In this document: positions 1-64,000 of the stretch, one piece after another
Position numbering within the stretch: position 1 is the stretch's first letter
Layout: every line of letters starts with the position of its first letter
Source of the DNA: Persicirhabdus sediminis
GTDB taxonomy: Bacteria; Verrucomicrobiota; Verrucomicrobiia; Verrucomicrobiales; Akkermansiaceae
DNA: 64,000 nt
Reading direction: 5' to 3'
Assembly (NCBI RefSeq): GCF_016595495.1
Contig: NZ_JAENIM010000009.1
Location: 1-64,000, forward strand
Translations under genes and position numbers: made by a program
The notes under the pieces: generated by a model
Seen by the model: only the letters and a program-made list of their open reading frames with translations
Database searches by the model: none
What the model was told of the DNA's origin: nothing

Positions 1-272
1 GATAGAGCGAGTAAAAAGTGGACCATGCCAATCCAAAACTGGGGACCAGTACTGGCTCACTTTTCCATTGAGTTAGGTAAGAGAATGCCAGACTTAAGCC
101 GCATCAACTTCTGATGCCTCATCACATCGAATGGTGAACGCAGCTCCAGAGAAAATCAGCATAACTCCGCATTGGGCAAGCCAATGCTGCGGCCTGCGGC
201 ACTTATATGATTTTGCTCTGGAACTCCGTCCTCCATCGAGTAAGAATTTTTTATCACTGATTCAAAGAATCA
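1..272. other. Gene-free leader region with nested inverted repeat
   Basis: No gene is seen before the first small ORF. The stretch holds a large imperfect inverted repeat: arms at 145-158 and 208-222 pair over 14 bp with one bulged base (G215). A second hairpin is nested inside, with ATTGG at 171-175 pairing with CCAAT at 181-185 across a 5-nt loop. The folded shape recalls recombination sites or transposable REP-like hairpins, but no element can be named. Confidence 0.5.
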
Positions 273-557
273 ATGATTAGAGTTAGACCAAAAACACAAA
301 GTTTCAGTCAGTCCCGAGGCGAAACTCCTATTTCCCGGACGACGGATGCGATTATGACCGCATCGTTCGGGTTGGTTCTTGTCACACTGATTCTGGTGTT
401 TCAAGTCTTCCACAATCCTCCCTTAACTGCGGGATTAATGGCTGGATTCTTTTCCGCCACAATTGCGGTTCGATGGTTTTTTGGCAATTACGCTTCGGGC
501 CCAAAAACAATTGCCGAACAAGGCGAGGATACCAAGCCTGATAACGTTCCGCGTTGA
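273..557 (+). CDS. Small membrane protein, unknown function
   Basis: A 94-residue ORF that I do not recognise. It shows two adjacent hydrophobic segments, about residues 28-46 and 50-68, so it is probably a small inner-membrane protein with a polar, charged C-terminus. A later ATG at codon 28 would start right at the first membrane segment and remains possible. It is the first of a run of plus-strand accessory genes separated by long spacers. The motif GTTAGAC at 282-288, resembling an attC R' box, lies inside its first codons, which weakens the annotated start. Confidence 0.45.
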   Translation: MIRVRPKTQSFSQSRGETPISRTTDAIMTASFGLVLVTLILVFQVFHNPPLTAGLMAGFFSATIAVRWFFGNYASGPKTIAEQGEDTKPDNVPR

Positions 558-652
558 TGCCCTCTCGTAACTTCGATATACTTTAAGCAAGAGACTGCCG
601 CCTTCTATCAGGTCGGCGCCCCTAAAACGTTCGCTTCGTCAGAAAGAAAACC

Positions 653-1156
653 ATGTACTTCATAAAATATAATCCGTTGAAACAACAATTGCGTGACAGA
701 AGCCTGTCTGAACGAGAGGCGTTACCCTATTACCTTTTACTGTGTGCATTATCCTCTTTAATGTGCTCATTACCCAGTTTTGGCGTTTTTAATTGGTGGA
801 ATGCTCTCTCTTGTTTGGTTGCTCTATGTGTAACTATTGGTGGAGTTATTTATAGTTTTTCTTGCAACGGTGGTTCCCAGGGAATTGATTTTATTCAAAA
901 AAGTGTAGTTTTGGGATGGGTTGTTTTTGTTCGGTGTTTTCTAGCCTTTATGCCACTTGCTATCGCTATCTATATCATCTTAGCAATACTGGAACACTCC
1001 TCTGAAAACACCTCGTTAGTAGATGTTATAATTGCGAATCTCTTTGGCATCATTTTTTACCAAAGGCTCGGAGTTCACCTGTGCGATATAAAAAATGAAC
1101 AAGCTAACAACGTCATGCACAATCTATCAGAAAAGGCGGCGGATATTGTAGAATAA
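653..1156 (+). CDS. Four-helix integral membrane protein, unknown function
   Basis: A 167-residue protein with four long hydrophobic segments (about residues 25-45, 50-70, 85-113 and 123-140) and a basic N-terminus (KYNPLKQQLRDRSLSEREALPY) that should stay in the cytoplasm. The text resembles short membrane proteins found scattered in accessory regions of many bacteria, but I cannot give a function. The gene is clearly AT-richer than the endonuclease gene at 3974, which suggests separate origins. It stands alone, with spacers of about 95 bp before it and several hundred bp after it. Confidence 0.6.
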   Translation: MYFIKYNPLKQQLRDRSLSEREALPYYLLLCALSSLMCSLPSFGVFNWWNALSCLVALCVTIGGVIYSFSCNGGSQGIDFIQKSVVLGWVVFVRCFLAFMPLAIAIYIILAILEHSSENTSLVDVIIANLFGIIFYQRLGVHLCDIKNEQANNVMHNLSEKAADIVE

Positions 1157-1667
1157 GCAAAGCTGGTTGTTCCTTTTCTAGCCAGTGATGCCCGACGCTC
1201 ACCCCATCACATCTACCTGCTCACGCAGCACCGAGCTGCATGATGCCTTTGTCACTATCGCACCAGCAGATGTGGTTTTGCATCGCTGGCGTGGCTTGTT
1301 TGGAGTGGAAGCTGCAGCCGTAGAAATGTGTATGTTTCCGCATTGGACAACAAACCTATTACACTCTTTTGCCAGATTGATAGGCTGTAGGGTGGTAGTA
1401 GAGAGAATGGTGAAAGCATAACTAACTATCAGCTAGTTATGCATTGACTCATTAGATATTTCTAGCAATCTGAATTAGATTCACTGGACACTGAAAACTT
1501 TCCACTACTAACAAAGTGCACAGCCCGCCACCATCATGCCCCCTATCAATCTGACTAAAAATGCCGCCCGCCAGCTCACAAAGATAATGATCATAGCCTC
1601 GGCTAATCTCGCGGAAAATGTTAAATCACACAACCATTACCACACACCGATAATGTTAGCCTCGAAA
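1157..1667. other. Spacer with stem-loop and attC-like boxes
   Basis: A 78-codon frame at 1185-1421 is open here but has no family resemblance and looks like chance. The spacer contains a perfect 9-bp stem-loop (GCATAACTA 1416-1424, TAGTTATGC 1434-1442). It also has a CTAACAAAG motif at 1508-1516 and GTTAAAT at 1620-1626, an attC-like pair. From 1409 to about 1650 it is similar to 6177-6370, upstream of a different gene. Confidence 0.5.
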
Positions 1668-2387
1668 ATGACGCACCTCACCTCTATCCTCTTTCTCGCA
1701 ATCGCTATGAATGCACACGCTGACTTGGAGTCCGGTATCACCGCATACAACAAGGGAGACTACGACACGGCACGGAAAGAATTCAACGCCGCGGCAGATT
1801 CCAAGGACCCTATGGGATTACATCTCCTGGCCTCCCTTTACTACCAAGGTCACGGCGTAGAGAAGGACTTGGGTCGAGCCGTCGTATTGTTCACAGAGGC
1901 TGCGAAGAAGGGTTACAAGCATTCCCAAGCGAACCTCGGCCTGATGTATCAAAAGGGAGACGGCGTGAAGAAGGATATAGAGAAAGCCATTTCCTACTAT
2001 ACTGCAGCAGGTAAGCAGGGTGATCTTCAATCAGCTCTAAACTTGGGGCAGATCTATCGCACTGGGAACGGAGTTGCCCCTGATCAAGCTAAGGCAGCTG
2101 CTTACTACAAGTTTGCGGCAGAACGTGGATACATTCCCGCCGTGAACGAATACGGCCTTCTTTTTGCACAGGGTCATGGGGTCGAGTTGGATTACGTCGA
2201 AGCGTTCGGTTGGGTGTCTTTTGCCGCTAAGACTGGAGATCCCCAAGCCACCAAGAACCTCAATCAACTGAAGGAGATTCTCGGAGATAAGGTTGGGGAG
2301 GCAGAGAATCGCGCCAAGGAGATCGAAGCTGCAATCAAAAAACAAGACGGTGCAGGACAACCGACTAGCCGCTTCGAGTCCAAATAA
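1668..2387 (+). CDS. Secreted Sel1-repeat (SLR) protein
   Basis: A TPR-like Sel1-repeat protein, usually a protein-protein interaction scaffold in the periplasm or outside the cell. The ORF opens at 1536. The ATG at 1668 is preferred because it begins a clean signal peptide (MTHLTSILFLAIAMNAHA) and lies 42 nt after an attC-like GTTAAAT box; the mature part starts near ADLESG. About four to five Sel1 units follow, each with the pattern A..LG.mY..G.GV.kD...A..yy..Aa..G, e.g. ANLGLMYQKGDGVKKD and LNLGQIYRTGNGVAPD. The C-terminal 35 residues are charged and probably helical. The gene stands alone among unrelated accessory genes. Product family is sure; partner unknown. Confidence 0.85.
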   Translation: MTHLTSILFLAIAMNAHADLESGITAYNKGDYDTARKEFNAAADSKDPMGLHLLASLYYQGHGVEKDLGRAVVLFTEAAKKGYKHSQANLGLMYQKGDGVKKDIEKAISYYTAAGKQGDLQSALNLGQIYRTGNGVAPDQAKAAAYYKFAAERGYIPAVNEYGLLFAQGHGVELDYVEAFGWVSFAAKTGDPQATKNLNQLKEILGDKVGEAENRAKEIEAAIKKQDGAGQPTSRFESK

Positions 2388-2403
2388 TCTCGGCAAATAC
2401 CAC

Positions 2404-2468
2404 CCTTAACCAGCAAGTCGAAGGTGCCCCTCCGATAGCCGGTGCCATCCCTTTGACTGACGTTAAGC
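2404..2468 (+). repeat. attC-like imperfect palindrome
   Basis: CCTTAAC (2404-2410) is the near inverse of GTTAAGC (2462-2468). Five bases inside the left box, AGTCGAAGG (2416-2424) pairs with CCTTTGACT (2450-2458) in eight of nine positions. The nesting of outer 7-mer boxes, short unpaired spacers and inner arms is the layout of integron attC sites (R'', L'', L', R'). It lies between the Sel1 gene and the next small gene, with the right box 19 nt before that ATG. A weak double hairpin arising by chance cannot be excluded. Confidence 0.4.
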
Positions 2469-2487
2469 TAAAACAAAGATCACAAAC

Positions 2488-2901
2488 ATGCCTCTATCAG
2501 ATATATTATGTTGCTCCTCGGAAGATCTAGAATCAATGATTTCAAATAACGATCCCTATTCAATTGGTTCTTGGTATCACTCTAAAGGGATTGGTTCTAT
2601 CGAACTATCGCAGCTAGCTGAATTCTTACATATTGGATCATACAGTGATATCCATGAAGGTTTTGATTTGGTAGGAGAACCTCTACCCGATGGTCCATGG
2701 CCAGAAACAATACCAGGTGAGCTTATCAACAAAATCAGATCTATCTCTAACGAAGAGATTGCGAGTGTAGTTAGTAAGTGGAGATCTATCGAAGAATTTG
2801 GAGGTTATGCCTCAGAAGAAAGCTTGCAGGGATACTTGGCCGACCTACGTGAATTCCTGAAAACGAATACAGGAAGCTTTTATCTTGTGAACTCACCCTA
2901 A
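2488..2901 (+). CDS. Small acidic protein, unknown function
   Basis: A 137-residue soluble, acidic protein with no signal peptide or membrane segment. I do not recognise the family. It has a readable alternating helix pattern and the phrase FDLVGEPLPDGPWPETIP near its centre; such single-domain orphan proteins are common in integron cassettes and toxin-immunity loci. It begins 19 nt after an attC-like GTTAAGC box and ends just before another CTAAC-containing spacer, so it may occupy one cassette. Confidence 0.6.
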   Translation: MPLSDILCCSSEDLESMISNNDPYSIGSWYHSKGIGSIELSQLAEFLHIGSYSDIHEGFDLVGEPLPDGPWPETIPGELINKIRSISNEEIASVVSKWRSIEEFGGYASEESLQGYLADLREFLKTNTGSFYLVNSP

Positions 2902-2933
2902 CAATCACCAAAACCCTCGCCCCACCTAACAAA

Positions 2934-3050
2934 GAAATACAGCCCCCTTTCAGTGCAGTTGAGTTCCGCCCCCCTCTCTGATAATTCTTACTTTAACCCC
3001 ACAGCACAAATCCCACGTAATGTTCTTGGGTGGAGTGCTTTACGTTAGAC
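2934..3050 (+). repeat. attC-like box pair
   Basis: ACCTAAC (2934-2940, fits RYYYAAC) is followed 117 bp later by GTTAGAC (3044-3050, fits GTTRRRY), only 8 nt before the acetyltransferase ATG at 3059. CTAAC-AAAG on the left pairs with CTTT-ac-GTTAG on the right with two bulged bases. The left end shares CTAACAAAG...AGCCC with the spacers at 1508 and 6266. The inner arms are not convincing by eye. Confidence 0.3.
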
Positions 3051-3058
3051 TAATATAC

Positions 3059-3589
3059 ATGTTTTACCGTAAAATCTCAGATTCACTAGAAATCAGACTT
3101 TCTGTTCCTCAGTTTGCAGAAGAGCTGTTCAAACTAACAGACCGGAATCGGCAGTTCTTAAAGCAGTGGCTGCCTTGGCTTGATTACATCGAATCAGCAG
3201 ATGATACTCGCTCATTCATCAACACTCAGCTGCTACGTTTTGCTAAAGGAGAAGCTCTTCACATTTCCATATTCTACAAAGATAAGCTGGTTGGTGTGGC
3301 TGGTCTGAATGAGATCGATAAGGTAAATTCCATCGGTTACTTAGGATACTGGCTTGGTGAAGAACACAACGGTCTTGGTATTATGTCGCAAGTTGTTACT
3401 GAGCTGATCAAAGTTTCAGCAGACTACTACAAGCTTCAGCGTATCGATATACGTTGTGCCACACCTAATGCTAAGAGCAGAGCCATTCCTGAGCGTCTTG
3501 GCTTTACTCACGAAGGCACACTTCGCAGAGCTGAGAAGGTTTACGATCAGTGGTTCGATCACGAAGTCTATTCACACCTCATAAACTGA
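3059..3589 (+). CDS. RimL/RimJ-type GNAT N-acetyltransferase
   Basis: An acetyl-CoA-dependent N-acetyltransferase of the RimJ/RimL (ribosomal-protein-serine acetyltransferase-like, YdaF) branch of the GNAT fold. Family marks are the early NRQFLKQWLPWLD block, the central GLNEIDKVNSIGYLGYWLGEEHNGLGIMS strand-helix (acetyl-CoA loop variant), and the C-terminal RCATPNAKSRAIPERLGFTHEGTLR, where the N..S..I.E.lGF pattern is typical. Length from 3059 is 176 residues, normal for the family. The frame stays open to 3020, but that stretch overlaps the attC-like GTTAGAC box, so the ATG at 3059 is preferred. The substrate cannot be deduced; small acetyltransferases are classic cassette cargo. Confidence 0.85.
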   Translation: MFYRKISDSLEIRLSVPQFAEELFKLTDRNRQFLKQWLPWLDYIESADDTRSFINTQLLRFAKGEALHISIFYKDKLVGVAGLNEIDKVNSIGYLGYWLGEEHNGLGIMSQVVTELIKVSADYYKLQRIDIRCATPNAKSRAIPERLGFTHEGTLRRAEKVYDQWFDHEVYSHLIN

Positions 3590-3973
3590 TCTTGGCGAAC
3601 AAGACTCTATATTCCAGCACTTCCCCGTCGAGTAGCTGGCATGGTGGCCATTTCAAGTTCAGCCCAAAAACTAGCTCGCTGCATGGTCCATGGTTAGTTC
3701 GTTAACCCCTCGGTGAGACTAGATAATATTTATATCGGCTGAGGGATATCCCATCCTTCTGGCAGATAAACTGCCTGGCTAGCTGCTTGCAAGAAGGCGA
3801 AATTTTAGGCTTTAGCACAGCATGTAAATATCCAGTTACGGTCAATTAGAGTAAATGGATTATCCCGCGAAGCAGGCCCTTCTCCCCCCCTGCCTCAAGA
3901 CGACCGTTTGTTTCGCAAAGTGTGTATTTTCTAGTTTGTTTTGTCATGACTTTTTCAAGTATGAACATCAAAC
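3590..3973. other. Spacer without a recognisable gene
   Basis: About 380 bp with no supported gene. It contains a short hairpin (GGCAG-ataaa-CTGCC near 3761-3775) and several small self-complementary stretches around CATGGTCCATGG. No convincing promoter was identified for the nuclease gene that follows. Confidence 0.4.
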
Positions 3974-5974
3974 ATGAGCAGAACAAACCTATTAATGGCC
4001 CTTCTTGGCATTGTGACGACCGCACATGCCAGCACGTTGACCTTTGAAGGTACAGGAACCAATATTCCAATACCCACCGACTGGGGAAGCGCTATTGCAG
4101 CCAGCGGAACGGGCTACAATATCGCCAATGGCGCCACACCCAACATCGCTCTCACTTGGTCGGTTGGCGCCGACGGAACTAAGGAGGAAAGATGGGATTT
4201 CTACAATGATTCCGAATGGAGCGGCGTTGCCCAGCTGAATGACTTCGAGACCGGTATCAGCTACTATCTCACTTTCACTCCCGATGCCGAATACGGCGTC
4301 GTGGTCGATTCGTTCGTCTTTCATGACTATGCTGGATGGCAAGGAGGCAACGACTTTTCATGGAACCTCTACCAGGACGCGGCTGGCGGTGAGTTGATTG
4401 CATCGGGCTCTGCTACTACGACCGACGGAGAGAGGCTCACGATCAACACCGGCATGGAAACTAACTATGCGGGCCCAGTGGTGCTTGAAATCATCAACAA
4501 CGAAACCAACGGCAAGCAAGGATCTGACCAGGCACTCGACGATATCACCTTCCGTCAGGTTAACCTCTCTGACCCCTCCGAGCCCACCGAGCCAGCGCTG
4601 CCCAACATTCCCTTCTCCGGCGAAGTCAAGCTGCTCGCGCTCAACACCTGGCATGCAGGCTCCAAGGTAACTGACGGTATCGACAAGATTGCCGACGTCG
4701 TCATGGGAACTGGTGCTGACATTGTCGCCTTTTCTGAGACCTGGCCGAACGATGACTTCCCCGCCACCCTGCTGGCCTCGCTCTCAGGCAAAGGGGCCTC
4801 CAACTACGAGGGGTGGCATGCCGGTGGTGATGTTTCACTGATCAGCCGCTTTCCCATTCTGGAAACTACAACGGTCTATGATGCGACGTCGAATAATAGA
4901 GGCTCCATCATCGCCTATCGGCTTCAGCTGCCTTCGGGCCACCCGCTTACCGTTTGCGTAGCGCACCTAGACTGGAAATGGTATGCCCTCTACCTACCGC
5001 GTGGCTATAACGGCGGAAACCCTAACTGGTCGATGATTGATTCAGACCCAGCTGACGGCATTCCCGACTATGTCAGCGATGTTACCGCTATTCTCGAGTA
5101 CGACCTGAATTCCAAGCGCGGCGACGCCATTGCGGCATTCATCGCCTACGCCGAGACTTTAACCGCCGCAGGTGAAGACGTCATCCTAGCGGGCGACTTT
5201 AACGACAGCTCGCACCTCGACTGGGTCGATTCAACCCGGAATATGTTTGGCCATAACAACTTGGTGATTCCATGGAACGGCAGCTTGAACCTGGCGACAA
5301 ACGGATGGGTGGACAGCTATCGTGAGATCCACCCCAACCCAGCTACCCATCCGGGCATCACATGGCCTTCAGACGCCTTCGAGAAAACCTCGACCAGCTG
5401 GACCCCTGCCAGCGACGAGCGCGACCGCATTGACTTTATCTATTACAATCAGCAAAACATCGCCGCACAGACTGCCGCAGTGGTCGGCTCGCGCGCCTAC
5501 TACGTGCTCAACGAGAAAACCGATATTGTTTCGGACGACACCTTCCTGTTGGAAGATCAAGATTGGCCCAGCGACCACAAAGGTGTGCTGACCACCTTCA
5601 ATTTTGCCGACTCCGACTCGGACGGCATGCCTGATTACTGGGAAATCCGCTACGGCCTAGACCCCAACGACCCTTCCGACGCGTTGCTTGATTCCGATTT
5701 TGACGGTGTCAGCAACCTCGATGAATATCGTTACCGCACAGACCCCACCAATGCAGCCTCGTTCTTCAAGGCAGAAGTTACTATGGACAATGCGGCCAGC
5801 AGCATGGACATCCAGTGGGACAGCAACAATGAATTGCTATACCGCATCAGCAGATCCACGAACCTCGAAGACTGGACCGTTTTGCAGGATAACATTGCCC
5901 CTACCCCGCCACAGAATACGTTCAGCTGCCCCACTAACAACGCCATGGAGTTCTTCAGGCTGGACACTCATTAA
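3974..5974 (+). CDS. Secreted endonuclease/exonuclease/phosphatase (EEP) family protein
   Basis: A 666-residue exported hydrolase. A signal peptide (MSRTNLLMALLGIVTTAHAS) precedes a beta-rich domain (about 25-205). The EEP (DNase I-like) domain (about 215-545) keeps its motifs: LNTW, FSETW, AHLDW, AGDFND and the terminal SDH. An acidic spacer follows, with thrombospondin type-3-like calcium loops (DSDSDGMPDYWE and DSDFDGVSNLDEY). The last 70 residues (LLYRISRSTNLEDWTVL...EFFRLD) form the cell-surface or secretion-associated tail often seen in verrucomicrobial exported proteins. It could act on nucleic acid, phospholipid or a phosphoester; the motifs do not decide. Its base composition looks GC-richer than its neighbours and CTAG is scarcer in it, suggesting a different history. 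Confidence 0.85.
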   Translation: MSRTNLLMALLGIVTTAHASTLTFEGTGTNIPIPTDWGSAIAASGTGYNIANGATPNIALTWSVGADGTKEERWDFYNDSEWSGVAQLNDFETGISYYLTFTPDAEYGVVVDSFVFHDYAGWQGGNDFSWNLYQDAAGGELIASGSATTTDGERLTINTGMETNYAGPVVLEIINNETNGKQGSDQALDDITFRQVNLSDPSEPTEPALPNIPFSGEVKLLALNTWHAGSKVTDGIDKIADVVMGTGADIVAFSETWPNDDFPATLLASLSGKGASNYEGWHAGGDVSLISRFPILETTTVYDATSNNRGSIIAYRLQLPSGHPLTVCVAHLDWKWYALYLPRGYNGGNPNWSMIDSDPADGIPDYVSDVTAILEYDLNSKRGDAIAAFIAYAETLTAAGEDVILAGDFNDSSHLDWVDSTRNMFGHNNLVIPWNGSLNLATNGWVDSYREIHPNPATHPGITWPSDAFEKTSTSWTPASDERDRIDFIYYNQQNIAAQTAAVVGSRAYYVLNEKTDIVSDDTFLLEDQDWPSDHKGVLTTFNFADSDSDGMPDYWEIRYGLDPNDPSDALLDSDFDGVSNLDEYRYRTDPTNAASFFKAEVTMDNAASSMDIQWDSNNELLYRISRSTNLEDWTVLQDNIAPTPPQNTFSCPTNNAMEFFRLDTH

Positions 5975-6017
5975 ACCATCACCACTTCTATCCTGAGCTT
6001 AACTAATGGCTCATCGA

Positions 6018-6050
6018 CTCTGCCTGGGAATATTCCCAGGCAGAATTTAT
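6018..6050 (+). terminator. Palindromic terminator after the EEP gene
   Basis: A perfect 24-bp palindrome (arm CTGCCTGGGAAT and its complement) lies about 45 bp after the nuclease stop and is followed by an A/T-rich run ending in TTTATTT. It is a plausible rho-independent terminator reading rightward. Confidence 0.6.
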
Positions 6051-6176
6051 TTCTAGCGGCAACCATGACGCAGTAGCTAAGCGCTCCAGAGCCCCGCTGA
6101 GCCAGCAAAAGGTGAACCGCTCCACTGATGACTAACATGATCACTTTGATAAACTCCATGACGCGCTTGAAGCGGC

Positions 6177-6377
6177 GAATAGTGAAACCTAGCTGACTAG
6201 CTATTTCATTGACTGATTAGAGATTTCTTTCACCCTGTACTATCTATACTGAAAACTTTCCTCTGCTAACTAAGGGCGTAGCCGCCACTATCATGAAAAC
6301 TAACTATCTAGCTATACATCCCGCAGATAGTTAAATCACGAAGTAATTACCACTAACCAATACTGTTCTACTCAAAA
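6177..6377 (+). repeat. Second copy of upstream module, with attC-like boxes
   Basis: This spacer is recognisably similar to 1409-1660. Shared blocks include CATTGACT.ATTAGA.ATTTCT, ACTGAAAACTTTCC, CTAAC.AAG, AGCC..CCAC.ATCATG and GTTAAATCAC. TGCTAAC (6264-6270) and GTTAAAT (6330-6336) form the attC-like pair. An 8-bp hairpin (TAACTATC 6301-6308, GATAGTTA 6326-6333) overlaps the right box. In both copies the right box ends 41 nt before the ATG of the next gene. Confidence 0.5.
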
Positions 6378-6902
6378 ATGAGCTTCAACTATTTCGCCAA
6401 CCCAAGGGCTTTCGCCTATCTCGCTGACGAAGGGCTGGCATGTCATTTCTGCAAGGCTACTCAGGACTGTCTCGATGGCTGCAATCTATTCGGCCAAGAG
6501 AATATCGAGGCAGTGTGCTTCGATTGCATGGCCGCAGGTAAGTTGATCGATTTGGATATTTCCACCAATCAGATCGATGAAGCCGCTCTCGACCCAGGCA
6601 ACGATCTTGAGGGAGTCGCCAACGAGATTACCTATTGCACCCCGTCAGTTCCGACGTGGCAGGACTGCTTCTGGCCAGTAAAGAACGGAAAACCCTACAG
6701 ATTCATCAAAATTGCATCGAAGTTGGACTACGACTCGAAGGAGCAGTTCGTGGCAACGCTTTTTTGCTGTGATCAGGACCCTGAGTTGTGGGAAATGCTA
6801 CCCGACCTGAAAATCGAAAACATGGAGGTAGGGCAGTATGACATTTCCTTCTATCTGTTCGAGGACTCTGGCGATAAGTTAACGATCTGGGATGCAAACT
6901 AA
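6378..6902 (+). CDS. CbrC (UPF0167)-like protein
   Basis: A 174-residue cytoplasmic protein resembling the CbrC/UPF0167 family, whose E. coli member is linked to colicin E2 tolerance; the biochemical role is not established. Marks are the N-terminal F.YF.NP.AF and two Cys pairs that could bind zinc (CHFC at 22-25 and CFDC near 48-51). The central TPSVPTWQDCFWPV matches the family's TP.Y..WQ..W block. The second half (PYRFIKIAS...EQFVATLFCCDQDPELWEMLP) diverges. The gene follows a spacer duplicated upstream of the Sel1 gene and fits the cassette-like pattern of the region. Confidence 0.65.
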   Translation: MSFNYFANPRAFAYLADEGLACHFCKATQDCLDGCNLFGQENIEAVCFDCMAAGKLIDLDISTNQIDEAALDPGNDLEGVANEITYCTPSVPTWQDCFWPVKNGKPYRFIKIASKLDYDSKEQFVATLFCCDQDPELWEMLPDLKIENMEVGQYDISFYLFEDSGDKLTIWDAN

Positions 6903-7033
6903 GCACAACAGCGCGTGGCACCAGAATCCACTCCCCGCTTCGAGTCGGATTTCGGCTGGTAGCTACAGACCTAAACCTGAACCGAAGCCTCGCCCAAAGT
7001 AGCGGATGTGTGGACTTCGGCGTTTTGCAAAAA

Positions 7034-7390
7034 ATGATAACCCATAAATTATTACAACGCCTCTTGGTATCAGCCATTCTCCTCTGCATGGTAGGATGTA
7101 GCAGCAAGAAAGTTATACGAGTCACCATCCTTAAGGATGGCGCTCCACTAACAAATTCTTCGATTTCGTATTTAGAACTCAGCAACAAACTAGGAACTGA
7201 AAGTCACACAGCTACAACAGACCAAAATGGTAAGTTCGAGGTCACACTAACAAGAGAGGATCAACCTCTAACTTACAATGTGTCGTTGGTTTCTGATGAC
7301 GAATCTATAGATATCGCTCGAGGTGGATTCAGAGGAAGCTCTCGGGTAGCTATGTGGGAGGAGAATGGATACAAGGTGTCCTTCAACTAG
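7034..7390 (+). CDS. Small lipoprotein with Ig-like/regulatory fold
   Basis: The frame opens at 7010. The ATG at 7034 starts a lipoprotein signal (MITHKLLQRLLVSAILLCMVGC) whose lipobox Cys is residue 22, giving 118 residues. The mature part (VIRVTILKDGAPLTNSSISY ... TTDQNGKFEVTL) has the pattern of a carboxypeptidase-regulatory-like or transthyretin-like beta sandwich. Such proteins are surface-anchored, and nothing shows the ligand. It is the last gene before the tandem-repeat block. Confidence 0.6.
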   Translation: MITHKLLQRLLVSAILLCMVGCSSKKVIRVTILKDGAPLTNSSISYLELSNKLGTESHTATTDQNGKFEVTLTREDQPLTYNVSLVSDDESIDIARGGFRGSSRVAMWEENGYKVSFN

Positions 7391-7460
7391 CTAGAAAAAC
7401 AACTAGCCTAAGAATTCGTTACTAAGAATAGCACCTGTCTACGGTACAGCTCGGGCCATG

Positions 7461-8280
7461 GTCGCCACGATGTGGCTGCTCTATTCTCTGCTTGCCAACC
7501 TTGGGCGTTGCCCAAGGCTTCGAGAGGTCGCCACTCCGTGGCTAGCTGGAGGTGATATTTCCCCAAGGCTGGCCGTTCAGTCGTAGGGTCGCCACGATGT
7601 GGCTGCTCTATTCTCTGCTAGCCAACCTTGGGCGTTGCCCAAGGCTTCGAAAGGTCGCCACTCCGTGGCTAGCTGGAGGTGATATTTCCCCAAGGCAGGC
7701 CGTTCAGGCGTATGGTCGCCACGATGTGGCTGCTCTATTCGCTGCTTACCGACCTTGGGCGTTGCCCAAGGCTTCGAAAGGTCGCCACTCCGTGGCTAGT
7801 TGGAGAATATAGCCCCTCACGGCTGGCTGGAGAGGATATTCCCCGTAGAAGATGATATTTCCCCACCGCTAGCTAGATACGTCGGGCAAGAAATAGACGG
7901 CTAGTTCCAGCTGGCTGGCATGGTTCGGTTTGACCGCTCAGTCGATCATTTCTTCCTCGGCTAGCTGGAGAAATATTTCCCCCACGGCTAGCGGTTCAGA
8001 CGAAAGGTCGCCACGATGTGGCTGCTCTATTCGCTGCTTACCGACCTTGGGCGTTGCCCAAGGCTTCGAAAGGCCGCCACTCCGTGGCTGGCTGGAGAAT
8101 ATAGCCCCTCACGGCTGGCTGGAGAGGATATTCCCCGTAGAAGATGATATTTCCCCACCGCTAGCTAGATACGTCGGGCAAGAAATAGACGGCTAGTTCC
8201 AGCTGGCTGGACAGGCTCGCTTTTGACCGCCCTGTCGATCATTTCTTCAAAGGCTAGCTGGAGAAATATTTCCCCACACG
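7461..8280. repeat. Nested tandem repeat block with hairpins
   Basis: Four copies of a core start with GTCGCCACGATGTGGC at 7461, 7588, 7715 and 8007. The first two units are 127 bp each. The third is 292 bp, with about 165 bp of extra sequence, and the fourth copies that long form nearly base for base to about 8270. Every core carries a perfect hairpin, CCTTGGGC-gtt-GCCCAAGG (7499-7517, 7626-7644, 7753-7771, 8045-8063), and two small GCCAC/GTGGC hairpins. The string ATATTTCCCC recurs through the block. Short frames running through it are by-products of the repeats. Confidence 0.85.
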
Positions 8281-8469
8281 CTAGCTGGATACGCCAGCGA
8301 GTAACAGACGGCTGACTCTAGCTCGCTTTTGACCGCTCGGTAGATAATTCCCACCTCGGCTAGCAAGTCAGCTCTTTGGCCAGCTACTTGCATCACCAGC
8401 GGTGCTGTGGCTGATACGCGGGCAAGAAAAAAACCAGCGAACCTTGCGGTTGCTGGGTCGATCATCAAG

Positions 8470-8544
8470 TGGTAGCAGAGGGCGGATTTGAACCGCCGAC
8501 AAAAGGCTTATGAGTCCTCTGCTCTACCCCTGAGCTACTCTGCC
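8470..8544 (-). tRNA. tRNA with CAU anticodon (probably tRNA-Met)
   Basis: A 75-nt cloverleaf reads on the minus strand with the 3' CCA encoded (TGG at 8470-8472). The acceptor stem GGCAGAG pairs with CTCTGCT. The D-arm TAGCTCAGGGGTAGAGC, the T-arm GGCGGTTCAAATCCGCC and the anticodon loop CTCATAA are all intact. CAU fits elongator Met; tRNA-Ile with a lysidine-modified CAU cannot be ruled out. The 3' end faces the repeat-rich accessory region, the usual geometry for an integration site. Confidence 0.9.
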
Positions 8545-8721
8545 ATCTACTTGATTGCTGCCGTTCTGCTGAGTGATTCAGCGGCTCGGCGCGGACGAAT
8601 TACTCTGATTTCGAGTTCTTGTCCATAAAAAACTAGCGCAAAAATGCATTTTTTCAATCGCGTGAAATGCCCGTCTTCAGTGCGGATTGATTCTGAGCTA
8701 GTTAAGAAATCTAGTCCGAAT

Positions 8722-8816
8722 GACACTTCCCCCCCCTGCGGGGAAGAGTGAATGGTGAGGAGAGAAGAGGGTCCCCTGTGGGGAAAGAGAGAATGGTGAG
8801 GAGAGAAGAGTGAGTT
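8722..8816. repeat. Short direct repeat pair
   Basis: Two adjacent copies of a purine-rich unit of about 40 bp (GTGGGGAAAGAGAGAATGGTG followed by AGGAGAGAAGAG) sit between the tRNA and the heptanucleotide array. No gene is evident. Confidence 0.6.
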
Positions 8817-8865
8817 CCAGTACGATGAAACTTTTGCGTCTCGATATCTATTAGTAAACCGCGAG

Positions 8866-9180
8866 ACACCTGACACCTGACACCTGACACCTGACACCTG
8901 ACACCTGACACCTGACACCTGACAACTGACAACTGACAACTGACAACTGACAACTGACAACTGACAACTGACAACTGAAAACTGAAAACTGAAAACTGAA
9001 AACTGAAAACTGAAAAACTGAAAACTGAAAACTGAAAACTGAAAAACTGAAAACTGAAAAACTGAAAACTGAAAACTGAAAAACTGAAAACTGAAAAACT
9101 GAAAACTGAAAAACTGAAAACTGAAAAACTGAAAACTGACAACTGACAACTGACAACTGACAACTGAAAACTGAAAACTA
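8866..9180. repeat. Heptanucleotide tandem array in homogenised blocks
   Basis: The array runs for 315 bp in blocks: eight ACACCTG units (8866-8921), eight ACAACTG units (8922-8977), then about twenty AAAACTG units mixed with 8-bp AAAAACTG units (8978-9138), four ACAACTG units (9139-9166) and two AAAACT(G/A) units. Long minus-strand frames rich in SVVSCQL and FSFQF are by-products of the repeat and should not be called genes. Confidence 0.95.
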
Positions 9181-9200
9181 GCCTCTGCCCACTTCCCCCA

Positions 9201-9234
9201 AAAAAAAGCCAGCTGGGATCACCCAGCTGGCTTT
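9201..9234 (-). terminator. Rho-independent terminator of the U32/ferredoxin operon
   Basis: On the minus strand AAAGCCAGCTGGG-tgat-CCCAGCTGGCTTT is followed by an unbroken T-run, 23 bp downstream of the ferredoxin stop codon. Confidence 0.9.
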
Positions 9235-9256
9235 CATTTTAAAGATGTAGCTGTCT

Positions 9257-9475
9257 CTACCCTTCTAGAGAAATGATATCGACTGGGCACCCTTCCACGG
9301 CGCGTTCTAGTGCTTCGCGGTCAAATTCCAGCCCTTTGGCGATATGAAACACACCTTGGACATTTGAGTCCAAGAGCTCAGCCATGCCGTCGGTGTCCAT
9401 GACAAAGTAGTCAGGCGCTTCCTGAGTACACAGCGCGCAGCCAATACATTCGTACTGTTTGTGTTTGATTCTCAT
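9257..9475 (-). CDS. [4Fe-4S] ferredoxin
   Basis: A 72-residue single-cluster ferredoxin. Cys10, Cys13 and Cys16 (CIGCALC) together with Cys63 before Pro would bind one [4Fe-4S] cluster. The middle (DYFVMDTDGMAEL) is normal for this family of cytoplasmic electron carriers. It lies 19 bp downstream of the U32-family gene, shares its strand and is followed by the terminator, so it is the second gene of a two-gene operon. The pairing suggests it feeds electrons to the U32 enzyme; that link is inference. Confidence 0.9.
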   Translation of the reverse strand: MRIKHKQYECIGCALCTQEAPDYFVMDTDGMAELLDSNVQGVFHIAKGLEFDREALERAVEGCPVDIISLEG

Positions 9476-9494
9476 GGTGAATTGATGAGCGAGA

Positions 9495-10778
9495 TTAGGC
9501 TCCAGCTGGAGCAGGTTTCTTCAGCGGCTGTGGGATTTCTACCATCTTGTAGACTTTATCACCACGGCGCACATCGCCAGATACTGGCAGAGTGATGACG
9601 TCGCCACGATCTGTGGTTTCCGCCTCTACCATTTCCTCGCCGCGCTGCACACGCATGGATTCCACAGTGCCTTCTACCACGCCAGTTTTGTCGCCAATGA
9701 TGAGGTATTCATCACCCACGGCTAGGCCAGATGCTTCGGCATCAATTTCGATCACGCCGGCTTTTTTGTAGAAATTGGTCAGTTCACCGACATAAACTTT
9801 GCGGTGAGTCGCCTTGCTACCAGCAGTGCCAGACCATCCTTGCTGACGGCCAAGGTAATAACCATCTGAGAAGCCGCGGTTGTAGACTTTAGAAATGCCC
9901 GGTACCAGCTGCTCGACGAGCTCCTGGCTGTAGGTACCATCATTGACGGCATCGATCGCCTTGCGGTAGGCACGGATCACAGCGCCAACGTACTCAGGTG
10001 AGCGGCCACGTCCTTCGATCTTGAAGACACGGATGCCGCTTTCGAGCAACTCGTCGACAAAGTCGATGGTGCAGATGTCGTTTGGCGACATGATGAGGTT
10101 GTTGTCTACCACCAGTTCTTTACCGGTTTCGGTATCTTTGACGGTGTATTCCTTGCGGCAGTTTTGCACGCAGCCACCGCGGTTGGCGGATGCATTGGCA
10201 GTATAAAGTGACATACCACAGCGGCCAGAAACGGCGATGCAGAGAGCTCCGTGCGCAAAAGCTTCCAGCTCCATCGGGCGACCACTGCGACCACGTAGGT
10301 CGTCGGCAATCATTTTGTCCCAGATGCTGCGGATCATTTTCAGGTTGCACTCGCGAGCCAGCACGATGCGGTCGCTGTATGGTGCGTAAAATTTCAGCGA
10401 TTCGTAATTAGAAATCGATAGCTGAGTGGAGATGTGAACTTCAAAACCAATCTCATTGGCAATCTGCACAGCCGCCATATCTGAGACGATACAGGCAGAC
10501 ACGCCCAGCTCGTGAGCGGTAGTGAGAAGGTCGCGCGCCAGCTTGAGGTCGTGCTCGTAGAGCAGAGTATTCAGCGTGAGGCAGCTTTTCACGCCGCCTT
10601 CTTTACAGATGCGCACGATCTCCGGCAGATCTTCCAGATGGAAGCTACGGCGAGCTCGCGCACGCATGTTCAGCTGGGCCAACCCAAAATAAACGGAGTC
10701 AGCTCCATTTTCGATCGCCGCCTGAAGTGAGGCGTAGCACCCAGCAGGGGCAAGCAGTTCTGTATTCTCGTAACGCAT
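9495..10778 (-). CDS. U32 family protein (TrhP/YegQ-like)
   Basis: A collagenase-like U32 family protein of 427 residues. The frame is open to 10871, but the ATG at 10778 gives the family's N-terminus ([27 protein letters not shown]). The signature [36 protein letters not shown] contains conserved Cys residues that in related members hold an iron-sulfur cluster. Several U32 members (TrhP, RlhA, UbiU/UbiV) carry out O2-independent hydroxylation of tRNA, rRNA or ubiquinone precursors; TrhP makes 5-hydroxyuridine in tRNA. The C-terminus ([30 protein letters not shown]) is the beta-barrel of the YegQ group. Coupling to a ferredoxin gene fits redox chemistry better than proteolysis. The exact substrate is not proven. 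Confidence 0.85.
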
Positions 10779-11143
10779 GGCGCGGTGGTTTTTTGATACT
10801 TTCAGCCGAAATACCAGAACATTTTTTAGAATAAATCTAATCTGGCTAGATGTGACGCATATCCTGCTCACCCAGCCAGCAGCCAGCTAGCTAGAAAATG
10901 TGCCCATTCGACCAGTATGAAGCGCTATCCATCGACGTGAGTGTAAAGCTGGCCAATCACCGTGGTTGGGTGGAATTAGAATCTATTTATCCAGCTGGCG
11001 ATGAATAATTAAGCAAAAGCACGACATTTTCACTCAAGCATAGTTGACAATGAGGACTATTGAACAAAAGATTCGATTAGCTGCCCCAGCTAGCGCCGCT
11101 AGCCTAACAATCAGCTGATAAAGCCAATTCACCCGAAAAAGAA
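10779..11143. other. Intergenic region between divergent operons
   Basis: This 365-bp spacer should hold promoters for the U32 operon (leftward) and the ABC transporter operon (rightward), but no clear -35/-10 pair was found by eye. A 36-codon frame at 10898-11008 (MCPFDQYEALSIDVSVKLAN...) is open; it could be a microprotein or a remnant and has no family resemblance. Confidence 0.4.
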
Positions 11144-12049
11144 ATGCGCAATCAATCACTCACCCTACTCGCCCTAGGCGCCGCCTTTGGCCTCAGCTCA
11201 TGTGGAGAAAAGTCCAGCCCAGCAGCTGACGAATCCGCAGAAATCAAACCTCTCGTATTTTCCGCCATCCCAGACGAAAAGGTATCTGACCAAGATGCCA
11301 AATTCCAAGCAATGGCCAAGTACCTCAGCGCCACGCTCGAAGTACCAGTAGAATTTTCCATCTCAGCTGACTACAACGCAGCCGTGCAGCGATTCAAAAA
11401 TGGCGAAGTTCACCTGGTATGGTTTGGTGGCCTCTCAGGCGTACAAGCTCGCGACGCCGTGGAAGGAGCCGAAGCCATTGCTCAAGGCGCTGAAGATCCA
11501 AAATACAAATCCTACTTCATTGCCCATTCATCTACTGGCCTAGCCAAGTCTGATGAATTTCCAGCTGGCATCAAAGAATTCTCCTTCACCTTTGGTAGCC
11601 CACAGAGCACCTCTGGCCGCCTGATGCCTACTTGGTTCATCAAGCAGTTCACCCAGCAGACACCTGAAGAATTCTTCACTCAGCCAGTGCAGTTCCAAAC
11701 TAGCGGCGGCCACCACTCTACTGCCAAAGCGGTGGAATCTGGATCCGTTCAAGTAGGTGCGCTCAGCTACAAAAAATACGACAGCATGGTGGCTGACGGC
11801 GAGCTGGATCCGACTAAGGCTGTGATCATCTGGGAAACACCATTCTACGCTGATTACAACTTCACCGCTCACCCAGAGCTTAACGAGATCTACGGTGACG
11901 GATTTACTAACAAGCTGCAGAAAGCGCTCATCGAGTGCACCGATGCCGAGGCTCTCAATGCCGTCAACCGCAGCCAGCTCATCGAAGCTAACAACGAAGA
12001 ATTCGAAGGCATCCGCGTGGTTGCTCAAGAACTCGAAATGCTTCGCTAA
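11144..12049 (+). CDS. PhnD-family ABC transporter substrate-binding lipoprotein
   Basis: A periplasmic solute-binding lipoprotein of 301 residues with lipobox Cys20 (LSSC). The pattern PLVFSAIPDEK, followed by FQAMAKYLSATLEVPVEF, NGEVHLVWFGGLSGVQAR, YKSYFIAHSSTGL and TFGSPQSTSGRLMP, places it in the phosphonate/phosphite/selenate (PhnD-like, type 2 periplasmic) group. My recollection is that proteins annotated as putative selenate-binding are the closest, but oxyanion specificity cannot be read from the sequence. It is the first gene of a three-gene importer operon and is separated from the ATPase by a strong stem-loop, as is common when the binding protein is made in excess. Confidence 0.85.
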   Translation: MRNQSLTLLALGAAFGLSSCGEKSSPAADESAEIKPLVFSAIPDEKVSDQDAKFQAMAKYLSATLEVPVEFSISADYNAAVQRFKNGEVHLVWFGGLSGVQARDAVEGAEAIAQGAEDPKYKSYFIAHSSTGLAKSDEFPAGIKEFSFTFGSPQSTSGRLMPTWFIKQFTQQTPEEFFTQPVQFQTSGGHHSTAKAVESGSVQVGALSYKKYDSMVADGELDPTKAVIIWETPFYADYNFTAHPELNEIYGDGFTNKLQKALIECTDAEALNAVNRSQLIEANNEEFEGIRVVAQELEMLR

Positions 12050-12078
12050 GCCAGAAACATCCGTTTTTACTAATTACC

Positions 12079-12113
12079 ACAAGCTTGGCCGCATCCGCAG
12101 CCAAGCTTGTTTT
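12079..12113 (+). terminator. Intra-operon stem-loop after the binding-protein gene
   Basis: A perfect 11-bp stem (ACAAGCTTGGC 12079-12089 with GCCAAGCTTGT 12100-12110) and a 10-nt loop are followed by TTTTC. It lies 30 bp after the binding-protein stop and 62 bp before the ATPase start. It probably attenuates transcription or protects the upstream mRNA. Confidence 0.65.
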
Positions 12114-12174
12114 CTCGCTAGATTAGGCCATCATTTTCAAGCAAGTAGTTCACCAGTCGATACATCCCAGCGCA

Positions 12175-12939
12175 ATGGCCTCATTTCACCTCAGCAATAC
12201 TAGCGTCCAATTTGGACAATTTCATGCGCTCAAATCGCTGCACATCGACATCCAGCCAGCTGAACGATTGGCGCTGATAGGCACCTCAGGCAGCGGCAAA
12301 ACCACCCTGCTCAAGCTGCTCAACGCGCAGATAACAGCCAGCCAAGGTGAGGTGCAAATCCTCGGCGAAAAAGTCGATACCCTGAGCCCAAAACGCCTGC
12401 GCCAGCTGCGCTCACACATTGCTTTTATCCCCCAGCATCTCGGCCTCATTTCTAACCTGCGCGTATTTCAGAACATCATGTTAGGGCGAGTGGGCAAACG
12501 CTCAACACTCGGCACGCTACGAGATCTCGCCATGCCAGCAGATGAGGAAATGCAGAAAATCTTCGACATCCTCAACTCATTAGGCATTGCCGAAAAACTC
12601 TACCAGCGGACCAGCTCGCTATCTGGCGGCCAGCAACAACGTGTCGCACTTGCTAGAGCACTCTATCAGAATCCTGAAGTCCTGCTAGCTGACGAGCCAG
12701 TGTCAGCTGTCGATCCAGCGCGCGCGCGCAGCATGGTTCAGCTGCTCAACAAGATAGCTAGCGAAAACAAACTCACGTTGATCATGTCGATTCATAACAT
12801 CGAGCTCGCGCAAGAATTTTTCCCGCGCGTGATTGGTCTGCGCGGTGGGGAAATCAGCTACGATGGCACTAACAGCCAGCTAGATCCAGCCGCACTTGAG
12901 CGCATTTATAAGCTCAACACAGACGAACTTAGCCAGTAG
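12175..12939 (+). CDS. PhnC-type ABC transporter ATPase
   Basis: A 254-residue nucleotide-binding subunit. Walker A GTSGSGKTT (36-44), Q-loop near IPQHLGL, signature LSGGQQQRV (149-157), Walker B VLLADEP (169-175), D-loop SAVD and H-loop His207 are all present, so it should be an active ATPase. The overall pattern matches phosphonate importers (PhnC). It would power import of the solute captured by the lipoprotein encoded upstream, working with the double permease that starts 14 bp downstream. Confidence 0.9.
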   Translation: MASFHLSNTSVQFGQFHALKSLHIDIQPAERLALIGTSGSGKTTLLKLLNAQITASQGEVQILGEKVDTLSPKRLRQLRSHIAFIPQHLGLISNLRVFQNIMLGRVGKRSTLGTLRDLAMPADEEMQKIFDILNSLGIAEKLYQRTSSLSGGQQQRVALARALYQNPEVLLADEPVSAVDPARARSMVQLLNKIASENKLTLIMSIHNIELAQEFFPRVIGLRGGEISYDGTNSQLDPAALERIYKLNTDELSQ

Positions 12940-12953
12940 AGCCAAGATCTATC

Positions 12954-14762
12954 ATGTCGCAGCCACCACCACACCGCTACCCAAAATCACTCGCCTCCGT
13001 CATCGGCGGCAAGCGGGTGCTCATGGTTTTACTCGTGGTGGTTTTATTCAGCTGCCTGTATCTAGCAGGCATCCGCGTCAGCTCGCTGAAACCGTCTGAA
13101 TACGGCCTCAAACTCAGCTACGAATTCCTCGTTGCCGCGGTGCAACCAGCGCTGAGCTACGAAGCTGGGCCGCCATCAGCCGACGCGCCACCATTTCTGC
13201 TCAAAGTACTCACGGCGCTATGGCTCACTTTTCAATACGCGCTCTGCTCGATGAGCGTCGCCTTAGTGATAGGTTTTATTGGTGGTTTTTTCTCATCCAG
13301 CTCGTGGTGGCCAGAAAACCCTAACCGTCCGCTGAAGATTGCGCTCAGAGGATTTTTTCTCATCTCACGATTTGTGGTCACACTGGGACGATCGGTGCAC
13401 GAACTCATCTGGGCATTGCTCATCCTAACGGCTCTAGGCACCACACCGCTAGCTGGCATCATCGCCATCTCTATCCCCTACGGTTGCACGCTAGCTAAAA
13501 TATTCTCAGAAATGATAGACGAGCAGGCTGGCATTGCTAGAGAAACGCTCAGCTCGATTGGCGCCAAACCAATGCAAAACTGGCTATTTGGCTGCCTACC
13601 ACTGGCATTCACTGATATGCTTAGCTACACGTTGTACCGCTTTGAATGTGCGCTGCGCAGCTCAGCTATCCTCGGGTTTGTTGGCATCCCAACAATTGGC
13701 TACCACATCGTGCAGGCCTTTGAAGATTTCCACCTACTCGAGCTGTGGACATACTTATACACGTTGTTAGCCATGATCATTCTCAGCGAGCTGTGGGGGA
13801 AATCTATCCGCGCACGATTTAACGGCCAGATCGCTGAGAAAACTAACGCATGCAAAAATCCATCGCTCAAGCAGCTAAAATCACAACGACCAAAATCGTG
13901 GTGGCTGCGCATCAGCGGTGGCATCGCGCTAGCTACAACCATCTTTGCTTGGCTGAATATTCCAGCTGCTAGATACCCACTCAGCTGGCAACGTCGGCTC
14001 TCTAACTTAGAATCATTTTTCCAACAAATCGTCCCCTACCCAGTGCAAAAAAGTGGTGACTGGGCCGACGCTTGGCCGTGGGCCAAAAACCTGCTAGCTG
14101 AGTCTGGCACCGAGGCCATGTTGATGACCTTATACATCGCCACAGCCGCCGCCATCATGGCTGGCGTTGGCGCGGTACTGAGCATGCTTTGGGCGTCTGC
14201 TAGGCTCAACCGCATGCAGAGTTTTGAAACCTACACCGGCAACTCACGCACAGAACTTTGGCGCCGCAGGCTGACGCGCACCGCCAGCCATTTTGTCCTG
14301 CTGATTGCTCGCTCGAGCCCGGAATACATCCTCGCCTTTTTGCTTTTGCAGATCTTTGGGCCCACTGCGTGGCCGCTCATCCTTGGCTTGGCCATTCACA
14401 ATTTCGGCCTCATGGGTCGACTATATAGCGAGCTGGTAGATAACCACCCAGCTGAAGCGAGCAAACAAAGTCTGCTAGCTGGAGGCAATCGCGTGCAAAC
14501 CTACTTTGGCGCAATTCTGCCACAGGTATTTAACCGCTACTTGTTATACTTTTTCTACCGCTGGGAAACCTGCGTGCGAGATTCCACCGTGCTCGGCATG
14601 CTTGGCATCCTCTCGCTGGGCTTCCTCATCACCGACGCAAAAACCAGATTGTTCTATGACAACCTGATGTTTTTTGTCCTGCTGGGCGCGCTGCTTGTCT
14701 TTATTGGCGACATGCTTTCCTACTGGATTCGCGCCAAACTTCGCCAGCTAGATCACAGCTAA
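12954..14762 (+). CDS. Fused double PhnE-type ABC permease
   Basis: A 602-residue membrane protein made of two tandem PhnE-like permease domains (about 1-290 and 315-602). Each half has an N-terminal helix, a set of membrane helices and an EAA-type loop: IDEQAGIARETLSSIGAKPMQNWLFGCLP in the first and VDNHPAEASKQSLLAGGNRVQTYFGAILP in the second. Both halves end with the YRFECALRSSAILGFVGI / YRWETCVRDSTVLGMLGI block of phosphonate-type permeases. The usual importer uses a PhnE homodimer; here a single chain supplies both halves. It is the last gene of the operon and ends 10 bp from a convergent gene. Confidence 0.9.
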   Translation: MSQPPPHRYPKSLASVIGGKRVLMVLLVVVLFSCLYLAGIRVSSLKPSEYGLKLSYEFLVAAVQPALSYEAGPPSADAPPFLLKVLTALWLTFQYALCSMSVALVIGFIGGFFSSSSWWPENPNRPLKIALRGFFLISRFVVTLGRSVHELIWALLILTALGTTPLAGIIAISIPYGCTLAKIFSEMIDEQAGIARETLSSIGAKPMQNWLFGCLPLAFTDMLSYTLYRFECALRSSAILGFVGIPTIGYHIVQAFEDFHLLELWTYLYTLLAMIILSELWGKSIRARFNGQIAEKTNACKNPSLKQLKSQRPKSWWLRISGGIALATTIFAWLNIPAARYPLSWQRRLSNLESFFQQIVPYPVQKSGDWADAWPWAKNLLAESGTEAMLMTLYIATAAAIMAGVGAVLSMLWASARLNRMQSFETYTGNSRTELWRRRLTRTASHFVLLIARSSPEYILAFLLLQIFGPTAWPLILGLAIHNFGLMGRLYSELVDNHPAEASKQSLLAGGNRVQTYFGAILPQVFNRYLLYFFYRWETCVRDSTVLGMLGILSLGFLITDAKTRLFYDNLMFFVLLGALLVFIGDMLSYWIRAKLRQLDHS

Positions 14763-14772
14763 GCCAGCTAGA

Positions 14773-15225
14773 TTATTTCAGCTTGGCAGCAGGCACCCCT
14801 TTGCCGTGGGCATCTTCAAGGTGTTTGACGCGGTACCACAATTTCTCACTTTCGTTGTAGTGAAAATACAATGGTTTTTGCGTATATCCATCTTCACATA
14901 AGACAGATGCGTGCAAACCAGCTTCGGTGAAATAGACTTCGGCTACTTGCCAGTGAGAATGGTCGCGGCTGGCTTTTTCCCCCAGTGCATCCATCACATT
15001 ATCGCGATCACTCAGGAAGGTGAGCAAGGCTTCATCTGGCACAGTGAGCTCGCTGTAACTGCGAGTACGCTCGACCAGCGGACGATATTCATCACGGTCA
15101 ATTTCAACATCCATTGGCCAATGCGCTGGCTGCGCAAATGGCGTACATTGACATAACAAAGCCATCGCAGCAATGACTCCGCCTTTGATGACTAATCCAT
15201 TCAATGATTTTTGCTTCCGGTTCAC
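14773..15225 (-). CDS. Small lipoprotein, unknown function
   Basis: A 150-residue protein with a lipoprotein signal (basic start, GGVIAAMALLCQC, predicted lipid-anchored Cys27). The mature part is acidic and soluble (DVEIDRDEYRPLVERTRSYSELTVPDEALLTFL, then WQVAEVYFTEAGLHASVLCEDGY). No family is recognised. It is transcribed alone, converging on the ABC permease gene with only 10 bp between stop codons. Confidence 0.65.
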   Translation of the reverse strand: MNRKQKSLNGLVIKGGVIAAMALLCQCTPFAQPAHWPMDVEIDRDEYRPLVERTRSYSELTVPDEALLTFLSDRDNVMDALGEKASRDHSHWQVAEVYFTEAGLHASVLCEDGYTQKPLYFHYNESEKLWYRVKHLEDAHGKGVPAAKLK

Positions 15226-15309
15226 GCCATCAACATGAACTTACAACTACAAAAATGCAAGCGATGAAAACCACGCCGTCCATCCAGCTAGCTAGGCCAG
15301 AGGTGATGG

Positions 15310-17034
15310 CTAGTACATGCGGCTCTCGACGTCGCGGAACTCAAGAAACAACTCGTTCCAGCGCTCTTGATTATTTGCTAAATCATCGAGTGCTTTGACG
15401 AGGTCACCTTTGACCATTTCTAGCATGCCACCGTACTCGACATAAAAGTCGTGCAGACCACGCGAATATTCCTCGCGGATGCCATCTACAAAATCACCAG
15501 GTGAGTCGTCGAGACGATCAGACAATAAAGCCAATACTCGGCGCCGCGACCGCAGTGCGCGCACATTCATGTAAACCAGCAGCGCGGGCACACCCATGAG
15601 AATGGCCAGCGAGAGCCATGGGTTGAGAAATTCTACAAAAGCCCCCAGCAAACCAGCTAGAGTGAATAAAAACAAGATGGATGACATGCAGCGCTGCAGC
15701 ACATTGCGGCGTTTCTCCATTTGCTCTTCTAATGAGCGTCGCAGCCTCAGCTGGATAATCGACTGCTCTGAAACCTCGCCCATGCTGGTGACAAAATTCT
15801 TTTTCACCTCATCAAATCCAGCTGAGCTGGCTTTGAAAACTGGCAAGTCGAGGCCAAGTTCATTTTGCACGCGCGGCAGCACACTATCCCAGTGCATGCG
15901 GCATTCCTCGCGGATACCATCGCCTACTCGCGCGGCATCTTTTTCCACAGCTTTGCGGATTTCAGCCTGCAGTACCGCTTCGATCTGGCGACCAACACGG
16001 TCTTCCACAAACAAACTCACCATGCTTGGCAGCAGTCGCAGTTTTTTGCGCACGATATCGATGATATTTTCCTGCTGCGCAGAGAAAACCTCACGCATGT
16101 CGGCAAATTTATCTTCCAGCTGGTCACGCTGACGAGCGCGCAAGATATCCAGCTCTTCCTCTACTTGAATCAGGAATCCTTTATTGTCGCGCAATCTCGC
16201 ACCATGAGCATCCATGAAACGATCCATTTCTCGCAAACACTGACCTAGCCCACGTGAGGCTTGAGCCAGATAATGACGACGTTTCGCGGAAGCATCCACA
16301 ATATCAGCCAGATAATCTTCCAGCTGCAACACGCCACTGTCAAAAAACATGTCCTGATCGCGCGGTTCTCTTTGCTGCGCCTTGGTTGCCAGCTCAGCAG
16401 ACACCGCCAACATTGGCAGCGCGCGCCCAACTTTCTGTTCTGACAAATCACGCAAATGGTGCATGATGGTTTTCAGCTCGCCACTATTACTGCGGTCCAC
16501 CTGCTGCAGCACAATCACCGACTTATCCAGCACATCGCTGTCCACTTTCGCCAAAAAGTCCCAGGTGCATGCCGTCCATGGGTTGCTGACAATAAATACC
16601 CAGAGGACTAAATCTACCTCTGGCAAAAATTTGAGCATCTCACCGTGGTGAGCGCCATCACCGGCATTCAGGCCTGGCGTATCAATAAAACTATATTGTT
16701 TGAGAAACTCGTTCGAGCGGTACTTTTCACATACCAAAACTTCAGTTTCTACATCACGATCTTCTTTTCCGTAACGAAACCACTGCAGCTGCTTGGTCTC
16801 GGGCAAAAAGCTAGCCTTACACAGCTCGCCACCAAAAAGCCCATTCATCAACGTCGACTTGCCCGCATTCACCTCACCACAAACCATGGTGAGGATAGGG
16901 CGGTTCAAGTCCTCAAGGGCCTCTTCCTGACTTGCAGGATATTCGTCAAAGCCTATTCGCCCAGCAAACTCACGGATCGATTGATCCAGCTCGGACAACT
17001 GCTTTTTTTTGCTAAAGTACTCTTTGCCAATCAT
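15310..17034 (-). CDS. Dynamin-like GTPase
   Basis: A 574-residue large GTPase of the bacterial dynamin-like group. The P-loop GEVNAGKS (53-60) matches the dynamin-type GxxxxGKS. G3 is DTPG (118-121). The G4 position reads QQVD (177-180) instead of TKxD, a tolerated variation in bacterial members. Long charged helices follow (about 270-440), typical of the neck/trunk. A hydrophobic hairpin (about 455-500) would anchor the protein in the membrane, and a C-terminal helix returns to the GTPase head. Bacterial relatives remodel or protect membranes. It lies 38 bp downstream of the deacetylase gene on the same strand, possibly co-transcribed, though no shared task is obvious. Confidence 0.85.
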   Translation of the reverse strand: MIGKEYFSKKKQLSELDQSIREFAGRIGFDEYPASQEEALEDLNRPILTMVCGEVNAGKSTLMNGLFGGELCKASFLPETKQLQWFRYGKEDRDVETEVLVCEKYRSNEFLKQYSFIDTPGLNAGDGAHHGEMLKFLPEVDLVLWVFIVSNPWTACTWDFLAKVDSDVLDKSVIVLQQVDRSNSGELKTIMHHLRDLSEQKVGRALPMLAVSAELATKAQQREPRDQDMFFDSGVLQLEDYLADIVDASAKRRHYLAQASRGLGQCLREMDRFMDAHGARLRDNKGFLIQVEEELDILRARQRDQLEDKFADMREVFSAQQENIIDIVRKKLRLLPSMVSLFVEDRVGRQIEAVLQAEIRKAVEKDAARVGDGIREECRMHWDSVLPRVQNELGLDLPVFKASSAGFDEVKKNFVTSMGEVSEQSIIQLRLRRSLEEQMEKRRNVLQRCMSSILFLFTLAGLLGAFVEFLNPWLSLAILMGVPALLVYMNVRALRSRRRVLALLSDRLDDSPGDFVDGIREEYSRGLHDFYVEYGGMLEMVKGDLVKALDDLANNQERWNELFLEFRDVESRMY

Positions 17035-17072
17035 GCTCTATTCGCCAATGCGACTAGCTTTGGGCTAATCCA

Positions 17073-17897
17073 TCACGGGGTTACTGCAGCCTGAGCGACA
17101 CCGCTTGGCTGAGCTAAGAGCTGAGAAACAGTCACAAAGGTGTGACCTTTGCGAATCAGCCTATCAATCGTACCTGGCACAGCATCCACAGTCGTCTTGT
17201 GAATATCGTGGGCCAAGAGAATCGCACCATTGTGCGCTTTATTGACCAGCTCGTTCTCTACGCGATAAGCATTACGGTATTTCCAATCCAGTGGATCTAC
17301 TGACCACAGAATAGTAGGATAACCATACTCGTTGAAAATCCACTGACGTTGGTCCTGGCGCAGCGCTCCGTATGGCGGACGGAATGTGCGCGGCTGCACA
17401 CCACATGCTTTCACAATAGAGTCGCGGCATTTGTTTAATGAATCGCGGCATTGGTCAGCTGACATCTTAGTGAAGTTATTGTGCTTCCAGCTATGGTTAC
17501 CAATTTCGTGCCCCTCCGCTACAATGCGGCGCACAATCTGTGGGTATGCGTCAACATTAGTACCGACGACATAAAATGTCGCCTTCACATTGCGATCACG
17601 CAAAATGTCCAGAAGGCGTGGAGTCAAACTTGGGTGTGGGCCGTCATCAAAGGTCAGCGCTACATATGGAGTCGCTGATGATCCACGCGTATGAGTCACG
17701 CCGCTCGCAGCTGACAAATCACTCGAAAGGTTGATATCTGGATTGCGTTCCGGCGGTCCTTTCACTCGCGGAGCTGAATAATTGCTATTCGCAGAACTTT
17801 TCACCTCAGCTTCTACAGGAGGCGATGAAACGTCTTTTGAACCGCACGAAACAGCCAACAACGCAGTACACAGGATTAGGGAAATTTTTCTTAACAT
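17073..17897 (-). CDS. Polysaccharide deacetylase (NodB/CE4) lipoprotein
   Basis: A 274-residue carbohydrate esterase family 4 enzyme, exported and lipid-anchored at Cys18 (AVSC). The NodB domain (about 75-260) keeps the catalytic and metal-binding set: TFDDGPH (Asp84, Asp85), HEIGNHSWKH (His135, His139), the RPPYG block near 173-177 and the later LLAHDIH with a C-terminal His. Such enzymes remove N-acetyl groups from peptidoglycan, chitin or a surface polysaccharide; specificity cannot be read. A short linker (PPERNPDINLSSDLSAASG) joins the anchor to the domain. It is the first gene of a likely pair with the dynamin-like GTPase. Confidence 0.9.
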   Translation of the reverse strand: MLRKISLILCTALLAVSCGSKDVSSPPVEAEVKSSANSNYSAPRVKGPPERNPDINLSSDLSAASGVTHTRGSSATPYVALTFDDGPHPSLTPRLLDILRDRNVKATFYVVGTNVDAYPQIVRRIVAEGHEIGNHSWKHNNFTKMSADQCRDSLNKCRDSIVKACGVQPRTFRPPYGALRQDQRQWIFNEYGYPTILWSVDPLDWKYRNAYRVENELVNKAHNGAILLAHDIHKTTVDAVPGTIDRLIRKGHTFVTVSQLLAQPSGVAQAAVTP

Positions 17898-18114
17898 AGC
17901 TAAATTAATGATAATGAATCGCCTACAGAACCAAGCGAATGATGGATGATACTCTAGCCCTCATTAGACGATTGTCACGCAATTCTTAGGCATATGCCAA
18001 AGTCTAAACTCGATTGAAAAAAAAATCACTTTTGATGCATTTATTTATTGCATTTCTTCAGAAATTCCCTTAAAGATTCGCCGCGCCGCCGAAGGGAGGC
18101 CAACAAGGAGTAAC

Positions 18115-18189
18115 AGCCCTATAGTGTAATCGGTAACACACCGGATTTTGATTCCGTATTTCTAGGTTCGAGTCCTAGTAGGGCTACCA
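18115..18189 (+). tRNA. tRNA-Gln (UUG)
   Basis: A 75-nt cloverleaf with encoded CCA. Acceptor AGCCCTA pairs perfectly with TAGGGCT, the anticodon loop TTTTGAT gives UUG, and the T-arm CTAGGTTCGAGTCCTAG is intact. Confidence 0.95.
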
Positions 18190-18199
18190 CTCACTAACT

Positions 18200-18230
18200 T
18201 AGCCAGTCAGCAATGACTGGCTATTTTTTT
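18200..18230 (+). terminator. Terminator after tRNA-Gln
   Basis: TAGCCAGTCA-gcaa-TGACTGGCTA is followed by seven T residues, starting 11 bp after the tRNA CCA end. It is a textbook rho-independent terminator. Confidence 0.9.
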
Positions 18231-18932
18231 GCCCATTTTTTGGCCACTAGGTCAGATTCTAGCCAGCAGCGCTAGCTTCAGTTTTCAGCCCTCTCCTTGA
18301 CCGCTAGCGCGGGGTTTTGGTCAGTAGAATCCATTGACCACGCCCACTCACTTTCAGCTGCCTTGTTTTCCAGCTACGTGCCACCCTGAGGTGAAATTTT
18401 TCAAGCTCACATAAAAGAGTAAACCGGCACATTTTCCCTCATCCCGCCGCCAGCTGAGCAGCGGAGGCAATAACGGTTCGCTGACGATAAACTTACAGGC
18501 AAATACACCGTTACAACGCAGGCAGCAACTAACCTTCCCCACCTCGCTAACCCATCCAAATTTAACTTAAACCAGCTGATTTTCACAAATCTGTCGGTAA
18601 ATAATTAGATAAAAGGATAAACGCCCCAACGTATGTATCGACGCGTACAAACAAAGACAGGTAAACGATTTAGTCCCCATCGAAGATATCCGCTCCACCC
18701 AGCGCCCCCTATACTTACCCTTACCCAACTCACTTATCTATCATTCAGCCCAGCTAGACCCAGAACAATACATTTCCACTAGGGAAAAACTGACGAAATC
18801 AAACAAAACTTTTGTTTCAGGGTGAAAATTAATGTCGTAATGAGAAGGATTTCGACATTGTCCAGCAAATACATTGTGCCTACATTTCATACTAGCAAAC
18901 GCTTATTAATTTACTAACGCAAATTCAAACCT
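18231..18932. other. Gene-free region upstream of the first pilin-like module
   Basis: About 700 bp without a supported gene. A 62-codon minus-strand frame at 18354-18542 has no family features. Near the downstream end are an inverted repeat (AAACAAAA 18801-18808, TTTTGTTT 18810-18817) and a block shared with the second pilin module (18857-18887), so the promoter probably lies in the last 130 bp. Confidence 0.5.
18857..18887 (+). promoter_or_regulatory. Upstream element shared by both pilin-like modules
   Basis: The sequence ATTG.CCAG...AATACATTGTG.CTACATT occurs 46-76 bp before the start codon here and again at 24397-24427 before the second module. The surrounding bases are otherwise diverged, which suggests a conserved promoter or regulator site. 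No standard -35/-10 pair fits it neatly. Confidence 0.5.
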
Positions 18933-21900
18933 ATGAGGACAAACTTAGCGTCTAGACCATACCTAATGCAGAGCGAAATGGGATTCGCCCTCATTGCAAC
19001 GATTGCGGTCATGGCGCTCATGGCTGTCACCGCCTTAGCCATGTTGAGTTTGAGCACCGTGGAAGTTCGCTCATCCAACCACGGCGATGCCATGGCTGAA
19101 GCAAAAGCGAATGCACGAATGGCATTGATGATTGCCATCGGTGAACTCCAAAAAGCAGCTGGGCCAGATACTAGAGTCACAGCCGAAGGAAACATCGACG
19201 ACCAAGCCGACGAAGGCAAAGGTCACTGGATGGGCGTGTGGAGCTCCGCTAAAGAAACAGGTAGCCAAGACGCGAAGGATCAGGGTGAGTTCATCAGCTG
19301 GATGGTTTCACACCCACCCAATACGCCACTGGCATACTCACATATCAGCGACCAAAGTTTTCTCGATGACACTTTTGCCAATGGTCTAGCCAACTCAGTT
19401 ACGCTTGTGGGTGCAGGCAGCGCCAACATCAATGACAAACCTGGAGATAAGGTCATCGCTCCGAAAGTGGAAATCATCGACTCATCCACTGAAAACCGAA
19501 CAGGTCATTACGCCTACTGGATCGGCGACGAGGGCGTCAAAGCGCGCATCGATCTACAAAGCACGGAAGGAAGAAATGATCGGCTGACAAACATGGGCAC
19601 ACAACGCTCAGCCTTTGAGGTCATGACCGATATCAAAGAGTCAAAATCCGATCTTTCCGTTGATGACCCTCAAATAAGTAAACTCTTAAGCACTCAATCC
19701 ATCGCCCACATGTCCAACAGAGAAGCCGGCATCAGCCACTTCCACGATATCACCTCGCACTCGATGGGTCTGCAAACAACCACCCGCGACGCCAACACCA
19801 AGTATGGCTCAGGAACAACTACGGTGATGGAAAATGGTGGGCTTAAAATTGACCTCTCATTGTTATTTGAAAAATCAGATAATGATTTTGAAGCCCTGAC
19901 GCCAGCAGATTACGCAGCCTTCCAATACGACGATGCTCCCTTTGGCACCTCAACTCTACGCGACGTGGGGCTATTATTCACCGTTGACGGTGTCACTGAG
20001 GACAATTCCACCGAAGGGATGATCTATGGCCCCACCATGGACATGCTCAGAACCCATTACCGCTTGTACAAAGACGTCGAAAATAAAGAATCCCAGCCAA
20101 CACTCAAGCAGGCATTTCCCTTCTACCCGAATGCTACTGAGTTTGATAATAACTACGAACTGACCGCCTACATCAATGCCGAGCGCCTAGGTCGTCGCTT
20201 CCTAGATACAAATACTCACCGGGTTTCAGAGAAGAAGGCGGAAGATGGCAATTATGCTGTGACCTTCGATGTCACGCGCAATACCAAACCTAATGTCGCG
20301 CCCTATTTAAATAGGGTGCTCTATTATTTTTCCGTAATCACTGAAAAAACTAAAAGAACTGACGGCTCTGGCGGTTCTGATACCCATAACGACACGGATG
20401 ATGAGTGTTATCGCATTAGCAAAGTAGTCATCACCCCTATTGTTATCCTCCACAACCCCTACGATATCTCGATTAACTGTCCTGACATGGCCTACCGTCC
20501 ACACTTTCAGGAAAGCCAACTGCTTGCGCCTCAAGGCGGGTCTATAAAATTACATGAAGAAAAGCTCGTCACTAACGGCAATACCGAAGACGCTGTGTTT
20601 AAAATCCCAGCCTGTAGTTACAAACCTGGTGAAATCAAATTATTCATGCCCAACGACCTGAAGGCATTGGAAAATGAGCACGAGCTCGCGGAACTCTCAA
20701 CAGGCGTAAGCCTTGGTTCTGGTGCCTTTTTTGAAATTAAAAAACCAGATGACGTAGCAGAAGGTGACAAAAGTAGCACCTACATGGAAACGCAAAATAT
20801 TGACGCGAATGATCAATTCAAGCTCTTTGCCTACCACACGAAACATAACATCCAGTCATTAGAGATTTACCAAGGGGGCAATCTCAACAGAATTTACACA
20901 TCCAGAGCGGTCAACCTAGAAAGTCACTCCACGGGCGGCTTATCAAGCTTACGAAACGGTGCGCCAGAACGTAGTGCTCTAGATTACGCAACAGCTGAGA
21001 ACGAGCCGCTGCAAGCTACAAACTACTACGACTTTTACACCAAACCATATAATTATGAATTACCTCGTGATTATATGGACTCTGAGAGTTCAGCGGCAGC
21101 TGTTTACGGTTTCCCAACTTTTGTCTTCAACAACCCGATGTGCGTTTCGGATTCAGGTATAGATAACAAAGCATCTGGTAACATTACAAGACAAGCGTCC
21201 CCTGGAGCCTCTGTCTATTCACCCTACAAGAGCACCCATGCAGATTATAGCGGCAGCGCCGCGAGACAAGAACAGATAACCGCCCTGCTCTCTCCTGATG
21301 GCAAAACTACGACTTGGGGAAGTGGCTATAACGATGAAGGTCAGACACATATCTCCGTGCTCAGCATTCCAACAGCACCGCTGGTATCTATCGGCTCACT
21401 GCAACATGCTAACTTATTTGATCAGGGAAACCATCCAGCCTTGCTCATTGGTAACTCGTTTCCCAATTTACAGCTGACAGACCTAGCCATTACATTTGAG
21501 GAAATAAGCCGCGTAGACAACAATGGCTACCGCAAATGCCATATCCCTTTTGACTCCACCTTCCACACTAATGAAGCCATTTGGGATTATTATTATTTTT
21601 CATCCATAGCGCCTAGATCGGATCAAGGTGCATACGATGATTCATCAGCTGATGCTGAAGCCGACATTCAACAAGTGATATCCGACTGGTTAGACGGCAC
21701 CCAACCATTAGCCAATGAGCGCATTGTTTTTCTCGCAAATGGAGAAAGCATAGACGATGTCAAATTAGCCCTCGCAGAGCCAGAAGCCTATCAATTTGCC
21801 TCCGCTTATACAGGATTACTGGGAGCGTTTAACGTAAACTCCACCTCCGTTGAGGCGTGGAAAGCGATGCTAGCTGGCTACCGAGGCCAATCCTTAGACA

Positions 21901-22673
21901 TTAACCCTAACGGCAAAGTTAAGACTCATGACAATGATACGGACTCAGCCCTACCGCGCACACTCTTACCAAACAAAGCAGGCATCTCTGATCCGGAGCC
22001 ATTTGACGAGGATACCTGGCTAGCCTTTGCCAAACTCAGTGATGACGATATTCAAGAACTTGCTGAGGCCATTGTCACTGAGCTCAAAGAACGCATGGAG
22101 GAAAATGCTCAGAGGTTCACCGCCGCTAAGGGGTCATCTAAAGTGCCCTTCCTGAGTCTAGCTGACTTTGTTAACCGCATGCCTGATTCATCTGAGCCCG
22201 AATATCAAACATCTGGCCTGCTACAAGGTGCCATTCACAAAGCCAAGATCAACGAGACCTTGGAAACAGATTCAGCGTCTAGAACAACAAATGCATTTAC
22301 CACCGCAGCCGTCACCCCTAACGCTAGAGATTACGAAGTTGAGTTACCTGAAGACTTCCCAGCCTTAGACGCAGCATCCAGCCCCAGCTACATTCTGCAG
22401 TCAGACATCCTGCAAGCTATCGGATCTAGCATTAGCGCGCGCTCAGATACATTCAAAATTAGAGCCTATGGCGACAGCCTAGACAGCAAAGGCAATATTG
22501 TCGCCGAGGCTTGGTGCGAAGCAGTTGTCCAGCGTACGCCAGTTCCCGTCACCCCCGTGGGAACCACGGGGATTGCCAAGTGGACACCTGATACATCAAA
22601 TTCAACGCTGCCTAACTACGGAAGAAAAATGAAAGTCGTCGCTTTCAAATGGCTTAACAAAAACGAAATCTAA
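18933..22673 (+). CDS. Giant pilin-like exported protein, copy 1
   Basis: A 1246-residue protein with a type IV-prepilin-like N-terminus. A polar leader ends in SEMG, then comes FALIATIAVMALMAVTALAM and LSLSTVEVRSSNHGDAMAEAKANARMALMIAIGELQKAAGPDTRVTAEG. The residue at mature position 5 is not Glu, so assembly into a normal pilus is uncertain. The remainder is a long, acidic, beta-rich surface region with repeated TRNTKPN, VVTPIVILHNPYDISI and RAYGDS blocks. It resembles the long pilin-like proteins found in many copies in Verrucomicrobiota (compare the Verru_Chthon cassette protein A group), from memory and unverified. A secreted partner gene starts 12 bp downstream, and a second full copy of the pair follows at 24452. 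Confidence 0.75.
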   Translation: MRTNLASRPYLMQSEMGFALIATIAVMALMAVTALAMLSLSTVEVRSSNHGDAMAEAKANARMALMIAIGELQKAAGPDTRVTAEGNIDDQADEGKGHWMGVWSSAKETGSQDAKDQGEFISWMVSHPPNTPLAYSHISDQSFLDDTFANGLANSVTLVGAGSANINDKPGDKVIAPKVEIIDSSTENRTGHYAYWIGDEGVKARIDLQSTEGRNDRLTNMGTQRSAFEVMTDIKESKSDLSVDDPQISKLLSTQSIAHMSNREAGISHFHDITSHSMGLQTTTRDANTKYGSGTTTVMENGGLKIDLSLLFEKSDNDFEALTPADYAAFQYDDAPFGTSTLRDVGLLFTVDGVTEDNSTEGMIYGPTMDMLRTHYRLYKDVENKESQPTLKQAFPFYPNATEFDNNYELTAYINAERLGRRFLDTNTHRVSEKKAEDGNYAVTFDVTRNTKPNVAPYLNRVLYYFSVITEKTKRTDGSGGSDTHNDTDDECYRISKVVITPIVILHNPYDISINCPDMAYRPHFQESQLLAPQGGSIKLHEEKLVTNGNTEDAVFKIPACSYKPGEIKLFMPNDLKALENEHELAELSTGVSLGSGAFFEIKKPDDVAEGDKSSTYMETQNIDANDQFKLFAYHTKHNIQSLEIYQGGNLNRIYTSRAVNLESHSTGGLSSLRNGAPERSALDYATAENEPLQATNYYDFYTKPYNYELPRDYMDSESSAAAVYGFPTFVFNNPMCVSDSGIDNKASGNITRQASPGASVYSPYKSTHADYSGSAARQEQITALLSPDGKTTTWGSGYNDEGQTHISVLSIPTAPLVSIGSLQHANLFDQGNHPALLIGNSFPNLQLTDLAITFEEISRVDNNGYRKCHIPFDSTFHTNEAIWDYYYFSSIAPRSDQGAYDDSSADAEADIQQVISDWLDGTQPLANERIVFLANGESIDDVKLALAEPEAYQFASAYTGLLGAFNVNSTSVEAWKAMLAGYRGQSLDINPNGKVKTHDNDTDSALPRTLLPNKAGISDPEPFDEDTWLAFAKLSDDDIQELAEAIVTELKERMEENAQRFTAAKGSSKVPFLSLADFVNRMPDSSEPEYQTSGLLQGAIHKAKINETLETDSASRTTNAFTTAAVTPNARDYEVELPEDFPALDAASSPSYILQSDILQAIGSSISARSDTFKIRAYGDSLDSKGNIVAEAWCEAVVQRTPVPVTPVGTTGIAKWTPDTSNSTLPNYGRKMKVVAFKWLNKNEI

Positions 22674-22685
22674 CCATCAACCTCG

Positions 22686-23417
22686 ATGAAATTTCTCACC
22701 CTACTATTTCTATTGTTATATTCCTGTGCTTTCGCACAAGAAAAGGCCCCACTTTATTTCAAAGTCTATTCGCTTGGCACTATATCCAAACCACTGGCAT
22801 TTGGCCCCGTAGACAAATCTACTGAACTCGAGTTTTCTAAAAGGAAACGGTCTAAATTCTATCAAACCCCAAAGGGTAAAAAAATCGTCTTTTACGAAAA
22901 GGGCGCGCCAACTAACGATGAAGGAAAATTAAATATTGTTGGCTCAGCAACGATACCCAACACCGTCAAAGAGCCGCTACTTGTTTTTGTGCCTTTGGAG
23001 AAAAAAGAGGATCAACCGCAGAAATACGATATTGTCACAGTGGATGATAACCCTAAGAATTTCAGCCCGGGAAAATCAAATTTCATCAATCTAACGAAGA
23101 ATAAAGTTGCGCTTGTGGTAGGCAAAAAAGATCCAAAAACAATCCACATCAAACCTAAAAATTGCCAGACTTATTCTCTAAGTAAGAACCATCAAGGCAA
23201 CCTGCCATTCAAACTCTTCATCAACGAAAATAAAAAGGCTAACTTGGCCATGAACTCGTACCTATTTCCTAGCCATACGACGAGGAATATCTATTTCATC
23301 TGGCCGAAAAATACACCGCACAAAAACGGCAATCTTGTAAAACTTGAACTCCTCGGACAAAACGAGGCGCAAATGAAACAAGACAGACTAAATCTAAAAA
23401 ATATGCAGGTTCAATAG
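22686..23417 (+). CDS. Secreted partner of the pilin-like protein, copy 1
   Basis: A 243-residue exported protein: signal peptide MKFLTLLFLLLYSCAFAQ, then a basic, beta-rich domain (PLYFKVYSLGT..., GPVDKSTELEFSKRKRSKFY, LLVFVPLEKK, YDIVTVDDNPKNFSPGKSNFINLTKNKVALVVGKKD). No family is recognised. It is homologous to the 246-residue protein at 28321 across its whole length and, like it, lies just behind a giant pilin-like gene, so it probably supports assembly, anchoring or stability of that protein. The strong basic charge against the acidic partner is consistent with direct contact, but that is inference. Confidence 0.75.
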   Translation: MKFLTLLFLLLYSCAFAQEKAPLYFKVYSLGTISKPLAFGPVDKSTELEFSKRKRSKFYQTPKGKKIVFYEKGAPTNDEGKLNIVGSATIPNTVKEPLLVFVPLEKKEDQPQKYDIVTVDDNPKNFSPGKSNFINLTKNKVALVVGKKDPKTIHIKPKNCQTYSLSKNHQGNLPFKLFINENKKANLAMNSYLFPSHTTRNIYFIWPKNTPHKNGNLVKLELLGQNEAQMKQDRLNLKNMQVQ

Positions 23418-24199
23418 CTACTTCAGCTAGTGCATTTCCCAACAGATATTAATTCATTAGAGGTGGGTTTCATTTCGAATCACGCTTTTGTTAGCGCTGA
23501 GGCGTGAAAATTAGCTATCTAAAAGTGGCTGGTAGAAATAAAGCTATAATACTTAGTTAGTCATATCCTGTGTGAGCACTTAAATCGTCGAAATGGCGAG
23601 CTGCATTATTATTCTAGCCCACGCCTGAGCTGGTCGCGCAGCTGGCTACTAGATCACTAAAAACACAGGCCAAAAGGAAGATAGCGGAGCGAATGGCTCT
23701 GACGCAGGCCAGTCGGAAGGCCTAAGGTCGTCTGGCTGATCGCGCCTGATCGCTCTTTAGCCGCAAAGGGACCAGAAAGTGCAAGCTCGTTAATAATATC
23801 TAGCTACTTAGCTATGATCCAATCACTAGCTGCGATCTGCAAAAACAATCTGCAGATAGAGTGAAGCAGCAGTGCCCATCAAGCAGCCCATGATAGGTCG
23901 TTAGCTCAGCATGTTAATTGAGCTAACTTCATTCTACGTACGAGCCACTAGCCAAAGATGAATGCTCAGTAAATTCATCCCCCACACCAGCTAGATTAGA
24001 TAAATCAGATAGAATGCATATTAGCCGCGGCAATGGTGAAACTGGCGCGGTTTAGCAGCGTTCAACCAATCAAAGCGCATTTGGTTGCAGCCAACTTTCA
24101 ATAAATTTGGACAAATAATTAACTCAAAACTCCAATATTTAACACCCACCAGAGCACAGCAAATGGCTAGATAGGCTAACTGTGAACAAATATGGATTA

Positions 24200-24229
24200 A
24201 TCTTTCATGAAATATAATTCATGAAAGAT
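24200..24229. promoter_or_regulatory. Perfect inverted repeat, operator-like
   Basis: Two 12-bp arms (ATCTTTCATGAA and its exact complement) flank a 6-nt centre, ATATAA. No T-run follows on either side, so a regulator-binding site is more likely than a terminator. It lies about 220 bp before the second pilin-like gene and has no counterpart before the first. Confidence 0.45.
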
Positions 24230-24396
24230 CCTAGTTAATATTACGTGTAAGTTCATGTATGATAAGGATCTCAGCACCTTCATCAGGCATTAGACAAGCG
24301 GATTTCTTCTATCAGAATAATGTCATTTTGCTGACGACTAGGGACAATTATCGGTCAAGTGTTTCTTATTTGAACTATTTCCGGCTAAAATTCCAT

Positions 24397-24427
24397 ATTG
24401 CCCAGATGAATACATTGTGACTACATT
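24397..24427 (+). promoter_or_regulatory. Upstream element shared by both pilin-like modules, copy 2
   Basis: ATTGCCCAG-atg-AATACATTGTGACTACATT matches the block at 18857-18887 apart from two or three positions and lies 25-55 bp before the start codon. Conservation against a diverged background argues for a functional promoter-region site. Confidence 0.5.
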
Positions 24428-24451
24428 GGTTATTAACGAACGATTGCAGCC

Positions 24452-27400
24452 ATGAACAAACATTTCCCATGTAAAATAAAATGCGATGTAAGCAGGCAAA
24501 TTAAATCGCCCCAAAAAGCCGGTTTTGCCCTCATCGCCACCATCGCAGTGATGGCCCTAATGGCTGTTACCGCGCTCGCCATGCTCAGCCTGAGCACGGT
24601 TGAAGTACGCTCATCTAACCATGGTGATGCGATGTCAGAAGCTAGAGCCAACGCCCGCATGGCCCTCATGATCGCCATCGGCGAACTACAAAAAGCCGCC
24701 GGCCCAGACACTAGGGTCACTGCAGAAGGCGATATCGACGACTCACCAGGCCAAGGCAAAAACCACTGGATGGGCGTGTGGAGCTCAGCTGACGAAACCA
24801 CCGGAACCACTCCAAAGAAAGCCGGCGAATTTATCGGCTGGATGGTTTCTAAACCAAGCTCAACTACAGCAGACTACACTAACATTAACGGCCAAAATCT
24901 AATTGATAGCTCGCTCTCAAATGGACTGCCTAATTATGTAACCTTAGTTGGCGACGGCAGCGCGGACATTTCTACAAATCCTGAAGACGAGGTAATCGTT
25001 CCTAAAGTTGAAATCGTAGATACTACCAATGATATATCCACGGGCCATTACGCCTACTGGATAGGAGATGAAGGTGTCAAAGCTAGAATCGACCTACAGA
25101 CATCTGACGACAGAGATGATCGATTAGCAACTATGGGCACTCAGCGCTCAGCTTTTGAAGTAATGACTGAAATCAAAGACTCTAAACAAAATCTTGAAGT
25201 CGATGATCCAAAAATAGTCAAACTCATTAGCTCTCAATCAGTCGCCCACGTAAGTAGTCAGGAAGTCGGAAAGTCGCACTTCCATGACATTTCATCTCAT
25301 TCTCTGGGAATTGCAACTACTACTCGCGACCCTAGCAGCCAATACGGTACCGGCAAGACGGCCGTTGTCGACAATGGAGGATTAAAAATCGACCTCTCCT
25401 TATTATTCGAAAAGTCAGATAGTGATTTTGAAGATTTAGAACCTGATAATTATACAGCGTATAATTATGAAAATGCTCCCTTTGGCTCAGCAGGAACACG
25501 AGATGTTGGGCTTATCTTCACAGTTGATAATGTATCTAATGGCAATTCTACAGAAGGGCTCATATACGGTCCTACAATGGACATGCTTAGAACCTACTAT
25601 CGACTATACAAAGATGTAGAAAATAAAGATTCCTCGCCAACTTTAAGCTCAGCATTCCCATTCTACCCTAATGCTTCAGAATATAATAACGACCTTGCTG
25701 ATACGGGATATATGAATGCAGATCGTATTGGCTATAGAAACCAAGACACCAATACACATAAGATATCAAAAAAATCTAATACAAGCTATGAAGTCACCCG
25801 GAACACAAAACCAAATGTCAGCCCATACATTAACCGCGTTCTCTATTACTTTTCAGTCATAACAGAGCCAACATCCACACCACCTGACCAAGCTGGAGCT
25901 TGGTCGCGTATCAGCAAGGTGGTCGTCACCCCAATCGTTATTCTCCACAATCCCTATGATGTTTCCATCGACTGTCCAGACATGGCTTATAGCCCTGGAT
26001 TTGGTAGTAGTAGAATGTACATACTACTAGAAGACCCTAATCCTAACGACCTACACACAAAATTTAAAGTTGATGGCACTTTGGGAAAATTGGTGAAAAA
26101 AAATAAATCCTTAGACTTGGACAATGACAAATACGTTACTAATGGAAACTTAGGTGAAGCAACTTTAAAGATTCCGGCAATTAAGTACAAACCTGGTGAA
26201 ATCAAACTTTTCATTCCTAATGGCCTGAAGGCTCTTCAAAATGAACATGAGTTGGTAGAGCTATCTTCAGGTGCAAATATTGACGGCGGCTTCTACTACG
26301 AATTAAAACCAGCAAGTCGAAGCTACGCTAACCTAATGGCGACAGACCTACCTGGTCCGGGCGAAGCTGGATACAATGAAGATAAATACGGCAACTGGGA
26401 CGAAAACGATGCCTTTAATCACTCTCAGTACATTCGGGATGATTTTGCTCTACAACTCTATGGCTGTTATGGTGGTTACCTCATTCAACGTTTAGATATG
26501 TATAATGGGTCTGATCGTGATCGGGTCTACACTTCGAGAGGTGTTTGGTTAGAGGGTCGTTCTACAGGAAGCGTTGTAAAATCACTAGCGGATTGTTGTA
26601 AAAACGCGCCTAAAAGGTTTGCCATAGATTACGAGACGGGTGAAGACGAAGTTGGACAACCTACTAACTATTACGATTTTTATACTAAACCCTTTGAATA
26701 CGAAATTCCTGCTAACTACACAGCTAGTACCACTTCTTCTGAGACAGCATATGGCTTCCCTACTTACGTATTGAATAATCCATTATGTGTATCTGACTGC
26801 GGAGTAGATATCAGAAATAGCGCAGATGTAGAAATACAAGCGTCCCCAGGTTCATCAGCTTACTCACCATATAAAAGTTCTCATGCTGATTACTGCGAAT
26901 TAGATGAACTACCCAATCGGCTAATGAACATCCTCGCTCCACAAGGAGGCACTACGACTTGGGGCGGAGGAATGAACGATGAAGGTCAAACTACTGTCAC
27001 AGCATTAAGTATTCCTACAGCACCTCTAATATCAATAGGTTCGCTGCAACATGCCAATCTCTATGACCAAGGAAACCAGCCAGCTTTAGTCATTGGAAAT
27101 TCATTTCCTAACCTTCATATTGGCAGCATTGCTAACACCTTCGAAGAGAGAGAGTATACTGACAATAAAGGATACCTACATAATTATGTTCCCTTCGATG
27201 CAGCCTTCCATACTAACGAAGCCATCTGGGATTATTATTTCTTCTCGTCCATATCACCAAAATCAACGGACTCTTCCTATAACAGTTCATCTGCAAAAAG
27301 TGATGAGGATATAGAGCTGGCCATTTCTGATTGGATTGACGGTAACAGTCCCATAGCTAATGAACGCATTACTTTCATTTCTAACGGCGAAACATCAAGT

Positions 27401-28309
27401 GATATTAAAACAGCTCTGAACGATCCCGATGCATATAAATACGCATCTGCATATATGGGGATCAAAGGTAGCTTCAATATCAACTCAACTTCTGTTGAGG
27501 CATGGAAAGCAATTCTATCAGGCTACCGCGGGCAAACGATTTCTATTAACCCTGAAGGAAATATTAATGACCTCGACGTTGCGGAGACCTCCTTGATCCC
27601 GAGGAACCACCTCTCATTACAAGAAGGAATCGAAAGCCCATCTCCAACAGACGACGAAGCATGGGTAGCATTTTCACAACTTTCTGATGATAAGATTACA
27701 GAGCTTGCTGAAGCTATTGTTTCTGAAATTAAGGACGTGATGAAGGAGAATGCCTCTAGAAACAAAGGATCTAGCAGCTCGTCTAGCGTTCCTATATTAA
27801 GCCTAGCTGACTTCGTTAACCGTATGCCTGACTCCTCTAGACCTGAATACCAAACATGCGGACTGCTTCAGAGAGCGCTCAGGAAAGCGGGAACAAATGA
27901 CAGCTTAAATAGAAAATCTGAAGGGCGCACTAAAAGCTTTACGACTGAATCAGTAACCTCAAATGCACGTAAGTATGTCGTTAAACTTCCAGAAGAATTC
28001 CCTGAACTCGATGCCGCATCAAGCTCCAGCTTTATTCTCCAATCTGATATCCTCCAAGCCATAGGTTCACACATTTCAGCTCGCTCCGACACATTCAAAA
28101 TCAGGGCTTATGGTGACTCTGTTGATCGTAACGGTACTATAATCGCTGAAGCATGGTGTGAAGCTATCATTCAAAGAACACCAGCACCTGTTGTTCCTCT
28201 TGCTACCACAGGGCTAGGCAAATGGACTCCTGACACATCTAATGCCACTAACTACGGTAGAAAAATGAACGTCATATCATTCAAATGGCTGTCTAGAAAC
28301 GAAATCTAA
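24452..28309 (+). CDS. Giant pilin-like exported protein, copy 2
   Basis: A 1285-residue paralogue of the protein at 18933. The prepilin-like hydrophobic segment (QKAG then FALIATIAVMALMAVTALAM) and the next 70 residues are nearly identical between the copies; the rest is homologous throughout but with many replacements and several insertions, e.g. around 26000-26120 and 26300-26450. The near-identity of the N-terminus against a diverged body suggests either strong constraint for export or gene conversion. Synonymous positions in the body look AT-richer than in copy 1. The C-terminus keeps IRAYGDS, EAWCEA(I/V)(I/V)QRTPAPV and GRKMNVISFKWLSRNEI. Its secreted partner starts 11 bp downstream. 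Confidence 0.75.
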   Translation: MNKHFPCKIKCDVSRQIKSPQKAGFALIATIAVMALMAVTALAMLSLSTVEVRSSNHGDAMSEARANARMALMIAIGELQKAAGPDTRVTAEGDIDDSPGQGKNHWMGVWSSADETTGTTPKKAGEFIGWMVSKPSSTTADYTNINGQNLIDSSLSNGLPNYVTLVGDGSADISTNPEDEVIVPKVEIVDTTNDISTGHYAYWIGDEGVKARIDLQTSDDRDDRLATMGTQRSAFEVMTEIKDSKQNLEVDDPKIVKLISSQSVAHVSSQEVGKSHFHDISSHSLGIATTTRDPSSQYGTGKTAVVDNGGLKIDLSLLFEKSDSDFEDLEPDNYTAYNYENAPFGSAGTRDVGLIFTVDNVSNGNSTEGLIYGPTMDMLRTYYRLYKDVENKDSSPTLSSAFPFYPNASEYNNDLADTGYMNADRIGYRNQDTNTHKISKKSNTSYEVTRNTKPNVSPYINRVLYYFSVITEPTSTPPDQAGAWSRISKVVVTPIVILHNPYDVSIDCPDMAYSPGFGSSRMYILLEDPNPNDLHTKFKVDGTLGKLVKKNKSLDLDNDKYVTNGNLGEATLKIPAIKYKPGEIKLFIPNGLKALQNEHELVELSSGANIDGGFYYELKPASRSYANLMATDLPGPGEAGYNEDKYGNWDENDAFNHSQYIRDDFALQLYGCYGGYLIQRLDMYNGSDRDRVYTSRGVWLEGRSTGSVVKSLADCCKNAPKRFAIDYETGEDEVGQPTNYYDFYTKPFEYEIPANYTASTTSSETAYGFPTYVLNNPLCVSDCGVDIRNSADVEIQASPGSSAYSPYKSSHADYCELDELPNRLMNILAPQGGTTTWGGGMNDEGQTTVTALSIPTAPLISIGSLQHANLYDQGNQPALVIGNSFPNLHIGSIANTFEEREYTDNKGYLHNYVPFDAAFHTNEAIWDYYFFSSISPKSTDSSYNSSSAKSDEDIELAISDWIDGNSPIANERITFISNGETSSDIKTALNDPDAYKYASAYMGIKGSFNINSTSVEAWKAILSGYRGQTISINPEGNINDLDVAETSLIPRNHLSLQEGIESPSPTDDEAWVAFSQLSDDKITELAEAIVSEIKDVMKENASRNKGSSSSSSVPILSLADFVNRMPDSSRPEYQTCGLLQRALRKAGTNDSLNRKSEGRTKSFTTESVTSNARKYVVKLPEEFPELDAASSSSFILQSDILQAIGSHISARSDTFKIRAYGDSVDRNGTIIAEAWCEAIIQRTPAPVVPLATTGLGKWTPDTSNATNYGRKMNVISFKWLSRNEI

Positions 28310-28320
28310 ATTTTAAAAAC

Positions 28321-29061
28321 ATGAAATATATCACGATCTTCATTCTATTTTTACATGCGTTCGCAAACGCTCAAGATAAACAGCCAATGTTTTTCAAAGT
28401 TTATTCAGTTAGTACAACTCCTGAAAATTTGGCTTATGGTCCCATTGACGAATCTAATGAAGTAACCTTTAAAAGAAAACAAAGGTCTCCGTTTTACAAA
28501 ATAGCGAAGACTAATAAAATTGTATTCTATGATAGAGATAAGCCTCTAAATGAAGACGGAAAGTTAAACATCATAGCAAAAGCTTCTATTTCACCCAGTA
28601 TTAAACAACCACTCCTTGTGTTTGTACCAACTGAACGAAAGGACGACGGCACACAACTATTTGATATTATTACATTGGACGACAACTCAAAAGCCTTTAG
28701 CGGGGGTAAGTCCTACTTTATAAACTTAACAAAGTCTAAAGTTGCTCTAGTTTTTGGCAAAAAGAATGAAAACAAAATCTTCATCAACCCAAAACAAGCT
28801 AAGGCTCATGAGATAAGTAGCGGCCATGTTGGTAATTTACCCTTCAAAGTCTACATCAGCGATAATAAGACCGCTAAGCTAGCAGTCAACTCCTATCTTT
28901 TCCCTACAAAGAAAGGGAGAAGTGTCTACTTCATATGGCCAAAGACTAACCCAAGCGGGAAAGGAAACTTAGTCAAAATAGACCTAATGAGACAAAATGC
29001 TGCTCAAATAGAAAGAGATGACAAAGACCTTATTGAACTAAAACTAAATAAATCAGGTTAG
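28321..29061 (+). CDS. Secreted partner of the pilin-like protein, copy 2
   Basis: A 246-residue paralogue of the protein at 22686: signal peptide MKYITIFILFLHAFANAQ, then the same basic beta-rich domain (MFFKVYSVSTTPENLAYGPIDESNEVTF, LLVFVPTERK, FDIITLDDNSKAFSGGKSYFINLTKSKVALVFGKK, VNSYLFPTKKGRSVYFIWPK). The conserved order pilin-like gene then partner, with almost no gap, in both copies indicates a two-gene operon and a common task. A terminator follows at 29100. The function is not known to me. Confidence 0.75.
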   Translation: MKYITIFILFLHAFANAQDKQPMFFKVYSVSTTPENLAYGPIDESNEVTFKRKQRSPFYKIAKTNKIVFYDRDKPLNEDGKLNIIAKASISPSIKQPLLVFVPTERKDDGTQLFDIITLDDNSKAFSGGKSYFINLTKSKVALVFGKKNENKIFINPKQAKAHEISSGHVGNLPFKVYISDNKTAKLAVNSYLFPTKKGRSVYFIWPKTNPSGKGNLVKIDLMRQNAAQIERDDKDLIELKLNKSG

Positions 29062-29099
29062 TCTACCCCTTGACGCAAGTCAATCGTGACCTACCTTCA

Positions 29100-29127
29100 G
29101 CCGCAGATTCTATCTGCGGCTTTTTTT
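29100..29127 (+). terminator. Terminator whose T-run touches the photolyase ATG
   Basis: GCCGCAGAT (29100-29108), loop tct, ATCTGCGGC (29112-29120) and seven T residues to 29127. The photolyase ATG begins at 29128. It ends the second pilin-like operon and occupies the place where a photolyase ribosome-binding site would be. Confidence 0.9.
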
Positions 29128-30576
29128 ATGACTACTTCACCCACCCTATTATGGTTTCGCCGTGATCTTCGTTTAGCGGATCATCGTGCCCTGTTATATG
29201 CTATTGAGCTAGGCCAGCCAATCATTCCCGTCTATCTACACGCCGAGGACGACGGCGGTGTATGGCGAGATGGCGCGGCGAGCCAGTGGTGGCTTCACCA
29301 TGCCCTTGAAGACCTAGCGAGCCAGCTAGAGTCATTAGGTTCGCAGCTGACTATCTATTCATTAGAGAGCGAAGACCAGCTGGCTGATTTTCTCATCCAG
29401 CTAGCAGAAGAAACTGGCGCCAAACAGATAGTTTGGAGTCGACGATATGAACCCCATTTCTGTCAGCGTGATAGGCAGATCAAAAGTTCACTCACAAATG
29501 CAGGCATCCTAGCAAAATCATTTAATAACAGCCTGCTCTACGAGCCAGACGAGGTAAAAAACAAAAGTGGTGGTCATTTCAAAGTCTTCACCCCCTTCTG
29601 GAAAAGCTTAAAGGACCAGCCACCGGAAAAACCACTACCTAGCCCAGTCAGTCTAGCTAGTTTACAACCAGACTACTGGCCAGCTGGAATAGCTGTCTCT
29701 GAGCTAAACCTTCTTCCATCTATCAGCTGGGATGCGGGATTCTATAAAAATTGGCTAGCCAGCCATCAGGGCGCTGAAGCCAGCTTGAAGAAATCTCTCA
29801 GCAAGGCGCCTAACTACCAACAAACTCGCGACACGCCAGCTATCGACGGAACGAGCCGTCTCTCCCCCTACCTGCACTTTGGTCAACTGAGTCCACGTGA
29901 GCTTTGGCATTCTCTTAATGATAGATTTGGCAATGATGCTGCAATCGTCGAAGGCATTACCCGCCAGCTATACTGGAGAGAATTCTCAGCCCACACACAC
30001 TATCATTTTCCTCACAGCACAGACCGTGCACTGAAACCAGAGTACGACGCTTTCCCGTGGAACTACGATGAAGACATCATCAAACAATGGCAGAAAGGTG
30101 AAACTGGCTACCCTATCGTTGATGCCGGCATGCGCGAGCTGTGGGCAACTGGCTGGATGCATAACCGTGTGCGAATGATCACCGCCTCATTGTTAGTCAA
30201 ACACCTCCTGCAGCCATGGCAAGAAGGCGCACGCTGGTTCTGGGATACCTTAGTAGATGCCGATCTTGCTAACAACTCTATGGGCTGGCAGTGGGTTGCT
30301 GGATGCGGGGCGGACGCATCTCCCTATTTTCGTATTTTTAACCCCATCATTCAGGGGAAAAAATTTGACCCCTCTGGTGACTACGTTAGAAAGTGGATAC
30401 CTGAGCTAGCGCAGCTACCTAACGAATATATTCACGAACCGTGGACCTGCCCGCCGCTCGAACTTATCAGCTACGGTGTCCAGCTGGATAAAGATTACCC
30501 GAACCCCATCATCGACCATCAAAAAGGGCGACAGCAAGCGCTTGACGCTCTTGCTGAGTTCAAAAGCAATAGATAA
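29128..30576 (+). CDS. DNA photolyase / cryptochrome
   Basis: A 482-residue flavoprotein that repairs UV-induced pyrimidine dimers with blue light (class I CPD photolyase group; a cryptochrome role is possible). The N-terminal antenna-binding domain begins PTLLWFRRDLRLADHRALLYA, the usual start, so the ATG at 29128 is chosen over the in-frame 29086. The C-terminal FAD domain has LSPYLHFGQLSPREL, ITRQLYWREFSAH, GYPIVDAGMRELWATGWMHN, the RVRMITASLLVKHLL helix and the LVDADLANNSMGWQWVAGCGADASPYFRIFNP block. All landmark residues are present. It has no ribosome-binding site because the terminator hairpin directly precedes it. Confidence 0.95.
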   Translation: MTTSPTLLWFRRDLRLADHRALLYAIELGQPIIPVYLHAEDDGGVWRDGAASQWWLHHALEDLASQLESLGSQLTIYSLESEDQLADFLIQLAEETGAKQIVWSRRYEPHFCQRDRQIKSSLTNAGILAKSFNNSLLYEPDEVKNKSGGHFKVFTPFWKSLKDQPPEKPLPSPVSLASLQPDYWPAGIAVSELNLLPSISWDAGFYKNWLASHQGAEASLKKSLSKAPNYQQTRDTPAIDGTSRLSPYLHFGQLSPRELWHSLNDRFGNDAAIVEGITRQLYWREFSAHTHYHFPHSTDRALKPEYDAFPWNYDEDIIKQWQKGETGYPIVDAGMRELWATGWMHNRVRMITASLLVKHLLQPWQEGARWFWDTLVDADLANNSMGWQWVAGCGADASPYFRIFNPIIQGKKFDPSGDYVRKWIPELAQLPNEYIHEPWTCPPLELISYGVQLDKDYPNPIIDHQKGRQQALDALAEFKSNR

Positions 30577-30584
30577 TCATTGTC

Positions 30585-31571
30585 TTAGATCAAAGCCTCT
30601 ATCAAAGCCAGTTCGTCATCGGAGAAATCCAGCCTATCAGTAGCTCCACAGGCTTCATCAATTTGTTGAGCTTGGCTGGCTCCGATCAATGCCGAGCAAA
30701 TTGCCTTCTGGCGCAGCACCCATGCAATCGCCATTTGCGCCAAACTTTGCCCACGAGCATCTGCTATCTCATTAAGCAATTTCAGCTGAATCAAACGCGA
30801 ATCAGTCAAATCTCCTTTATTGAGAAACGGGCTATTGCTCGCGACACGTGAACCAGCTGGAATTCCAGCTAGATAACGGTCACTCAATAAACCTTGGGCC
30901 AGTGGCGAAAAGACCACCGTTCCGAGCTTTTGATTTTCACATTCTTTGAGAAAGCCACCTTCTATCTCGCGAGCTAACATGCTGTAGCGGTTCTGCACGA
31001 TGACACACGGTGTGCCTAGCTTTTTGAGGATTTTGCTAGCTTGTGCTAAAGTGGCCGCACCGTAGTTAGAAAGTCCCACATACAGAGCTCTGCCACTGCG
31101 TACGATATAATCCAAAGCTCCCATCGTTTCCTCTAAGGGGGTATCGGCGTCCATCCTGTGATGATAGAAAATATCAACATAATCCAGCCCTAGTCGCTTC
31201 AAGCTTTGATCACAGCTAGAAACTAAATATTTCCGTGAGCCAAAATCACCAAATGGCCCTGGCCACATATCGTAACCAGCCTTGCTAGAAATCAATAACT
31301 CATCACGATACCCAGCCAGCTGGGATTTCAGAACCTTGCCCAAACATTCCTCAGCGCTACCAGGAGGTGGCCCGTAGTTGTTAGCTAAATCAAAGTGGTA
31401 AATGCCCTTATCAAATGCATGGCACAACAATTTACCAGCCTGATAACTGCTAACATCACCTCCAAAGTTATGCCATAAACCCAATGAAACTTGTGGCAAA
31501 ACAACTCCCGACTGCCCACATCGTTGACGAGGCAAACAATCATAGCGCGCGGCATTAGCAGTATAACTCAT
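30585..31571 (-). CDS. Aldo/keto reductase, YghZ/Gpr type
   Basis: A 328-residue NADPH-dependent aldo/keto reductase with the (beta/alpha)8 fold. The ATG at 31571 gives the normal start (MSYTANAARYDCLPRQRCGQ); the frame is open 16 codons further upstream without family match. Catalytic landmarks are FDLANNYGPPPGSAEE (Asp, Tyr), ISSKAGYDMWPGPFG (Lys) and DIFYHHRMD (His). The SSKAGYDMWPGPFG phrase is typical of the YghZ group, which reduces glyceraldehyde 3-phosphate and methylglyoxal. Its stop codon converges on the photolyase stop with 8 bp between. Confidence 0.9.
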   Translation of the reverse strand: MSYTANAARYDCLPRQRCGQSGVVLPQVSLGLWHNFGGDVSSYQAGKLLCHAFDKGIYHFDLANNYGPPPGSAEECLGKVLKSQLAGYRDELLISSKAGYDMWPGPFGDFGSRKYLVSSCDQSLKRLGLDYVDIFYHHRMDADTPLEETMGALDYIVRSGRALYVGLSNYGAATLAQASKILKKLGTPCVIVQNRYSMLAREIEGGFLKECENQKLGTVVFSPLAQGLLSDRYLAGIPAGSRVASNSPFLNKGDLTDSRLIQLKLLNEIADARGQSLAQMAIAWVLRQKAICSALIGASQAQQIDEACGATDRLDFSDDELALIEALI

Positions 31572-31655
31572 ACCACGCTCATACACAGATCGCGCCCCTC
31601 CGCCAATACAGAAGTCCACTGCATCAGCATAGAGAGCGATAGAAGAAACTAACTA

Positions 31656-32111
31656 TTACTCAAAATACTCAGCCCAAGAGCTGGTGGTTTCCCACACTCG
31701 CACCTTAGCGATACGCACTTCAGCACGCACTGGGTACTCAGGATCTGGCTGATCTACAAAACGCTTGAGAGATGCCGTGGTATGCTCAAAGATCGTGCGC
31801 GCCATCACCTCAGTGGTAGGATCTTCGCCCTCAAAACCAATGATGCGATCACCATACGCTTCTTTGAAAAAATCAAATTTATCATCATCCGTATTCATGC
31901 ACAGCGCATGATCGTAGGCGTCTAGAAAATCACCAATCATGCGCTTGATGAGTTTGAAATCAAAGACCATTTCACGGCTGTCTAGGCTGTCAGCTTCGAA
32001 AACTAACTCTACCTTACGTGTGTGCCCATGAGGGAAACGACACTTATCCGGGTGCTTAGACAACAGGTGGCCGTTCTCCACCTCGATCATTTTACAAATT
32101 CTGTACGCCAT
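31656..32111 (-). CDS. queD: 6-carboxytetrahydropterin synthase (QueD)
   Basis: A 151-residue member of the 6-pyruvoyl-tetrahydropterin synthase fold. His15, His28 and His30 (the CRFPHGH stretch) would bind zinc, Cys24 is the catalytic nucleophile, and YDHALCMN carries the later His. QueD converts dihydroneopterin triphosphate to 6-carboxytetrahydropterin on the way to queuosine and 7-deazaguanine compounds; the CxxxHGH spacing fits QueD better than eukaryotic PTPS. No other queuosine gene is in view. A possible 73-codon gene overlaps its start by 25 bp. Confidence 0.85.
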   Translation of the reverse strand: MAYRICKMIEVENGHLLSKHPDKCRFPHGHTRKVELVFEADSLDSREMVFDFKLIKRMIGDFLDAYDHALCMNTDDDKFDFFKEAYGDRIIGFEGEDPTTEVMARTIFEHTTASLKRFVDQPDPEYPVRAEVRIAKVRVWETTSSWAEYFE

Positions 32112-32308
32112 AGTGATGCAAATTTCTTCGCCTCAACATGTCCCATGTTCGGCAATTTACAAGCCCAAGCATCTACTAATATCCATGCTGGCTGAAAATT
32201 CTCCACGCCTGCCGGATCCTGTGAAGATCGCGATTCCATAAATCGCGAGAACTCACGCAGCTTAGATATTAGTGTTAGACCGAGGCTCAAAACCTCATGA
32301 TCAGTCAC
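32087..32308 (-). CDS. Possible small protein overlapping queD
   Basis: A 73-codon frame directly upstream of queD on the same strand, overlapping its first 25 bases. Composition is protein-like (LTLISKLREFSRFMESRSSQDPAGV, then AWILVDAWACKLPN), without a signal peptide or membrane segment. I do not recognise it. The overlap would permit translational coupling, but a chance frame is about equally likely. Confidence 0.4.
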   Translation of the reverse strand: MTDHEVLSLGLTLISKLREFSRFMESRSSQDPAGVENFQPAWILVDAWACKLPNMGHVEAKKFASLWRTEFVK

Positions 32309-32355
32309 AGTGAGCCAGCTGGACTCAAAACTATAGATTTATAAATGCATCTCAG

Positions 32356-35187
32356 CTAGAAATACTTCTTAAAGATACTTTGATAGCGATTGTAGATGTA
32401 TCCTAACACTAGAAGAATAAGCCCTAAACTCAGTAAGGAGAAAATTCTAGCTAGCGCGCCAAATGACCAAATATCAACAAGCACGATATGAGCAAAGCTT
32501 AGCGCGATCCAAACAAGCCCAGACCAACGAAAAGCTCGCGACTTAAGCACAAATCCTAATCCCATCTGTAGCGCCGCCATCAGGCTCCAGCCAATTGCGT
32601 AATTTCCAGCAAACCACGAATCCAGAGCGGTATTATAGCGAAGTAACAAAACTAGCTGACCGACCAACAACAACAACGGCCCTAGCTCAAAACCCAAGTT
32701 TAGACGCTGGTACTTTTCACAATAGATCCAGCCAACTAACACCAACAAGCTAGCAGGCAGCATACTGCCAGTAACAAAACTCTGATTATCAATGATCTGC
32801 CATAGTATAGCGACTGCAATAGGCACTATTGTAGCTACAGGGAAAAATCTCTTATCCTTACGCCACCATGCTAAGCTCCCCATTGCTACGGCTACCAGAC
32901 ACAATAGATAGACACCGTTCAGCTCTAGCACATTCCGGTGACCTTCGATAAGAAACGTCAGCAGAACAGTTAGCACTATGCCTAACTTTGAGCGACTAAT
33001 AGAACATCGCAGCCGCTCAGCAATGCCTAGATGAAGCGTCAAAATACCCAACAAAAACATCAGACTGAACCAGCTAAGAGAAACTCCAAAATAGCTGACC
33101 TGTACTAATGCCAAAGCAAATAGGTAAAAAGTCAATCCGATGACCTGAATACTACGGCGACCTAACCATTCACCGCCACTATGCAAGATCAACGGCAGGC
33201 ATAAAAACAAGTAATACTTTCCCGTAGCTCCAAATGACGGCAATTGCTCAACAAAAAACAAAAAACTAACAACAAGCCAGACAGCTAGCATGGTCTCGCG
33301 CTTGAACCAGTTGGAAATTTTCACATAGCTGAGATTCAAGTCACCGACGCGTGTGAACCACAGATAGCCAGCTACAAATATCAAACCTGCAGACAGAGCG
33401 ATGCTTTCAGTAACACTATTTTGATCAGGCCCAATCATTGCAAAAAAACTAACGCCAAATAGAGCTACTCCAGCTGGCGTTGCTAGATCGTCGCATAATA
33501 CTTGAAGCTTCCTTAATTTCACGACATCCAAGAGCAAGGCAACTAACAACAGACTAGCAACTTGCCAGCTAAAGATCCATGGATTGGTTAAAATTGCGTA
33601 TAGCAAGATCAACCATGAAATCACTGCAACAATGCGTCGCTCTATCAATTGCGTAGATTTTATGCCCAGCTTATTAAATTGAGTCATCGTTAGCGTATAG
33701 CTAGCAACAATGCTGCTCAGAGCTAACAGACTAATCCATTGAGCGTCTCCCTGATTTATATCAATGCCAGCATAAACCAAAGAGACTAACAAAAGAATCA
33801 ATGATGCAGGATACGCATATCTAGACCTCACGTACTTGTGAGAATAGAGGCAACTCAACGCAGATAGAGCGATAGCCAAAAACCTCGTATAGCCAGACCA
33901 GGCAAAAATGATAGCTAAGGTCATACTGATGAGGCTTTGATAGGAAAAAATTCCAGCGATCTGGCGTCCGGTTTGCTTTTTGAAGATATACAAGTAGCTA
34001 GCAATGCCGCCCCAAACCAAAGTCGTGAGAAGCAACATAAGCTCGATCGAGATCCCTGGGCCAGCTAGGGATGCACAGAAAAACTGACTTGCTAGAAAGG
34101 CACCATTATTCAGCATGATTAGCCAATTGAGCGAGCTTGCATCCTGATTGCGCAATGACGCGATCACGCATGGCAACATGAGTACTGCCCACAGCAAAAA
34201 ACAAAACAGATAGACTAAGGTCGCGGAAAAATTATCGCCATGATAGCTGATCCAGAAGAACTGCGTCGCATAGGCAAATACCGCCACTAAGAAGCTGCTA
34301 GGCAGCCAGCGGTGGCGAATCGACATATACATTCCTAGAGTAGATAGAAGCACTGCTGAGAAACCTGCGAGCAGCCCAGCTGGATTCACAACAACTGCGT
34401 AGTAAGCGAAGAGCAAAGAGAATGAGCCAATGATCTGACTACGTTTGAATGAGGCAACGAAAATCATGACTACCGCCCAACTAGTCATCATAACAGAACT
34501 CAACAAGGCACTATCATAAACCTGTAGGTTAGTTTCAAAATGAGCTGCATAGAAGGCATAATAGATGGTTGCCATGCCTCCAGCCACCAAGACATGCGCG
34601 TAGTTAACTAGCTCAGAGCGTTTCTTTTCCAGCAACTGACCCAAACCCGCTAGAGCACCTCCTGCAATAACAAAGAGGGATAACTTCACCCACGCACTGG
34701 ATGAAAAAATCCAATTCACATAAGCATAGCGACTCAAAAATACAAAGCTTGTTAAAAGCAATAACATACCAATACGCACAAACCACACTTTGCCAAATTC
34801 CAGCTCCTTCATCCCAACCGAAGACTCTGGCGGATTCCTATCAACGGCTGCAGCTGGCTCCGAAGTAGCCGCTTCTTTCAAACTAACAATCTCCACCCCT
34901 TGATTGGTTTTTTCATTTATATCTGGTGGTGGGATTTCGACAGAAGGAACTTTGGCTTCGAATGGAGGCGGAGAGGCATTCGCATTTTCCAAGCTATCAA
35001 CTGCCGCCTTAACATGATCAGGTTGGCTAACAACGTCCTCATTCACCGCAGTCGACTCTTTATGACTTAGCGTTGCATACAGTCGCCGCAATGAATCTAG
35101 CTCCATTTGCAACTGCGTAGCAGATTGAATAATTTCTTTTTGTTTGGTCTCAGCCGAGTCCAAGCGCGCCGCCCATGATTCATTCAT
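32356..35187 (-). CDS. DUF2339 multi-spanning membrane protein
   Basis: A 943-residue protein, from the ATG at 35187; the frame opens nine codons earlier. Residues 1-45 are a charged coiled coil (ARLDSAETKQKEIIQSATQLQMELDSLRRLYATL), followed by a Pro/Glu-rich linker to about 130. From about residue 140 to the C-terminus it is almost entirely membrane helices, roughly 25 or more. This layout of N-terminal coiled coil, linker and very many helices is that of the DUF2339 family, whose function is unknown. It is transcribed divergently from the MoxR operon. Confidence 0.8.
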   Translation of the reverse strand: MNESWAARLDSAETKQKEIIQSATQLQMELDSLRRLYATLSHKESTAVNEDVVSQPDHVKAAVDSLENANASPPPFEAKVPSVEIPPPDINEKTNQGVEIVSLKEAATSEPAAAVDRNPPESSVGMKELEFGKVWFVRIGMLLLLTSFVFLSRYAYVNWIFSSSAWVKLSLFVIAGGALAGLGQLLEKKRSELVNYAHVLVAGGMATIYYAFYAAHFETNLQVYDSALLSSVMMTSWAVVMIFVASFKRSQIIGSFSLLFAYYAVVVNPAGLLAGFSAVLLSTLGMYMSIRHRWLPSSFLVAVFAYATQFFWISYHGDNFSATLVYLFCFLLWAVLMLPCVIASLRNQDASSLNWLIMLNNGAFLASQFFCASLAGPGISIELMLLLTTLVWGGIASYLYIFKKQTGRQIAGIFSYQSLISMTLAIIFAWSGYTRFLAIALSALSCLYSHKYVRSRYAYPASLILLLVSLVYAGIDINQGDAQWISLLALSSIVASYTLTMTQFNKLGIKSTQLIERRIVAVISWLILLYAILTNPWIFSWQVASLLLVALLLDVVKLRKLQVLCDDLATPAGVALFGVSFFAMIGPDQNSVTESIALSAGLIFVAGYLWFTRVGDLNLSYVKISNWFKRETMLAVWLVVSFLFFVEQLPSFGATGKYYLFLCLPLILHSGGEWLGRRSIQVIGLTFYLFALALVQVSYFGVSLSWFSLMFLLGILTLHLGIAERLRCSISRSKLGIVLTVLLTFLIEGHRNVLELNGVYLLCLVAVAMGSLAWWRKDKRFFPVATIVPIAVAILWQIIDNQSFVTGSMLPASLLVLVGWIYCEKYQRLNLGFELGPLLLLVGQLVLLLRYNTALDSWFAGNYAIGWSLMAALQMGLGFVLKSRAFRWSGLVWIALSFAHIVLVDIWSFGALARIFSLLSLGLILLVLGYIYNRYQSIFKKYF

Positions 35188-35343
35188 AACAAACAAACTA
35201 TCACAGACAAGCATGCTGAAATCATCGAATAATTAGATACTACTATCATTTTAACTGATGATACACCTCTTCTTCATAAGGAATTTGAACTTCACATAGA
35301 TTGCCACTTGCTGTCACAGGTATGTTAGCTAAAATGTAGCTAG

Positions 35344-36684
35344 ATGAATGACCGTGAATCAGCATGGAACCAGCTAGCGGGGCGGCTACAACGCAAAATC
35401 AATTTGGCGTGGTGGTGGCAAAGCCTAGCTGCGCCGTGGCTCATTTCAGCCATTACCTTTAGCATCATCATTCTCTTTGTGCGCCAATCTAACCCTGCGC
35501 TCATAATTTCCCCCACCATTGCGATTGGCTTGGTGTTGGGGCTCTTCATCATTCATTCCCTAGCCGCCTACCTGATAGCGAAAAAGCGCTTTATCTCACG
35601 ACAAGAATGTTTGGTGAAGTTAGAGTCAAACCTTGAGCTAGATAACGCTCTAACTAGCGCGCAAATGGGACTGCGTGACTGGCCCATTCTCCCATCTGCG
35701 GTACCTCAGCTACTCCGCTGGAACAAATTGAGAATTCTCATTCCATCAGCTGTCGCAATTATCACCACATGCGCCTCATTTGCACTCCCCGTATCTGCAA
35801 AAGAAACTAACGAGTCTGATATTAATGAACCACGTTTATGGTCTCAGATTGAAACCCAACTCGAAGAAATTAAAGCGACCCAAGTAGCCGAAGATCCTTA
35901 CTTCACCAATATAGAAGAACAACTGGAAAAACTCCGCCAACAGCCCAAATCAGATTGGTTTAATCATTCGAGCTTGGAGGCTAGCGACCATCTCAAACAG
36001 CAAATGCTCAGTGATGCTAACGAGTTGAAAAAATCATTATCTAGCGGAGCTAATCAGCTGCAACGTATGGCTGAAGCAAAAAACCAGCCTGCCCAACAAA
36101 AGGCTGCAGCCGACGCCATGCAACAAGCACTCCAACAAATGCGCAAAGGCAAAATGCAAGCTAACCAAGACCTTCTCAAGCAACTGCAAGGGGAAAACCA
36201 AAACGGCCTGCAACAGCTCAGCAAAGAACAGCTAGAGAAACTAAAAGAACAATGGCAGCAAGCAGCTCAGGACATGCAGGGAGCGCTGCCAGGCGATGAT
36301 GGCGACTGGAAAGACCAACAGTGGGAGGCTGCTGACGGCGACCAAGAATGTGATGGGTGTGGTAAAAAGGGCTGTGACGGCGAGAGCTGCGAGGGTGGCA
36401 GAGGTGGTGTAAATCGTGGGCCAGGAACAAATAAAAAATTGCTAGGCAAGGAACACCAAGCCGATGAACAAGGCAATCGATCACCACTCAAATCAGATTT
36501 ATCAGCTAGAAGCCTACCGGGCGATTTGCTAGAAACTTCTGAGATAGACCATGACAAATCAGCTAAACCATTCTCACCGAGCTCCAGCCAGCAAAGCCAA
36601 AACAGCGGCGAGGGCGGAGACCGCGTCTGGCGAGATTCGCTCATGCCAGATGAGCAAAAGGCACTGAAAAACTTCTTTGAATAA
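35344..36684 (+). CDS. Coiled-coil membrane protein upstream of moxR
   Basis: A 446-residue protein with two N-terminal membrane helices (about 28-46 and 54-76), a third near 132-150, and a long extracytoplasmic Gln/Lys-rich coiled coil (about 160-320; LQQMRKGKMQANQDLLKQLQ). A short Cys cluster follows (CDGCGKKGC, then CEGG), then a disordered tail ending in WRDSLMPDEQKALKNFFE. The pattern is like the DUF4175-type proteins that accompany MoxR ATPases. Four Cys within about 17 residues could bind a metal. It lies 15 bp upstream of moxR and is clearly co-transcribed. Function unknown. Confidence 0.7.
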   Translation: MNDRESAWNQLAGRLQRKINLAWWWQSLAAPWLISAITFSIIILFVRQSNPALIISPTIAIGLVLGLFIIHSLAAYLIAKKRFISRQECLVKLESNLELDNALTSAQMGLRDWPILPSAVPQLLRWNKLRILIPSAVAIITTCASFALPVSAKETNESDINEPRLWSQIETQLEEIKATQVAEDPYFTNIEEQLEKLRQQPKSDWFNHSSLEASDHLKQQMLSDANELKKSLSSGANQLQRMAEAKNQPAQQKAAADAMQQALQQMRKGKMQANQDLLKQLQGENQNGLQQLSKEQLEKLKEQWQQAAQDMQGALPGDDGDWKDQQWEAADGDQECDGCGKKGCDGESCEGGRGGVNRGPGTNKKLLGKEHQADEQGNRSPLKSDLSARSLPGDLLETSEIDHDKSAKPFSPSSSQQSQNSGEGGDRVWRDSLMPDEQKALKNFFE

Positions 36685-36699
36685 TCACATACTCTAACC

Positions 36700-37707
36700 A
36701 TGGAATTCGCTAAAGACGAAGAAATCACACTCGCTAAAGAGAAAATTGACCATCTCACCCGTCATCTCCAACAGGTCATTTTTGGCCAGGAAGAACTCAT
36801 TCAACTCGTCATCACAGGTCTGTTAGCTCGTGGCCACATCCTCCTGGAGGGGCTTCCAGGGTTGGGAAAAACAGAGCTAGTAAAAACCTTATCGAAATCA
36901 CTAGGCTTGGGATCAAAGCGGGTTCAATTCACTCCTGACCTACTTCCTGGCGACATCACAGGAAATCCCATTCTTCAGGAAATAAATGGCCAACGTGAAT
37001 TCATTTTCCAGCCAGGACCATTATTTACTAACATCTTGCTAGCTGACGAAATCAACCGAGCATCGCCAAAAACACAATCAGCCATGCTTGAGGCCATGCA
37101 GGAAAGATGTGTCACCGTAATAGGTGAAACCCATTCCCTGCCGCTACCATTTTTTGTCCTCGCTACTCAGAACCCCATTGACCTAGAGGGAACCTATCCT
37201 TTACCTGAGGCTCAGTTAGACCGCTTCCTTTTCAAGCTACAAGTGAGCCGAAATGACGTTAGCACCTTGGAACAAATCGTCAACAAACGCGAGTTAGGTC
37301 AGGAACCTGAAGTCAACTCAGTCATGACAGAGGACGAACTCAACGACATTCTCAAGCTCGTTCGCCAAATCTATCTTCCTGATGTCGTCGCGAACTACAT
37401 TGCCCGTCTGGTAGACTCCACCCACCGAGGGCAATCGAAAGCTGCTAGCCACATCAAATTTGGAGCCAGCCCGCGAGCAGCGCTATCACTAGCATCAGCA
37501 GCCAAAGCGCGCGCATTGATGCACGGTCGTAATAACGCAAGCTTTGAGGACGTCAAGGCATGTGCGCACGCGGTGCTACGCCACCGCATCATTCTCGACT
37601 ACAATGCCAAGATAGAAGGGCTGGACAACGACCAATTGATCGATCAACTGCTAGAAGAAGTTCCTTTTCAGGATACCGCTGTGCCAGCCACGCTGAGCGC
37701 CAGTTAA
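36700..37707 (+). CDS. MoxR-family AAA+ ATPase
   Basis: A 335-residue MoxR ATPase, a chaperone-like AAA+ protein that usually works with VWA-domain proteins in metal insertion or envelope complex maturation. Walker A GLPGLGKT (51-58), Walker B ILLADEIN (112-119), sensor 1 FFVLATQNPIDLEGTYPLPEAQLDRF and the C-terminal lid with SPRAALSLASAAKARAL are complete. It is the second and last gene of a two-gene operon. The DUF58 and VWA genes that normally follow moxR are absent; the next gene converges from the other strand after 4 bp. Confidence 0.95.
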   Translation: MEFAKDEEITLAKEKIDHLTRHLQQVIFGQEELIQLVITGLLARGHILLEGLPGLGKTELVKTLSKSLGLGSKRVQFTPDLLPGDITGNPILQEINGQREFIFQPGPLFTNILLADEINRASPKTQSAMLEAMQERCVTVIGETHSLPLPFFVLATQNPIDLEGTYPLPEAQLDRFLFKLQVSRNDVSTLEQIVNKRELGQEPEVNSVMTEDELNDILKLVRQIYLPDVVANYIARLVDSTHRGQSKAASHIKFGASPRAALSLASAAKARALMHGRNNASFEDVKACAHAVLRHRIILDYNAKIEGLDNDQLIDQLLEEVPFQDTAVPATLSAS

Positions 37708-37711
37708 TAGA

Positions 37712-40273
37712 TTACGAGGCCATATCTGGCCTGTCTGGTAATAAAAACCCCTCGTTATCGATGCTCACATAATCATCGATAGTAAGCTCGCCTAATGCCG
37801 GTGAACTTAGCATGACTCGATCCATCAATGGCTCCCAGACGTAGCCAGGTAGTAACTTCCCTAGGCTGCCTGATTTCCAACCAGCCTGGAAACTAGCTGT
37901 TGATGTTGGCATTGCTGGATGAGGCATAGACATACTAATCACACGCTCGTGAATCACCTGACACGGGTAATAGCCATCACAGGCAGGCATACTAGCTGAG
38001 AAGTCATAGCACTTTCCTGTTAGTTCCTCCTGCTTCACCTTTTGTGCTAGCTGCCCCCCAGCTAAGAAAGCGGTGACCTCGTATCGGTCTGCCAATTCAC
38101 CGATGCGTTGGGCATCATCGTTAGCATCCACGATCACTAATGAAAGCTTCAGCAGCCTAGCGAGAAAGACTAGAAGTGTGGGGCTCAGCCCCCCGAGTTC
38201 ATCAATATCAACCATCACAACTTCCCCGTAGCTGAGTGCATTGATTTCTCTAATCTGCAGGGCGTTGTACAAACGCTCAGACTTTTCATCAGCTGAGCTG
38301 GACTTCAACTGCTTTCTCAGCTGGCTGAGTTTGCTAGCGTCACCGTGTAAGACCTTAAATGGCTTTTTGATCATGCGATGTGATGCACGCATTAGTTTTC
38401 TATCAAGTAGGCTCCCCGTTTGCATTGCTACTAACTGACGCCGCAGTTCATCGACAGAGCGATCATCATCTTCTAGCAAATCACCAAAACTAACACGTAC
38501 ACCATAAGGAAGTTTGTACGGGCGCTTACGGAAATAACGATTTCTCTCAAATGAGAAAATGGATCCCCAAAGACCATCCATAAATACTGGCAATACAGGC
38601 ACCTTTGCCATTTTAGCAATGCTCTCGAATCCACGCTTCAATTCGTTTAATGTACCTGTACGTGAAAGTTGTCCTTCAGGAAAAATACAAACAACATCAC
38701 CATTAGCTAGAGTTTCCGCGGCAATTTTCATCGCTTCACGCGGGCGCTTGCTAGAAATAGGTACGGTTCCAAAGAACTCAGCACCAGCACCTATCCATTT
38801 CTTTTTAAACATCCCGCTAAACATCAAGAAACGAACGGGCCTAGGACAGGCAGCTGAAAGAATAAACGCATCGATATAAGTCAGGTGGTTAGGGCACAAC
38901 AATACCCCTCCTTTAGCTGGAATATTTTCAGCATGATGAACTTTAATACGATAGACTGAACGCAGCAGCCCCAAGGCAACAAAACGAATGAAATCACGCG
39001 GCAACAAGCGAGCCGCGTAGAGAGTCACGGCGGCACTCACAAGCGCCAAGATAGAAAACTGAATGGCATATGGCACATTATTTTTAGCCAGTAACATTTG
39101 AATGAGAACAGCTACAATGCCAGCTAGACAGTCTAGCAAGCCAATGCCAGCTAGAATGCGCCCTCGCCTATTCGCTGGGCAAACATCCTGCAAATATGCA
39201 TTGAGTGGCACCAGTAAAATTGCAGATCCAGCGCCAGCAAAGGCAATCCAGAATAGCAGGCTCGTATTGATAGCGTGAATGTTAAGCGTCGCTAGAGCGA
39301 TCAGACCAACTACCATGACGATGCCACCGATAGGCACAAGACCTAACTCTATGCGACGTCTGCAGACGATAGAACCTATCACGCCACCAATAACAACACC
39401 ACCGCTAGCAGCTAACATCATCCACGCAGTTCCCGAGCCAAATCCCGAACCACCGCCAGTTAAATCTTTACCAATCTGAATAGAAAGAAGGTTCATAATG
39501 CCCGCAAATCCCCAGAAAAAGGCGATACCTGCTGCGCTAAACCTTAGTCGTTTGTCATCCCAGATTTCCTTTAGTTGGACAAAATGAGAAACGGCCACAC
39601 CAAAACTAAGTGGCTTCACTTTGTGCGCTGGGCGTTTTTCGATGCCCATTGAGATAATGATCGCAGGAATACACATCAGAGTAACTATCACCAATGGTCC
39701 GAGCGAAGCTGTCCAGCCGCTTTCAACCGCCTCTAGGCGATAGTCGAACCAAAATCCCGCTGCAATTTGGCCGACGCAGATTGCTAGTACTGTAGCCATC
39801 TGTGAAATACCGCTAGCAAAGCCAAGCCGCTTAGTTCCTACTAACTCTTTAACGATCCCCAGTTTGGCTGGGCTGAGCATAACCGATTCTATCGACAATA
39901 GAAAAAATCCGAAAATCGCTAGATATAACTTATTGTAATAAATAGCGATAGTGATGAGTGATAGAACGATCACCTGCATTAACAGCATCGCTCGAATCAC
40001 GTAAGTTTTGCTGAAGCGATCGGCAACCCAACCAGAGATAGGCGCAAACAAAATAAAAGGCAAAACAATCAGAGCTCCTAACACATACTCCATATAGGAA
40101 ACGATGCCCGTTGAACCAGTCGACATCAGCCAGCCTCCTAGCGGAATTAACAGGAACTGTGCCGCCTTATCATTGAATGCATTTTGTGTCTGAATAGCAA
40201 ACAAACACCAAAACGATTTCCAGTTACGCGGACTAGGCTCGTCTGTAGGGGCATCTAATACTTCGTTCATCAA
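37712..40273 (-). CDS. MFS transporter-acyltransferase fusion (LplT-Aas-like)
   Basis: An 853-residue fusion. Residues 1-410 are a 12-helix major facilitator domain of the LplT lysophospholipid-flippase type (FAPISGWVADRFSKTYVIRA). Residues about 440-640 are a PlsC acyltransferase with NHLTYID (His463, Asp468 of HX4D), GTVPISSKRPRE and FPEGQLSRTGTL. The last 200 residues resemble a fragment of an acyl-ACP synthetase (VTAFLAGGQLAQKV..., DNEGFLLPDRPD) but lack the AMP-binding P-loop and adenylation core found in Aas. The protein should flip and re-acylate lysophospholipid; the source of activated acyl chain would have to be another enzyme. It converges on moxR. Confidence 0.85.
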   Translation of the reverse strand: MMNEVLDAPTDEPSPRNWKSFWCLFAIQTQNAFNDKAAQFLLIPLGGWLMSTGSTGIVSYMEYVLGALIVLPFILFAPISGWVADRFSKTYVIRAMLLMQVIVLSLITIAIYYNKLYLAIFGFFLLSIESVMLSPAKLGIVKELVGTKRLGFASGISQMATVLAICVGQIAAGFWFDYRLEAVESGWTASLGPLVIVTLMCIPAIIISMGIEKRPAHKVKPLSFGVAVSHFVQLKEIWDDKRLRFSAAGIAFFWGFAGIMNLLSIQIGKDLTGGGSGFGSGTAWMMLAASGGVVIGGVIGSIVCRRRIELGLVPIGGIVMVVGLIALATLNIHAINTSLLFWIAFAGAGSAILLVPLNAYLQDVCPANRRGRILAGIGLLDCLAGIVAVLIQMLLAKNNVPYAIQFSILALVSAAVTLYAARLLPRDFIRFVALGLLRSVYRIKVHHAENIPAKGGVLLCPNHLTYIDAFILSAACPRPVRFLMFSGMFKKKWIGAGAEFFGTVPISSKRPREAMKIAAETLANGDVVCIFPEGQLSRTGTLNELKRGFESIAKMAKVPVLPVFMDGLWGSIFSFERNRYFRKRPYKLPYGVRVSFGDLLEDDDRSVDELRRQLVAMQTGSLLDRKLMRASHRMIKKPFKVLHGDASKLSQLRKQLKSSSADEKSERLYNALQIREINALSYGEVVMVDIDELGGLSPTLLVFLARLLKLSLVIVDANDDAQRIGELADRYEVTAFLAGGQLAQKVKQEELTGKCYDFSASMPACDGYYPCQVIHERVISMSMPHPAMPTSTASFQAGWKSGSLGKLLPGYVWEPLMDRVMLSSPALGELTIDDYVSIDNEGFLLPDRPDMAS

Positions 40274-40366
40274 GTATGCTTATGACAGAAAGCCCCGTAC
40301 TTGGACAATTGATTTATGTAACAATAACTATCGATTCATTCGATGTTAGCGAATCTAGGCAAAATT

Positions 40367-41293
40367 TTACCTAAAGATAAATGCCTGCCAGCACGCTTGG
40401 TAGACCTGACTGCGGCGAACCTTTACCCCTTGAGATCTAACTTCAGCTGTGGAATTTTCTAATAAATCCAAGGTATCTTCGCCTATCAATGCAGGCAACA
40501 CTGTTGCCCCGCGAGCTAGTCTTGAACTCAGTGAGCGAGAATACGGGTATGCTGAATGTAACCATGCTCTCGCCTGCGCGAGCATCGCCTGATAGATCTT
40601 AGTTTGCTCTGCGGCATCCTCCAGCTTCCAGCTAGGAATATAACATCGGCCTTCTTTAAGATCATTACTTTGATCGCGCAAGATATTGATTAACTGGAGC
40701 CCTTTGCCGTATTCGATTCCCCATTGCAGCATCTCAGCTTCAGCAGCTTTGGAATAGTTAGGCAAGGTAAGAAACCCGACCTTAGTCCAGAACTCACCAA
40801 CACAACCAGCTACGAGATAACAATATTCCTCGAGCTGTGAGAAATTATCCAACTGGCCAATTTTATCCACCTCAAATCGCTGCAGGTCTAGTGACTGGCC
40901 ATGAAGAATCGGCTGCATCACCTCTCTGACTGCTGACATTTCCCCCTCAGGAAGGGCGTCGTAGGCAGAAAAAACCCGATCAAGCTGGCGGAGTAAAACA
41001 GCCTCACCTGCATGCTTTTGCTGCGGCACAAATTTCTCATTCAAAGCATCGAATAGCTCACTTCTATCACCCGCGTCTAGCAAGCGCGTGAAGCAGCTTA
41101 ATAAATCAATACGAATGCCCGCATCCACAACAACAGTATCCGCGATGGTATCACTAGCACGAGCTAACAAATAACCGAGTGCGACTGGACGGCGCATCGC
41201 TGCAGGAAGGAAGCGAATACTCAGATAAAACGAACGCGAGACGTCTTTGAGGAGTTGTCGGTCCAACCCAATAGATTGTTTCATATCAGCCAT
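40367..41293 (-). CDS. Squalene/phytoene synthase family protein
   Basis: A 308-residue head-to-head prenyl synthase. The two Asp-rich motifs that bind diphosphate through magnesium are DTIAD (48-52) and DQSND (207-211, inside GLQLINILRDQSNDLKEGRCYIP). SFYLSIRFLP near the start and LVAGCVGEFWTKVGF at 160-174 are also family signatures. Products could be squalene (hopanoid or sterol route) or phytoene (carotenoids); no neighbouring cyclase or desaturase decides. It lies 4 bp downstream of the menH-like gene at the tail of the division cluster and may be co-transcribed with it. Confidence 0.85.
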   Translation of the reverse strand: MADMKQSIGLDRQLLKDVSRSFYLSIRFLPAAMRRPVALGYLLARASDTIADTVVVDAGIRIDLLSCFTRLLDAGDRSELFDALNEKFVPQQKHAGEAVLLRQLDRVFSAYDALPEGEMSAVREVMQPILHGQSLDLQRFEVDKIGQLDNFSQLEEYCYLVAGCVGEFWTKVGFLTLPNYSKAAEAEMLQWGIEYGKGLQLINILRDQSNDLKEGRCYIPSWKLEDAAEQTKIYQAMLAQARAWLHSAYPYSRSLSSRLARGATVLPALIGEDTLDLLENSTAEVRSQGVKVRRSQVYQACWQAFIFR

Positions 41294-41297
41294 CTAT

Positions 41298-42029
41298 CTA
41301 AGTTTGAGATTTGGTGGTTTGAAAAAAATCACCCGCCAGCTTGTGAAAGATTTCAGCTTGTTCCCATGGCACTCGGTGACCGCAATCAGCCACAATTTCT
41401 AACTGGCCATTAGGAAGTGCCGCACAGGCTTTTTCAGCCACACGAAGGAACTTTTCGTCACGATCGCCAACTACCCAAAGAATAGGCATCTGCAGATCAC
41501 CTAGCCGCTCTAGCAAATCATCCTGAGCGCCAAGTGACCAATCCATGAACGATCTAGCGATCTCATTGCGTTCAGCTTTTAGACGATAACGATCTGGCAA
41601 TTCTACACCAGCTAACACGGATTGATTTTGCCATTCAGCTAGAAATTCACCCCACTCGCTACGTAATGCCTTACTAGCCCACTCGGCGTCAGTCTTTTGT
41701 CGTTCCAGCCTAGCAGCTGGATCAGACAAGCCTGTATGAGCTGATACAATGACTGCTGATTGCCAGAGATCAGGAGAATCAAGCAAGGCATGCAGTGCGA
41801 GTCTACCGCCGAGCGAATACCCCATCAATTGCGGTGAGTTATCCATACGCGCTACATCAGCACTCAACTGGGTAGCAAACTTTTTCAGAGGCATTGGGCA
41901 GCATGCCAAATATTGCCATAGCTTGAGCCGTCTAACATCCAACTTAGCTGGAGCAGACTCATGCATCGCATTGGCAAAGTTGCGCAGATCAGATTCGTGC
42001 CCAACAGCACCATGTAAAGACCAAATCAT
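41298..42029 (-). CDS. Alpha/beta hydrolase, MenH-like
   Basis: A 243-residue hydrolase with nucleophile elbow GYSLGGRLALH, acid region MPILWVVGDRDEKF and terminal His in VADCGHRVPWEQ. The phrase SAHTGLSDPAARLERQKTDAEWASKAL matches the block that marks MenH, which forms 2-succinyl-6-hydroxy-2,4-cyclohexadiene carboxylate in menaquinone synthesis. The N-terminal HG oxyanion region (LHGAVGHESDL) is present. Its start codon overlaps the ftsW stop by one base, so it is translated from the division cluster mRNA. No other men gene is in view, so the exact substrate is not certain. Confidence 0.75.
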   Translation of the reverse strand: MIWSLHGAVGHESDLRNFANAMHESAPAKLDVRRLKLWQYLACCPMPLKKFATQLSADVARMDNSPQLMGYSLGGRLALHALLDSPDLWQSAVIVSAHTGLSDPAARLERQKTDAEWASKALRSEWGEFLAEWQNQSVLAGVELPDRYRLKAERNEIARSFMDWSLGAQDDLLERLGDLQMPILWVVGDRDEKFLRVAEKACAALPNGQLEIVADCGHRVPWEQAEIFHKLAGDFFQTTKSQT

Positions 42030-43177
42030 TAGACTCTCACACTTGGGCGTTCATCCCTATCAATAGGCATTTCAGTTTTCTTAGAAAAGCGCGCCTGACG
42101 ATGCACACTGAGCAATAAGCCTACTGCCGCCAGGGTAAAGACGAGGTTCGTACCCCCATAGCTAACAAATGGCAGTGGCAAACCAGTATTGGGTAACACA
42201 GCTGTAGTCACCCCGATATTCATCATCGCAGGAAGTACAATACTAGCAGTAAGACCAATAGCCAAAATACGGCCAAATCTATCAGGCGCATACATCGCAA
42301 TAGCAATGCCATACACTGTGATCATCACAAAACAAAAGATCACGCCAAGAGTGAACCACAAACCTAACTCCTCACCGATGATCGGCAAAATAAAGTCAGT
42401 ATGAGCAAATGGCAGCGTACCGTGTTTTTCGTGTCCTTCACCTAACCCAAGTCCATCAATGCCGCCATGACCAAAAGCGATCAAACCGTGATACTGCTGA
42501 TAACCAAAGTTCTGCTGGTGTTCTGGGTTATCGAGGTCCATGAAAGCCATAATACGGTTCCAGCGGTTAGGACTAGATTTCACCATGAAATACAAGCCAG
42601 CTAACCCTGCGACAGCCGACGGCATTAGATACCAAACGCGAGTACCTGCCGCAAACATGACCACAAATCCAGCTCCAGCCATAGCTGCAGCAGTCCCCAT
42701 ATCTTTCTCAAAAAATACCAGTCCAACGGGAATGACCACCAAGATTCCCGGTAAAACAAATCCTTTCCAGAATTTCAAAACCTCAGTCTGACAGCTGGAA
42801 AACCAAGCTGCTAGAGCAATGATCATCGCAATTTTAGCGGGCTCAGACGGTTGGAATCGACCAATCAAAGGCATGCGAATCCAGCGTGTTTCACCATTCA
42901 CCTCAACACCAACCCCCGGCACATAACAAAGAGCCAAGAGAAAACTCGAAATAACAAGGATAGGTAACCACCACTGGCGCCATACTCGGTAATCAATGGT
43001 TGCCAAAGCACCGGCTGCAAACAAACCTATCAGTGCAAAAACTAACTGCCTCTTGACATGTGAATAGCGTTCGCCTGGAGCTTCGATCCACACCGAAGTA
43101 CTCGCCACCATGACTAGTCCAATGACGACGAGTCCAGCCACCCCGATGGCTAACAAGATGGCGTTACGACGACCCAT
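42029..43177 (-). CDS. ftsW: Cell division protein FtsW (SEDS glycosyltransferase)
   Basis: A 382-residue SEDS-family membrane protein that polymerises lipid II into glycan strands at the septum together with FtsI. Ten membrane segments are readable. Signatures are MVASTSVWIE near the start, FQPSEPAKIAMI, the long loop RWNRIMAFMDLDNPEHQQNFGYQQYHGLIAFGHGG, the catalytic-region GEELGLWF and the C-terminal TGLPLPFVSYGGTN. Its place after murD in the division cluster favours FtsW over RodA. It is preceded by the LysM-protein gene rather than directly by murD and is followed by menH with a 1-bp overlap. Confidence 0.95.
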   Translation of the reverse strand: MGRRNAILLAIGVAGLVVIGLVMVASTSVWIEAPGERYSHVKRQLVFALIGLFAAGALATIDYRVWRQWWLPILVISSFLLALCYVPGVGVEVNGETRWIRMPLIGRFQPSEPAKIAMIIALAAWFSSCQTEVLKFWKGFVLPGILVVIPVGLVFFEKDMGTAAAMAGAGFVVMFAAGTRVWYLMPSAVAGLAGLYFMVKSSPNRWNRIMAFMDLDNPEHQQNFGYQQYHGLIAFGHGGIDGLGLGEGHEKHGTLPFAHTDFILPIIGEELGLWFTLGVIFCFVMITVYGIAIAMYAPDRFGRILAIGLTASIVLPAMMNIGVTTAVLPNTGLPLPFVSYGGTNLVFTLAAVGLLLSVHRQARFSKKTEMPIDRDERPSVRV

Positions 43178-43198
43178 TTCAATATAAAGTAGTTAGGC

Positions 43199-44098
43199 TT
43201 ACTGCTGAGCAGGAATCTTGAGCGACTGACCAATACGAACCATGTTAGCATTGTCCATGCCATTCAAAGCCATGATCTGATCAGAAGGTACTTTAAACTT
43301 CTGGCTGATACGCCAGAGAGTATCTCCCCTAACGACAGTGTAACGTACACCGCTGTCTACTGGAATAACCGTTGGAGCGACCTCAGCTACAGGAATCGCT
43401 CTAGCTGGAGCGCTAGCCTGTGGTTGCACCTCTTCGACTATCATAGCTCGTGGAGCTGAAATGACCTTCTCCTTCTTCTCTACCTTGGCTGCAGTCACTT
43501 CCTTCTCGTAGCTAACTGGCTTCGTATTAATCGTTTCCTGAGGCTGTTCGAGCACCGCTGGTTTTGCATCTATCGGTTCAACTTGGGCAATGACTTGAGT
43601 AGTCTCAACTGGCTGACTAACTGGCTCGGGAACAACTGGAGCTGGTGTTGGCGCAGGAATGCGTACCATCACACCAACTTTAGGAATTTTATCAGTATTG
43701 ATGGCACGTAGCGCAGACTCATCAACTCCGTAGGCTCTAGCAATTGAAGCAAATGTTTCCCCTTGCTCAATCATATGACGCTCAAAAGTACCGCTAGGTT
43801 TGGCATCGGCAACGACAGGACTCGCGCCAGAAATAACAGTCCCTTCACTGAAGTATTTCATATGCACAATGATTCCAATGATCGCTACCACGTGCAGTGC
43901 TAGAATCATGATCAAAGATCTACCCATGTTAATGCTAGGCTCTTCAGCCACAACGTGGCTAGCACTCACCGCTGCTGTCGTCGCACGCAATTTGCGGCTA
44001 CGAGACTGGCTCTTTGTGCGTTTGGTATTGGCATGCAATGCCCTATAAGCCGGCCGTTTGACCGGATTACGCTTTGTTTGTAGGCTTGGCTGTTTCAT
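43199..44098 (-). CDS. Bitopic LysM protein in the division cluster
   Basis: A 299-residue protein placed between murD and ftsW. The first 58 residues are very basic and cytoplasmic (KRNPVKRPAYRALHANTKRTKSQSRSRK). One membrane helix (about 60-82) follows. The periplasmic part has a LysM-like domain (about 107-150, MIEQGETFASIARAYGVDESALRAIN), a Pro/Val/Glu-rich linker, and a canonical LysM domain (about 250-297, YTVVRGDTLWRISQKFKVPSDQIMALNG). LysM domains bind peptidoglycan glycan. Position and topology suggest a division or septal-wall factor; that role is inference. Confidence 0.85.
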   Translation of the reverse strand: MKQPSLQTKRNPVKRPAYRALHANTKRTKSQSRSRKLRATTAAVSASHVVAEEPSINMGRSLIMILALHVVAIIGIIVHMKYFSEGTVISGASPVVADAKPSGTFERHMIEQGETFASIARAYGVDESALRAINTDKIPKVGVMVRIPAPTPAPVVPEPVSQPVETTQVIAQVEPIDAKPAVLEQPQETINTKPVSYEKEVTAAKVEKKEKVISAPRAMIVEEVQPQASAPARAIPVAEVAPTVIPVDSGVRYTVVRGDTLWRISQKFKVPSDQIMALNGMDNANMVRIGQSLKIPAQQ

Positions 44099-44114
44099 GG
44101 TATGGGGAAATTAA

Positions 44115-45413
44115 TTATTTAAGATTAAGCACAAATTCGCGGAAAGCATCACCGCGCGCTTCGTAACCGCTAAACATATCAAAGGAGGATGTTCCAGGTG
44201 AGAACAATACCGTATCTCCAGCTTCAGCTAGATCTCTAGCTGCTAGTACGGCAGACTCTAATGACTCTACTCGTATAACAGGTAGAACTTCAGCAAACAA
44301 AGCTTCTAGCTGGCCGCCAATCTCACCGAATACAACCGCTGATTTAGCATGATGTTTGAGTCGATCTAGCACAACTGAGTAATCTAATCCTTTATCTTTT
44401 CCTCCAGCGATGAGAACTAGCTGACGTGATTGCGACCTCAGAGCATTATCCAAAGCATGAATATTGGTTGCCTTAGAATCATTGATATACTCAATGTTAT
44501 CCAAAATCCTAACCAGTTCACATCGGTGTAATGGTGGTGCGACGCCAGCTAGGGCTTCAGCAGCCTGCTCTGGTTTCACACCTAACTGAGCACACGCAGC
44601 AAGCGCAGCCATAGCATTTTCTGCATTATGCAGTCCACGCAATCTCGTTTGCTCAATATCTAAAACTGGCTCACCCGCCAGCTGGATCCACTTGCCATCA
44701 AATGTGTAATCAGCATCAACTTCGGTTGAGAAACTGAGCAATTTGCACTCTAACTCACCAAGCTGCTCACCGGCACGATAGACAACAGTCTGTTCAGATG
44801 ATAGGTTTTCAAAGATACGCATTTTGGCTGATTTATAAGCCTCAATCGTTGGATAGCGATCCATGTGATCCGCTGAGAAATTCAGCCATACCACTACATC
44901 TGGACGGAACTGGGAAATCGTTTCTAGCTGGAATGAACTGACTTCCAAAGCAACCGCTGGCAAATCAGGAGTTTCTAAAACAACCTCAGCTAGAGGAATT
45001 CCGTAATTGCCACATGGACGGCACGGGATGCCTGCATGATTGAGGATTTTTTCGATTACCTCAGTTGTTGTCGTTTTGCCGTTAGTTCCTGTAATGGCAA
45101 TGACTTTACCTTTATAACAACGAGCTGCTAGTTCGAGTTCACCAATCAGCTCGCCAGTATTCTTGGCAAAAGCTTTAACGTAGCTCCCGTAGGTGTCGAT
45201 GCCTGGAGAAATAACTAGCAGGTCACTATAGACTTCGCAGCCGAGTTCTTCGCTAGCGCCAGGATACGGCATCACGCCACGTGGCACATCAACGATTTCC
45301 TCTTTGGTATCGTACAAAGTAACGTCACCGCCGAGGTCTCTAGCCAAACGCGCAGCCGCCATGCCACTGCGGCCAGCTCCTAGTACTGCGATTTTTTTTC
45401 CGGTAAGATCCAT
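44115..45413 (-). CDS. murD: UDP-N-acetylmuramoylalanine--D-glutamate ligase (MurD)
   Basis: A 432-residue cytoplasmic Mur ligase adding D-Glu to UDP-MurNAc-L-Ala. N-terminal nucleotide-binding GAGRSGMAAARLA, the ATP loop GTNGKTTTTE, the central EVSSFQLETISQFRPDVVVWLNFSADHMDRY and the C-terminal INDSKATN, LIAGGKDKG and SPGTSSFDMF blocks are all present. Its ATG overlaps the mraY stop by one base (TAATG), so translation is coupled. The order mraY-murD-(lysM)-ftsW is close to the standard division cluster. Confidence 0.97.
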   Translation of the reverse strand: MDLTGKKIAVLGAGRSGMAAARLARDLGGDVTLYDTKEEIVDVPRGVMPYPGASEELGCEVYSDLLVISPGIDTYGSYVKAFAKNTGELIGELELAARCYKGKVIAITGTNGKTTTTEVIEKILNHAGIPCRPCGNYGIPLAEVVLETPDLPAVALEVSSFQLETISQFRPDVVVWLNFSADHMDRYPTIEAYKSAKMRIFENLSSEQTVVYRAGEQLGELECKLLSFSTEVDADYTFDGKWIQLAGEPVLDIEQTRLRGLHNAENAMAALAACAQLGVKPEQAAEALAGVAPPLHRCELVRILDNIEYINDSKATNIHALDNALRSQSRQLVLIAGGKDKGLDYSVVLDRLKHHAKSAVVFGEIGGQLEALFAEVLPVIRVESLESAVLAARDLAEAGDTVLFSPGTSSFDMFSGYEARGDAFREFVLNLK

Positions 45414-46573
45414 TAGACGATTTTAAGTAGCGCGAGTCCCATCAACCCGCAAATGATAGAGATAATCCAAAAACGAATGATGACCTGATTTTCATGCCAT
45501 CCTCTCAGCTCAAAGTGGTGGTGAATCGGGGACATGGCAAAGATTCGTTTGCCGGTGAGTTTGAAACTCGCCACCTGTAGAATCACAGACATCGCCTCCA
45601 TCACAAAAACCCAACCAATCAGCACGAGCAAGAACTCCTGCATGGTGCAAATTGCAGCTGTACCCAGTGCGCCGCCGATCGCTAGTGATCCGGTATCGCC
45701 CATGAATACTTTGGCTGGGTGGCAGTTGAACCACAAGAAACCAAAACCAGCTCCAACAAGAGCCATTAGAAAAACACTAAGCTCGCCGACCAGTTCATTC
45801 TGCGGGATATTAAGGTAGGTATTAGCCAGCCAGTAATGGTGCGTTAGGTAGGCAATCAATGCATAGGCAAGTGACACTGTGATGGTCACGCCAATAGCTA
45901 GCCCATCTAATCCATCTGTAAGATTAACCGCGTTAGAAGTACCAACGATGATGAAAGCGAAAAATGGAATACAGAACCAGCCGAGATCGATGATCGCGGT
46001 TTTTGCTAGAGGAATGGTAATCGCGCTGATGCTGATTTGCTCTTTCACCAGGCTGAAGCTAGATGTCTCAGATTTGGTATAGAGGAATACGCCTGCGGCG
46101 ATAGAGATCATTAGCTGCCAAAATAACTTCTGTCGTGAGCTGATGCCATCTGAGCTTTTTTGGCTCACCTTGGTATAGTCATCAATAAAACCCAACAATC
46201 CGTGCGTTAGCATCACAAACATAGTCACTGCGACAAATGGATTGAGCGGGCGACCGCAGATGAGAACAGCCAACAAAACTGTGCCTAGGATCATTACGCC
46301 GCCCATGGTGGGGGTTCCAGCTTTGCCACCATGCAGCTCATTGAGCTTGTGCACTTCTTCAGCTGAACGGATAGGTTGGCCGACTTTGAGTGATACCAAC
46401 TTACGAATCACCTTATCGCCAAACATCAAGGTTAGACCAAATGTTAGCAAACAAGCTAGTGCTGCCCGTACGGTGATGTACTGCAAGAGGTTAAAAAATA
46501 GACGCGTATCTTCAGCCCAGTCTGCACCTGCAGCGTGAGCTTCCTGCCAAAATTGATAGATCGAATATAACAT
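45413..46573 (-). CDS. mraY: Phospho-MurNAc-pentapeptide translocase (MraY)
   Basis: A 386-residue ten-helix enzyme that attaches phospho-MurNAc-pentapeptide to undecaprenyl phosphate, forming lipid I. The motifs TPTMGGVMIL, GFIDDYTKVSQ (catalytic Asp region), NAVNLTDGLDGLAIG, FMGDTGSLAIGGALG and the HHHFE loop near the C-terminus are all intact. The start codon directly abuts the murF stop and the stop overlaps murD. Length is slightly longer than the usual 360 residues because of the N-terminus and an extra loop near residue 150. Confidence 0.97.
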   Translation of the reverse strand: MLYSIYQFWQEAHAAGADWAEDTRLFFNLLQYITVRAALACLLTFGLTLMFGDKVIRKLVSLKVGQPIRSAEEVHKLNELHGGKAGTPTMGGVMILGTVLLAVLICGRPLNPFVAVTMFVMLTHGLLGFIDDYTKVSQKSSDGISSRQKLFWQLMISIAAGVFLYTKSETSSFSLVKEQISISAITIPLAKTAIIDLGWFCIPFFAFIIVGTSNAVNLTDGLDGLAIGVTITVSLAYALIAYLTHHYWLANTYLNIPQNELVGELSVFLMALVGAGFGFLWFNCHPAKVFMGDTGSLAIGGALGTAAICTMQEFLLVLIGWVFVMEAMSVILQVASFKLTGKRIFAMSPIHHHFELRGWHENQVIIRFWIISIICGLMGLALLKIV

Positions 46574-47959
46574 TTAACCTTGTGGTAAAGCTTTGTTCAT
46601 AACGCGCTCCATTCCAGCGGAGCGACTTCCTTTAAATAATACCAAGTCACCAGATTTGCAGAAACTCTTCAGCCAATCTGCGGCAGCTGTGATGTCATTA
46701 AATTGTTCTGCGTCACCACCGTCCTCAGTAGCTCCGCGATAAATATTTTCGGCGTTCTCGCCCACGCTAACGACTTGGAAGCCAAATTCTGATGCGAGGC
46801 GCCCGACTTCGAGGTGAGCTTTATCCGCGTGAATTCCAAGCTCGCCCATCATGCCTAATACGGCGATTTTGCGACCGCCATTTTTACGTGGCATCTCATT
46901 GAGAGTTTCCAGCGCAGCGGCCACCGAATCAGGGTTAGCGTTGTAGGTATCATCAAATACTGTAATGCCAGCTGAGTCGTAGCGGCGAAGTCGACCACTT
47001 GTGAGTGTTGAACCATTAAGTCCGCGAGCGATTTCAGCGGCTTTCATGCCAAGCACATGTCCAACAGATGCTGCTAGAAGTGCATTATTAACCATGTGTC
47101 GTCCAGCCACAGGGAGGTCAACCATTGCTGTATCTTCTTCGCCAATGACTAACTTAAATGTAGATCCAGATTCAGTCAGGTGAAGTTGCTCAGCTCTAAC
47201 GAGTCCGCGACCATTGCCAGCAAAGATGACATCAGCATGTGTGCGCTCAGCAAAATAGTGAGCAAAGTCACAAACTGCAGCCACGATTAGCGTGCCCTCA
47301 TCGGGAAGCGCTTTGGCGAGAGCTCCTTTTTCTTCAGCAATGCCCTCACGAGATTTAAGAAACTCAATGTGAGCAGTACCAATATTGGTGATGACTCCGA
47401 TATCAGGTTTGGCGATCTGGCAGAGAGGTGCAATTTCACCTGGATGATTCATGCCCATTTCCCAGATGCACACCTCATCGTCTTCTTCAGTTGATAGAAT
47501 GCTAAGCGGCAATCCGATGTGGTTATTGAGGTTTCCGCGAGTGGCATTGACCTTAAATTTCTCCCCCACCACAGCGGCGGTGAAATCTTTGGTCGAAGTT
47601 TTTCCATTAGAACCAGTAATACCAACAACTTTGATATTCAGCTGGCTGCGATACCACAGAGCTAGTCGTTGCAGTGCTAACAATCCGTCAGCAACCACAA
47701 CTACAGCTGTCTTGTCTAGGTCAACGCCGCTAACTGATTCAGCTAGAATCACGCTAGCTCCAGCACCCTGCGCATTGGCTAGGAATTGGTTAGCGTCGTA
47801 ATTCTCCCCTTTTAAAGCAACAAACAGATCACCCTGCTTGAGTGTTCTGGTATCTGTAGAAACCGCGCTCACCGCTCGCCCAGCCATCGAACTAGGACAT
47901 GCAGCAGCTAACTGGCCTCCTGTGGCTTGAATGATCTGAGTAACGGTGATTGGTTTCAT
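46574..47959 (-). CDS. murF: UDP-MurNAc-tripeptide--D-Ala-D-Ala ligase (MurF)
   Basis: A 461-residue Mur ligase that adds D-Ala-D-Ala to complete the pentapeptide. Motifs are DTRTLKQGDLFVALKGENYDAN near the start, ATP loop GITGSNGKTSTKD, EMGMNHPGEIA, TNIGTAHIEF, DDTYNANPDSVAAAL and LGMMGELG. Everything needed for activity is present. It lies 26 bp after murE and abuts mraY. Confidence 0.97.
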   Translation of the reverse strand: MKPITVTQIIQATGGQLAAACPSSMAGRAVSAVSTDTRTLKQGDLFVALKGENYDANQFLANAQGAGASVILAESVSGVDLDKTAVVVVADGLLALQRLALWYRSQLNIKVVGITGSNGKTSTKDFTAAVVGEKFKVNATRGNLNNHIGLPLSILSTEEDDEVCIWEMGMNHPGEIAPLCQIAKPDIGVITNIGTAHIEFLKSREGIAEEKGALAKALPDEGTLIVAAVCDFAHYFAERTHADVIFAGNGRGLVRAEQLHLTESGSTFKLVIGEEDTAMVDLPVAGRHMVNNALLAASVGHVLGMKAAEIARGLNGSTLTSGRLRRYDSAGITVFDDTYNANPDSVAAALETLNEMPRKNGGRKIAVLGMMGELGIHADKAHLEVGRLASEFGFQVVSVGENAENIYRGATEDGGDAEQFNDITAAADWLKSFCKSGDLVLFKGSRSAGMERVMNKALPQG

Positions 47960-47985
47960 AGTTGTGTGGGAGTTAATTAATCGAC

Positions 47986-49647
47986 TTATTTTTCGGGTTT
48001 GGCATCGTCATCCCGCTTGTCTTTCGGGATGAACTTTCTTGGTTGGGCGTCACCAAATGAGCGGAAGCCATATTTTTCTTCGCGTTCTTCGCGCGCTTGG
48101 ATTTGCTCACGGATTTGACGTTTCTTCTCCATCTCTGCATTTTTAACTGCACGGGCATCTTCGATTCGCTTGTTGCGCGCGGCCATTGCCTTACGCCCTT
48201 CAACACGATCGTCGAAATGTACTTTGTGGCCAGCAATGTCCTGATAGGTCTCGTGACCTTTACCAGCTAGCAATACGACGTCACCAGCACGTGTCATATT
48301 CACTGCTTTTTGGATGGCGATGCCGCGGTGAGGAACCACTTCGTATTTAGTACCTTTAACGCCAGCGACGATTTGTTTGATGATCTCGTTAGGATCTTCG
48401 GTGCGCGGGTTATCAGAAGTAATGACGCAGTAGTCACTTAGCTCAGAAGCAACTTTGCCCATAAGTGGACGCTTAGTTTCATCTCTATCACCACCACAGC
48501 CAAACACTGTGATCAAGCGACCGAGGTCAATTTCTTTAAGCGCGTTGCAGACGTTAGCAATGGCATCAGGTGTGTGAGCGTAATCTACAAAGACCAAGGT
48601 ACCATCGCGGCGACCAAGGCTTTCTAAGCGGCCAGGAACCTGCGGAGCATCAGCAATAGCTTTGATAGCTTCGCGAATTGGCACGCCAATAGCGATTGTT
48701 GAGGTCAAGGCAGCTAGGGCGTTAGAAACGTTGTAGAGGCCAAAGTATGGAGTCTTTACGAGGTAATCTTTACCTTTGTACTGCAGCTCAAATTGAGTTC
48801 CGCTCATGCCTTGTTTGACGTTCACGGCGCGGAAATCAGCATGGACGCTGAAACCGAAGGTTAGAATGCGAAGGTCATCTTTATAGTCGCGCACTAGCAG
48901 TTCGCCGTGGCGTTCATCGATGTTGATCACCGCTGTTGGACGCTTTTTGCTTTCGCTAGCTACCATGCTTTCGAACATAAGCTTTTTGGCATTAAAGTAA
49001 GCCTCCATGCTGACGTGATAGTCGAGATGATCTTGGCTGAGGTTAGTGAAAACACCAACGTCGAAGCTGGTTCCAGCGGTACGCTTCTGGTGCAGCGCGT
49101 GGGATGAAACTTCCATGGCCACGGCGCGGCAGCCATTTTCTACCATTTCAGAGAATACTTGCTGCAGCTGGAGTGGATCAGGTGTGGTATGAGTCGCCTC
49201 ACGTTCTTCCAGCCCGTTGTCTACTTTGATGGTGCCAAGTAATCCAGCGCGGTGCTGAACGTTTTTCAGAATGGCATGAGCGATGAAAGCGGTTGTTGTT
49301 TTGCCGTTAGTGCCGGTAATGCCGATAGTCTGCAGCTGAGATGATGGATTTTCGTACCAGGCACAGGCTAGAGCAGCTACTGCAGCACGAGCATCACCCA
49401 CGTGAGCCCAGCAAATTTTGCCGTCCCAATCAGCATCGGGAGCCACTTCTGAGATGATGGCTACAGCGCCGGCGTCGATGGCCTGTTTGACAAAATCATT
49501 GCCATCCACGGCAGTTCCGCGAATCGCCACGTAGACGCTGCCTTCGCTAACTTCGCGACTATCAGCGGTAACCCCACTCACGTCGAGAGTTTGATCTCCT
49601 GAAATGACTGCCTTCTCTAGGCTCTGCAGTAATGTTTTAAGCTTCAT
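47986..49647 (-). CDS. murE: UDP-MurNAc-dipeptide--2,6-diaminopimelate ligase (MurE)
   Basis: A 553-residue Mur ligase. ATP loop GTNGKTT (112-118), TTPDPLQLQ, SSHALHQKRTAG, the LSQDHLDYH block and DYAHTPDAI are normal. DNPR (412-415) is the signature for meso-diaminopimelate, so the peptidoglycan is DAP-type. The usual family length is about 490-500; here the last 50 or so residues form an added charged helix and tail (EKKRQIREQIQAREEREEKY, then Lys/Asp-rich). The ATG overlaps the ftsI stop by four bases (ATGA). Confidence 0.97.
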   Translation of the reverse strand: MKLKTLLQSLEKAVISGDQTLDVSGVTADSREVSEGSVYVAIRGTAVDGNDFVKQAIDAGAVAIISEVAPDADWDGKICWAHVGDARAAVAALACAWYENPSSQLQTIGITGTNGKTTTAFIAHAILKNVQHRAGLLGTIKVDNGLEEREATHTTPDPLQLQQVFSEMVENGCRAVAMEVSSHALHQKRTAGTSFDVGVFTNLSQDHLDYHVSMEAYFNAKKLMFESMVASESKKRPTAVINIDERHGELLVRDYKDDLRILTFGFSVHADFRAVNVKQGMSGTQFELQYKGKDYLVKTPYFGLYNVSNALAALTSTIAIGVPIREAIKAIADAPQVPGRLESLGRRDGTLVFVDYAHTPDAIANVCNALKEIDLGRLITVFGCGGDRDETKRPLMGKVASELSDYCVITSDNPRTEDPNEIIKQIVAGVKGTKYEVVPHRGIAIQKAVNMTRAGDVVLLAGKGHETYQDIAGHKVHFDDRVEGRKAMAARNKRIEDARAVKNAEMEKKRQIREQIQAREEREEKYGFRSFGDAQPRKFIPKDKRDDDAKPEK

Positions 49648-51566
49648 GATTCCTTACGCTTTTCAGCGACTTCTTGATTGTTTTCGATCGGATTGGTCGG
49701 TGCGATTCCCATCCTTGCAGCCACCCTTCTGGCGACTTTGGCAAAAATAGGCGCGGCAATGGTCCCGCCGTACCGTTTCACTTCCGTTGTCTGTGGATCA
49801 TCTACGACTACCACGCAAACAAATTCGGGTTTATCTGCAGGTAAAAGTCCAACAAATGACACGGTGTAGCGTTCGAATAAATACCCGCCATTTACGGGAT
49901 CATGTTTCCAAACTGTGCCAGTTTTTCCGCCCACATTACCTTCAAATCCTTCAACTTTGGCGCGACGCGCGGTGCCCGTGACGTCAACGACTCCCGCTAG
50001 AGCCGTGCGCATGTCTTTGGCTGCTCTCTTGCTAATGACGCGGCGAACCACTTCAGGTTCAAATTGCTCAATCACTGCGCCATCATTAGTAATCACAGAT
50101 TTAATAATTTGAGGTTTCATCAGCTGGCCACCATTGGCGATCGCCGAGTAAGCACTGGCAATCTGCAGAGGAGTGACGGCATTGGAGTAACCAAATGTTG
50201 CACGCGAAAAGTCAGTTGGGTTATCGCTGAGCGGGGTAATGCCAGCGCTTTCGCCAGCTAGATTGATGCCCGTTTTTTTGCCAAAACCAAATTTTTTCAG
50301 GTAGTCGTAATAACGTTCTTGCCCGAGGAGCAGACCAAATTTGTAAGTACCAATGTTACTGGATTTTGCCATCACTTTAGCCGTCGACAGCTCACCGTAG
50401 TAATGGTGATCCTTTACTGTAACTGAACCGTGACGGAATGGCATCCAGCCAGTATCAATCACGGTATCGAGATTGACTAAACCTTGATCTAAAGCTGCAG
50501 CTGCGGCAACAATCTTGATTGTTGAGCCCGGCTCGTAGCTGGCCTGAGTGGCAAAACTGAATCCATTCTTGGCCGCATTTTCACGAATGTTTAGGTTGTA
50601 GCTAGGCCGGCTCACCATGCCGAGAATCTCGCCAGTATCCGGCTTCATCAGAACAATACAGCCAGTTTCAGCCTCAAATTCTTCCAGCCCGGCATCGAGT
50701 TCTTCTTCCAGAATATGCTGCAGCTGAATATCAATGGTCAACTGCACGTTGAGTCCGTGGGCTGGTGGCAACATCATGCCAACTTTACTTGGCAGAAGTA
50801 AATTGTTAGCACTTTTTTCCTCGATTACAAACCCATCGCGCCCCTGCAGTCGGTTATTAAACTTCTGCTCCACCCCTGAGCGCCCTTCCCCCTCGTAATT
50901 GACAAAACCAATCACGTGTGCGGCTAGCTCAGGATAAACGTACCAACGACGCTGAGCTTGCTCAAAAAAGAATCCACAAATCCAGCGCTCTTTTACCAGC
51001 TTTTCCAGATCATCAGATCTATCTTCGGGTAAGTCTTTGCGAATCGTTAGCTCCTGCAGCTTAGTATTTTTAATCCGATCGCGCAGCGCGTCCTCGGTCA
51101 TACCTAACGGCCTAGCTAGCTCGCTGATAGCATATTCAAAATGCTCCTCAACGATAGACGCAGGAGTCATGTCCTCCATGATCCGGCGCTGTCTGAGGCG
51201 AATCATCGCGCGGCGCTTAGCTCTATCCTTCAGCGGATCTAGCTGCTTCCATTTTGTGGTATCGCGCAGGTCCCTATACGCCAGCCCACAGGCTGCTAGA
51301 GATGGCTCTTTGAAAAGGTGGCGCATGTCCACCTTCACAGTAGTTAGAGGAATATTGCGCGCTAGCTGGACTTCATTTCTATCAACAATCCAGCCACGCT
51401 CGGCGACCAGCACACGCTTTTTACGTTTGTATGCCTCGCCAGCTTTTTTGAAGTCTTCATGCTTCACCACCTGCAGGTAAACCAGCCGAGCCGATAAGCC
51501 ACTAAGCCCGAGCACGAAGCTCAGGCAAAGTAACAAACATCGACGGTGGAAGGTGGCGTCTTTCAT
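49644..51566 (-). CDS. ftsI: Septal peptidoglycan transpeptidase FtsI (PBP3)
   Basis: A 640-residue class B penicillin-binding protein that cross-links septal peptidoglycan. A short cytoplasmic start, one membrane helix (about 11-32) and the dimerisation region (AERGWIVDRNEVQLARN) lead to the transpeptidase domain. The active-site set is STIK (348-351, nucleophile Ser348), SSN (402-404) and KTG (546-548). Between the dimerisation core and catalytic domain there is a charged insertion around 100-150 (KWKQLDPLKDRAKRRAMIRLRQRRI). Position after ftsL in the cluster identifies it as FtsI. Confidence 0.95.
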   Translation of the reverse strand: MKDATFHRRCLLLCLSFVLGLSGLSARLVYLQVVKHEDFKKAGEAYKRKKRVLVAERGWIVDRNEVQLARNIPLTTVKVDMRHLFKEPSLAACGLAYRDLRDTTKWKQLDPLKDRAKRRAMIRLRQRRIMEDMTPASIVEEHFEYAISELARPLGMTEDALRDRIKNTKLQELTIRKDLPEDRSDDLEKLVKERWICGFFFEQAQRRWYVYPELAAHVIGFVNYEGEGRSGVEQKFNNRLQGRDGFVIEEKSANNLLLPSKVGMMLPPAHGLNVQLTIDIQLQHILEEELDAGLEEFEAETGCIVLMKPDTGEILGMVSRPSYNLNIRENAAKNGFSFATQASYEPGSTIKIVAAAAALDQGLVNLDTVIDTGWMPFRHGSVTVKDHHYYGELSTAKVMAKSSNIGTYKFGLLLGQERYYDYLKKFGFGKKTGINLAGESAGITPLSDNPTDFSRATFGYSNAVTPLQIASAYSAIANGGQLMKPQIIKSVITNDGAVIEQFEPEVVRRVISKRAAKDMRTALAGVVDVTGTARRAKVEGFEGNVGGKTGTVWKHDPVNGGYLFERYTVSFVGLLPADKPEFVCVVVVDDPQTTEVKRYGGTIAAPIFAKVARRVAARMGIAPTNPIENNQEVAEKRKES

Positions 51567-51569
51567 TGA

Positions 51570-51935
51570 TTAGGGTGTCAGTTGGGCCACTGCCTTTCGG
51601 GCAGTCTCCTCCACATAGAGTGGATCGGCTGGCAGTACTTTTTCGATGGCATGCACCGGAATGTCAACCAACTCGGAACCAGTACCTTCCAGCTCAGCAC
51701 GGATGCGGTACAAATTGAGCTTTCTATCAATCTTCACCTGCACGCTGTTAATCGAGTCGTCATTCTCATCAATGTTCATTTTGATCTGCTCGATCTCTCG
51801 CTGTACAATGACTTGGCTGTTTTTTAACCAAACGTGAAACATACCACCTCCGCATAATGCGATGGCAGCTACAATCAAGATGGTCATTTCTAACCAGCTC
51901 AAATTTTTTCTCTTAGAATGTTTTCTAACGTTCAT
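51570..51935 (-). CDS. ftsL: FtsL-like bitopic division protein
   Basis: A 121-residue protein with a basic cytoplasmic start (NVRKHSKRKNLSWLE), one membrane helix (about 17-37) and a periplasmic helical segment with heptad-like spacing (VIVQREIEQIKMNIDENDDSINSVQVKIDRKL). FtsL sequences are poorly conserved; the call rests on topology and on position between rsmH and ftsI, where ftsL always lies. FtsL with FtsB activates the FtsW-FtsI complex. The C-terminal 45 residues are longer than in most FtsL proteins. Confidence 0.75.
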   Translation of the reverse strand: MNVRKHSKRKNLSWLEMTILIVAAIALCGGGMFHVWLKNSQVIVQREIEQIKMNIDENDDSINSVQVKIDRKLNLYRIRAELEGTGSELVDIPVHAIEKVLPADPLYVEETARKAVAQLTP

Positions 51936-51941
51936 CTAATA

Positions 51942-52868
51942 TTAAATTTTTTCAATCACACGAAGCTTTGAACTACGTGCTCTAGGGTTGCTTTTACATT
52001 CCTCATCGCTGGGGGCGACGGGCTTACGGGTTATTTGCTTGAATGCGTAATCTGGGTTTGGTCGCGGCTCTGGCCATTCCTTCTTATCGACGGTAGGCAT
52101 GGAGACGTGGCGCATGAATTGTTTGACCATGCGGTCTTCTAGGCTGTGGAAGGTGATTACTACGAGTCGGCCACCTGGTTTAAGAAGGTCGCTAGCTGCA
52201 TGTAACAATCGCTCTAGCACGCCAAGTTCATCATTCACTGCGATGCGCAGTGCCTGGAAAGTACGTGTGGCTGGATGTTTTTTGCCGCCGCGAGGCAGCA
52301 CAGAAGCAATACAGTCAGCCAGCTCGCTAGTGCGGCTAAATGGCTGCTCAGCACGGCGGCTAACAATCGCTCTAGCAATGCGGCGCGATGCTTTCTCTTC
52401 GCCGTATTTGTAAATGACGTTAGCTAGATCTTCCTCACCCCATGTATTACAGATATCAGCAGCGGTTTCGCCAGCATCGGCATTCATGCGCATGTCTAGC
52501 GGGCCATCATTCATGAATGAAAAACCACGCTCTGCGTAGTTGAGTTGCTCAGAAGAAACACCAATATCCACTAAGATAGAGTCTACCTTCTCAATGCCTT
52601 GCTCAGCTAACAAATCTGCCATTTCGGCAAAGTTTCCAGCTACAGCTGTGAACTGGTCCCCGTAGGAGGCCAAGCGCTTACTCGCATATGCTCGAGCCTG
52701 AGCGTCTTGATCGATACCAATGACACGTGCTCCCCCTGCGAGCAATGCACTGGAATGTCCCCCACCTCCTAGGGTCCCATCCACGCAAATTTTGCCCACG
52801 GCAGGAGCCATGAAGTGAATGGTTTCTTTAAATAATACTGGTACGTGATAGTCGCTTGCTCCCTCCAT
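51942..52868 (-). CDS. rsmH: 16S rRNA m4C1402 methyltransferase (RsmH/MraW)
   Basis: A 308-residue SAM-dependent methyltransferase acting on cytidine 1402 of 16S rRNA. Signatures are YHVPVLFKETIHF, DGTLGGGGHSSALL (SAM loop), VDSILVDIGVSSEQLNYAERGFSF, GPLDMRM, TFQALRIAVNDELG and VITFHSLEDRMVKQFM. The frame is open to 52991. The ATG at 52868 is preferred because it gives the family's normal start and is preceded by GGAGGAGAG, one of the few clear Shine-Dalgarno sequences in the window. A structured leader lies between mraZ and this start. Confidence 0.95.
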   Translation of the reverse strand: MEGASDYHVPVLFKETIHFMAPAVGKICVDGTLGGGGHSSALLAGGARVIGIDQDAQARAYASKRLASYGDQFTAVAGNFAEMADLLAEQGIEKVDSILVDIGVSSEQLNYAERGFSFMNDGPLDMRMNADAGETAADICNTWGEEDLANVIYKYGEEKASRRIARAIVSRRAEQPFSRTSELADCIASVLPRGGKKHPATRTFQALRIAVNDELGVLERLLHAASDLLKPGGRLVVITFHSLEDRMVKQFMRHVSMPTVDKKEWPEPRPNPDYAFKQITRKPVAPSDEECKSNPRARSSKLRVIEKI

Positions 52869-52923
52869 ATTTCTCTCTCCTCCGCTCCCCGCTGATTTTG
52901 TTTCAGATGCAAACCAAAGGGCA

Positions 52924-52963
52924 CCGCAAGCCCGTCGTCCCTCCCAAGGATCGGAACTTGCGG
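52924..52963 (-). ncRNA. Nested hairpin in the mraZ-rsmH spacer
   Basis: On the minus strand CCGCAAG pairs perfectly with CTTGCGG over a 26-nt interior that itself contains CCG/CGG and CCT/AGG pairs, giving a long bulged stem. It ends 55 nt before the rsmH ATG. It may be a structured leader controlling rsmH or a weak attenuator; no T-run follows it. Confidence 0.4.
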
Positions 52964-53024
52964 TAGCCAGCTTTAGTTTAGTCAACAACATGTCAGTATT
53001 GCATCTATCACAGTAAATTTTCGT

Positions 53025-53486
53025 TTAGAAGAATCCCAGCTCGTCGTTGATGCCCTCCAGTGCTTTGTCTTCTTTCTGGAGAACTTCTTCGTACTTGCTA
53101 GGTTGGTAAATCTCAAAGTAAGCCCCGCGGCCTACTAAGACGACTTCGCCGCCGGGTTCGATTTCAAATCTCTCACAGCAGGCTTTAGGAATGAGCATCT
53201 TGCCCTGAGTTCCAACAGACACCTTCAAGCAGCTCGCAAATAGTTTGCCGCGGTACTGGCGTTTTTGGGCGGTGCTCCAGCCCTCGAGCTCGTCAATGGC
53301 CTGAACCATGCCTTCGAACTCAGTTTCTGTTAACACCTTGATGGTTGGAATCTCCAAACAAGATGAGTGTAATAAACGCAGTGTTCCAGATGTGGCCATA
53401 CGCCAATCCGCAGGCACAGACACCCTGCACTTTGGATCGAGCTTATGGTCAAAAACGCCCTCAAGGCTATGTTCCAGCACACTCAT
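53025..53486 (-). CDS. mraZ: Transcriptional regulator MraZ
   Basis: A 153-residue MraZ protein of two tandem AbrB-like swapped-hairpin domains (FDHKLDPKCRVSVPADWR near 13-30, and KVSVGTQGKMLIPKACCERFEI near 88-110). MraZ forms a ring and binds repeats in its own promoter to control the division and wall cluster. The KCR in place of the usual KGR in the first domain is unusual. The ATG at 53486 is preferred; a GTG two codons earlier (53492) is also open. Five MraZ boxes lie directly upstream. Confidence 0.95.
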   Translation of the reverse strand: MSVLEHSLEGVFDHKLDPKCRVSVPADWRMATSGTLRLLHSSCLEIPTIKVLTETEFEGMVQAIDELEGWSTAQKRQYRGKLFASCLKVSVGTQGKMLIPKACCERFEIEPGGEVVLVGRGAYFEIYQPSKYEEVLQKEDKALEGINDELGFF

Positions 53487-53488
53487 TA

Positions 53489-53542
53489 GCACTCACACTC
53501 ACTCTGAAGCACTTTAATACACTTAAGTACACTTTGGGTCAA
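53489..53542 (-). promoter_or_regulatory. mraZ promoter with five MraZ boxes
   Basis: Reading on the minus strand, -35 TTGACC (53542-53537), a 17-bp spacer and -10 TATTAA (53519-53514) form a good sigma-70 promoter. Five 7-mers AAAGTGT, TAAGTGT, AAAGTGC, AGAGTGA and TGAGTGC lie at 53535-53529, 53525-53519, 53515-53509, 53505-53499 and 53495-53489, each separated by exactly 3 nt. This matches the direct repeats bound by MraZ in other bacteria. The boxes overlap the spacer, -10 and leader, so binding should repress. The last box ends 2 nt before the ATG. Confidence 0.9.
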
Positions 53543-53677
53543 TCTCGTTTTTACTATGACTCACAGCGAGTTAGGACTTTTCTAGCACACCTAGACTTTT
53601 CAAGATATCTTCAGCGGTGTACCAAAGTGCACCAATCCATTGCACCGTAAGCAATCCCACCATCCACTAACGTAATC

Positions 53678-54802
53678 ATGGCCAAAAAAACTAAACCTTT
53701 TACTAACACAAAAAAAATTCCTATTTTGGTTAGTGAATATACAAGCACACTCGATCACGTCAGAGGAAAAGGCACGGGAATCCAACTAATGGAGCTAGAT
53801 TTATCCACCGGAGAGCTATTTCACCTACGCCAGCTAGCTAAGTTAGAGAACCCCTCATACATGAGTCTATCACACAACAATAGCCATCTTTACGCCATCA
53901 GCGAGGTGTGCGAATTCCGAGGCAAGAGAGATGGCAAAATCACTAGCTACCAGCTAAGCAACCCCAACAGCAACATGGAACTGATAGAAATGCAACAATG
54001 CAGCTCACACGGCGCTGGCCCAGCTTATTGCAGACCCTCACTAGATGACTCCACCCTACTCAATGTTAATTACGTTCACGAAAACCTAACCACTCACCCA
54101 ATCCTAGCTGACGGCACAATCAACACTCCATCTAGCAACATCCAGCTAGAAGGCAACGGACCCATTAGACAGCGACAAGAACAAGCACACCCACACGCTA
54201 TCAACCAAAACCCGCACGACCAACTCGTCTATCTATGCGATCTCGGCAGCGACTCACTCATTCGCTATCAGCTAGACACATCTAGCCAGGTTGACTTTTT
54301 CGACAAACTCAAGCTTCCAGCTGGCAGCGGACCGCGACACATCGTCTATCACCCGCAGCTAAACTATAGCTACATCTCGCTAGAACTTAGTTCACAGCTC
54401 GCAACCATTCACCACTCAGCCTCACCAAATGACACCAAAGTATGCGATCTATCAGCAGCAAGCTCAGCTAACAACGATGTCAATTTCCCATCTGAGCTCA
54501 CCCTCACGATCGACGGAAAATTCCTCTACCTAGCCAACCGCGGCGCTAACACCATCAGCTTATTTAGCTTAGATAACCCAGCCAAACCTGAGCTAGTAGA
54601 ATCGATCGACTGCGGCGGCACCACTCCACGCCACATCGCCCTGAGCCCTAATGAAGAGTTTCTCATCGTCGCCAACCAGGACTCGGATGCTCTCGTTAGC
54701 TTTCAGCGCGATAAAACATCAGGCCGATTAATTCACGCCCACACCGTCGACCAACCAACTCCATGTTTTATCCTATTCCCAACTGAGAGCCCAGCCAGCT
54801 AG
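53678..54802 (+). CDS. Lactonase-family beta-propeller protein (Pgl/YbhE-like)
   Basis: A 374-residue seven-bladed propeller of the lactonase family (6-phosphogluconolactonase Pgl and carboxymuconate cyclase group). Typical blocks are YTSTLDHVRGKGTGIQLMELDLSTGEL, NPSYMSLSHNNSHLYAISE, QEQAHPHAINQNPHDQLVYLCDLGSDSLIRY, LPAGSGPRHIVYHP, and FPSELTLTIDGKFLYLANRGANTISLF followed by GGTTPRHIALSPNEEFLIVANQDSD. No signal peptide is seen, so it should be cytoplasmic. The true substrate may be 6-phosphogluconolactone or another lactone. Divergent from mraZ. Confidence 0.85.
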   Translation: MAKKTKPFTNTKKIPILVSEYTSTLDHVRGKGTGIQLMELDLSTGELFHLRQLAKLENPSYMSLSHNNSHLYAISEVCEFRGKRDGKITSYQLSNPNSNMELIEMQQCSSHGAGPAYCRPSLDDSTLLNVNYVHENLTTHPILADGTINTPSSNIQLEGNGPIRQRQEQAHPHAINQNPHDQLVYLCDLGSDSLIRYQLDTSSQVDFFDKLKLPAGSGPRHIVYHPQLNYSYISLELSSQLATIHHSASPNDTKVCDLSAASSANNDVNFPSELTLTIDGKFLYLANRGANTISLFSLDNPAKPELVESIDCGGTTPRHIALSPNEEFLIVANQDSDALVSFQRDKTSGRLIHAHTVDQPTPCFILFPTESPAS

Positions 54803-54805
54803 AAT

Positions 54806-55129
54806 CTAGCTAGCCGGCAAAAATACAATGATTATCAGAAAACCCACAATCCCCAACAACACAGCAAGAAACAGCAAGCGCTGCAGCTTCAACAAGCGAA
54901 TCAATTTACCATCATCCGGCTCAGCCCAGCGAGATGAATTCATCGCAAAACGAATGTAGCACAGCGAAAAACCCATGCTATGCCTCATCAAAGATGGCGC
55001 CACCAACTTAGCGTGCAACTCAGCATCAATCTGCTTCAGACGAGCCTTCACTGCCAGCGTACAGAGAAATCCAGCCGACCATACAATTAGATAGATGGCC
55101 ATATAAACCACTAGAGTCACTATTTCCAC
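54806..55129 (-). CDS. Small two-helix membrane protein, unknown function
   Basis: A 107-residue protein with an N-terminal membrane helix (about 3-27) and a C-terminal one (about 84-105), joined by a cytoplasmic amphipathic region (AVKARLKQIDAELHAKLVAPSLMRHSMG...SRWAEPDDGKLIRLLKLQR). No family is recognised. It converges on the lactonase gene with 3 bp between stops and lies downstream of the rplT terminator, so it needs its own promoter. Confidence 0.6.
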   Translation of the reverse strand: MEIVTLVVYMAIYLIVWSAGFLCTLAVKARLKQIDAELHAKLVAPSLMRHSMGFSLCYIRFAMNSSRWAEPDDGKLIRLLKLQRLLFLAVLLGIVGFLIIIVFLPAS

Positions 55130-55200
55130 AAGCGTGACACTAACAAGAACGCCACCACCAACAAGAATAAATCAGCCGTTTCAGCCAGCCAGCTAGACAC

Positions 55201-55232
55201 AAAAAAGCCGAAGGTTTTCACCTTCGGCTTTT
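55201..55232 (-). terminator. Terminator of rpmI-rplT
   Basis: On the minus strand AAAAGCCGAAGG-tgaaaa-CCTTCGGCTTTTTT forms a strong hairpin ending in a T-run, 21 bp after the rplT stop. Confidence 0.9.
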
Positions 55233-55253
55233 AAATATTTGGAACCTAATTGG

Positions 55254-55622
55254 TTACGCAACTTTTGCTTCGAGAGCAGCCTTTGCTTGAGAAGCGAGGG
55301 CGTCGAATGCAGATGCGTCGTTAACAGCGAGGTCAGCAAGAATCTTGCGGTCAACTTCGATGTTAGCAGCCTTGAGGCCTTCCATGAAACGTGAGTAAGT
55401 CAACTCACGCTGACGAGCAGCGGCGTTGATACGAGCGATCCAGAGACGACGGAATGTTCCCTTACGCTTCTTACGGTCACGGTACTCATAGATACGAGCC
55501 TTACGGACAGCATCCTTAGCGTAACGGTACAGTTTTGAACGGAAGCCGCGGAATCCTTTTGCACGCTTGATTACGCGCTTACGACGCTTGCGACTAGCCG
55601 GGCTGTTTGTTGATCTTGGCAT
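55254..55622 (-). CDS. rplT: Large ribosomal subunit protein bL20
   Basis: A 122-residue bL20 with the full signature: RKRVIKRAKGFRGFRSKLYRYAKDAVRKARIYEYRDRKKRKGTFRRLWIARINAAARQ, then YSRFMEGLKAANIEVDRKILADLA. It binds 23S rRNA early in 50S assembly. Length is normal, with a slightly extended Ala-rich C-terminus. It lies 143 bp downstream of rpmI; that spacer contains a small hairpin (CCACTCG-ttatg-CGAGTGG, 55719-55737) that may serve in regulation. Confidence 0.97.
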   Translation of the reverse strand: MPRSTNSPASRKRRKRVIKRAKGFRGFRSKLYRYAKDAVRKARIYEYRDRKKRKGTFRRLWIARINAAARQRELTYSRFMEGLKAANIEVDRKILADLAVNDASAFDALASQAKAALEAKVA

Positions 55623-55765
55623 TTGGTCTTTTTAATTGGAATGAACAGTTTCTTCTCAATCCTTCCACAGTCTCGTTCATTCGACTCTACTAATAGCGTA
55701 GAATAGGCTGTGTGAAGGCCACTCGTTATGCGAGTGGGTGGCGTTGGCTTTCGCCGACTTATGGA

Positions 55766-55975
55766 TTAGGCGTGAGGAAGTGAGGCACGTACTGCCTTCA
55801 AATCTGCATCGGACACGAGAGTCGCCTTACCCAGATTGCGCTTACGCTTCTGGTTTTTCTTTGTAAGAATGTGGCGTTTCCCTTGCTTACGACGCAAAAT
55901 CTTCCCTGTGCCTGTCACCTTAAATCTCTTGGCGACGGCCTTCCGGGTCTTTGCTTTACCTGATGTTTTAGCCAT
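55766..55975 (-). CDS. rpmI: Large ribosomal subunit protein bL35
   Basis: A 69-residue, very basic protein with the bL35 pattern: KTRKAVAKRFKVTGTGKILRRKQGKRHILTKKNQKRKRNLGKATLVS. In most bacteria it lies between infC and rplT. Here rplT follows, but no infC precedes it; the upstream neighbour is a membrane-protein gene behind its own terminator. The mRNA must therefore start in the 390-bp gap at 55976-56367. Confidence 0.97.
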   Translation of the reverse strand: MAKTSGKAKTRKAVAKRFKVTGTGKILRRKQGKRHILTKKNQKRKRNLGKATLVSDADLKAVRASLPHA

Positions 55976-56367
55976 GGGGCGGCGAAGCTAGCCGTGAACT
56001 GATTTTTTGCAAGCCCATTCTTTAAAGAATTTACACAAAATCAACCACCCACTGAGAATAAACCAATTACACTTATAAAAATCATCAATAGCGACTTTTC
56101 CAGCTGAGTAAATGCACACTCAGCTGAAATCATCATAGCTATAAATAGCGATTCTAGCGTCACCCCACCTTCTGCTCAATAGAGACCAGAAAACGTATCT
56201 GCCGCCTAGCCACACTATATACTGGTTTTAGGAAATTTAAGCACCAGCCAAATACCAATCAACATATATATAGCAAGAGCTCCTTCACGGTAGCTATAAA
56301 TAGGAAATGTCGTCGCGTGGATAGCGTCCGAAAACCGCCAAGAAAACCGCCATACGCAGACAGACAC
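55976..56367. other. Gene-free region upstream of rpmI
   Basis: About 390 bp, A/T-rich, without a supported gene. It should contain the rpmI-rplT promoter. No conserved RNA structure was recognised by eye. Confidence 0.45.
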
Positions 56368-56392
56368 AAAAAAGGCCCAGCTATGCTGGGCC
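56368..56392 (-). terminator. Terminator downstream of the Cys-repeat membrane protein
   Basis: On the minus strand GGCCCAGC-ata-GCTGGGCC is followed by TTTTTT, about 100 bp after the stop codon of the gene at 56493. Confidence 0.85.
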
Positions 56393-56492
56393 TGATGGAT
56401 AATTTGGTTCTTTAGAAAGCAGATTTCAGCAAACTAGGTCTTTGCCTAGCAGGAAAAAACGCCCTCCCTAGTTAATAAAGCACTATAGAGGT

Positions 56493-57173
56493 TTACTCAG
56501 CTTCTACCGCAGCAGGCTGTGCGCTTGCATCACCAGCTTCCACTCCAGCAGCCGGAAGCTCAGCAGTAGCATTCTCACCGCAGCTGGACTTCTTCTCACC
56601 ACAGCTAGACTTTTTCTCGCCACAGCTGAACTTTTTCTCGCCACAGCTGGACTTTTTCTCGCCACAGCTGGACTTTTTCTCACCGCAGCTGGACTTCTTC
56701 TCACCACAGCTGGACTTCTTCTCACCACAGCTGGACTTCTTCTCGCCGCAGCTGGACTTTTTCTCACCACAGCTAGATTTCCCTTCACCGCAAGTACTGC
56801 GATCCGGGCAAGTGGCACAGCTACCGCCACTACAACCACCACTGCCAGCTGGAATCTCAGCGAGCGGACTCAATGAGGCAGCAGTCAGAATCGCCACAGG
56901 AACTAGCAAACCCAACCACATTTTTGCTGAGCTTTTTTTACAGGCGTAGTTAACGAGCCATTTGCGATGCAGCCACAGGTGCCAAACCACAAGGAAGCAG
57001 AGAACAATCCCTCCCCACAGGTGGATATCCTTCCACATCCCCTTGCCCAATCCCCACAGGCCAACGCTTTTACCAGCTGCGCCGTGTGGAAATTTCCATT
57101 CTAAAATCAAACCTGAAACTGCAATCAACAGCCCAAGTACGTACAAAATATAGTTTAAAACTCGCGCTAACAT
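56493..57173 (-). CDS. Membrane protein with Cys heptapeptide repeats (DUF4405-like)
   Basis: A 226-residue protein. Three membrane helices (about 5-24, 49-69 and 84-103) form a small DUF4405/cytochrome-b561-like core; His residues in DIHLWGGIVLCFLVVWHLWLHRKWLV could coordinate heme. After a Gly/Cys-rich linker (GGCSGGSCATCPDRSTC) come ten tandem heptapeptides CGEKKSS (first CGEGKSS, one CGEKKFS) ending in CGEN, then an Ala/Glu-rich tail. The repeat gives one Cys every seven residues, about eleven in all, on the probable periplasmic side. Metal binding or redox buffering is possible but unproven. I do not know a described protein with this repeat. Confidence 0.75.
   Translation of the reverse strand: MLARVLNYILYVLGLLIAVSGLILEWKFPHGAAGKSVGLWGLGKGMWKDIHLWGGIVLCFLVVWHLWLHRKWLVNYACKKSSAKMWLGLLVPVAILTAASLSPLAEIPAGSGGCSGGSCATCPDRSTCGEGKSSCGEKKSSCGEKKSSCGEKKSSCGEKKSSCGEKKSSCGEKKSSCGEKKFSCGEKKSSCGEKKSSCGENATAELPAAGVEAGDASAQPAAVEAE
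56575..56790 (-). repeat. 21-bp coding tandem repeat (CGEKKSS)
   Basis: Ten copies of a 21-bp unit encode the Cys heptapeptide. Copies differ at synonymous third positions (AAG/AAA, TGC/TGT-type changes), and the few replacements are G for K in the first and F for S in one, so the peptide is under selection and the array is not a very recent expansion. Confidence 0.85.
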
Positions 57174-57276
57174 AACAATCTAGCGATTTAAACTATCACC
57201 TCATCAATTACCAGATAGCAGATAAAACCGCAGCAAAACAACTGTATCCTAACGAATTAAAGCAATCGCGCGCCCG

Positions 57277-57782
57277 CTACTCACCATCAGTAGCCGATTC
57301 ATCGGCAGAAGACACTTCTTCTACTGGTTTCTCTTCTGCCTTGTCAGCTGCTGGCTCAGCCTTTTCAGGTTCAGGCAACCCCATCACCATCAGCTGCAAC
57401 ATATGCTCACCTTCAGCCAAGTTTAACTGAGGCGCAGTTAATAACATGCACATGACTTGCAAGCCAGAGATCTCCTTCGAAGTAAAGTTAGACATCGCTA
57501 ACAACTCCATCCCTTGAGCTTCAAGTGGCCCCTTAGCTCCTTCCATCATTTCATCGAGAATCTCGACTTCGCCCCAGCTATCACCAAGAAACTCCTTCAG
57601 TTGCTTTTTAATTTCAGCTGGATCTTTCTCCGTAGAATATCCCAAGACTCGCATGCCCATCATTTTGGTATCTACGATCTGTGCCTCGCCCGCAAATGCC
57701 TTTTCAAAATCAGGCACCTCAGCCGCTGAAGCTGCAAGCATCAGTGAACAATAGGCAAAATCATAGCGAGTTTTTTCATCAT
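57277..57782 (-). CDS. Exported acidic protein with apparently frameshifted signal peptide
   Basis: The intact frame runs 57741-57277 (154 residues from MLAASAAEVPDFEKAF), ending in a low-complexity acidic tail (EPEKAEPAADKAEEKPVEEVSSADESATDGE). An ATG pair at 57782/57779 starts a typical signal peptide in another frame that hits a stop after 13 codons. Adding one base in the T4 run (A57757-A57760 on the plus strand) joins the two into MKKLAMIF-AYCSLM-LAASAA, a clean Sec signal with an AxA-type site. Either a base was lost, or the run is read by slippage, or the sequence has an error. The mature domain is not recognised. Confidence 0.6.
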
Positions 57783-57923
57783 TAGATGAACCTATCCACA
57801 GTCATTTCACAACACAAGAAATAGTTAGAAACAAACGCAACAGCCGGCACCTCTTCTCCTGCTAATGAAATATGCCAAGCAATGACTATTGGCGTGAGCG
57901 AAAAGCTGTGCTAGGAAACACTT

Positions 57924-59291
57924 ATGAGAACTCTGATCAAAAATGCGCTGAAAAGCGAAACCGCTAGCGATAGCCTCACCATAAAAGGATGGGTGCGCAC
58001 TCGCCGTGATTCCAAAGCATTTTCATTTTTAGAAATCAACGACGGCAGCTGCATGGCTAACATGCAAGTCGTCGCCGACGCCGGCATCCCCGGCTATGAT
58101 CAAGTCAGCCAAATGACCACTGGCGCAGCAGTGGGCGTCACTGGTCAGCTGATAGAGTCTCCAGGCAAAGGTCAAAAATGGGAACTACACGCCAGCTCCA
58201 TCCAGCTGATAGGTGAAGCACCCGCTGATTTCCCACTGCAGAAAAAAGGCCACAGCCCTGAGTTCCTACGCTCTATCGCCCACTTGCGCCCGCGCACCAA
58301 CCTCTACGGCGCCACCTTCAGAATGCGTAGCCGACTCGCTCGCGCCATCCATAGATTCTTCGACGAGCGCGACTTTACCTACGTGCACACACCTATCATC
58401 ACAGCCTCAGATTGCGAGGGAGCTGGCGAGATGTTCCGCGTCACCACACTGGATCCAGCCAAAGCCGAAGCGCAAAAATTTGAAAACGACTTCTTCCAGA
58501 AATCTAGCTACCTCACCGTGAGCGGCCAGCTAGAAGGTGAAACATTCGCCACCGCTCTCTCCAACATCTACACTTTTGGCCCAACCTTCAGAGCGGAAAA
58601 CTCAAACACATCGCGCCACGCCGCTGAGTTCTGGATGGTGGAACCCGAGATCGCGTTTGCCGACCTCAATGATGATATGGACCTAGCTGAAGAATTTGTC
58701 CAATACCTCGTTAAAGACGCGTTAGAAAATAACGAAGGCGACCTCGAGATCTTTGCCAAGTTTGTCGACAAAGGACTCATCGAACGACTTGAATTTGTCG
58801 CCAACAAACCATTTGTCCGCTGCAGCTACACCGAGGCTGTGGACATCTTGTTAGCCAGCGAAGAAAAATTCGACTACCCAGTAGAATGGGGCGTCAACCT
58901 GCAGAGCGAACACGAACGCTACCTCACAGAAGTTCATTTCAAATCTCCGGTCACCGTGTACAACTATCCAAAAGACGTGAAGCCATTTTACATGCGCCTC
59001 AACGACGACGGCAAAACAGTAACCGCCATGGACCTGCTCGTCCCAGGCATTGGAGAGATCATCGGCGGTGCCCAGCGTGAAGAACGCTACGACCAACTGC
59101 TAGCTAACATGAAAGCGCACGATCTCAACATCGACGACTACAACTGGTACCTCGAGCTGAGAAAATATGGCAGCTGCCCACACGCTGGATTTGGCCTCGG
59201 ATTCGAGCGCATGCTCATGTTTATCACCGGCATGAAAAACATCCGCGACGTCATTCCATTTGCTAGAACACCCGGGAACTGCGAGTTCTAG
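57924..59291 (+). CDS. asnS: Asparaginyl-tRNA synthetase
   Basis: A 455-residue class IIb synthetase charging tRNA-Asn. The N-terminal OB-fold anticodon-binding domain (about 15-100; [31 protein letters not shown]) is followed by the catalytic core. Landmarks are [27 protein letters not shown] (motif 1 region), [24 protein letters not shown] (motif 2) and [30 protein letters not shown] (motif 3). [15 protein letters not shown] is the AsnRS rather than AspRS form. Length is normal. No gene on the same strand adjoins it, so it is probably monocistronic. Confidence 0.97.
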
Positions 59292-59308
59292 ACCAACAAG
59301 CAATCAGC

Positions 59309-60361
59309 TCACCACGTCCACATCCTAGGTTGGTTGATTTTGAACAACTTGCCATCGCGCATCTCTAACTTATAGCTAGAATATTCAATCTCATCAGGCG
59401 AAATGGTCGACATGGGATCATAGGGCGGGAATACCACTTCATTGCCGCGCAGTTCGTACTTATCTCCAAAGACGGACTTAAGGTCAGCTAAGGTCATCTC
59501 TGGATGGAACCAGCCAAGACGATGCTTGTGACCTACTTCTTCTACCAAAAACTTGCGCCAGCTAGATTCTTCACGCTGCGATGGCTGCTGCAGGTTCAGT
59601 GACATGCCCAGTTGGCGGTAGCTTTCGTATGGCAAGAGCCCATAGACGAAGGCTTTGATAGATAGGCGGGCTTCATCGTTAAAGCTCATAAACCCACGTA
59701 GCTGGGCCGCAGAAGAATGAATGCCATAAACCTTCAGTTGATGATCAGCAAATAGGTACACCTGCCGCCAAATCCCTCCGCAGCAAAAACCATCATTCTC
59801 ATATAAGCTAAAGCCCTTACTGTACACCACCTCGGCTAACACATGGCGCCCCCCGTAAACAATATAATAGGTTTCGCTAGGCTCTAACTTCTCGTGATTA
59901 CTGCAAGAATAATAATCCTCCCACCCCCTGCCATCAAGATCACTATCCTCTTGGTAGAGCCCAAATGGATCTTCAGCCAAAACTAACTCTCCCTTCTGCA
60001 CCTCCAACAATGGATGATCAGGTACAGAGAACGATACCAAATCGTCAGTATATTTTTTCCAAGGCCCAAGGTGGAATTTTTGAATTGTCGATATATCAGA
60101 GTCGTTGAGTTTCATCTCCTCTCTCAATCGCTCTAGTCTGCACATGATACTATTAGACACGTCTAACGTGTTAAAATCCATGGAACGCAAGTGCATATCT
60201 ACTCTTGCCGTAAGGTCCTTCTGATACTCTGTACTTGTGGAATCATAGCTTTTGTTAGCTGGCGCACTATTCTCCCCACTCACAGCTTCAGCCACGGAGA
60301 TCTGAGCGAAAGTAAAATACGCCATAGCACTTACAAAGACATATCGGCACAGGAAATTCAT
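59309..60361 (-). CDS. Exported protein of unknown function
   Basis: A 350-residue protein. The frame opens at 60415, but the ATG at 60361 starts a signal peptide (MNFLCRYVFVSAMAYFTFAQISVAEA). The mature protein is soluble and mixed alpha/beta, with several Cys (SCSNHEKLEPSETYYIVYGG, FSLYENDGFCCGGIWRQVYLF) that may form disulfides. The C-terminal 90 residues (WFHPEMTLADLKSVFGDKYELRGNEVVFPPYDP...YKLEMRDGKLFKI) look like the outer-membrane-assembly-factor-like or TolA-binding-like small domain of other exported proteins, but this is not a firm match. Monocistronic, converging on asnS. Confidence 0.65.
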   Translation of the reverse strand: MNFLCRYVFVSAMAYFTFAQISVAEAVSGENSAPANKSYDSTSTEYQKDLTARVDMHLRSMDFNTLDVSNSIMCRLERLREEMKLNDSDISTIQKFHLGPWKKYTDDLVSFSVPDHPLLEVQKGELVLAEDPFGLYQEDSDLDGRGWEDYYSCSNHEKLEPSETYYIVYGGRHVLAEVVYSKGFSLYENDGFCCGGIWRQVYLFADHQLKVYGIHSSAAQLRGFMSFNDEARLSIKAFVYGLLPYESYRQLGMSLNLQQPSQREESSWRKFLVEEVGHKHRLGWFHPEMTLADLKSVFGDKYELRGNEVVFPPYDPMSTISPDEIEYSSYKLEMRDGKLFKINQPRMWTW

Positions 60362-60415
60362 AACTGGCAAGTTAGCAAACCCCTGTTTCAAACCAAGAAC
60401 TAAAGTAAGCTTCAC

Positions 60416-61040
60416 CTTGCATTACGCGACTCCCCTACCTCAAAAGCATCAGCTCAAGATAGGCGAAAAAATAGCGCTCACACATCAACCTACCAGAACA
60501 TAAGTGCTAGGTAGTAAACTAGATGAGAAATCAATGATGCAAGATCATCACTTTTGCACCCATGCCCGTCGACAATTAGCCAAATTTGCAAAAATCGAAA
60601 ATGTGACACAAAAACACTAACGAAATCACCCGAAAAAACGAACGACCAACATTCAAACAATCTTGTAACGCCTCCACTCAACTGAGGAAAAACAAACCAA
60701 ACGCTATTGATGAACAGACAAACAACCTAATACACTCATCGATAGATCATTAGAAACCAACACTAACGGTAAATCATTAGATTATTATAACGATCAATTA
60801 AATATAGTTCAAATCAATACTCAAAAGCTAATCAATACGTCATACAAACGACGTTTTCACAGCTGTCCGGCTTATAGAATTTTGATGCTTGCTTGGCCTC
60901 GAACTAATTGATGAATATCGATCATCAACTTGCAAAAAACCGGTTTACCGAACGGTTTACCAGCTACCTCCTCACCCCCATTTTAGAGAGAAATCTAAAC
61001 CATTCTCACTAAATACACACAGCCCCAACAAAGCAATCCA
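60416..61040. other. Gene-free A/T-rich region between divergent genes
   Basis: About 625 bp with no supported gene. A direct repeat CGGTTTACC (twice, 12 bp apart, near 60941-60961) lies about 80 bp upstream of the kinase gene and may be a regulator site. A 63-codon minus-strand frame at 60490-60681 has no family features. Confidence 0.4.
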
Positions 61041-63446
61041 ATGAAGTCTAACTCATCAATGGCTCCGCCAAACGCCAGTCCAAATATATCCGCGCCGAAA
61101 GAGAATAAATACAGTAAGCTCATTCTAGGCATTGGCTCGTTCATTGTCATCATGACAGCGGTTTTAATCGCTAACATCATTCTTTCCAACAAGTTAGTAG
61201 AATACTCAGCCGACGTTAACCTTGCTGGTCGCCAGCGGATGTTGACACAGCGAACAGCTAAACTGGTGAACATGATTCAAGCCAGCACGCAGACACAAAA
61301 TGACACTGCCACTCTTGCTGCCCAGAACGAGTTAAGACTGACTTATAAACTTTTTGACCAAACTCTATCAGCATTTACAAACGGTGGTGACACCATCGGT
61401 GCTGATGGCGAATCCGTCATCACACTGAGACAGGTGAGCACGCCAGAACTCGCCGCACAGCTAAAAGAAGCCAATGACATTTGGGGTCGATTTGGACGCA
61501 ACGTGCAGAACCTTGCATTCACTCCACCAAGCAGACTCGACCCGATAGACATCGACGAGTCGGTGGAGATGGCTGCAAGCTACAACTTGCAGCTGCTAGC
61601 ATTGATGAACAAGCTCACACAGGGATTGGATGATCAAGCTCAGGAGACAGCTGGTACCCTAAAAATGCTCCAGGCCGGCGCGCTTGCGGCAATTCTAGCT
61701 AACTTTGTTTGGATTATTACTTCAGCCTTCGGCTCACTTCGTCGTACAGATGCTCAGCTCATCCAGTACTCCGAAACACTAAAGACACACAACGAAAGCT
61801 TGGAAGCGACTAACACCGACCTCGCAGCCACCCAAACAGAGCTTAACAACTCAAACGAAAACCTTCAGTCAGCATACGATTCACTTAAGAAATACTCAAG
61901 TGAGGCGGAACAACGAGCCAACGAGTTAGAAAAACTCAGCCGCGACTTGAACCGACTCAAGGAAGAGTCTGACACCATTTTCACCTCAGTTGACCACGGT
62001 CTATTCCTCATCGATAAGAAGGCCATCATTGGTCGCCAAGTAAGTTCATCAACCTACGACATTTTTGAAACTGAAAACCTATCAGACCGTTCATTAATCG
62101 ACTTGCTTCGCCCACTGATCACAGAGAAAGATACGCGTACTCTGGAGAGCTTCCTACAGTTGCAGTTCAATCCAAAGACCAGCTCCAAGCAGCTGATCAA
62201 ATTCAATCCATTGAAGAAGATTGAGATTACCCTTAACTGGGACGGTCAAGGGTTCATCAATAAGCACCTCGGTTTCAACTTTGAGCGTATTGTTGATAAC
62301 GGTGAAATCGTTGCCATTCTCGTAACTGTTACTGACGTTACCGAAACCGTAGCTCTAGAAAACCAGCTGAAGCAGGCTAACCAAGATCAAGAGCGCAAGA
62401 CAGGTCTCATCCTTGATATCATTCGTTCTGATAGCCAAGAGTTAGAAATCTTCCTCGCCCAGACAGATAAAGCGCTGAATAAGATCAATGATACCCTTAA
62501 GGAAGAAGGTGTCGGCGATAAAGCCACTGACGAGGTCAACAATAACAGCCACCTCATTGAGACCATTTACCGCACAGTTCACAACATTAAGGGCAACGCA
62601 TCCATGCTCAAACTTAACAGCATTGTGGAAACCGCTCACCAAGTTGAAGACAAGCTCAGCATGCTGCGCAAGAAACAACATGTTACCGGCGACGAGTTCC
62701 TTGGCGCCCTGGTAGAACTCGCCTACATGCGCGAGCTTCTCAATGATTACGAAGAGCTCACCCAGTCACTGCTTCGCGACTTTGTACAACCAGCACCTAG
62801 CGCGTCAGCCGCCCCTCTAACTACCTCAGAAAAACTCAACAATGAGTTAGTGAAGTTCACTAACGATATTTCTGCTGAACTCGCTAAGCCAGTACAGCTG
62901 CAAGCAGATCTGAATGTAGATTCATTAGGTGATAACGAGCTCGCAGTGAACAAGGACATCATCATCCAGCTGATTAGAAACTCACTAAGCCACGGCTTCG
63001 AAGATGCTGATACTCGTAAGCAGCTAGGAAAATGGGAACGTGGATCTATCTTGCTCTCAAACTCTATCGATAACAGCAGCGACAATGCACTTGGCCAGCC
63101 GGCTCACGTATTCAAATACCGTGACGATGGCGCCGGTCTTGATCCAGCTAAGCTTGCAGAATCAGCTGTTGCCAAAGGTCTCATCACAGCTGAACAAGCA
63201 GCAAGCCTGAAAGACAATGAAACTATCAGCCTGATCTTCCAGCCAGGTTTCTCCACTGCCTCATCCGCAGACCAACATGCTGGTAGAGGTGTTGGTATGG
63301 ACATCATTAGAAACCATATCGTGAAGCAACTCGGCGGCAAACTGCGCATGAGCTACAAAACTGGCCAGTACCTAGAACTCAGCTGGTATTACCCTGTAGC
63401 AAAAAATAGCCCGTCAGTGCCTGCTCCGCAAATGGCTCAAGCATAA
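61041..63446 (+). CDS. CheA-like membrane histidine kinase with PilJ-type sensor and HPt domain
   Basis: An 801-residue hybrid signalling protein. One membrane helix (about 29-50), then a PilJ-type extracellular sensor (SADVNLAGRQRMLTQRTAKLVNMIQ), a second helix near 208-228, a coiled coil (about 235-310) and a PAS-like segment (about 310-450). The HPt region has phospho-acceptor His514 in VHNIKGNASML. Next comes a CheA-style ATPase domain with NSLSHGFED (N box near 643), DDGAGLDP, and GRGVGMDIIRNH (near 748). No separate dimerisation P4-P5 CheW-like end is visible. It should autophosphorylate and pass phosphate to the response regulator encoded 25 bp downstream. Sensor type suggests control of pili, chemotaxis or surface behaviour; target unproven. 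Confidence 0.85.
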   Translation: MKSNSSMAPPNASPNISAPKENKYSKLILGIGSFIVIMTAVLIANIILSNKLVEYSADVNLAGRQRMLTQRTAKLVNMIQASTQTQNDTATLAAQNELRLTYKLFDQTLSAFTNGGDTIGADGESVITLRQVSTPELAAQLKEANDIWGRFGRNVQNLAFTPPSRLDPIDIDESVEMAASYNLQLLALMNKLTQGLDDQAQETAGTLKMLQAGALAAILANFVWIITSAFGSLRRTDAQLIQYSETLKTHNESLEATNTDLAATQTELNNSNENLQSAYDSLKKYSSEAEQRANELEKLSRDLNRLKEESDTIFTSVDHGLFLIDKKAIIGRQVSSSTYDIFETENLSDRSLIDLLRPLITEKDTRTLESFLQLQFNPKTSSKQLIKFNPLKKIEITLNWDGQGFINKHLGFNFERIVDNGEIVAILVTVTDVTETVALENQLKQANQDQERKTGLILDIIRSDSQELEIFLAQTDKALNKINDTLKEEGVGDKATDEVNNNSHLIETIYRTVHNIKGNASMLKLNSIVETAHQVEDKLSMLRKKQHVTGDEFLGALVELAYMRELLNDYEELTQSLLRDFVQPAPSASAAPLTTSEKLNNELVKFTNDISAELAKPVQLQADLNVDSLGDNELAVNKDIIIQLIRNSLSHGFEDADTRKQLGKWERGSILLSNSIDNSSDNALGQPAHVFKYRDDGAGLDPAKLAESAVAKGLITAEQAASLKDNETISLIFQPGFSTASSADQHAGRGVGMDIIRNHIVKQLGGKLRMSYKTGQYLELSWYYPVAKNSPSVPAPQMAQA

Positions 63447-63471
63447 TTTAACCTCCAACTAACAAACTATC

Positions 63472-64000
63472 ATGAAACTGCTTATTGTAGATGACTCCGC
63501 GATGATTCGCAGAGCTATTGCCTCAGCCTACCAAGGGACAACATTCACGGACATTCAAACCGCATCTGACGGATTACTAGCTGTTACTATCTTCAAGACC
63601 TTCCTGCCTGACGTTGTCACGCTGGATATCACCATGCCTCACATGGATGGTTTAGCTGCGCTCACACAGATGCTTGAAATCAAACCAAATACTAATGTGT
63701 TGGTGATTTCAGCCCTAGCAGATCACCACACCGCCATTGAGTCCCTCTCCAGAGGTGCCAATCAGTTTATTTGTAAACCGTTCACACCTGAAGACCTCAA
63801 AGAGGCCCTAGACGACCTCACCTTGGGATCTCCAAATAAGCTGAATAACTCAACCAGCCGCCAAGAAGAACAAAGCATCAAGCTACAAACTTCTGCGATC
63901 CTAGAAAAAAAAATGCCAACGCCACCCGAGGGACTAACTGATAGCGCAACTCCAAAAGCCGACGATTACCCGTCTGGTTATGTTACTCCACCAAATGTGA
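63472..64000 (+). CDS. Response regulator receiver protein (partial, runs off the window)
   Basis: An open frame of 176 codons from the ATG at 63472 to the window edge with no stop. Residues 1-122 are a CheY-like receiver: acidic pair Asp7-Asp8, phospho-acceptor Asp52 (VVTLDITMPHMDG), Ser80 and Lys102 (FICKPF), all needed for phosphorylation. A Gln/Ser/Pro-rich linker follows, so an output domain probably continues outside the window. It starts 25 bp after the CheA-like kinase gene and is its likely partner. Confidence 0.9.
   Translation, partial: MKLLIVDDSAMIRRAIASAYQGTTFTDIQTASDGLLAVTIFKTFLPDVVTLDITMPHMDGLAALTQMLEIKPNTNVLVISALADHHTAIESLSRGANQFICKPFTPEDLKEALDDLTLGSPNKLNNSTSRQEEQSIKLQTSAILEKKMPTPPEGLTDSATPKADDYPSGYVTPPNV

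Follow-up and report, generated by a model that had tools for sequence, protein, structure and literature searches.

The window (the whole 64,000-nucleotide stretch of DNA that was analysed) carries on its minus strand an ORF of 226 aa (nt 56493–57173) that encodes a DUF4405 membrane core followed by a Cys-rich tail, as judged from its translation, a Pfam match and a homologue in a second genome, G233. The neighbouring genes, which from a reading of their translations we take to be rpmI/rplT and asnS, are accompanied by an unknown ORF, and no metal or redox gene lies beside the ORF. This context is not conserved in G233. A same-strand ORF of 154 aa without a Pfam match is found upstream (nt 57277–57741), while downstream of the gene there is a terminator-like hairpin of 9 pairs with a T-rich tail (nt 56373–56393, minus strand), which is a consensus match only; four such hairpins were found in the region where 2.2 are expected. 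Elsewhere in the window, two large paralogous proteins with prepilin-like starts (nt 18933–22673 and 24452–28309) each precede one of a pair of similar small exported proteins, and a seven-base GACAACT array (44 copies) together with larger tandem repeats, all apparently noncoding, occupies nt 8865–9179 and nt 7460–8285.

Residues 6–69 of the protein match DUF4405 (PF14358) with an E-value of 1.5e-13 and 51.5 bits, compared to the gathering score of 26.7 bits that sets the threshold for membership. The core (residues 1–107; nt 56853–57173, minus strand) was delimited with an AlphaFold2 model and an alignment of 27 sequences. It has membrane helices at residues 2–27, 44–68 and 82–101, with a short helix at 70–79, and pLDDT values are 82–93 across the core helices; the mean for the whole protein is 63.7, and the tail, including the ten-unit array described below, is predicted to be disordered (pLDDT mostly below 50). 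Two histidines, His51 and His65 (H-x13-H), are invariant across the 27 aligned DUF4405 sequences, and a gap of 13 residues is familiar from the two-heme helices of b-type cytochromes. The DUF4405-like core of three helices with membrane histidines, which an earlier note on this DNA had proposed, is borne out by the family match, the modelled helices and the invariant His pair. There is no CxxCH motif, the mark of a c-type cytochrome, in the 226 residues. Neither the model nor the profile gave a meaningful match to a solved structure: the fold search with the predicted model returned nothing below E 3, a search that the disordered tail probably hurt. A profile match to a TRPM-like channel (E 0.0028) spans one membrane stretch and was taken as chance. 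The loop between helices 2 and 3 includes the sequence CKKSSAK (residues 78–84, nt 56922–56942), which resembles a repeat unit of the tail minus its Gly-Glu and has a counterpart, CKKSSGK, in G233, although this may be coincidence. A second DUF4405 gene of the same genome, on contig C12, has unremarkable surroundings.

PMC11334425 reports heme b in a purified Oscillospiraceae DUF4405 protein with six helices and four central histidines, and cytochrome-like properties for the DUF4405-like protein FezC, with heme sites modelled across a homodimer. Given that a PF14358 member binds heme b, the earlier description of the window protein as heme-type is well grounded by family membership. The window protein shares its Pfam domain and conserved membrane histidines with the tested cytochrome but is half its size, having three helices and two core histidines rather than six and four. 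The tested protein is also linked to apbE, whereas the window protein lies outside any apbE cluster and has a Cys-repeat tail. The only ApbE gene found in the genome is on another contig (C45), away from the window gene, and a flavinylation-linked reading was set aside. A half-size protein would be better matched by the arrangement modelled for FezC, in which heme sites form by homodimerisation. No Cys-rich tail is described for FezC in the available part of PMC11334425, and a reading of the ORF list at the locus shows no fez-like or transporter-like ORF adjoining the window gene.

Within the tail are ten tandem units of seven residues, 21 bp each (nt 56583–56792, minus strand; from TRF and reading of the ORF), in a frame that continues that of the conserved core. 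The array is real and non-random, TRF giving a period of 21 bp and a copy number of 10.0 at nt 56572–56781, 89% matches and a score of 308. The units run CGEGKSS, six of CGEKKSS, CGEKKFS and two more of CGEKKSS, after which a decayed eleventh unit recognised by reading the ORF, CGENATA (nt 56562–56582, minus strand), opens an Ala/Glu-rich end. Ten CGEKKSS repeats had been counted previously, at nt 56575–56790. The ends of that interval are off by 2–8 bases and the number of units stands, but only eight of the ten are exact, the first and eighth being the exceptions, so that 'ten' was slightly generous. Eleven cysteines spaced every seven residues had also been described, and these run from Cys128 and Cys135 to Cys198, exactly 7 apart, with CGENATA supplying the eleventh; Cys114, Cys119 and Cys122 precede them, making fourteen in the tail. 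The synonymous variation seen earlier between repeats is likewise present, since 15 of the 19 differences from the unit consensus are synonymous (16 of the 19 fall at third codon positions). Third positions make up six of the nine variable columns (hypergeometric p = 0.009, or p = 0.025 when the divergent first unit is left out), and these p-values are only indicative because the units are duplicates of each other and not independent. With so few units, copied from one another, the bias is moderate evidence that the peptide is under selection.

A close homologue is present in one of 289 genomes of the order, G233, where the core is 58% identical. The other 13 genomes of the genus of G233 gave no such homologue, and no further close one was found among 260 genomes of the family. 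The last membrane helix is followed by a Cys motif, C-x4-C-x2-C-x5-C-x6-C (residues 114–135; nt 56769–56834, minus strand; from the G233 alignment), which takes in the first unit, CGEGKSS, plus the Cys of the next. The aligned motifs are GGCSGGSCATCPDRSTCGEGKSSC in the window protein and GGCQSGGCGSCSSKDSCSDSKSSC in G233, and the five cysteines (114, 119, 122, 128 and 135) have identical positions and spacing in both. The G233 tail continues in the same frame as a Cys-rich but irregular sequence, GGCQSGGCGSCSSKDSCSDSKSSCSSGACSSGSC..., without a heptad array, and in both proteins the Cys content of the tail is 16%. Since CSDSKSSC of G233 aligns with the first unit and its following Cys, CGEGKSSC, the array probably grew from this seed unit.

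In the alignment of 27 proteins, 25 have no Cys-rich tail, although one of these (L040), with a C-terminal end of MSCDGNCAECRNPCGK, has four Cys. Distant DUF4405 homologues across the class are 21–34% identical and have short tails rich in Gly, Arg, His or Gln. A strict three-unit CGEKK pattern had no match in the genome_contigs or viral_contigs collections, and a relaxed pattern, CG(E/D)KKxx in three units, matched only the window's own genome among 388 of the phylum and nothing in viral_contigs. A first protein scan of genome_contigs gave no relative and tblastn against plasmids no match. Many weak tail matches in relatives, such as ECGMRNA, proved to be out-of-frame or stop-bearing tandem repeats and were set aside. 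In family profile searches the tail matched no described protein family, and a literature search, within the papers covered, found no Cys tandem repeat described for this phylum, in agreement with the earlier statement that no family with this repeat is known. That note had proposed a search for CGEKKSS-type repeats in other genomes and had named a repeat missing from every homologue as a refutation. The outcome is divided: the exact repeat is absent from all homologues, which is the refuting result, whereas a Cys-rich tail is kept in G233. With the tail Cys-rich but free of heptads in G233 and missing from the others, an older Cys/Ser/Lys tail appears to have expanded into the array in this lineage only, as far as can be judged from a set of genomes that includes a single one of the genus. 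A heptad array maintained as a family trait is unsupported, as it occurs in no other genome searched.

A parallel case was found in an unrelated protein of the same class. A secreted Cys-rich protein of genus g76 carries CGDKKAD heptads in genome G339 only (L062, nt 1456–1764, minus strand), while its orthologues in G381 (L081, nt 5711–6064) and G996 (L099) have irregular Cys-rich middles; all three share the ending PMPKMSCC. The G339 and G381 proteins have no Pfam or NCBIfam match, and the genes flanking both are presumably ymdB-like and hemY-like, from reading the ORFs. The G339 protein resembles the window protein in its seven-residue Cys-Gly-acid-Lys-Lys units and in having orthologues that are Cys-rich without heptads. 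It differs in possessing a signal peptide and no membrane core, and is unrelated outside the repeats. Judged by these comparisons, the conversion of a Cys/Lys/acid-rich exported stretch to a heptad array in one species arose twice. The second expansion suggests a use for Cys/Lys-rich exported stretches in this class, and it lessens the significance of the repeat as a precise design while raising that of its Cys-rich composition.

The side of the membrane on which the tail lies can be predicted from the charge distribution. The loop at residues 69–86, between helices 2 and 3, has a charge of +5, and by the positive-inside rule would be cytoplasmic, placing the tail in the periplasm. In four relatives from the order or class (L033, L034, L066 and L094) the same core is extended after the last helix by a PSCyt1 c-type cytochrome domain (CxxCH), in place of the Cys repeat of the window protein. 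The heme of c-type cytochromes is attached outside the cytoplasm, so these fusions agree with a periplasmic tail. A non-cytoplasmic position, as the earlier note assumed for the Cys array, is favoured on both counts, and the tail position holds a redox module in other DUF4405 members. By eye, L035 and L036 also encode DUF4405-PSCyt1 fusions.

For the Cys array the earlier note had suggested metal capture, a redox wire or a thiol-based surface coat as possible uses. The reading we prefer, although only tentatively, is a b-type cytochrome-like core with a disordered periplasmic thiol tail that binds metal. The three-helix protein would probably form a homodimer in which His51 and His65 build the heme sites, in the manner modelled for FezC. 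The C-terminal tail would be an evolvable thiol module in the periplasm, in which an older Cys/Ser/Lys-rich stretch was lengthened by tandem duplication of CGE(G/K)KSS to reach fourteen Cys. Most likely, the thiols would serve as ligands for a soft or redox metal (copper or iron) near a membrane electron carrier, which would hold either that metal or the thiols in the reduced state, and the exact number of heptads is probably not critical. The c-type domain at the tail position in relatives makes a disordered periplasmic thiol module, serving as a soft-metal ligand or in thiol redox beside a b-type electron carrier, the most likely nature of the tail. Against the preferred reading stand the lack of a metal or redox gene beside the ORF, a context that G233 does not share, and the absence of the heptad from the homologue and of a Cys-rich tail from most aligned proteins; with its patterned charges, the tail might be no more than a flexible tether. 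A more elaborate device, in which a tunable thiol tail gathers periplasmic copper or iron while the core, a b-type heme dimer, keeps the tail reduced and the repeat number sets capacity, is improbable.

The main rival is neutral or near-neutral expansion, whereby a low-complexity tail that matters little beyond keeping frame slipped during replication and gained functionless 21-bp copies. The exact heptad is found in no other genome searched and, apart from the four Cys of L040, the tail is missing from 25 of the 27 aligned homologues. In related genomes, unrelated tandem arrays with 21-bp units are numerous and some contain stops, and the window itself has the long, apparently noncoding arrays mentioned above. 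Slippage of this kind does not readily explain why variation between units is concentrated at synonymous third positions, why Cys is retained in every unit, or why the spacing of the five-Cys motif and the Cys content are the same in G233, and we regard it as possible but unlikely. A thiol redox module, where disulfides in the tail would take electrons from the heme core and hand them to proteins of the periplasm with no metal site, would suit the conserved CxxC (119–122) adjoining the membrane and the c-type cytochrome at this position in relatives. It is decidedly unlikely, as the heptad spacing offers no CxxC and the tail is predicted to be disordered, with no thioredoxin-like fold. Metal binding is preferred to such a relay because a disordered chain with seven-residue spacing lends itself to flexible binding at several sites, C119–C122 being the only CxxC.

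A disordered, charged and regular tail rich in Lys, Glu and Ser might also anchor the protein to the envelope or space it from it, with disulfide cross-links between tails, but only two genomes carry the tail and no cell-wall anchoring domain was found, so that a structural or surface tether is very improbable. A bufferin-like metallophore, in which an MNIO enzyme converts Cys for copper chelation as in the exported Buf_EGKCG/oxazolin proteins (PMC12452194), is scarcely credible: the EGKCG repeats resemble E(G/K)KSSCG in composition and in their repeated order of Glu-Gly/Lys-Lys and Cys-Gly, and a membrane helix is present in some of the Buf_EGKCG proteins too (PMC12452194), but bufferins need MNIO, the window protein lacks both the exact EGKCG motif and a signal-peptide leader, and PF05114 is absent from its own genome and from G233, G339, G381 and G577 in a search that gave matches in control genomes; on this ground a bufferin identity was rejected.

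DUF4405 proteins have only recently been recognised as cytochromes, and few of their periplasmic partners are known. In the window protein and that of G233, a thiol-rich tail stands where other relatives have a c-type heme domain. If the metal-binding reading of this tail is correct, it would link a cytochrome family of wide distribution to metal or thiol chemistry in the periplasm. The array also shows clearly how a low-complexity tail that looks functional can grow by tandem duplication, as seen twice independently in one class.
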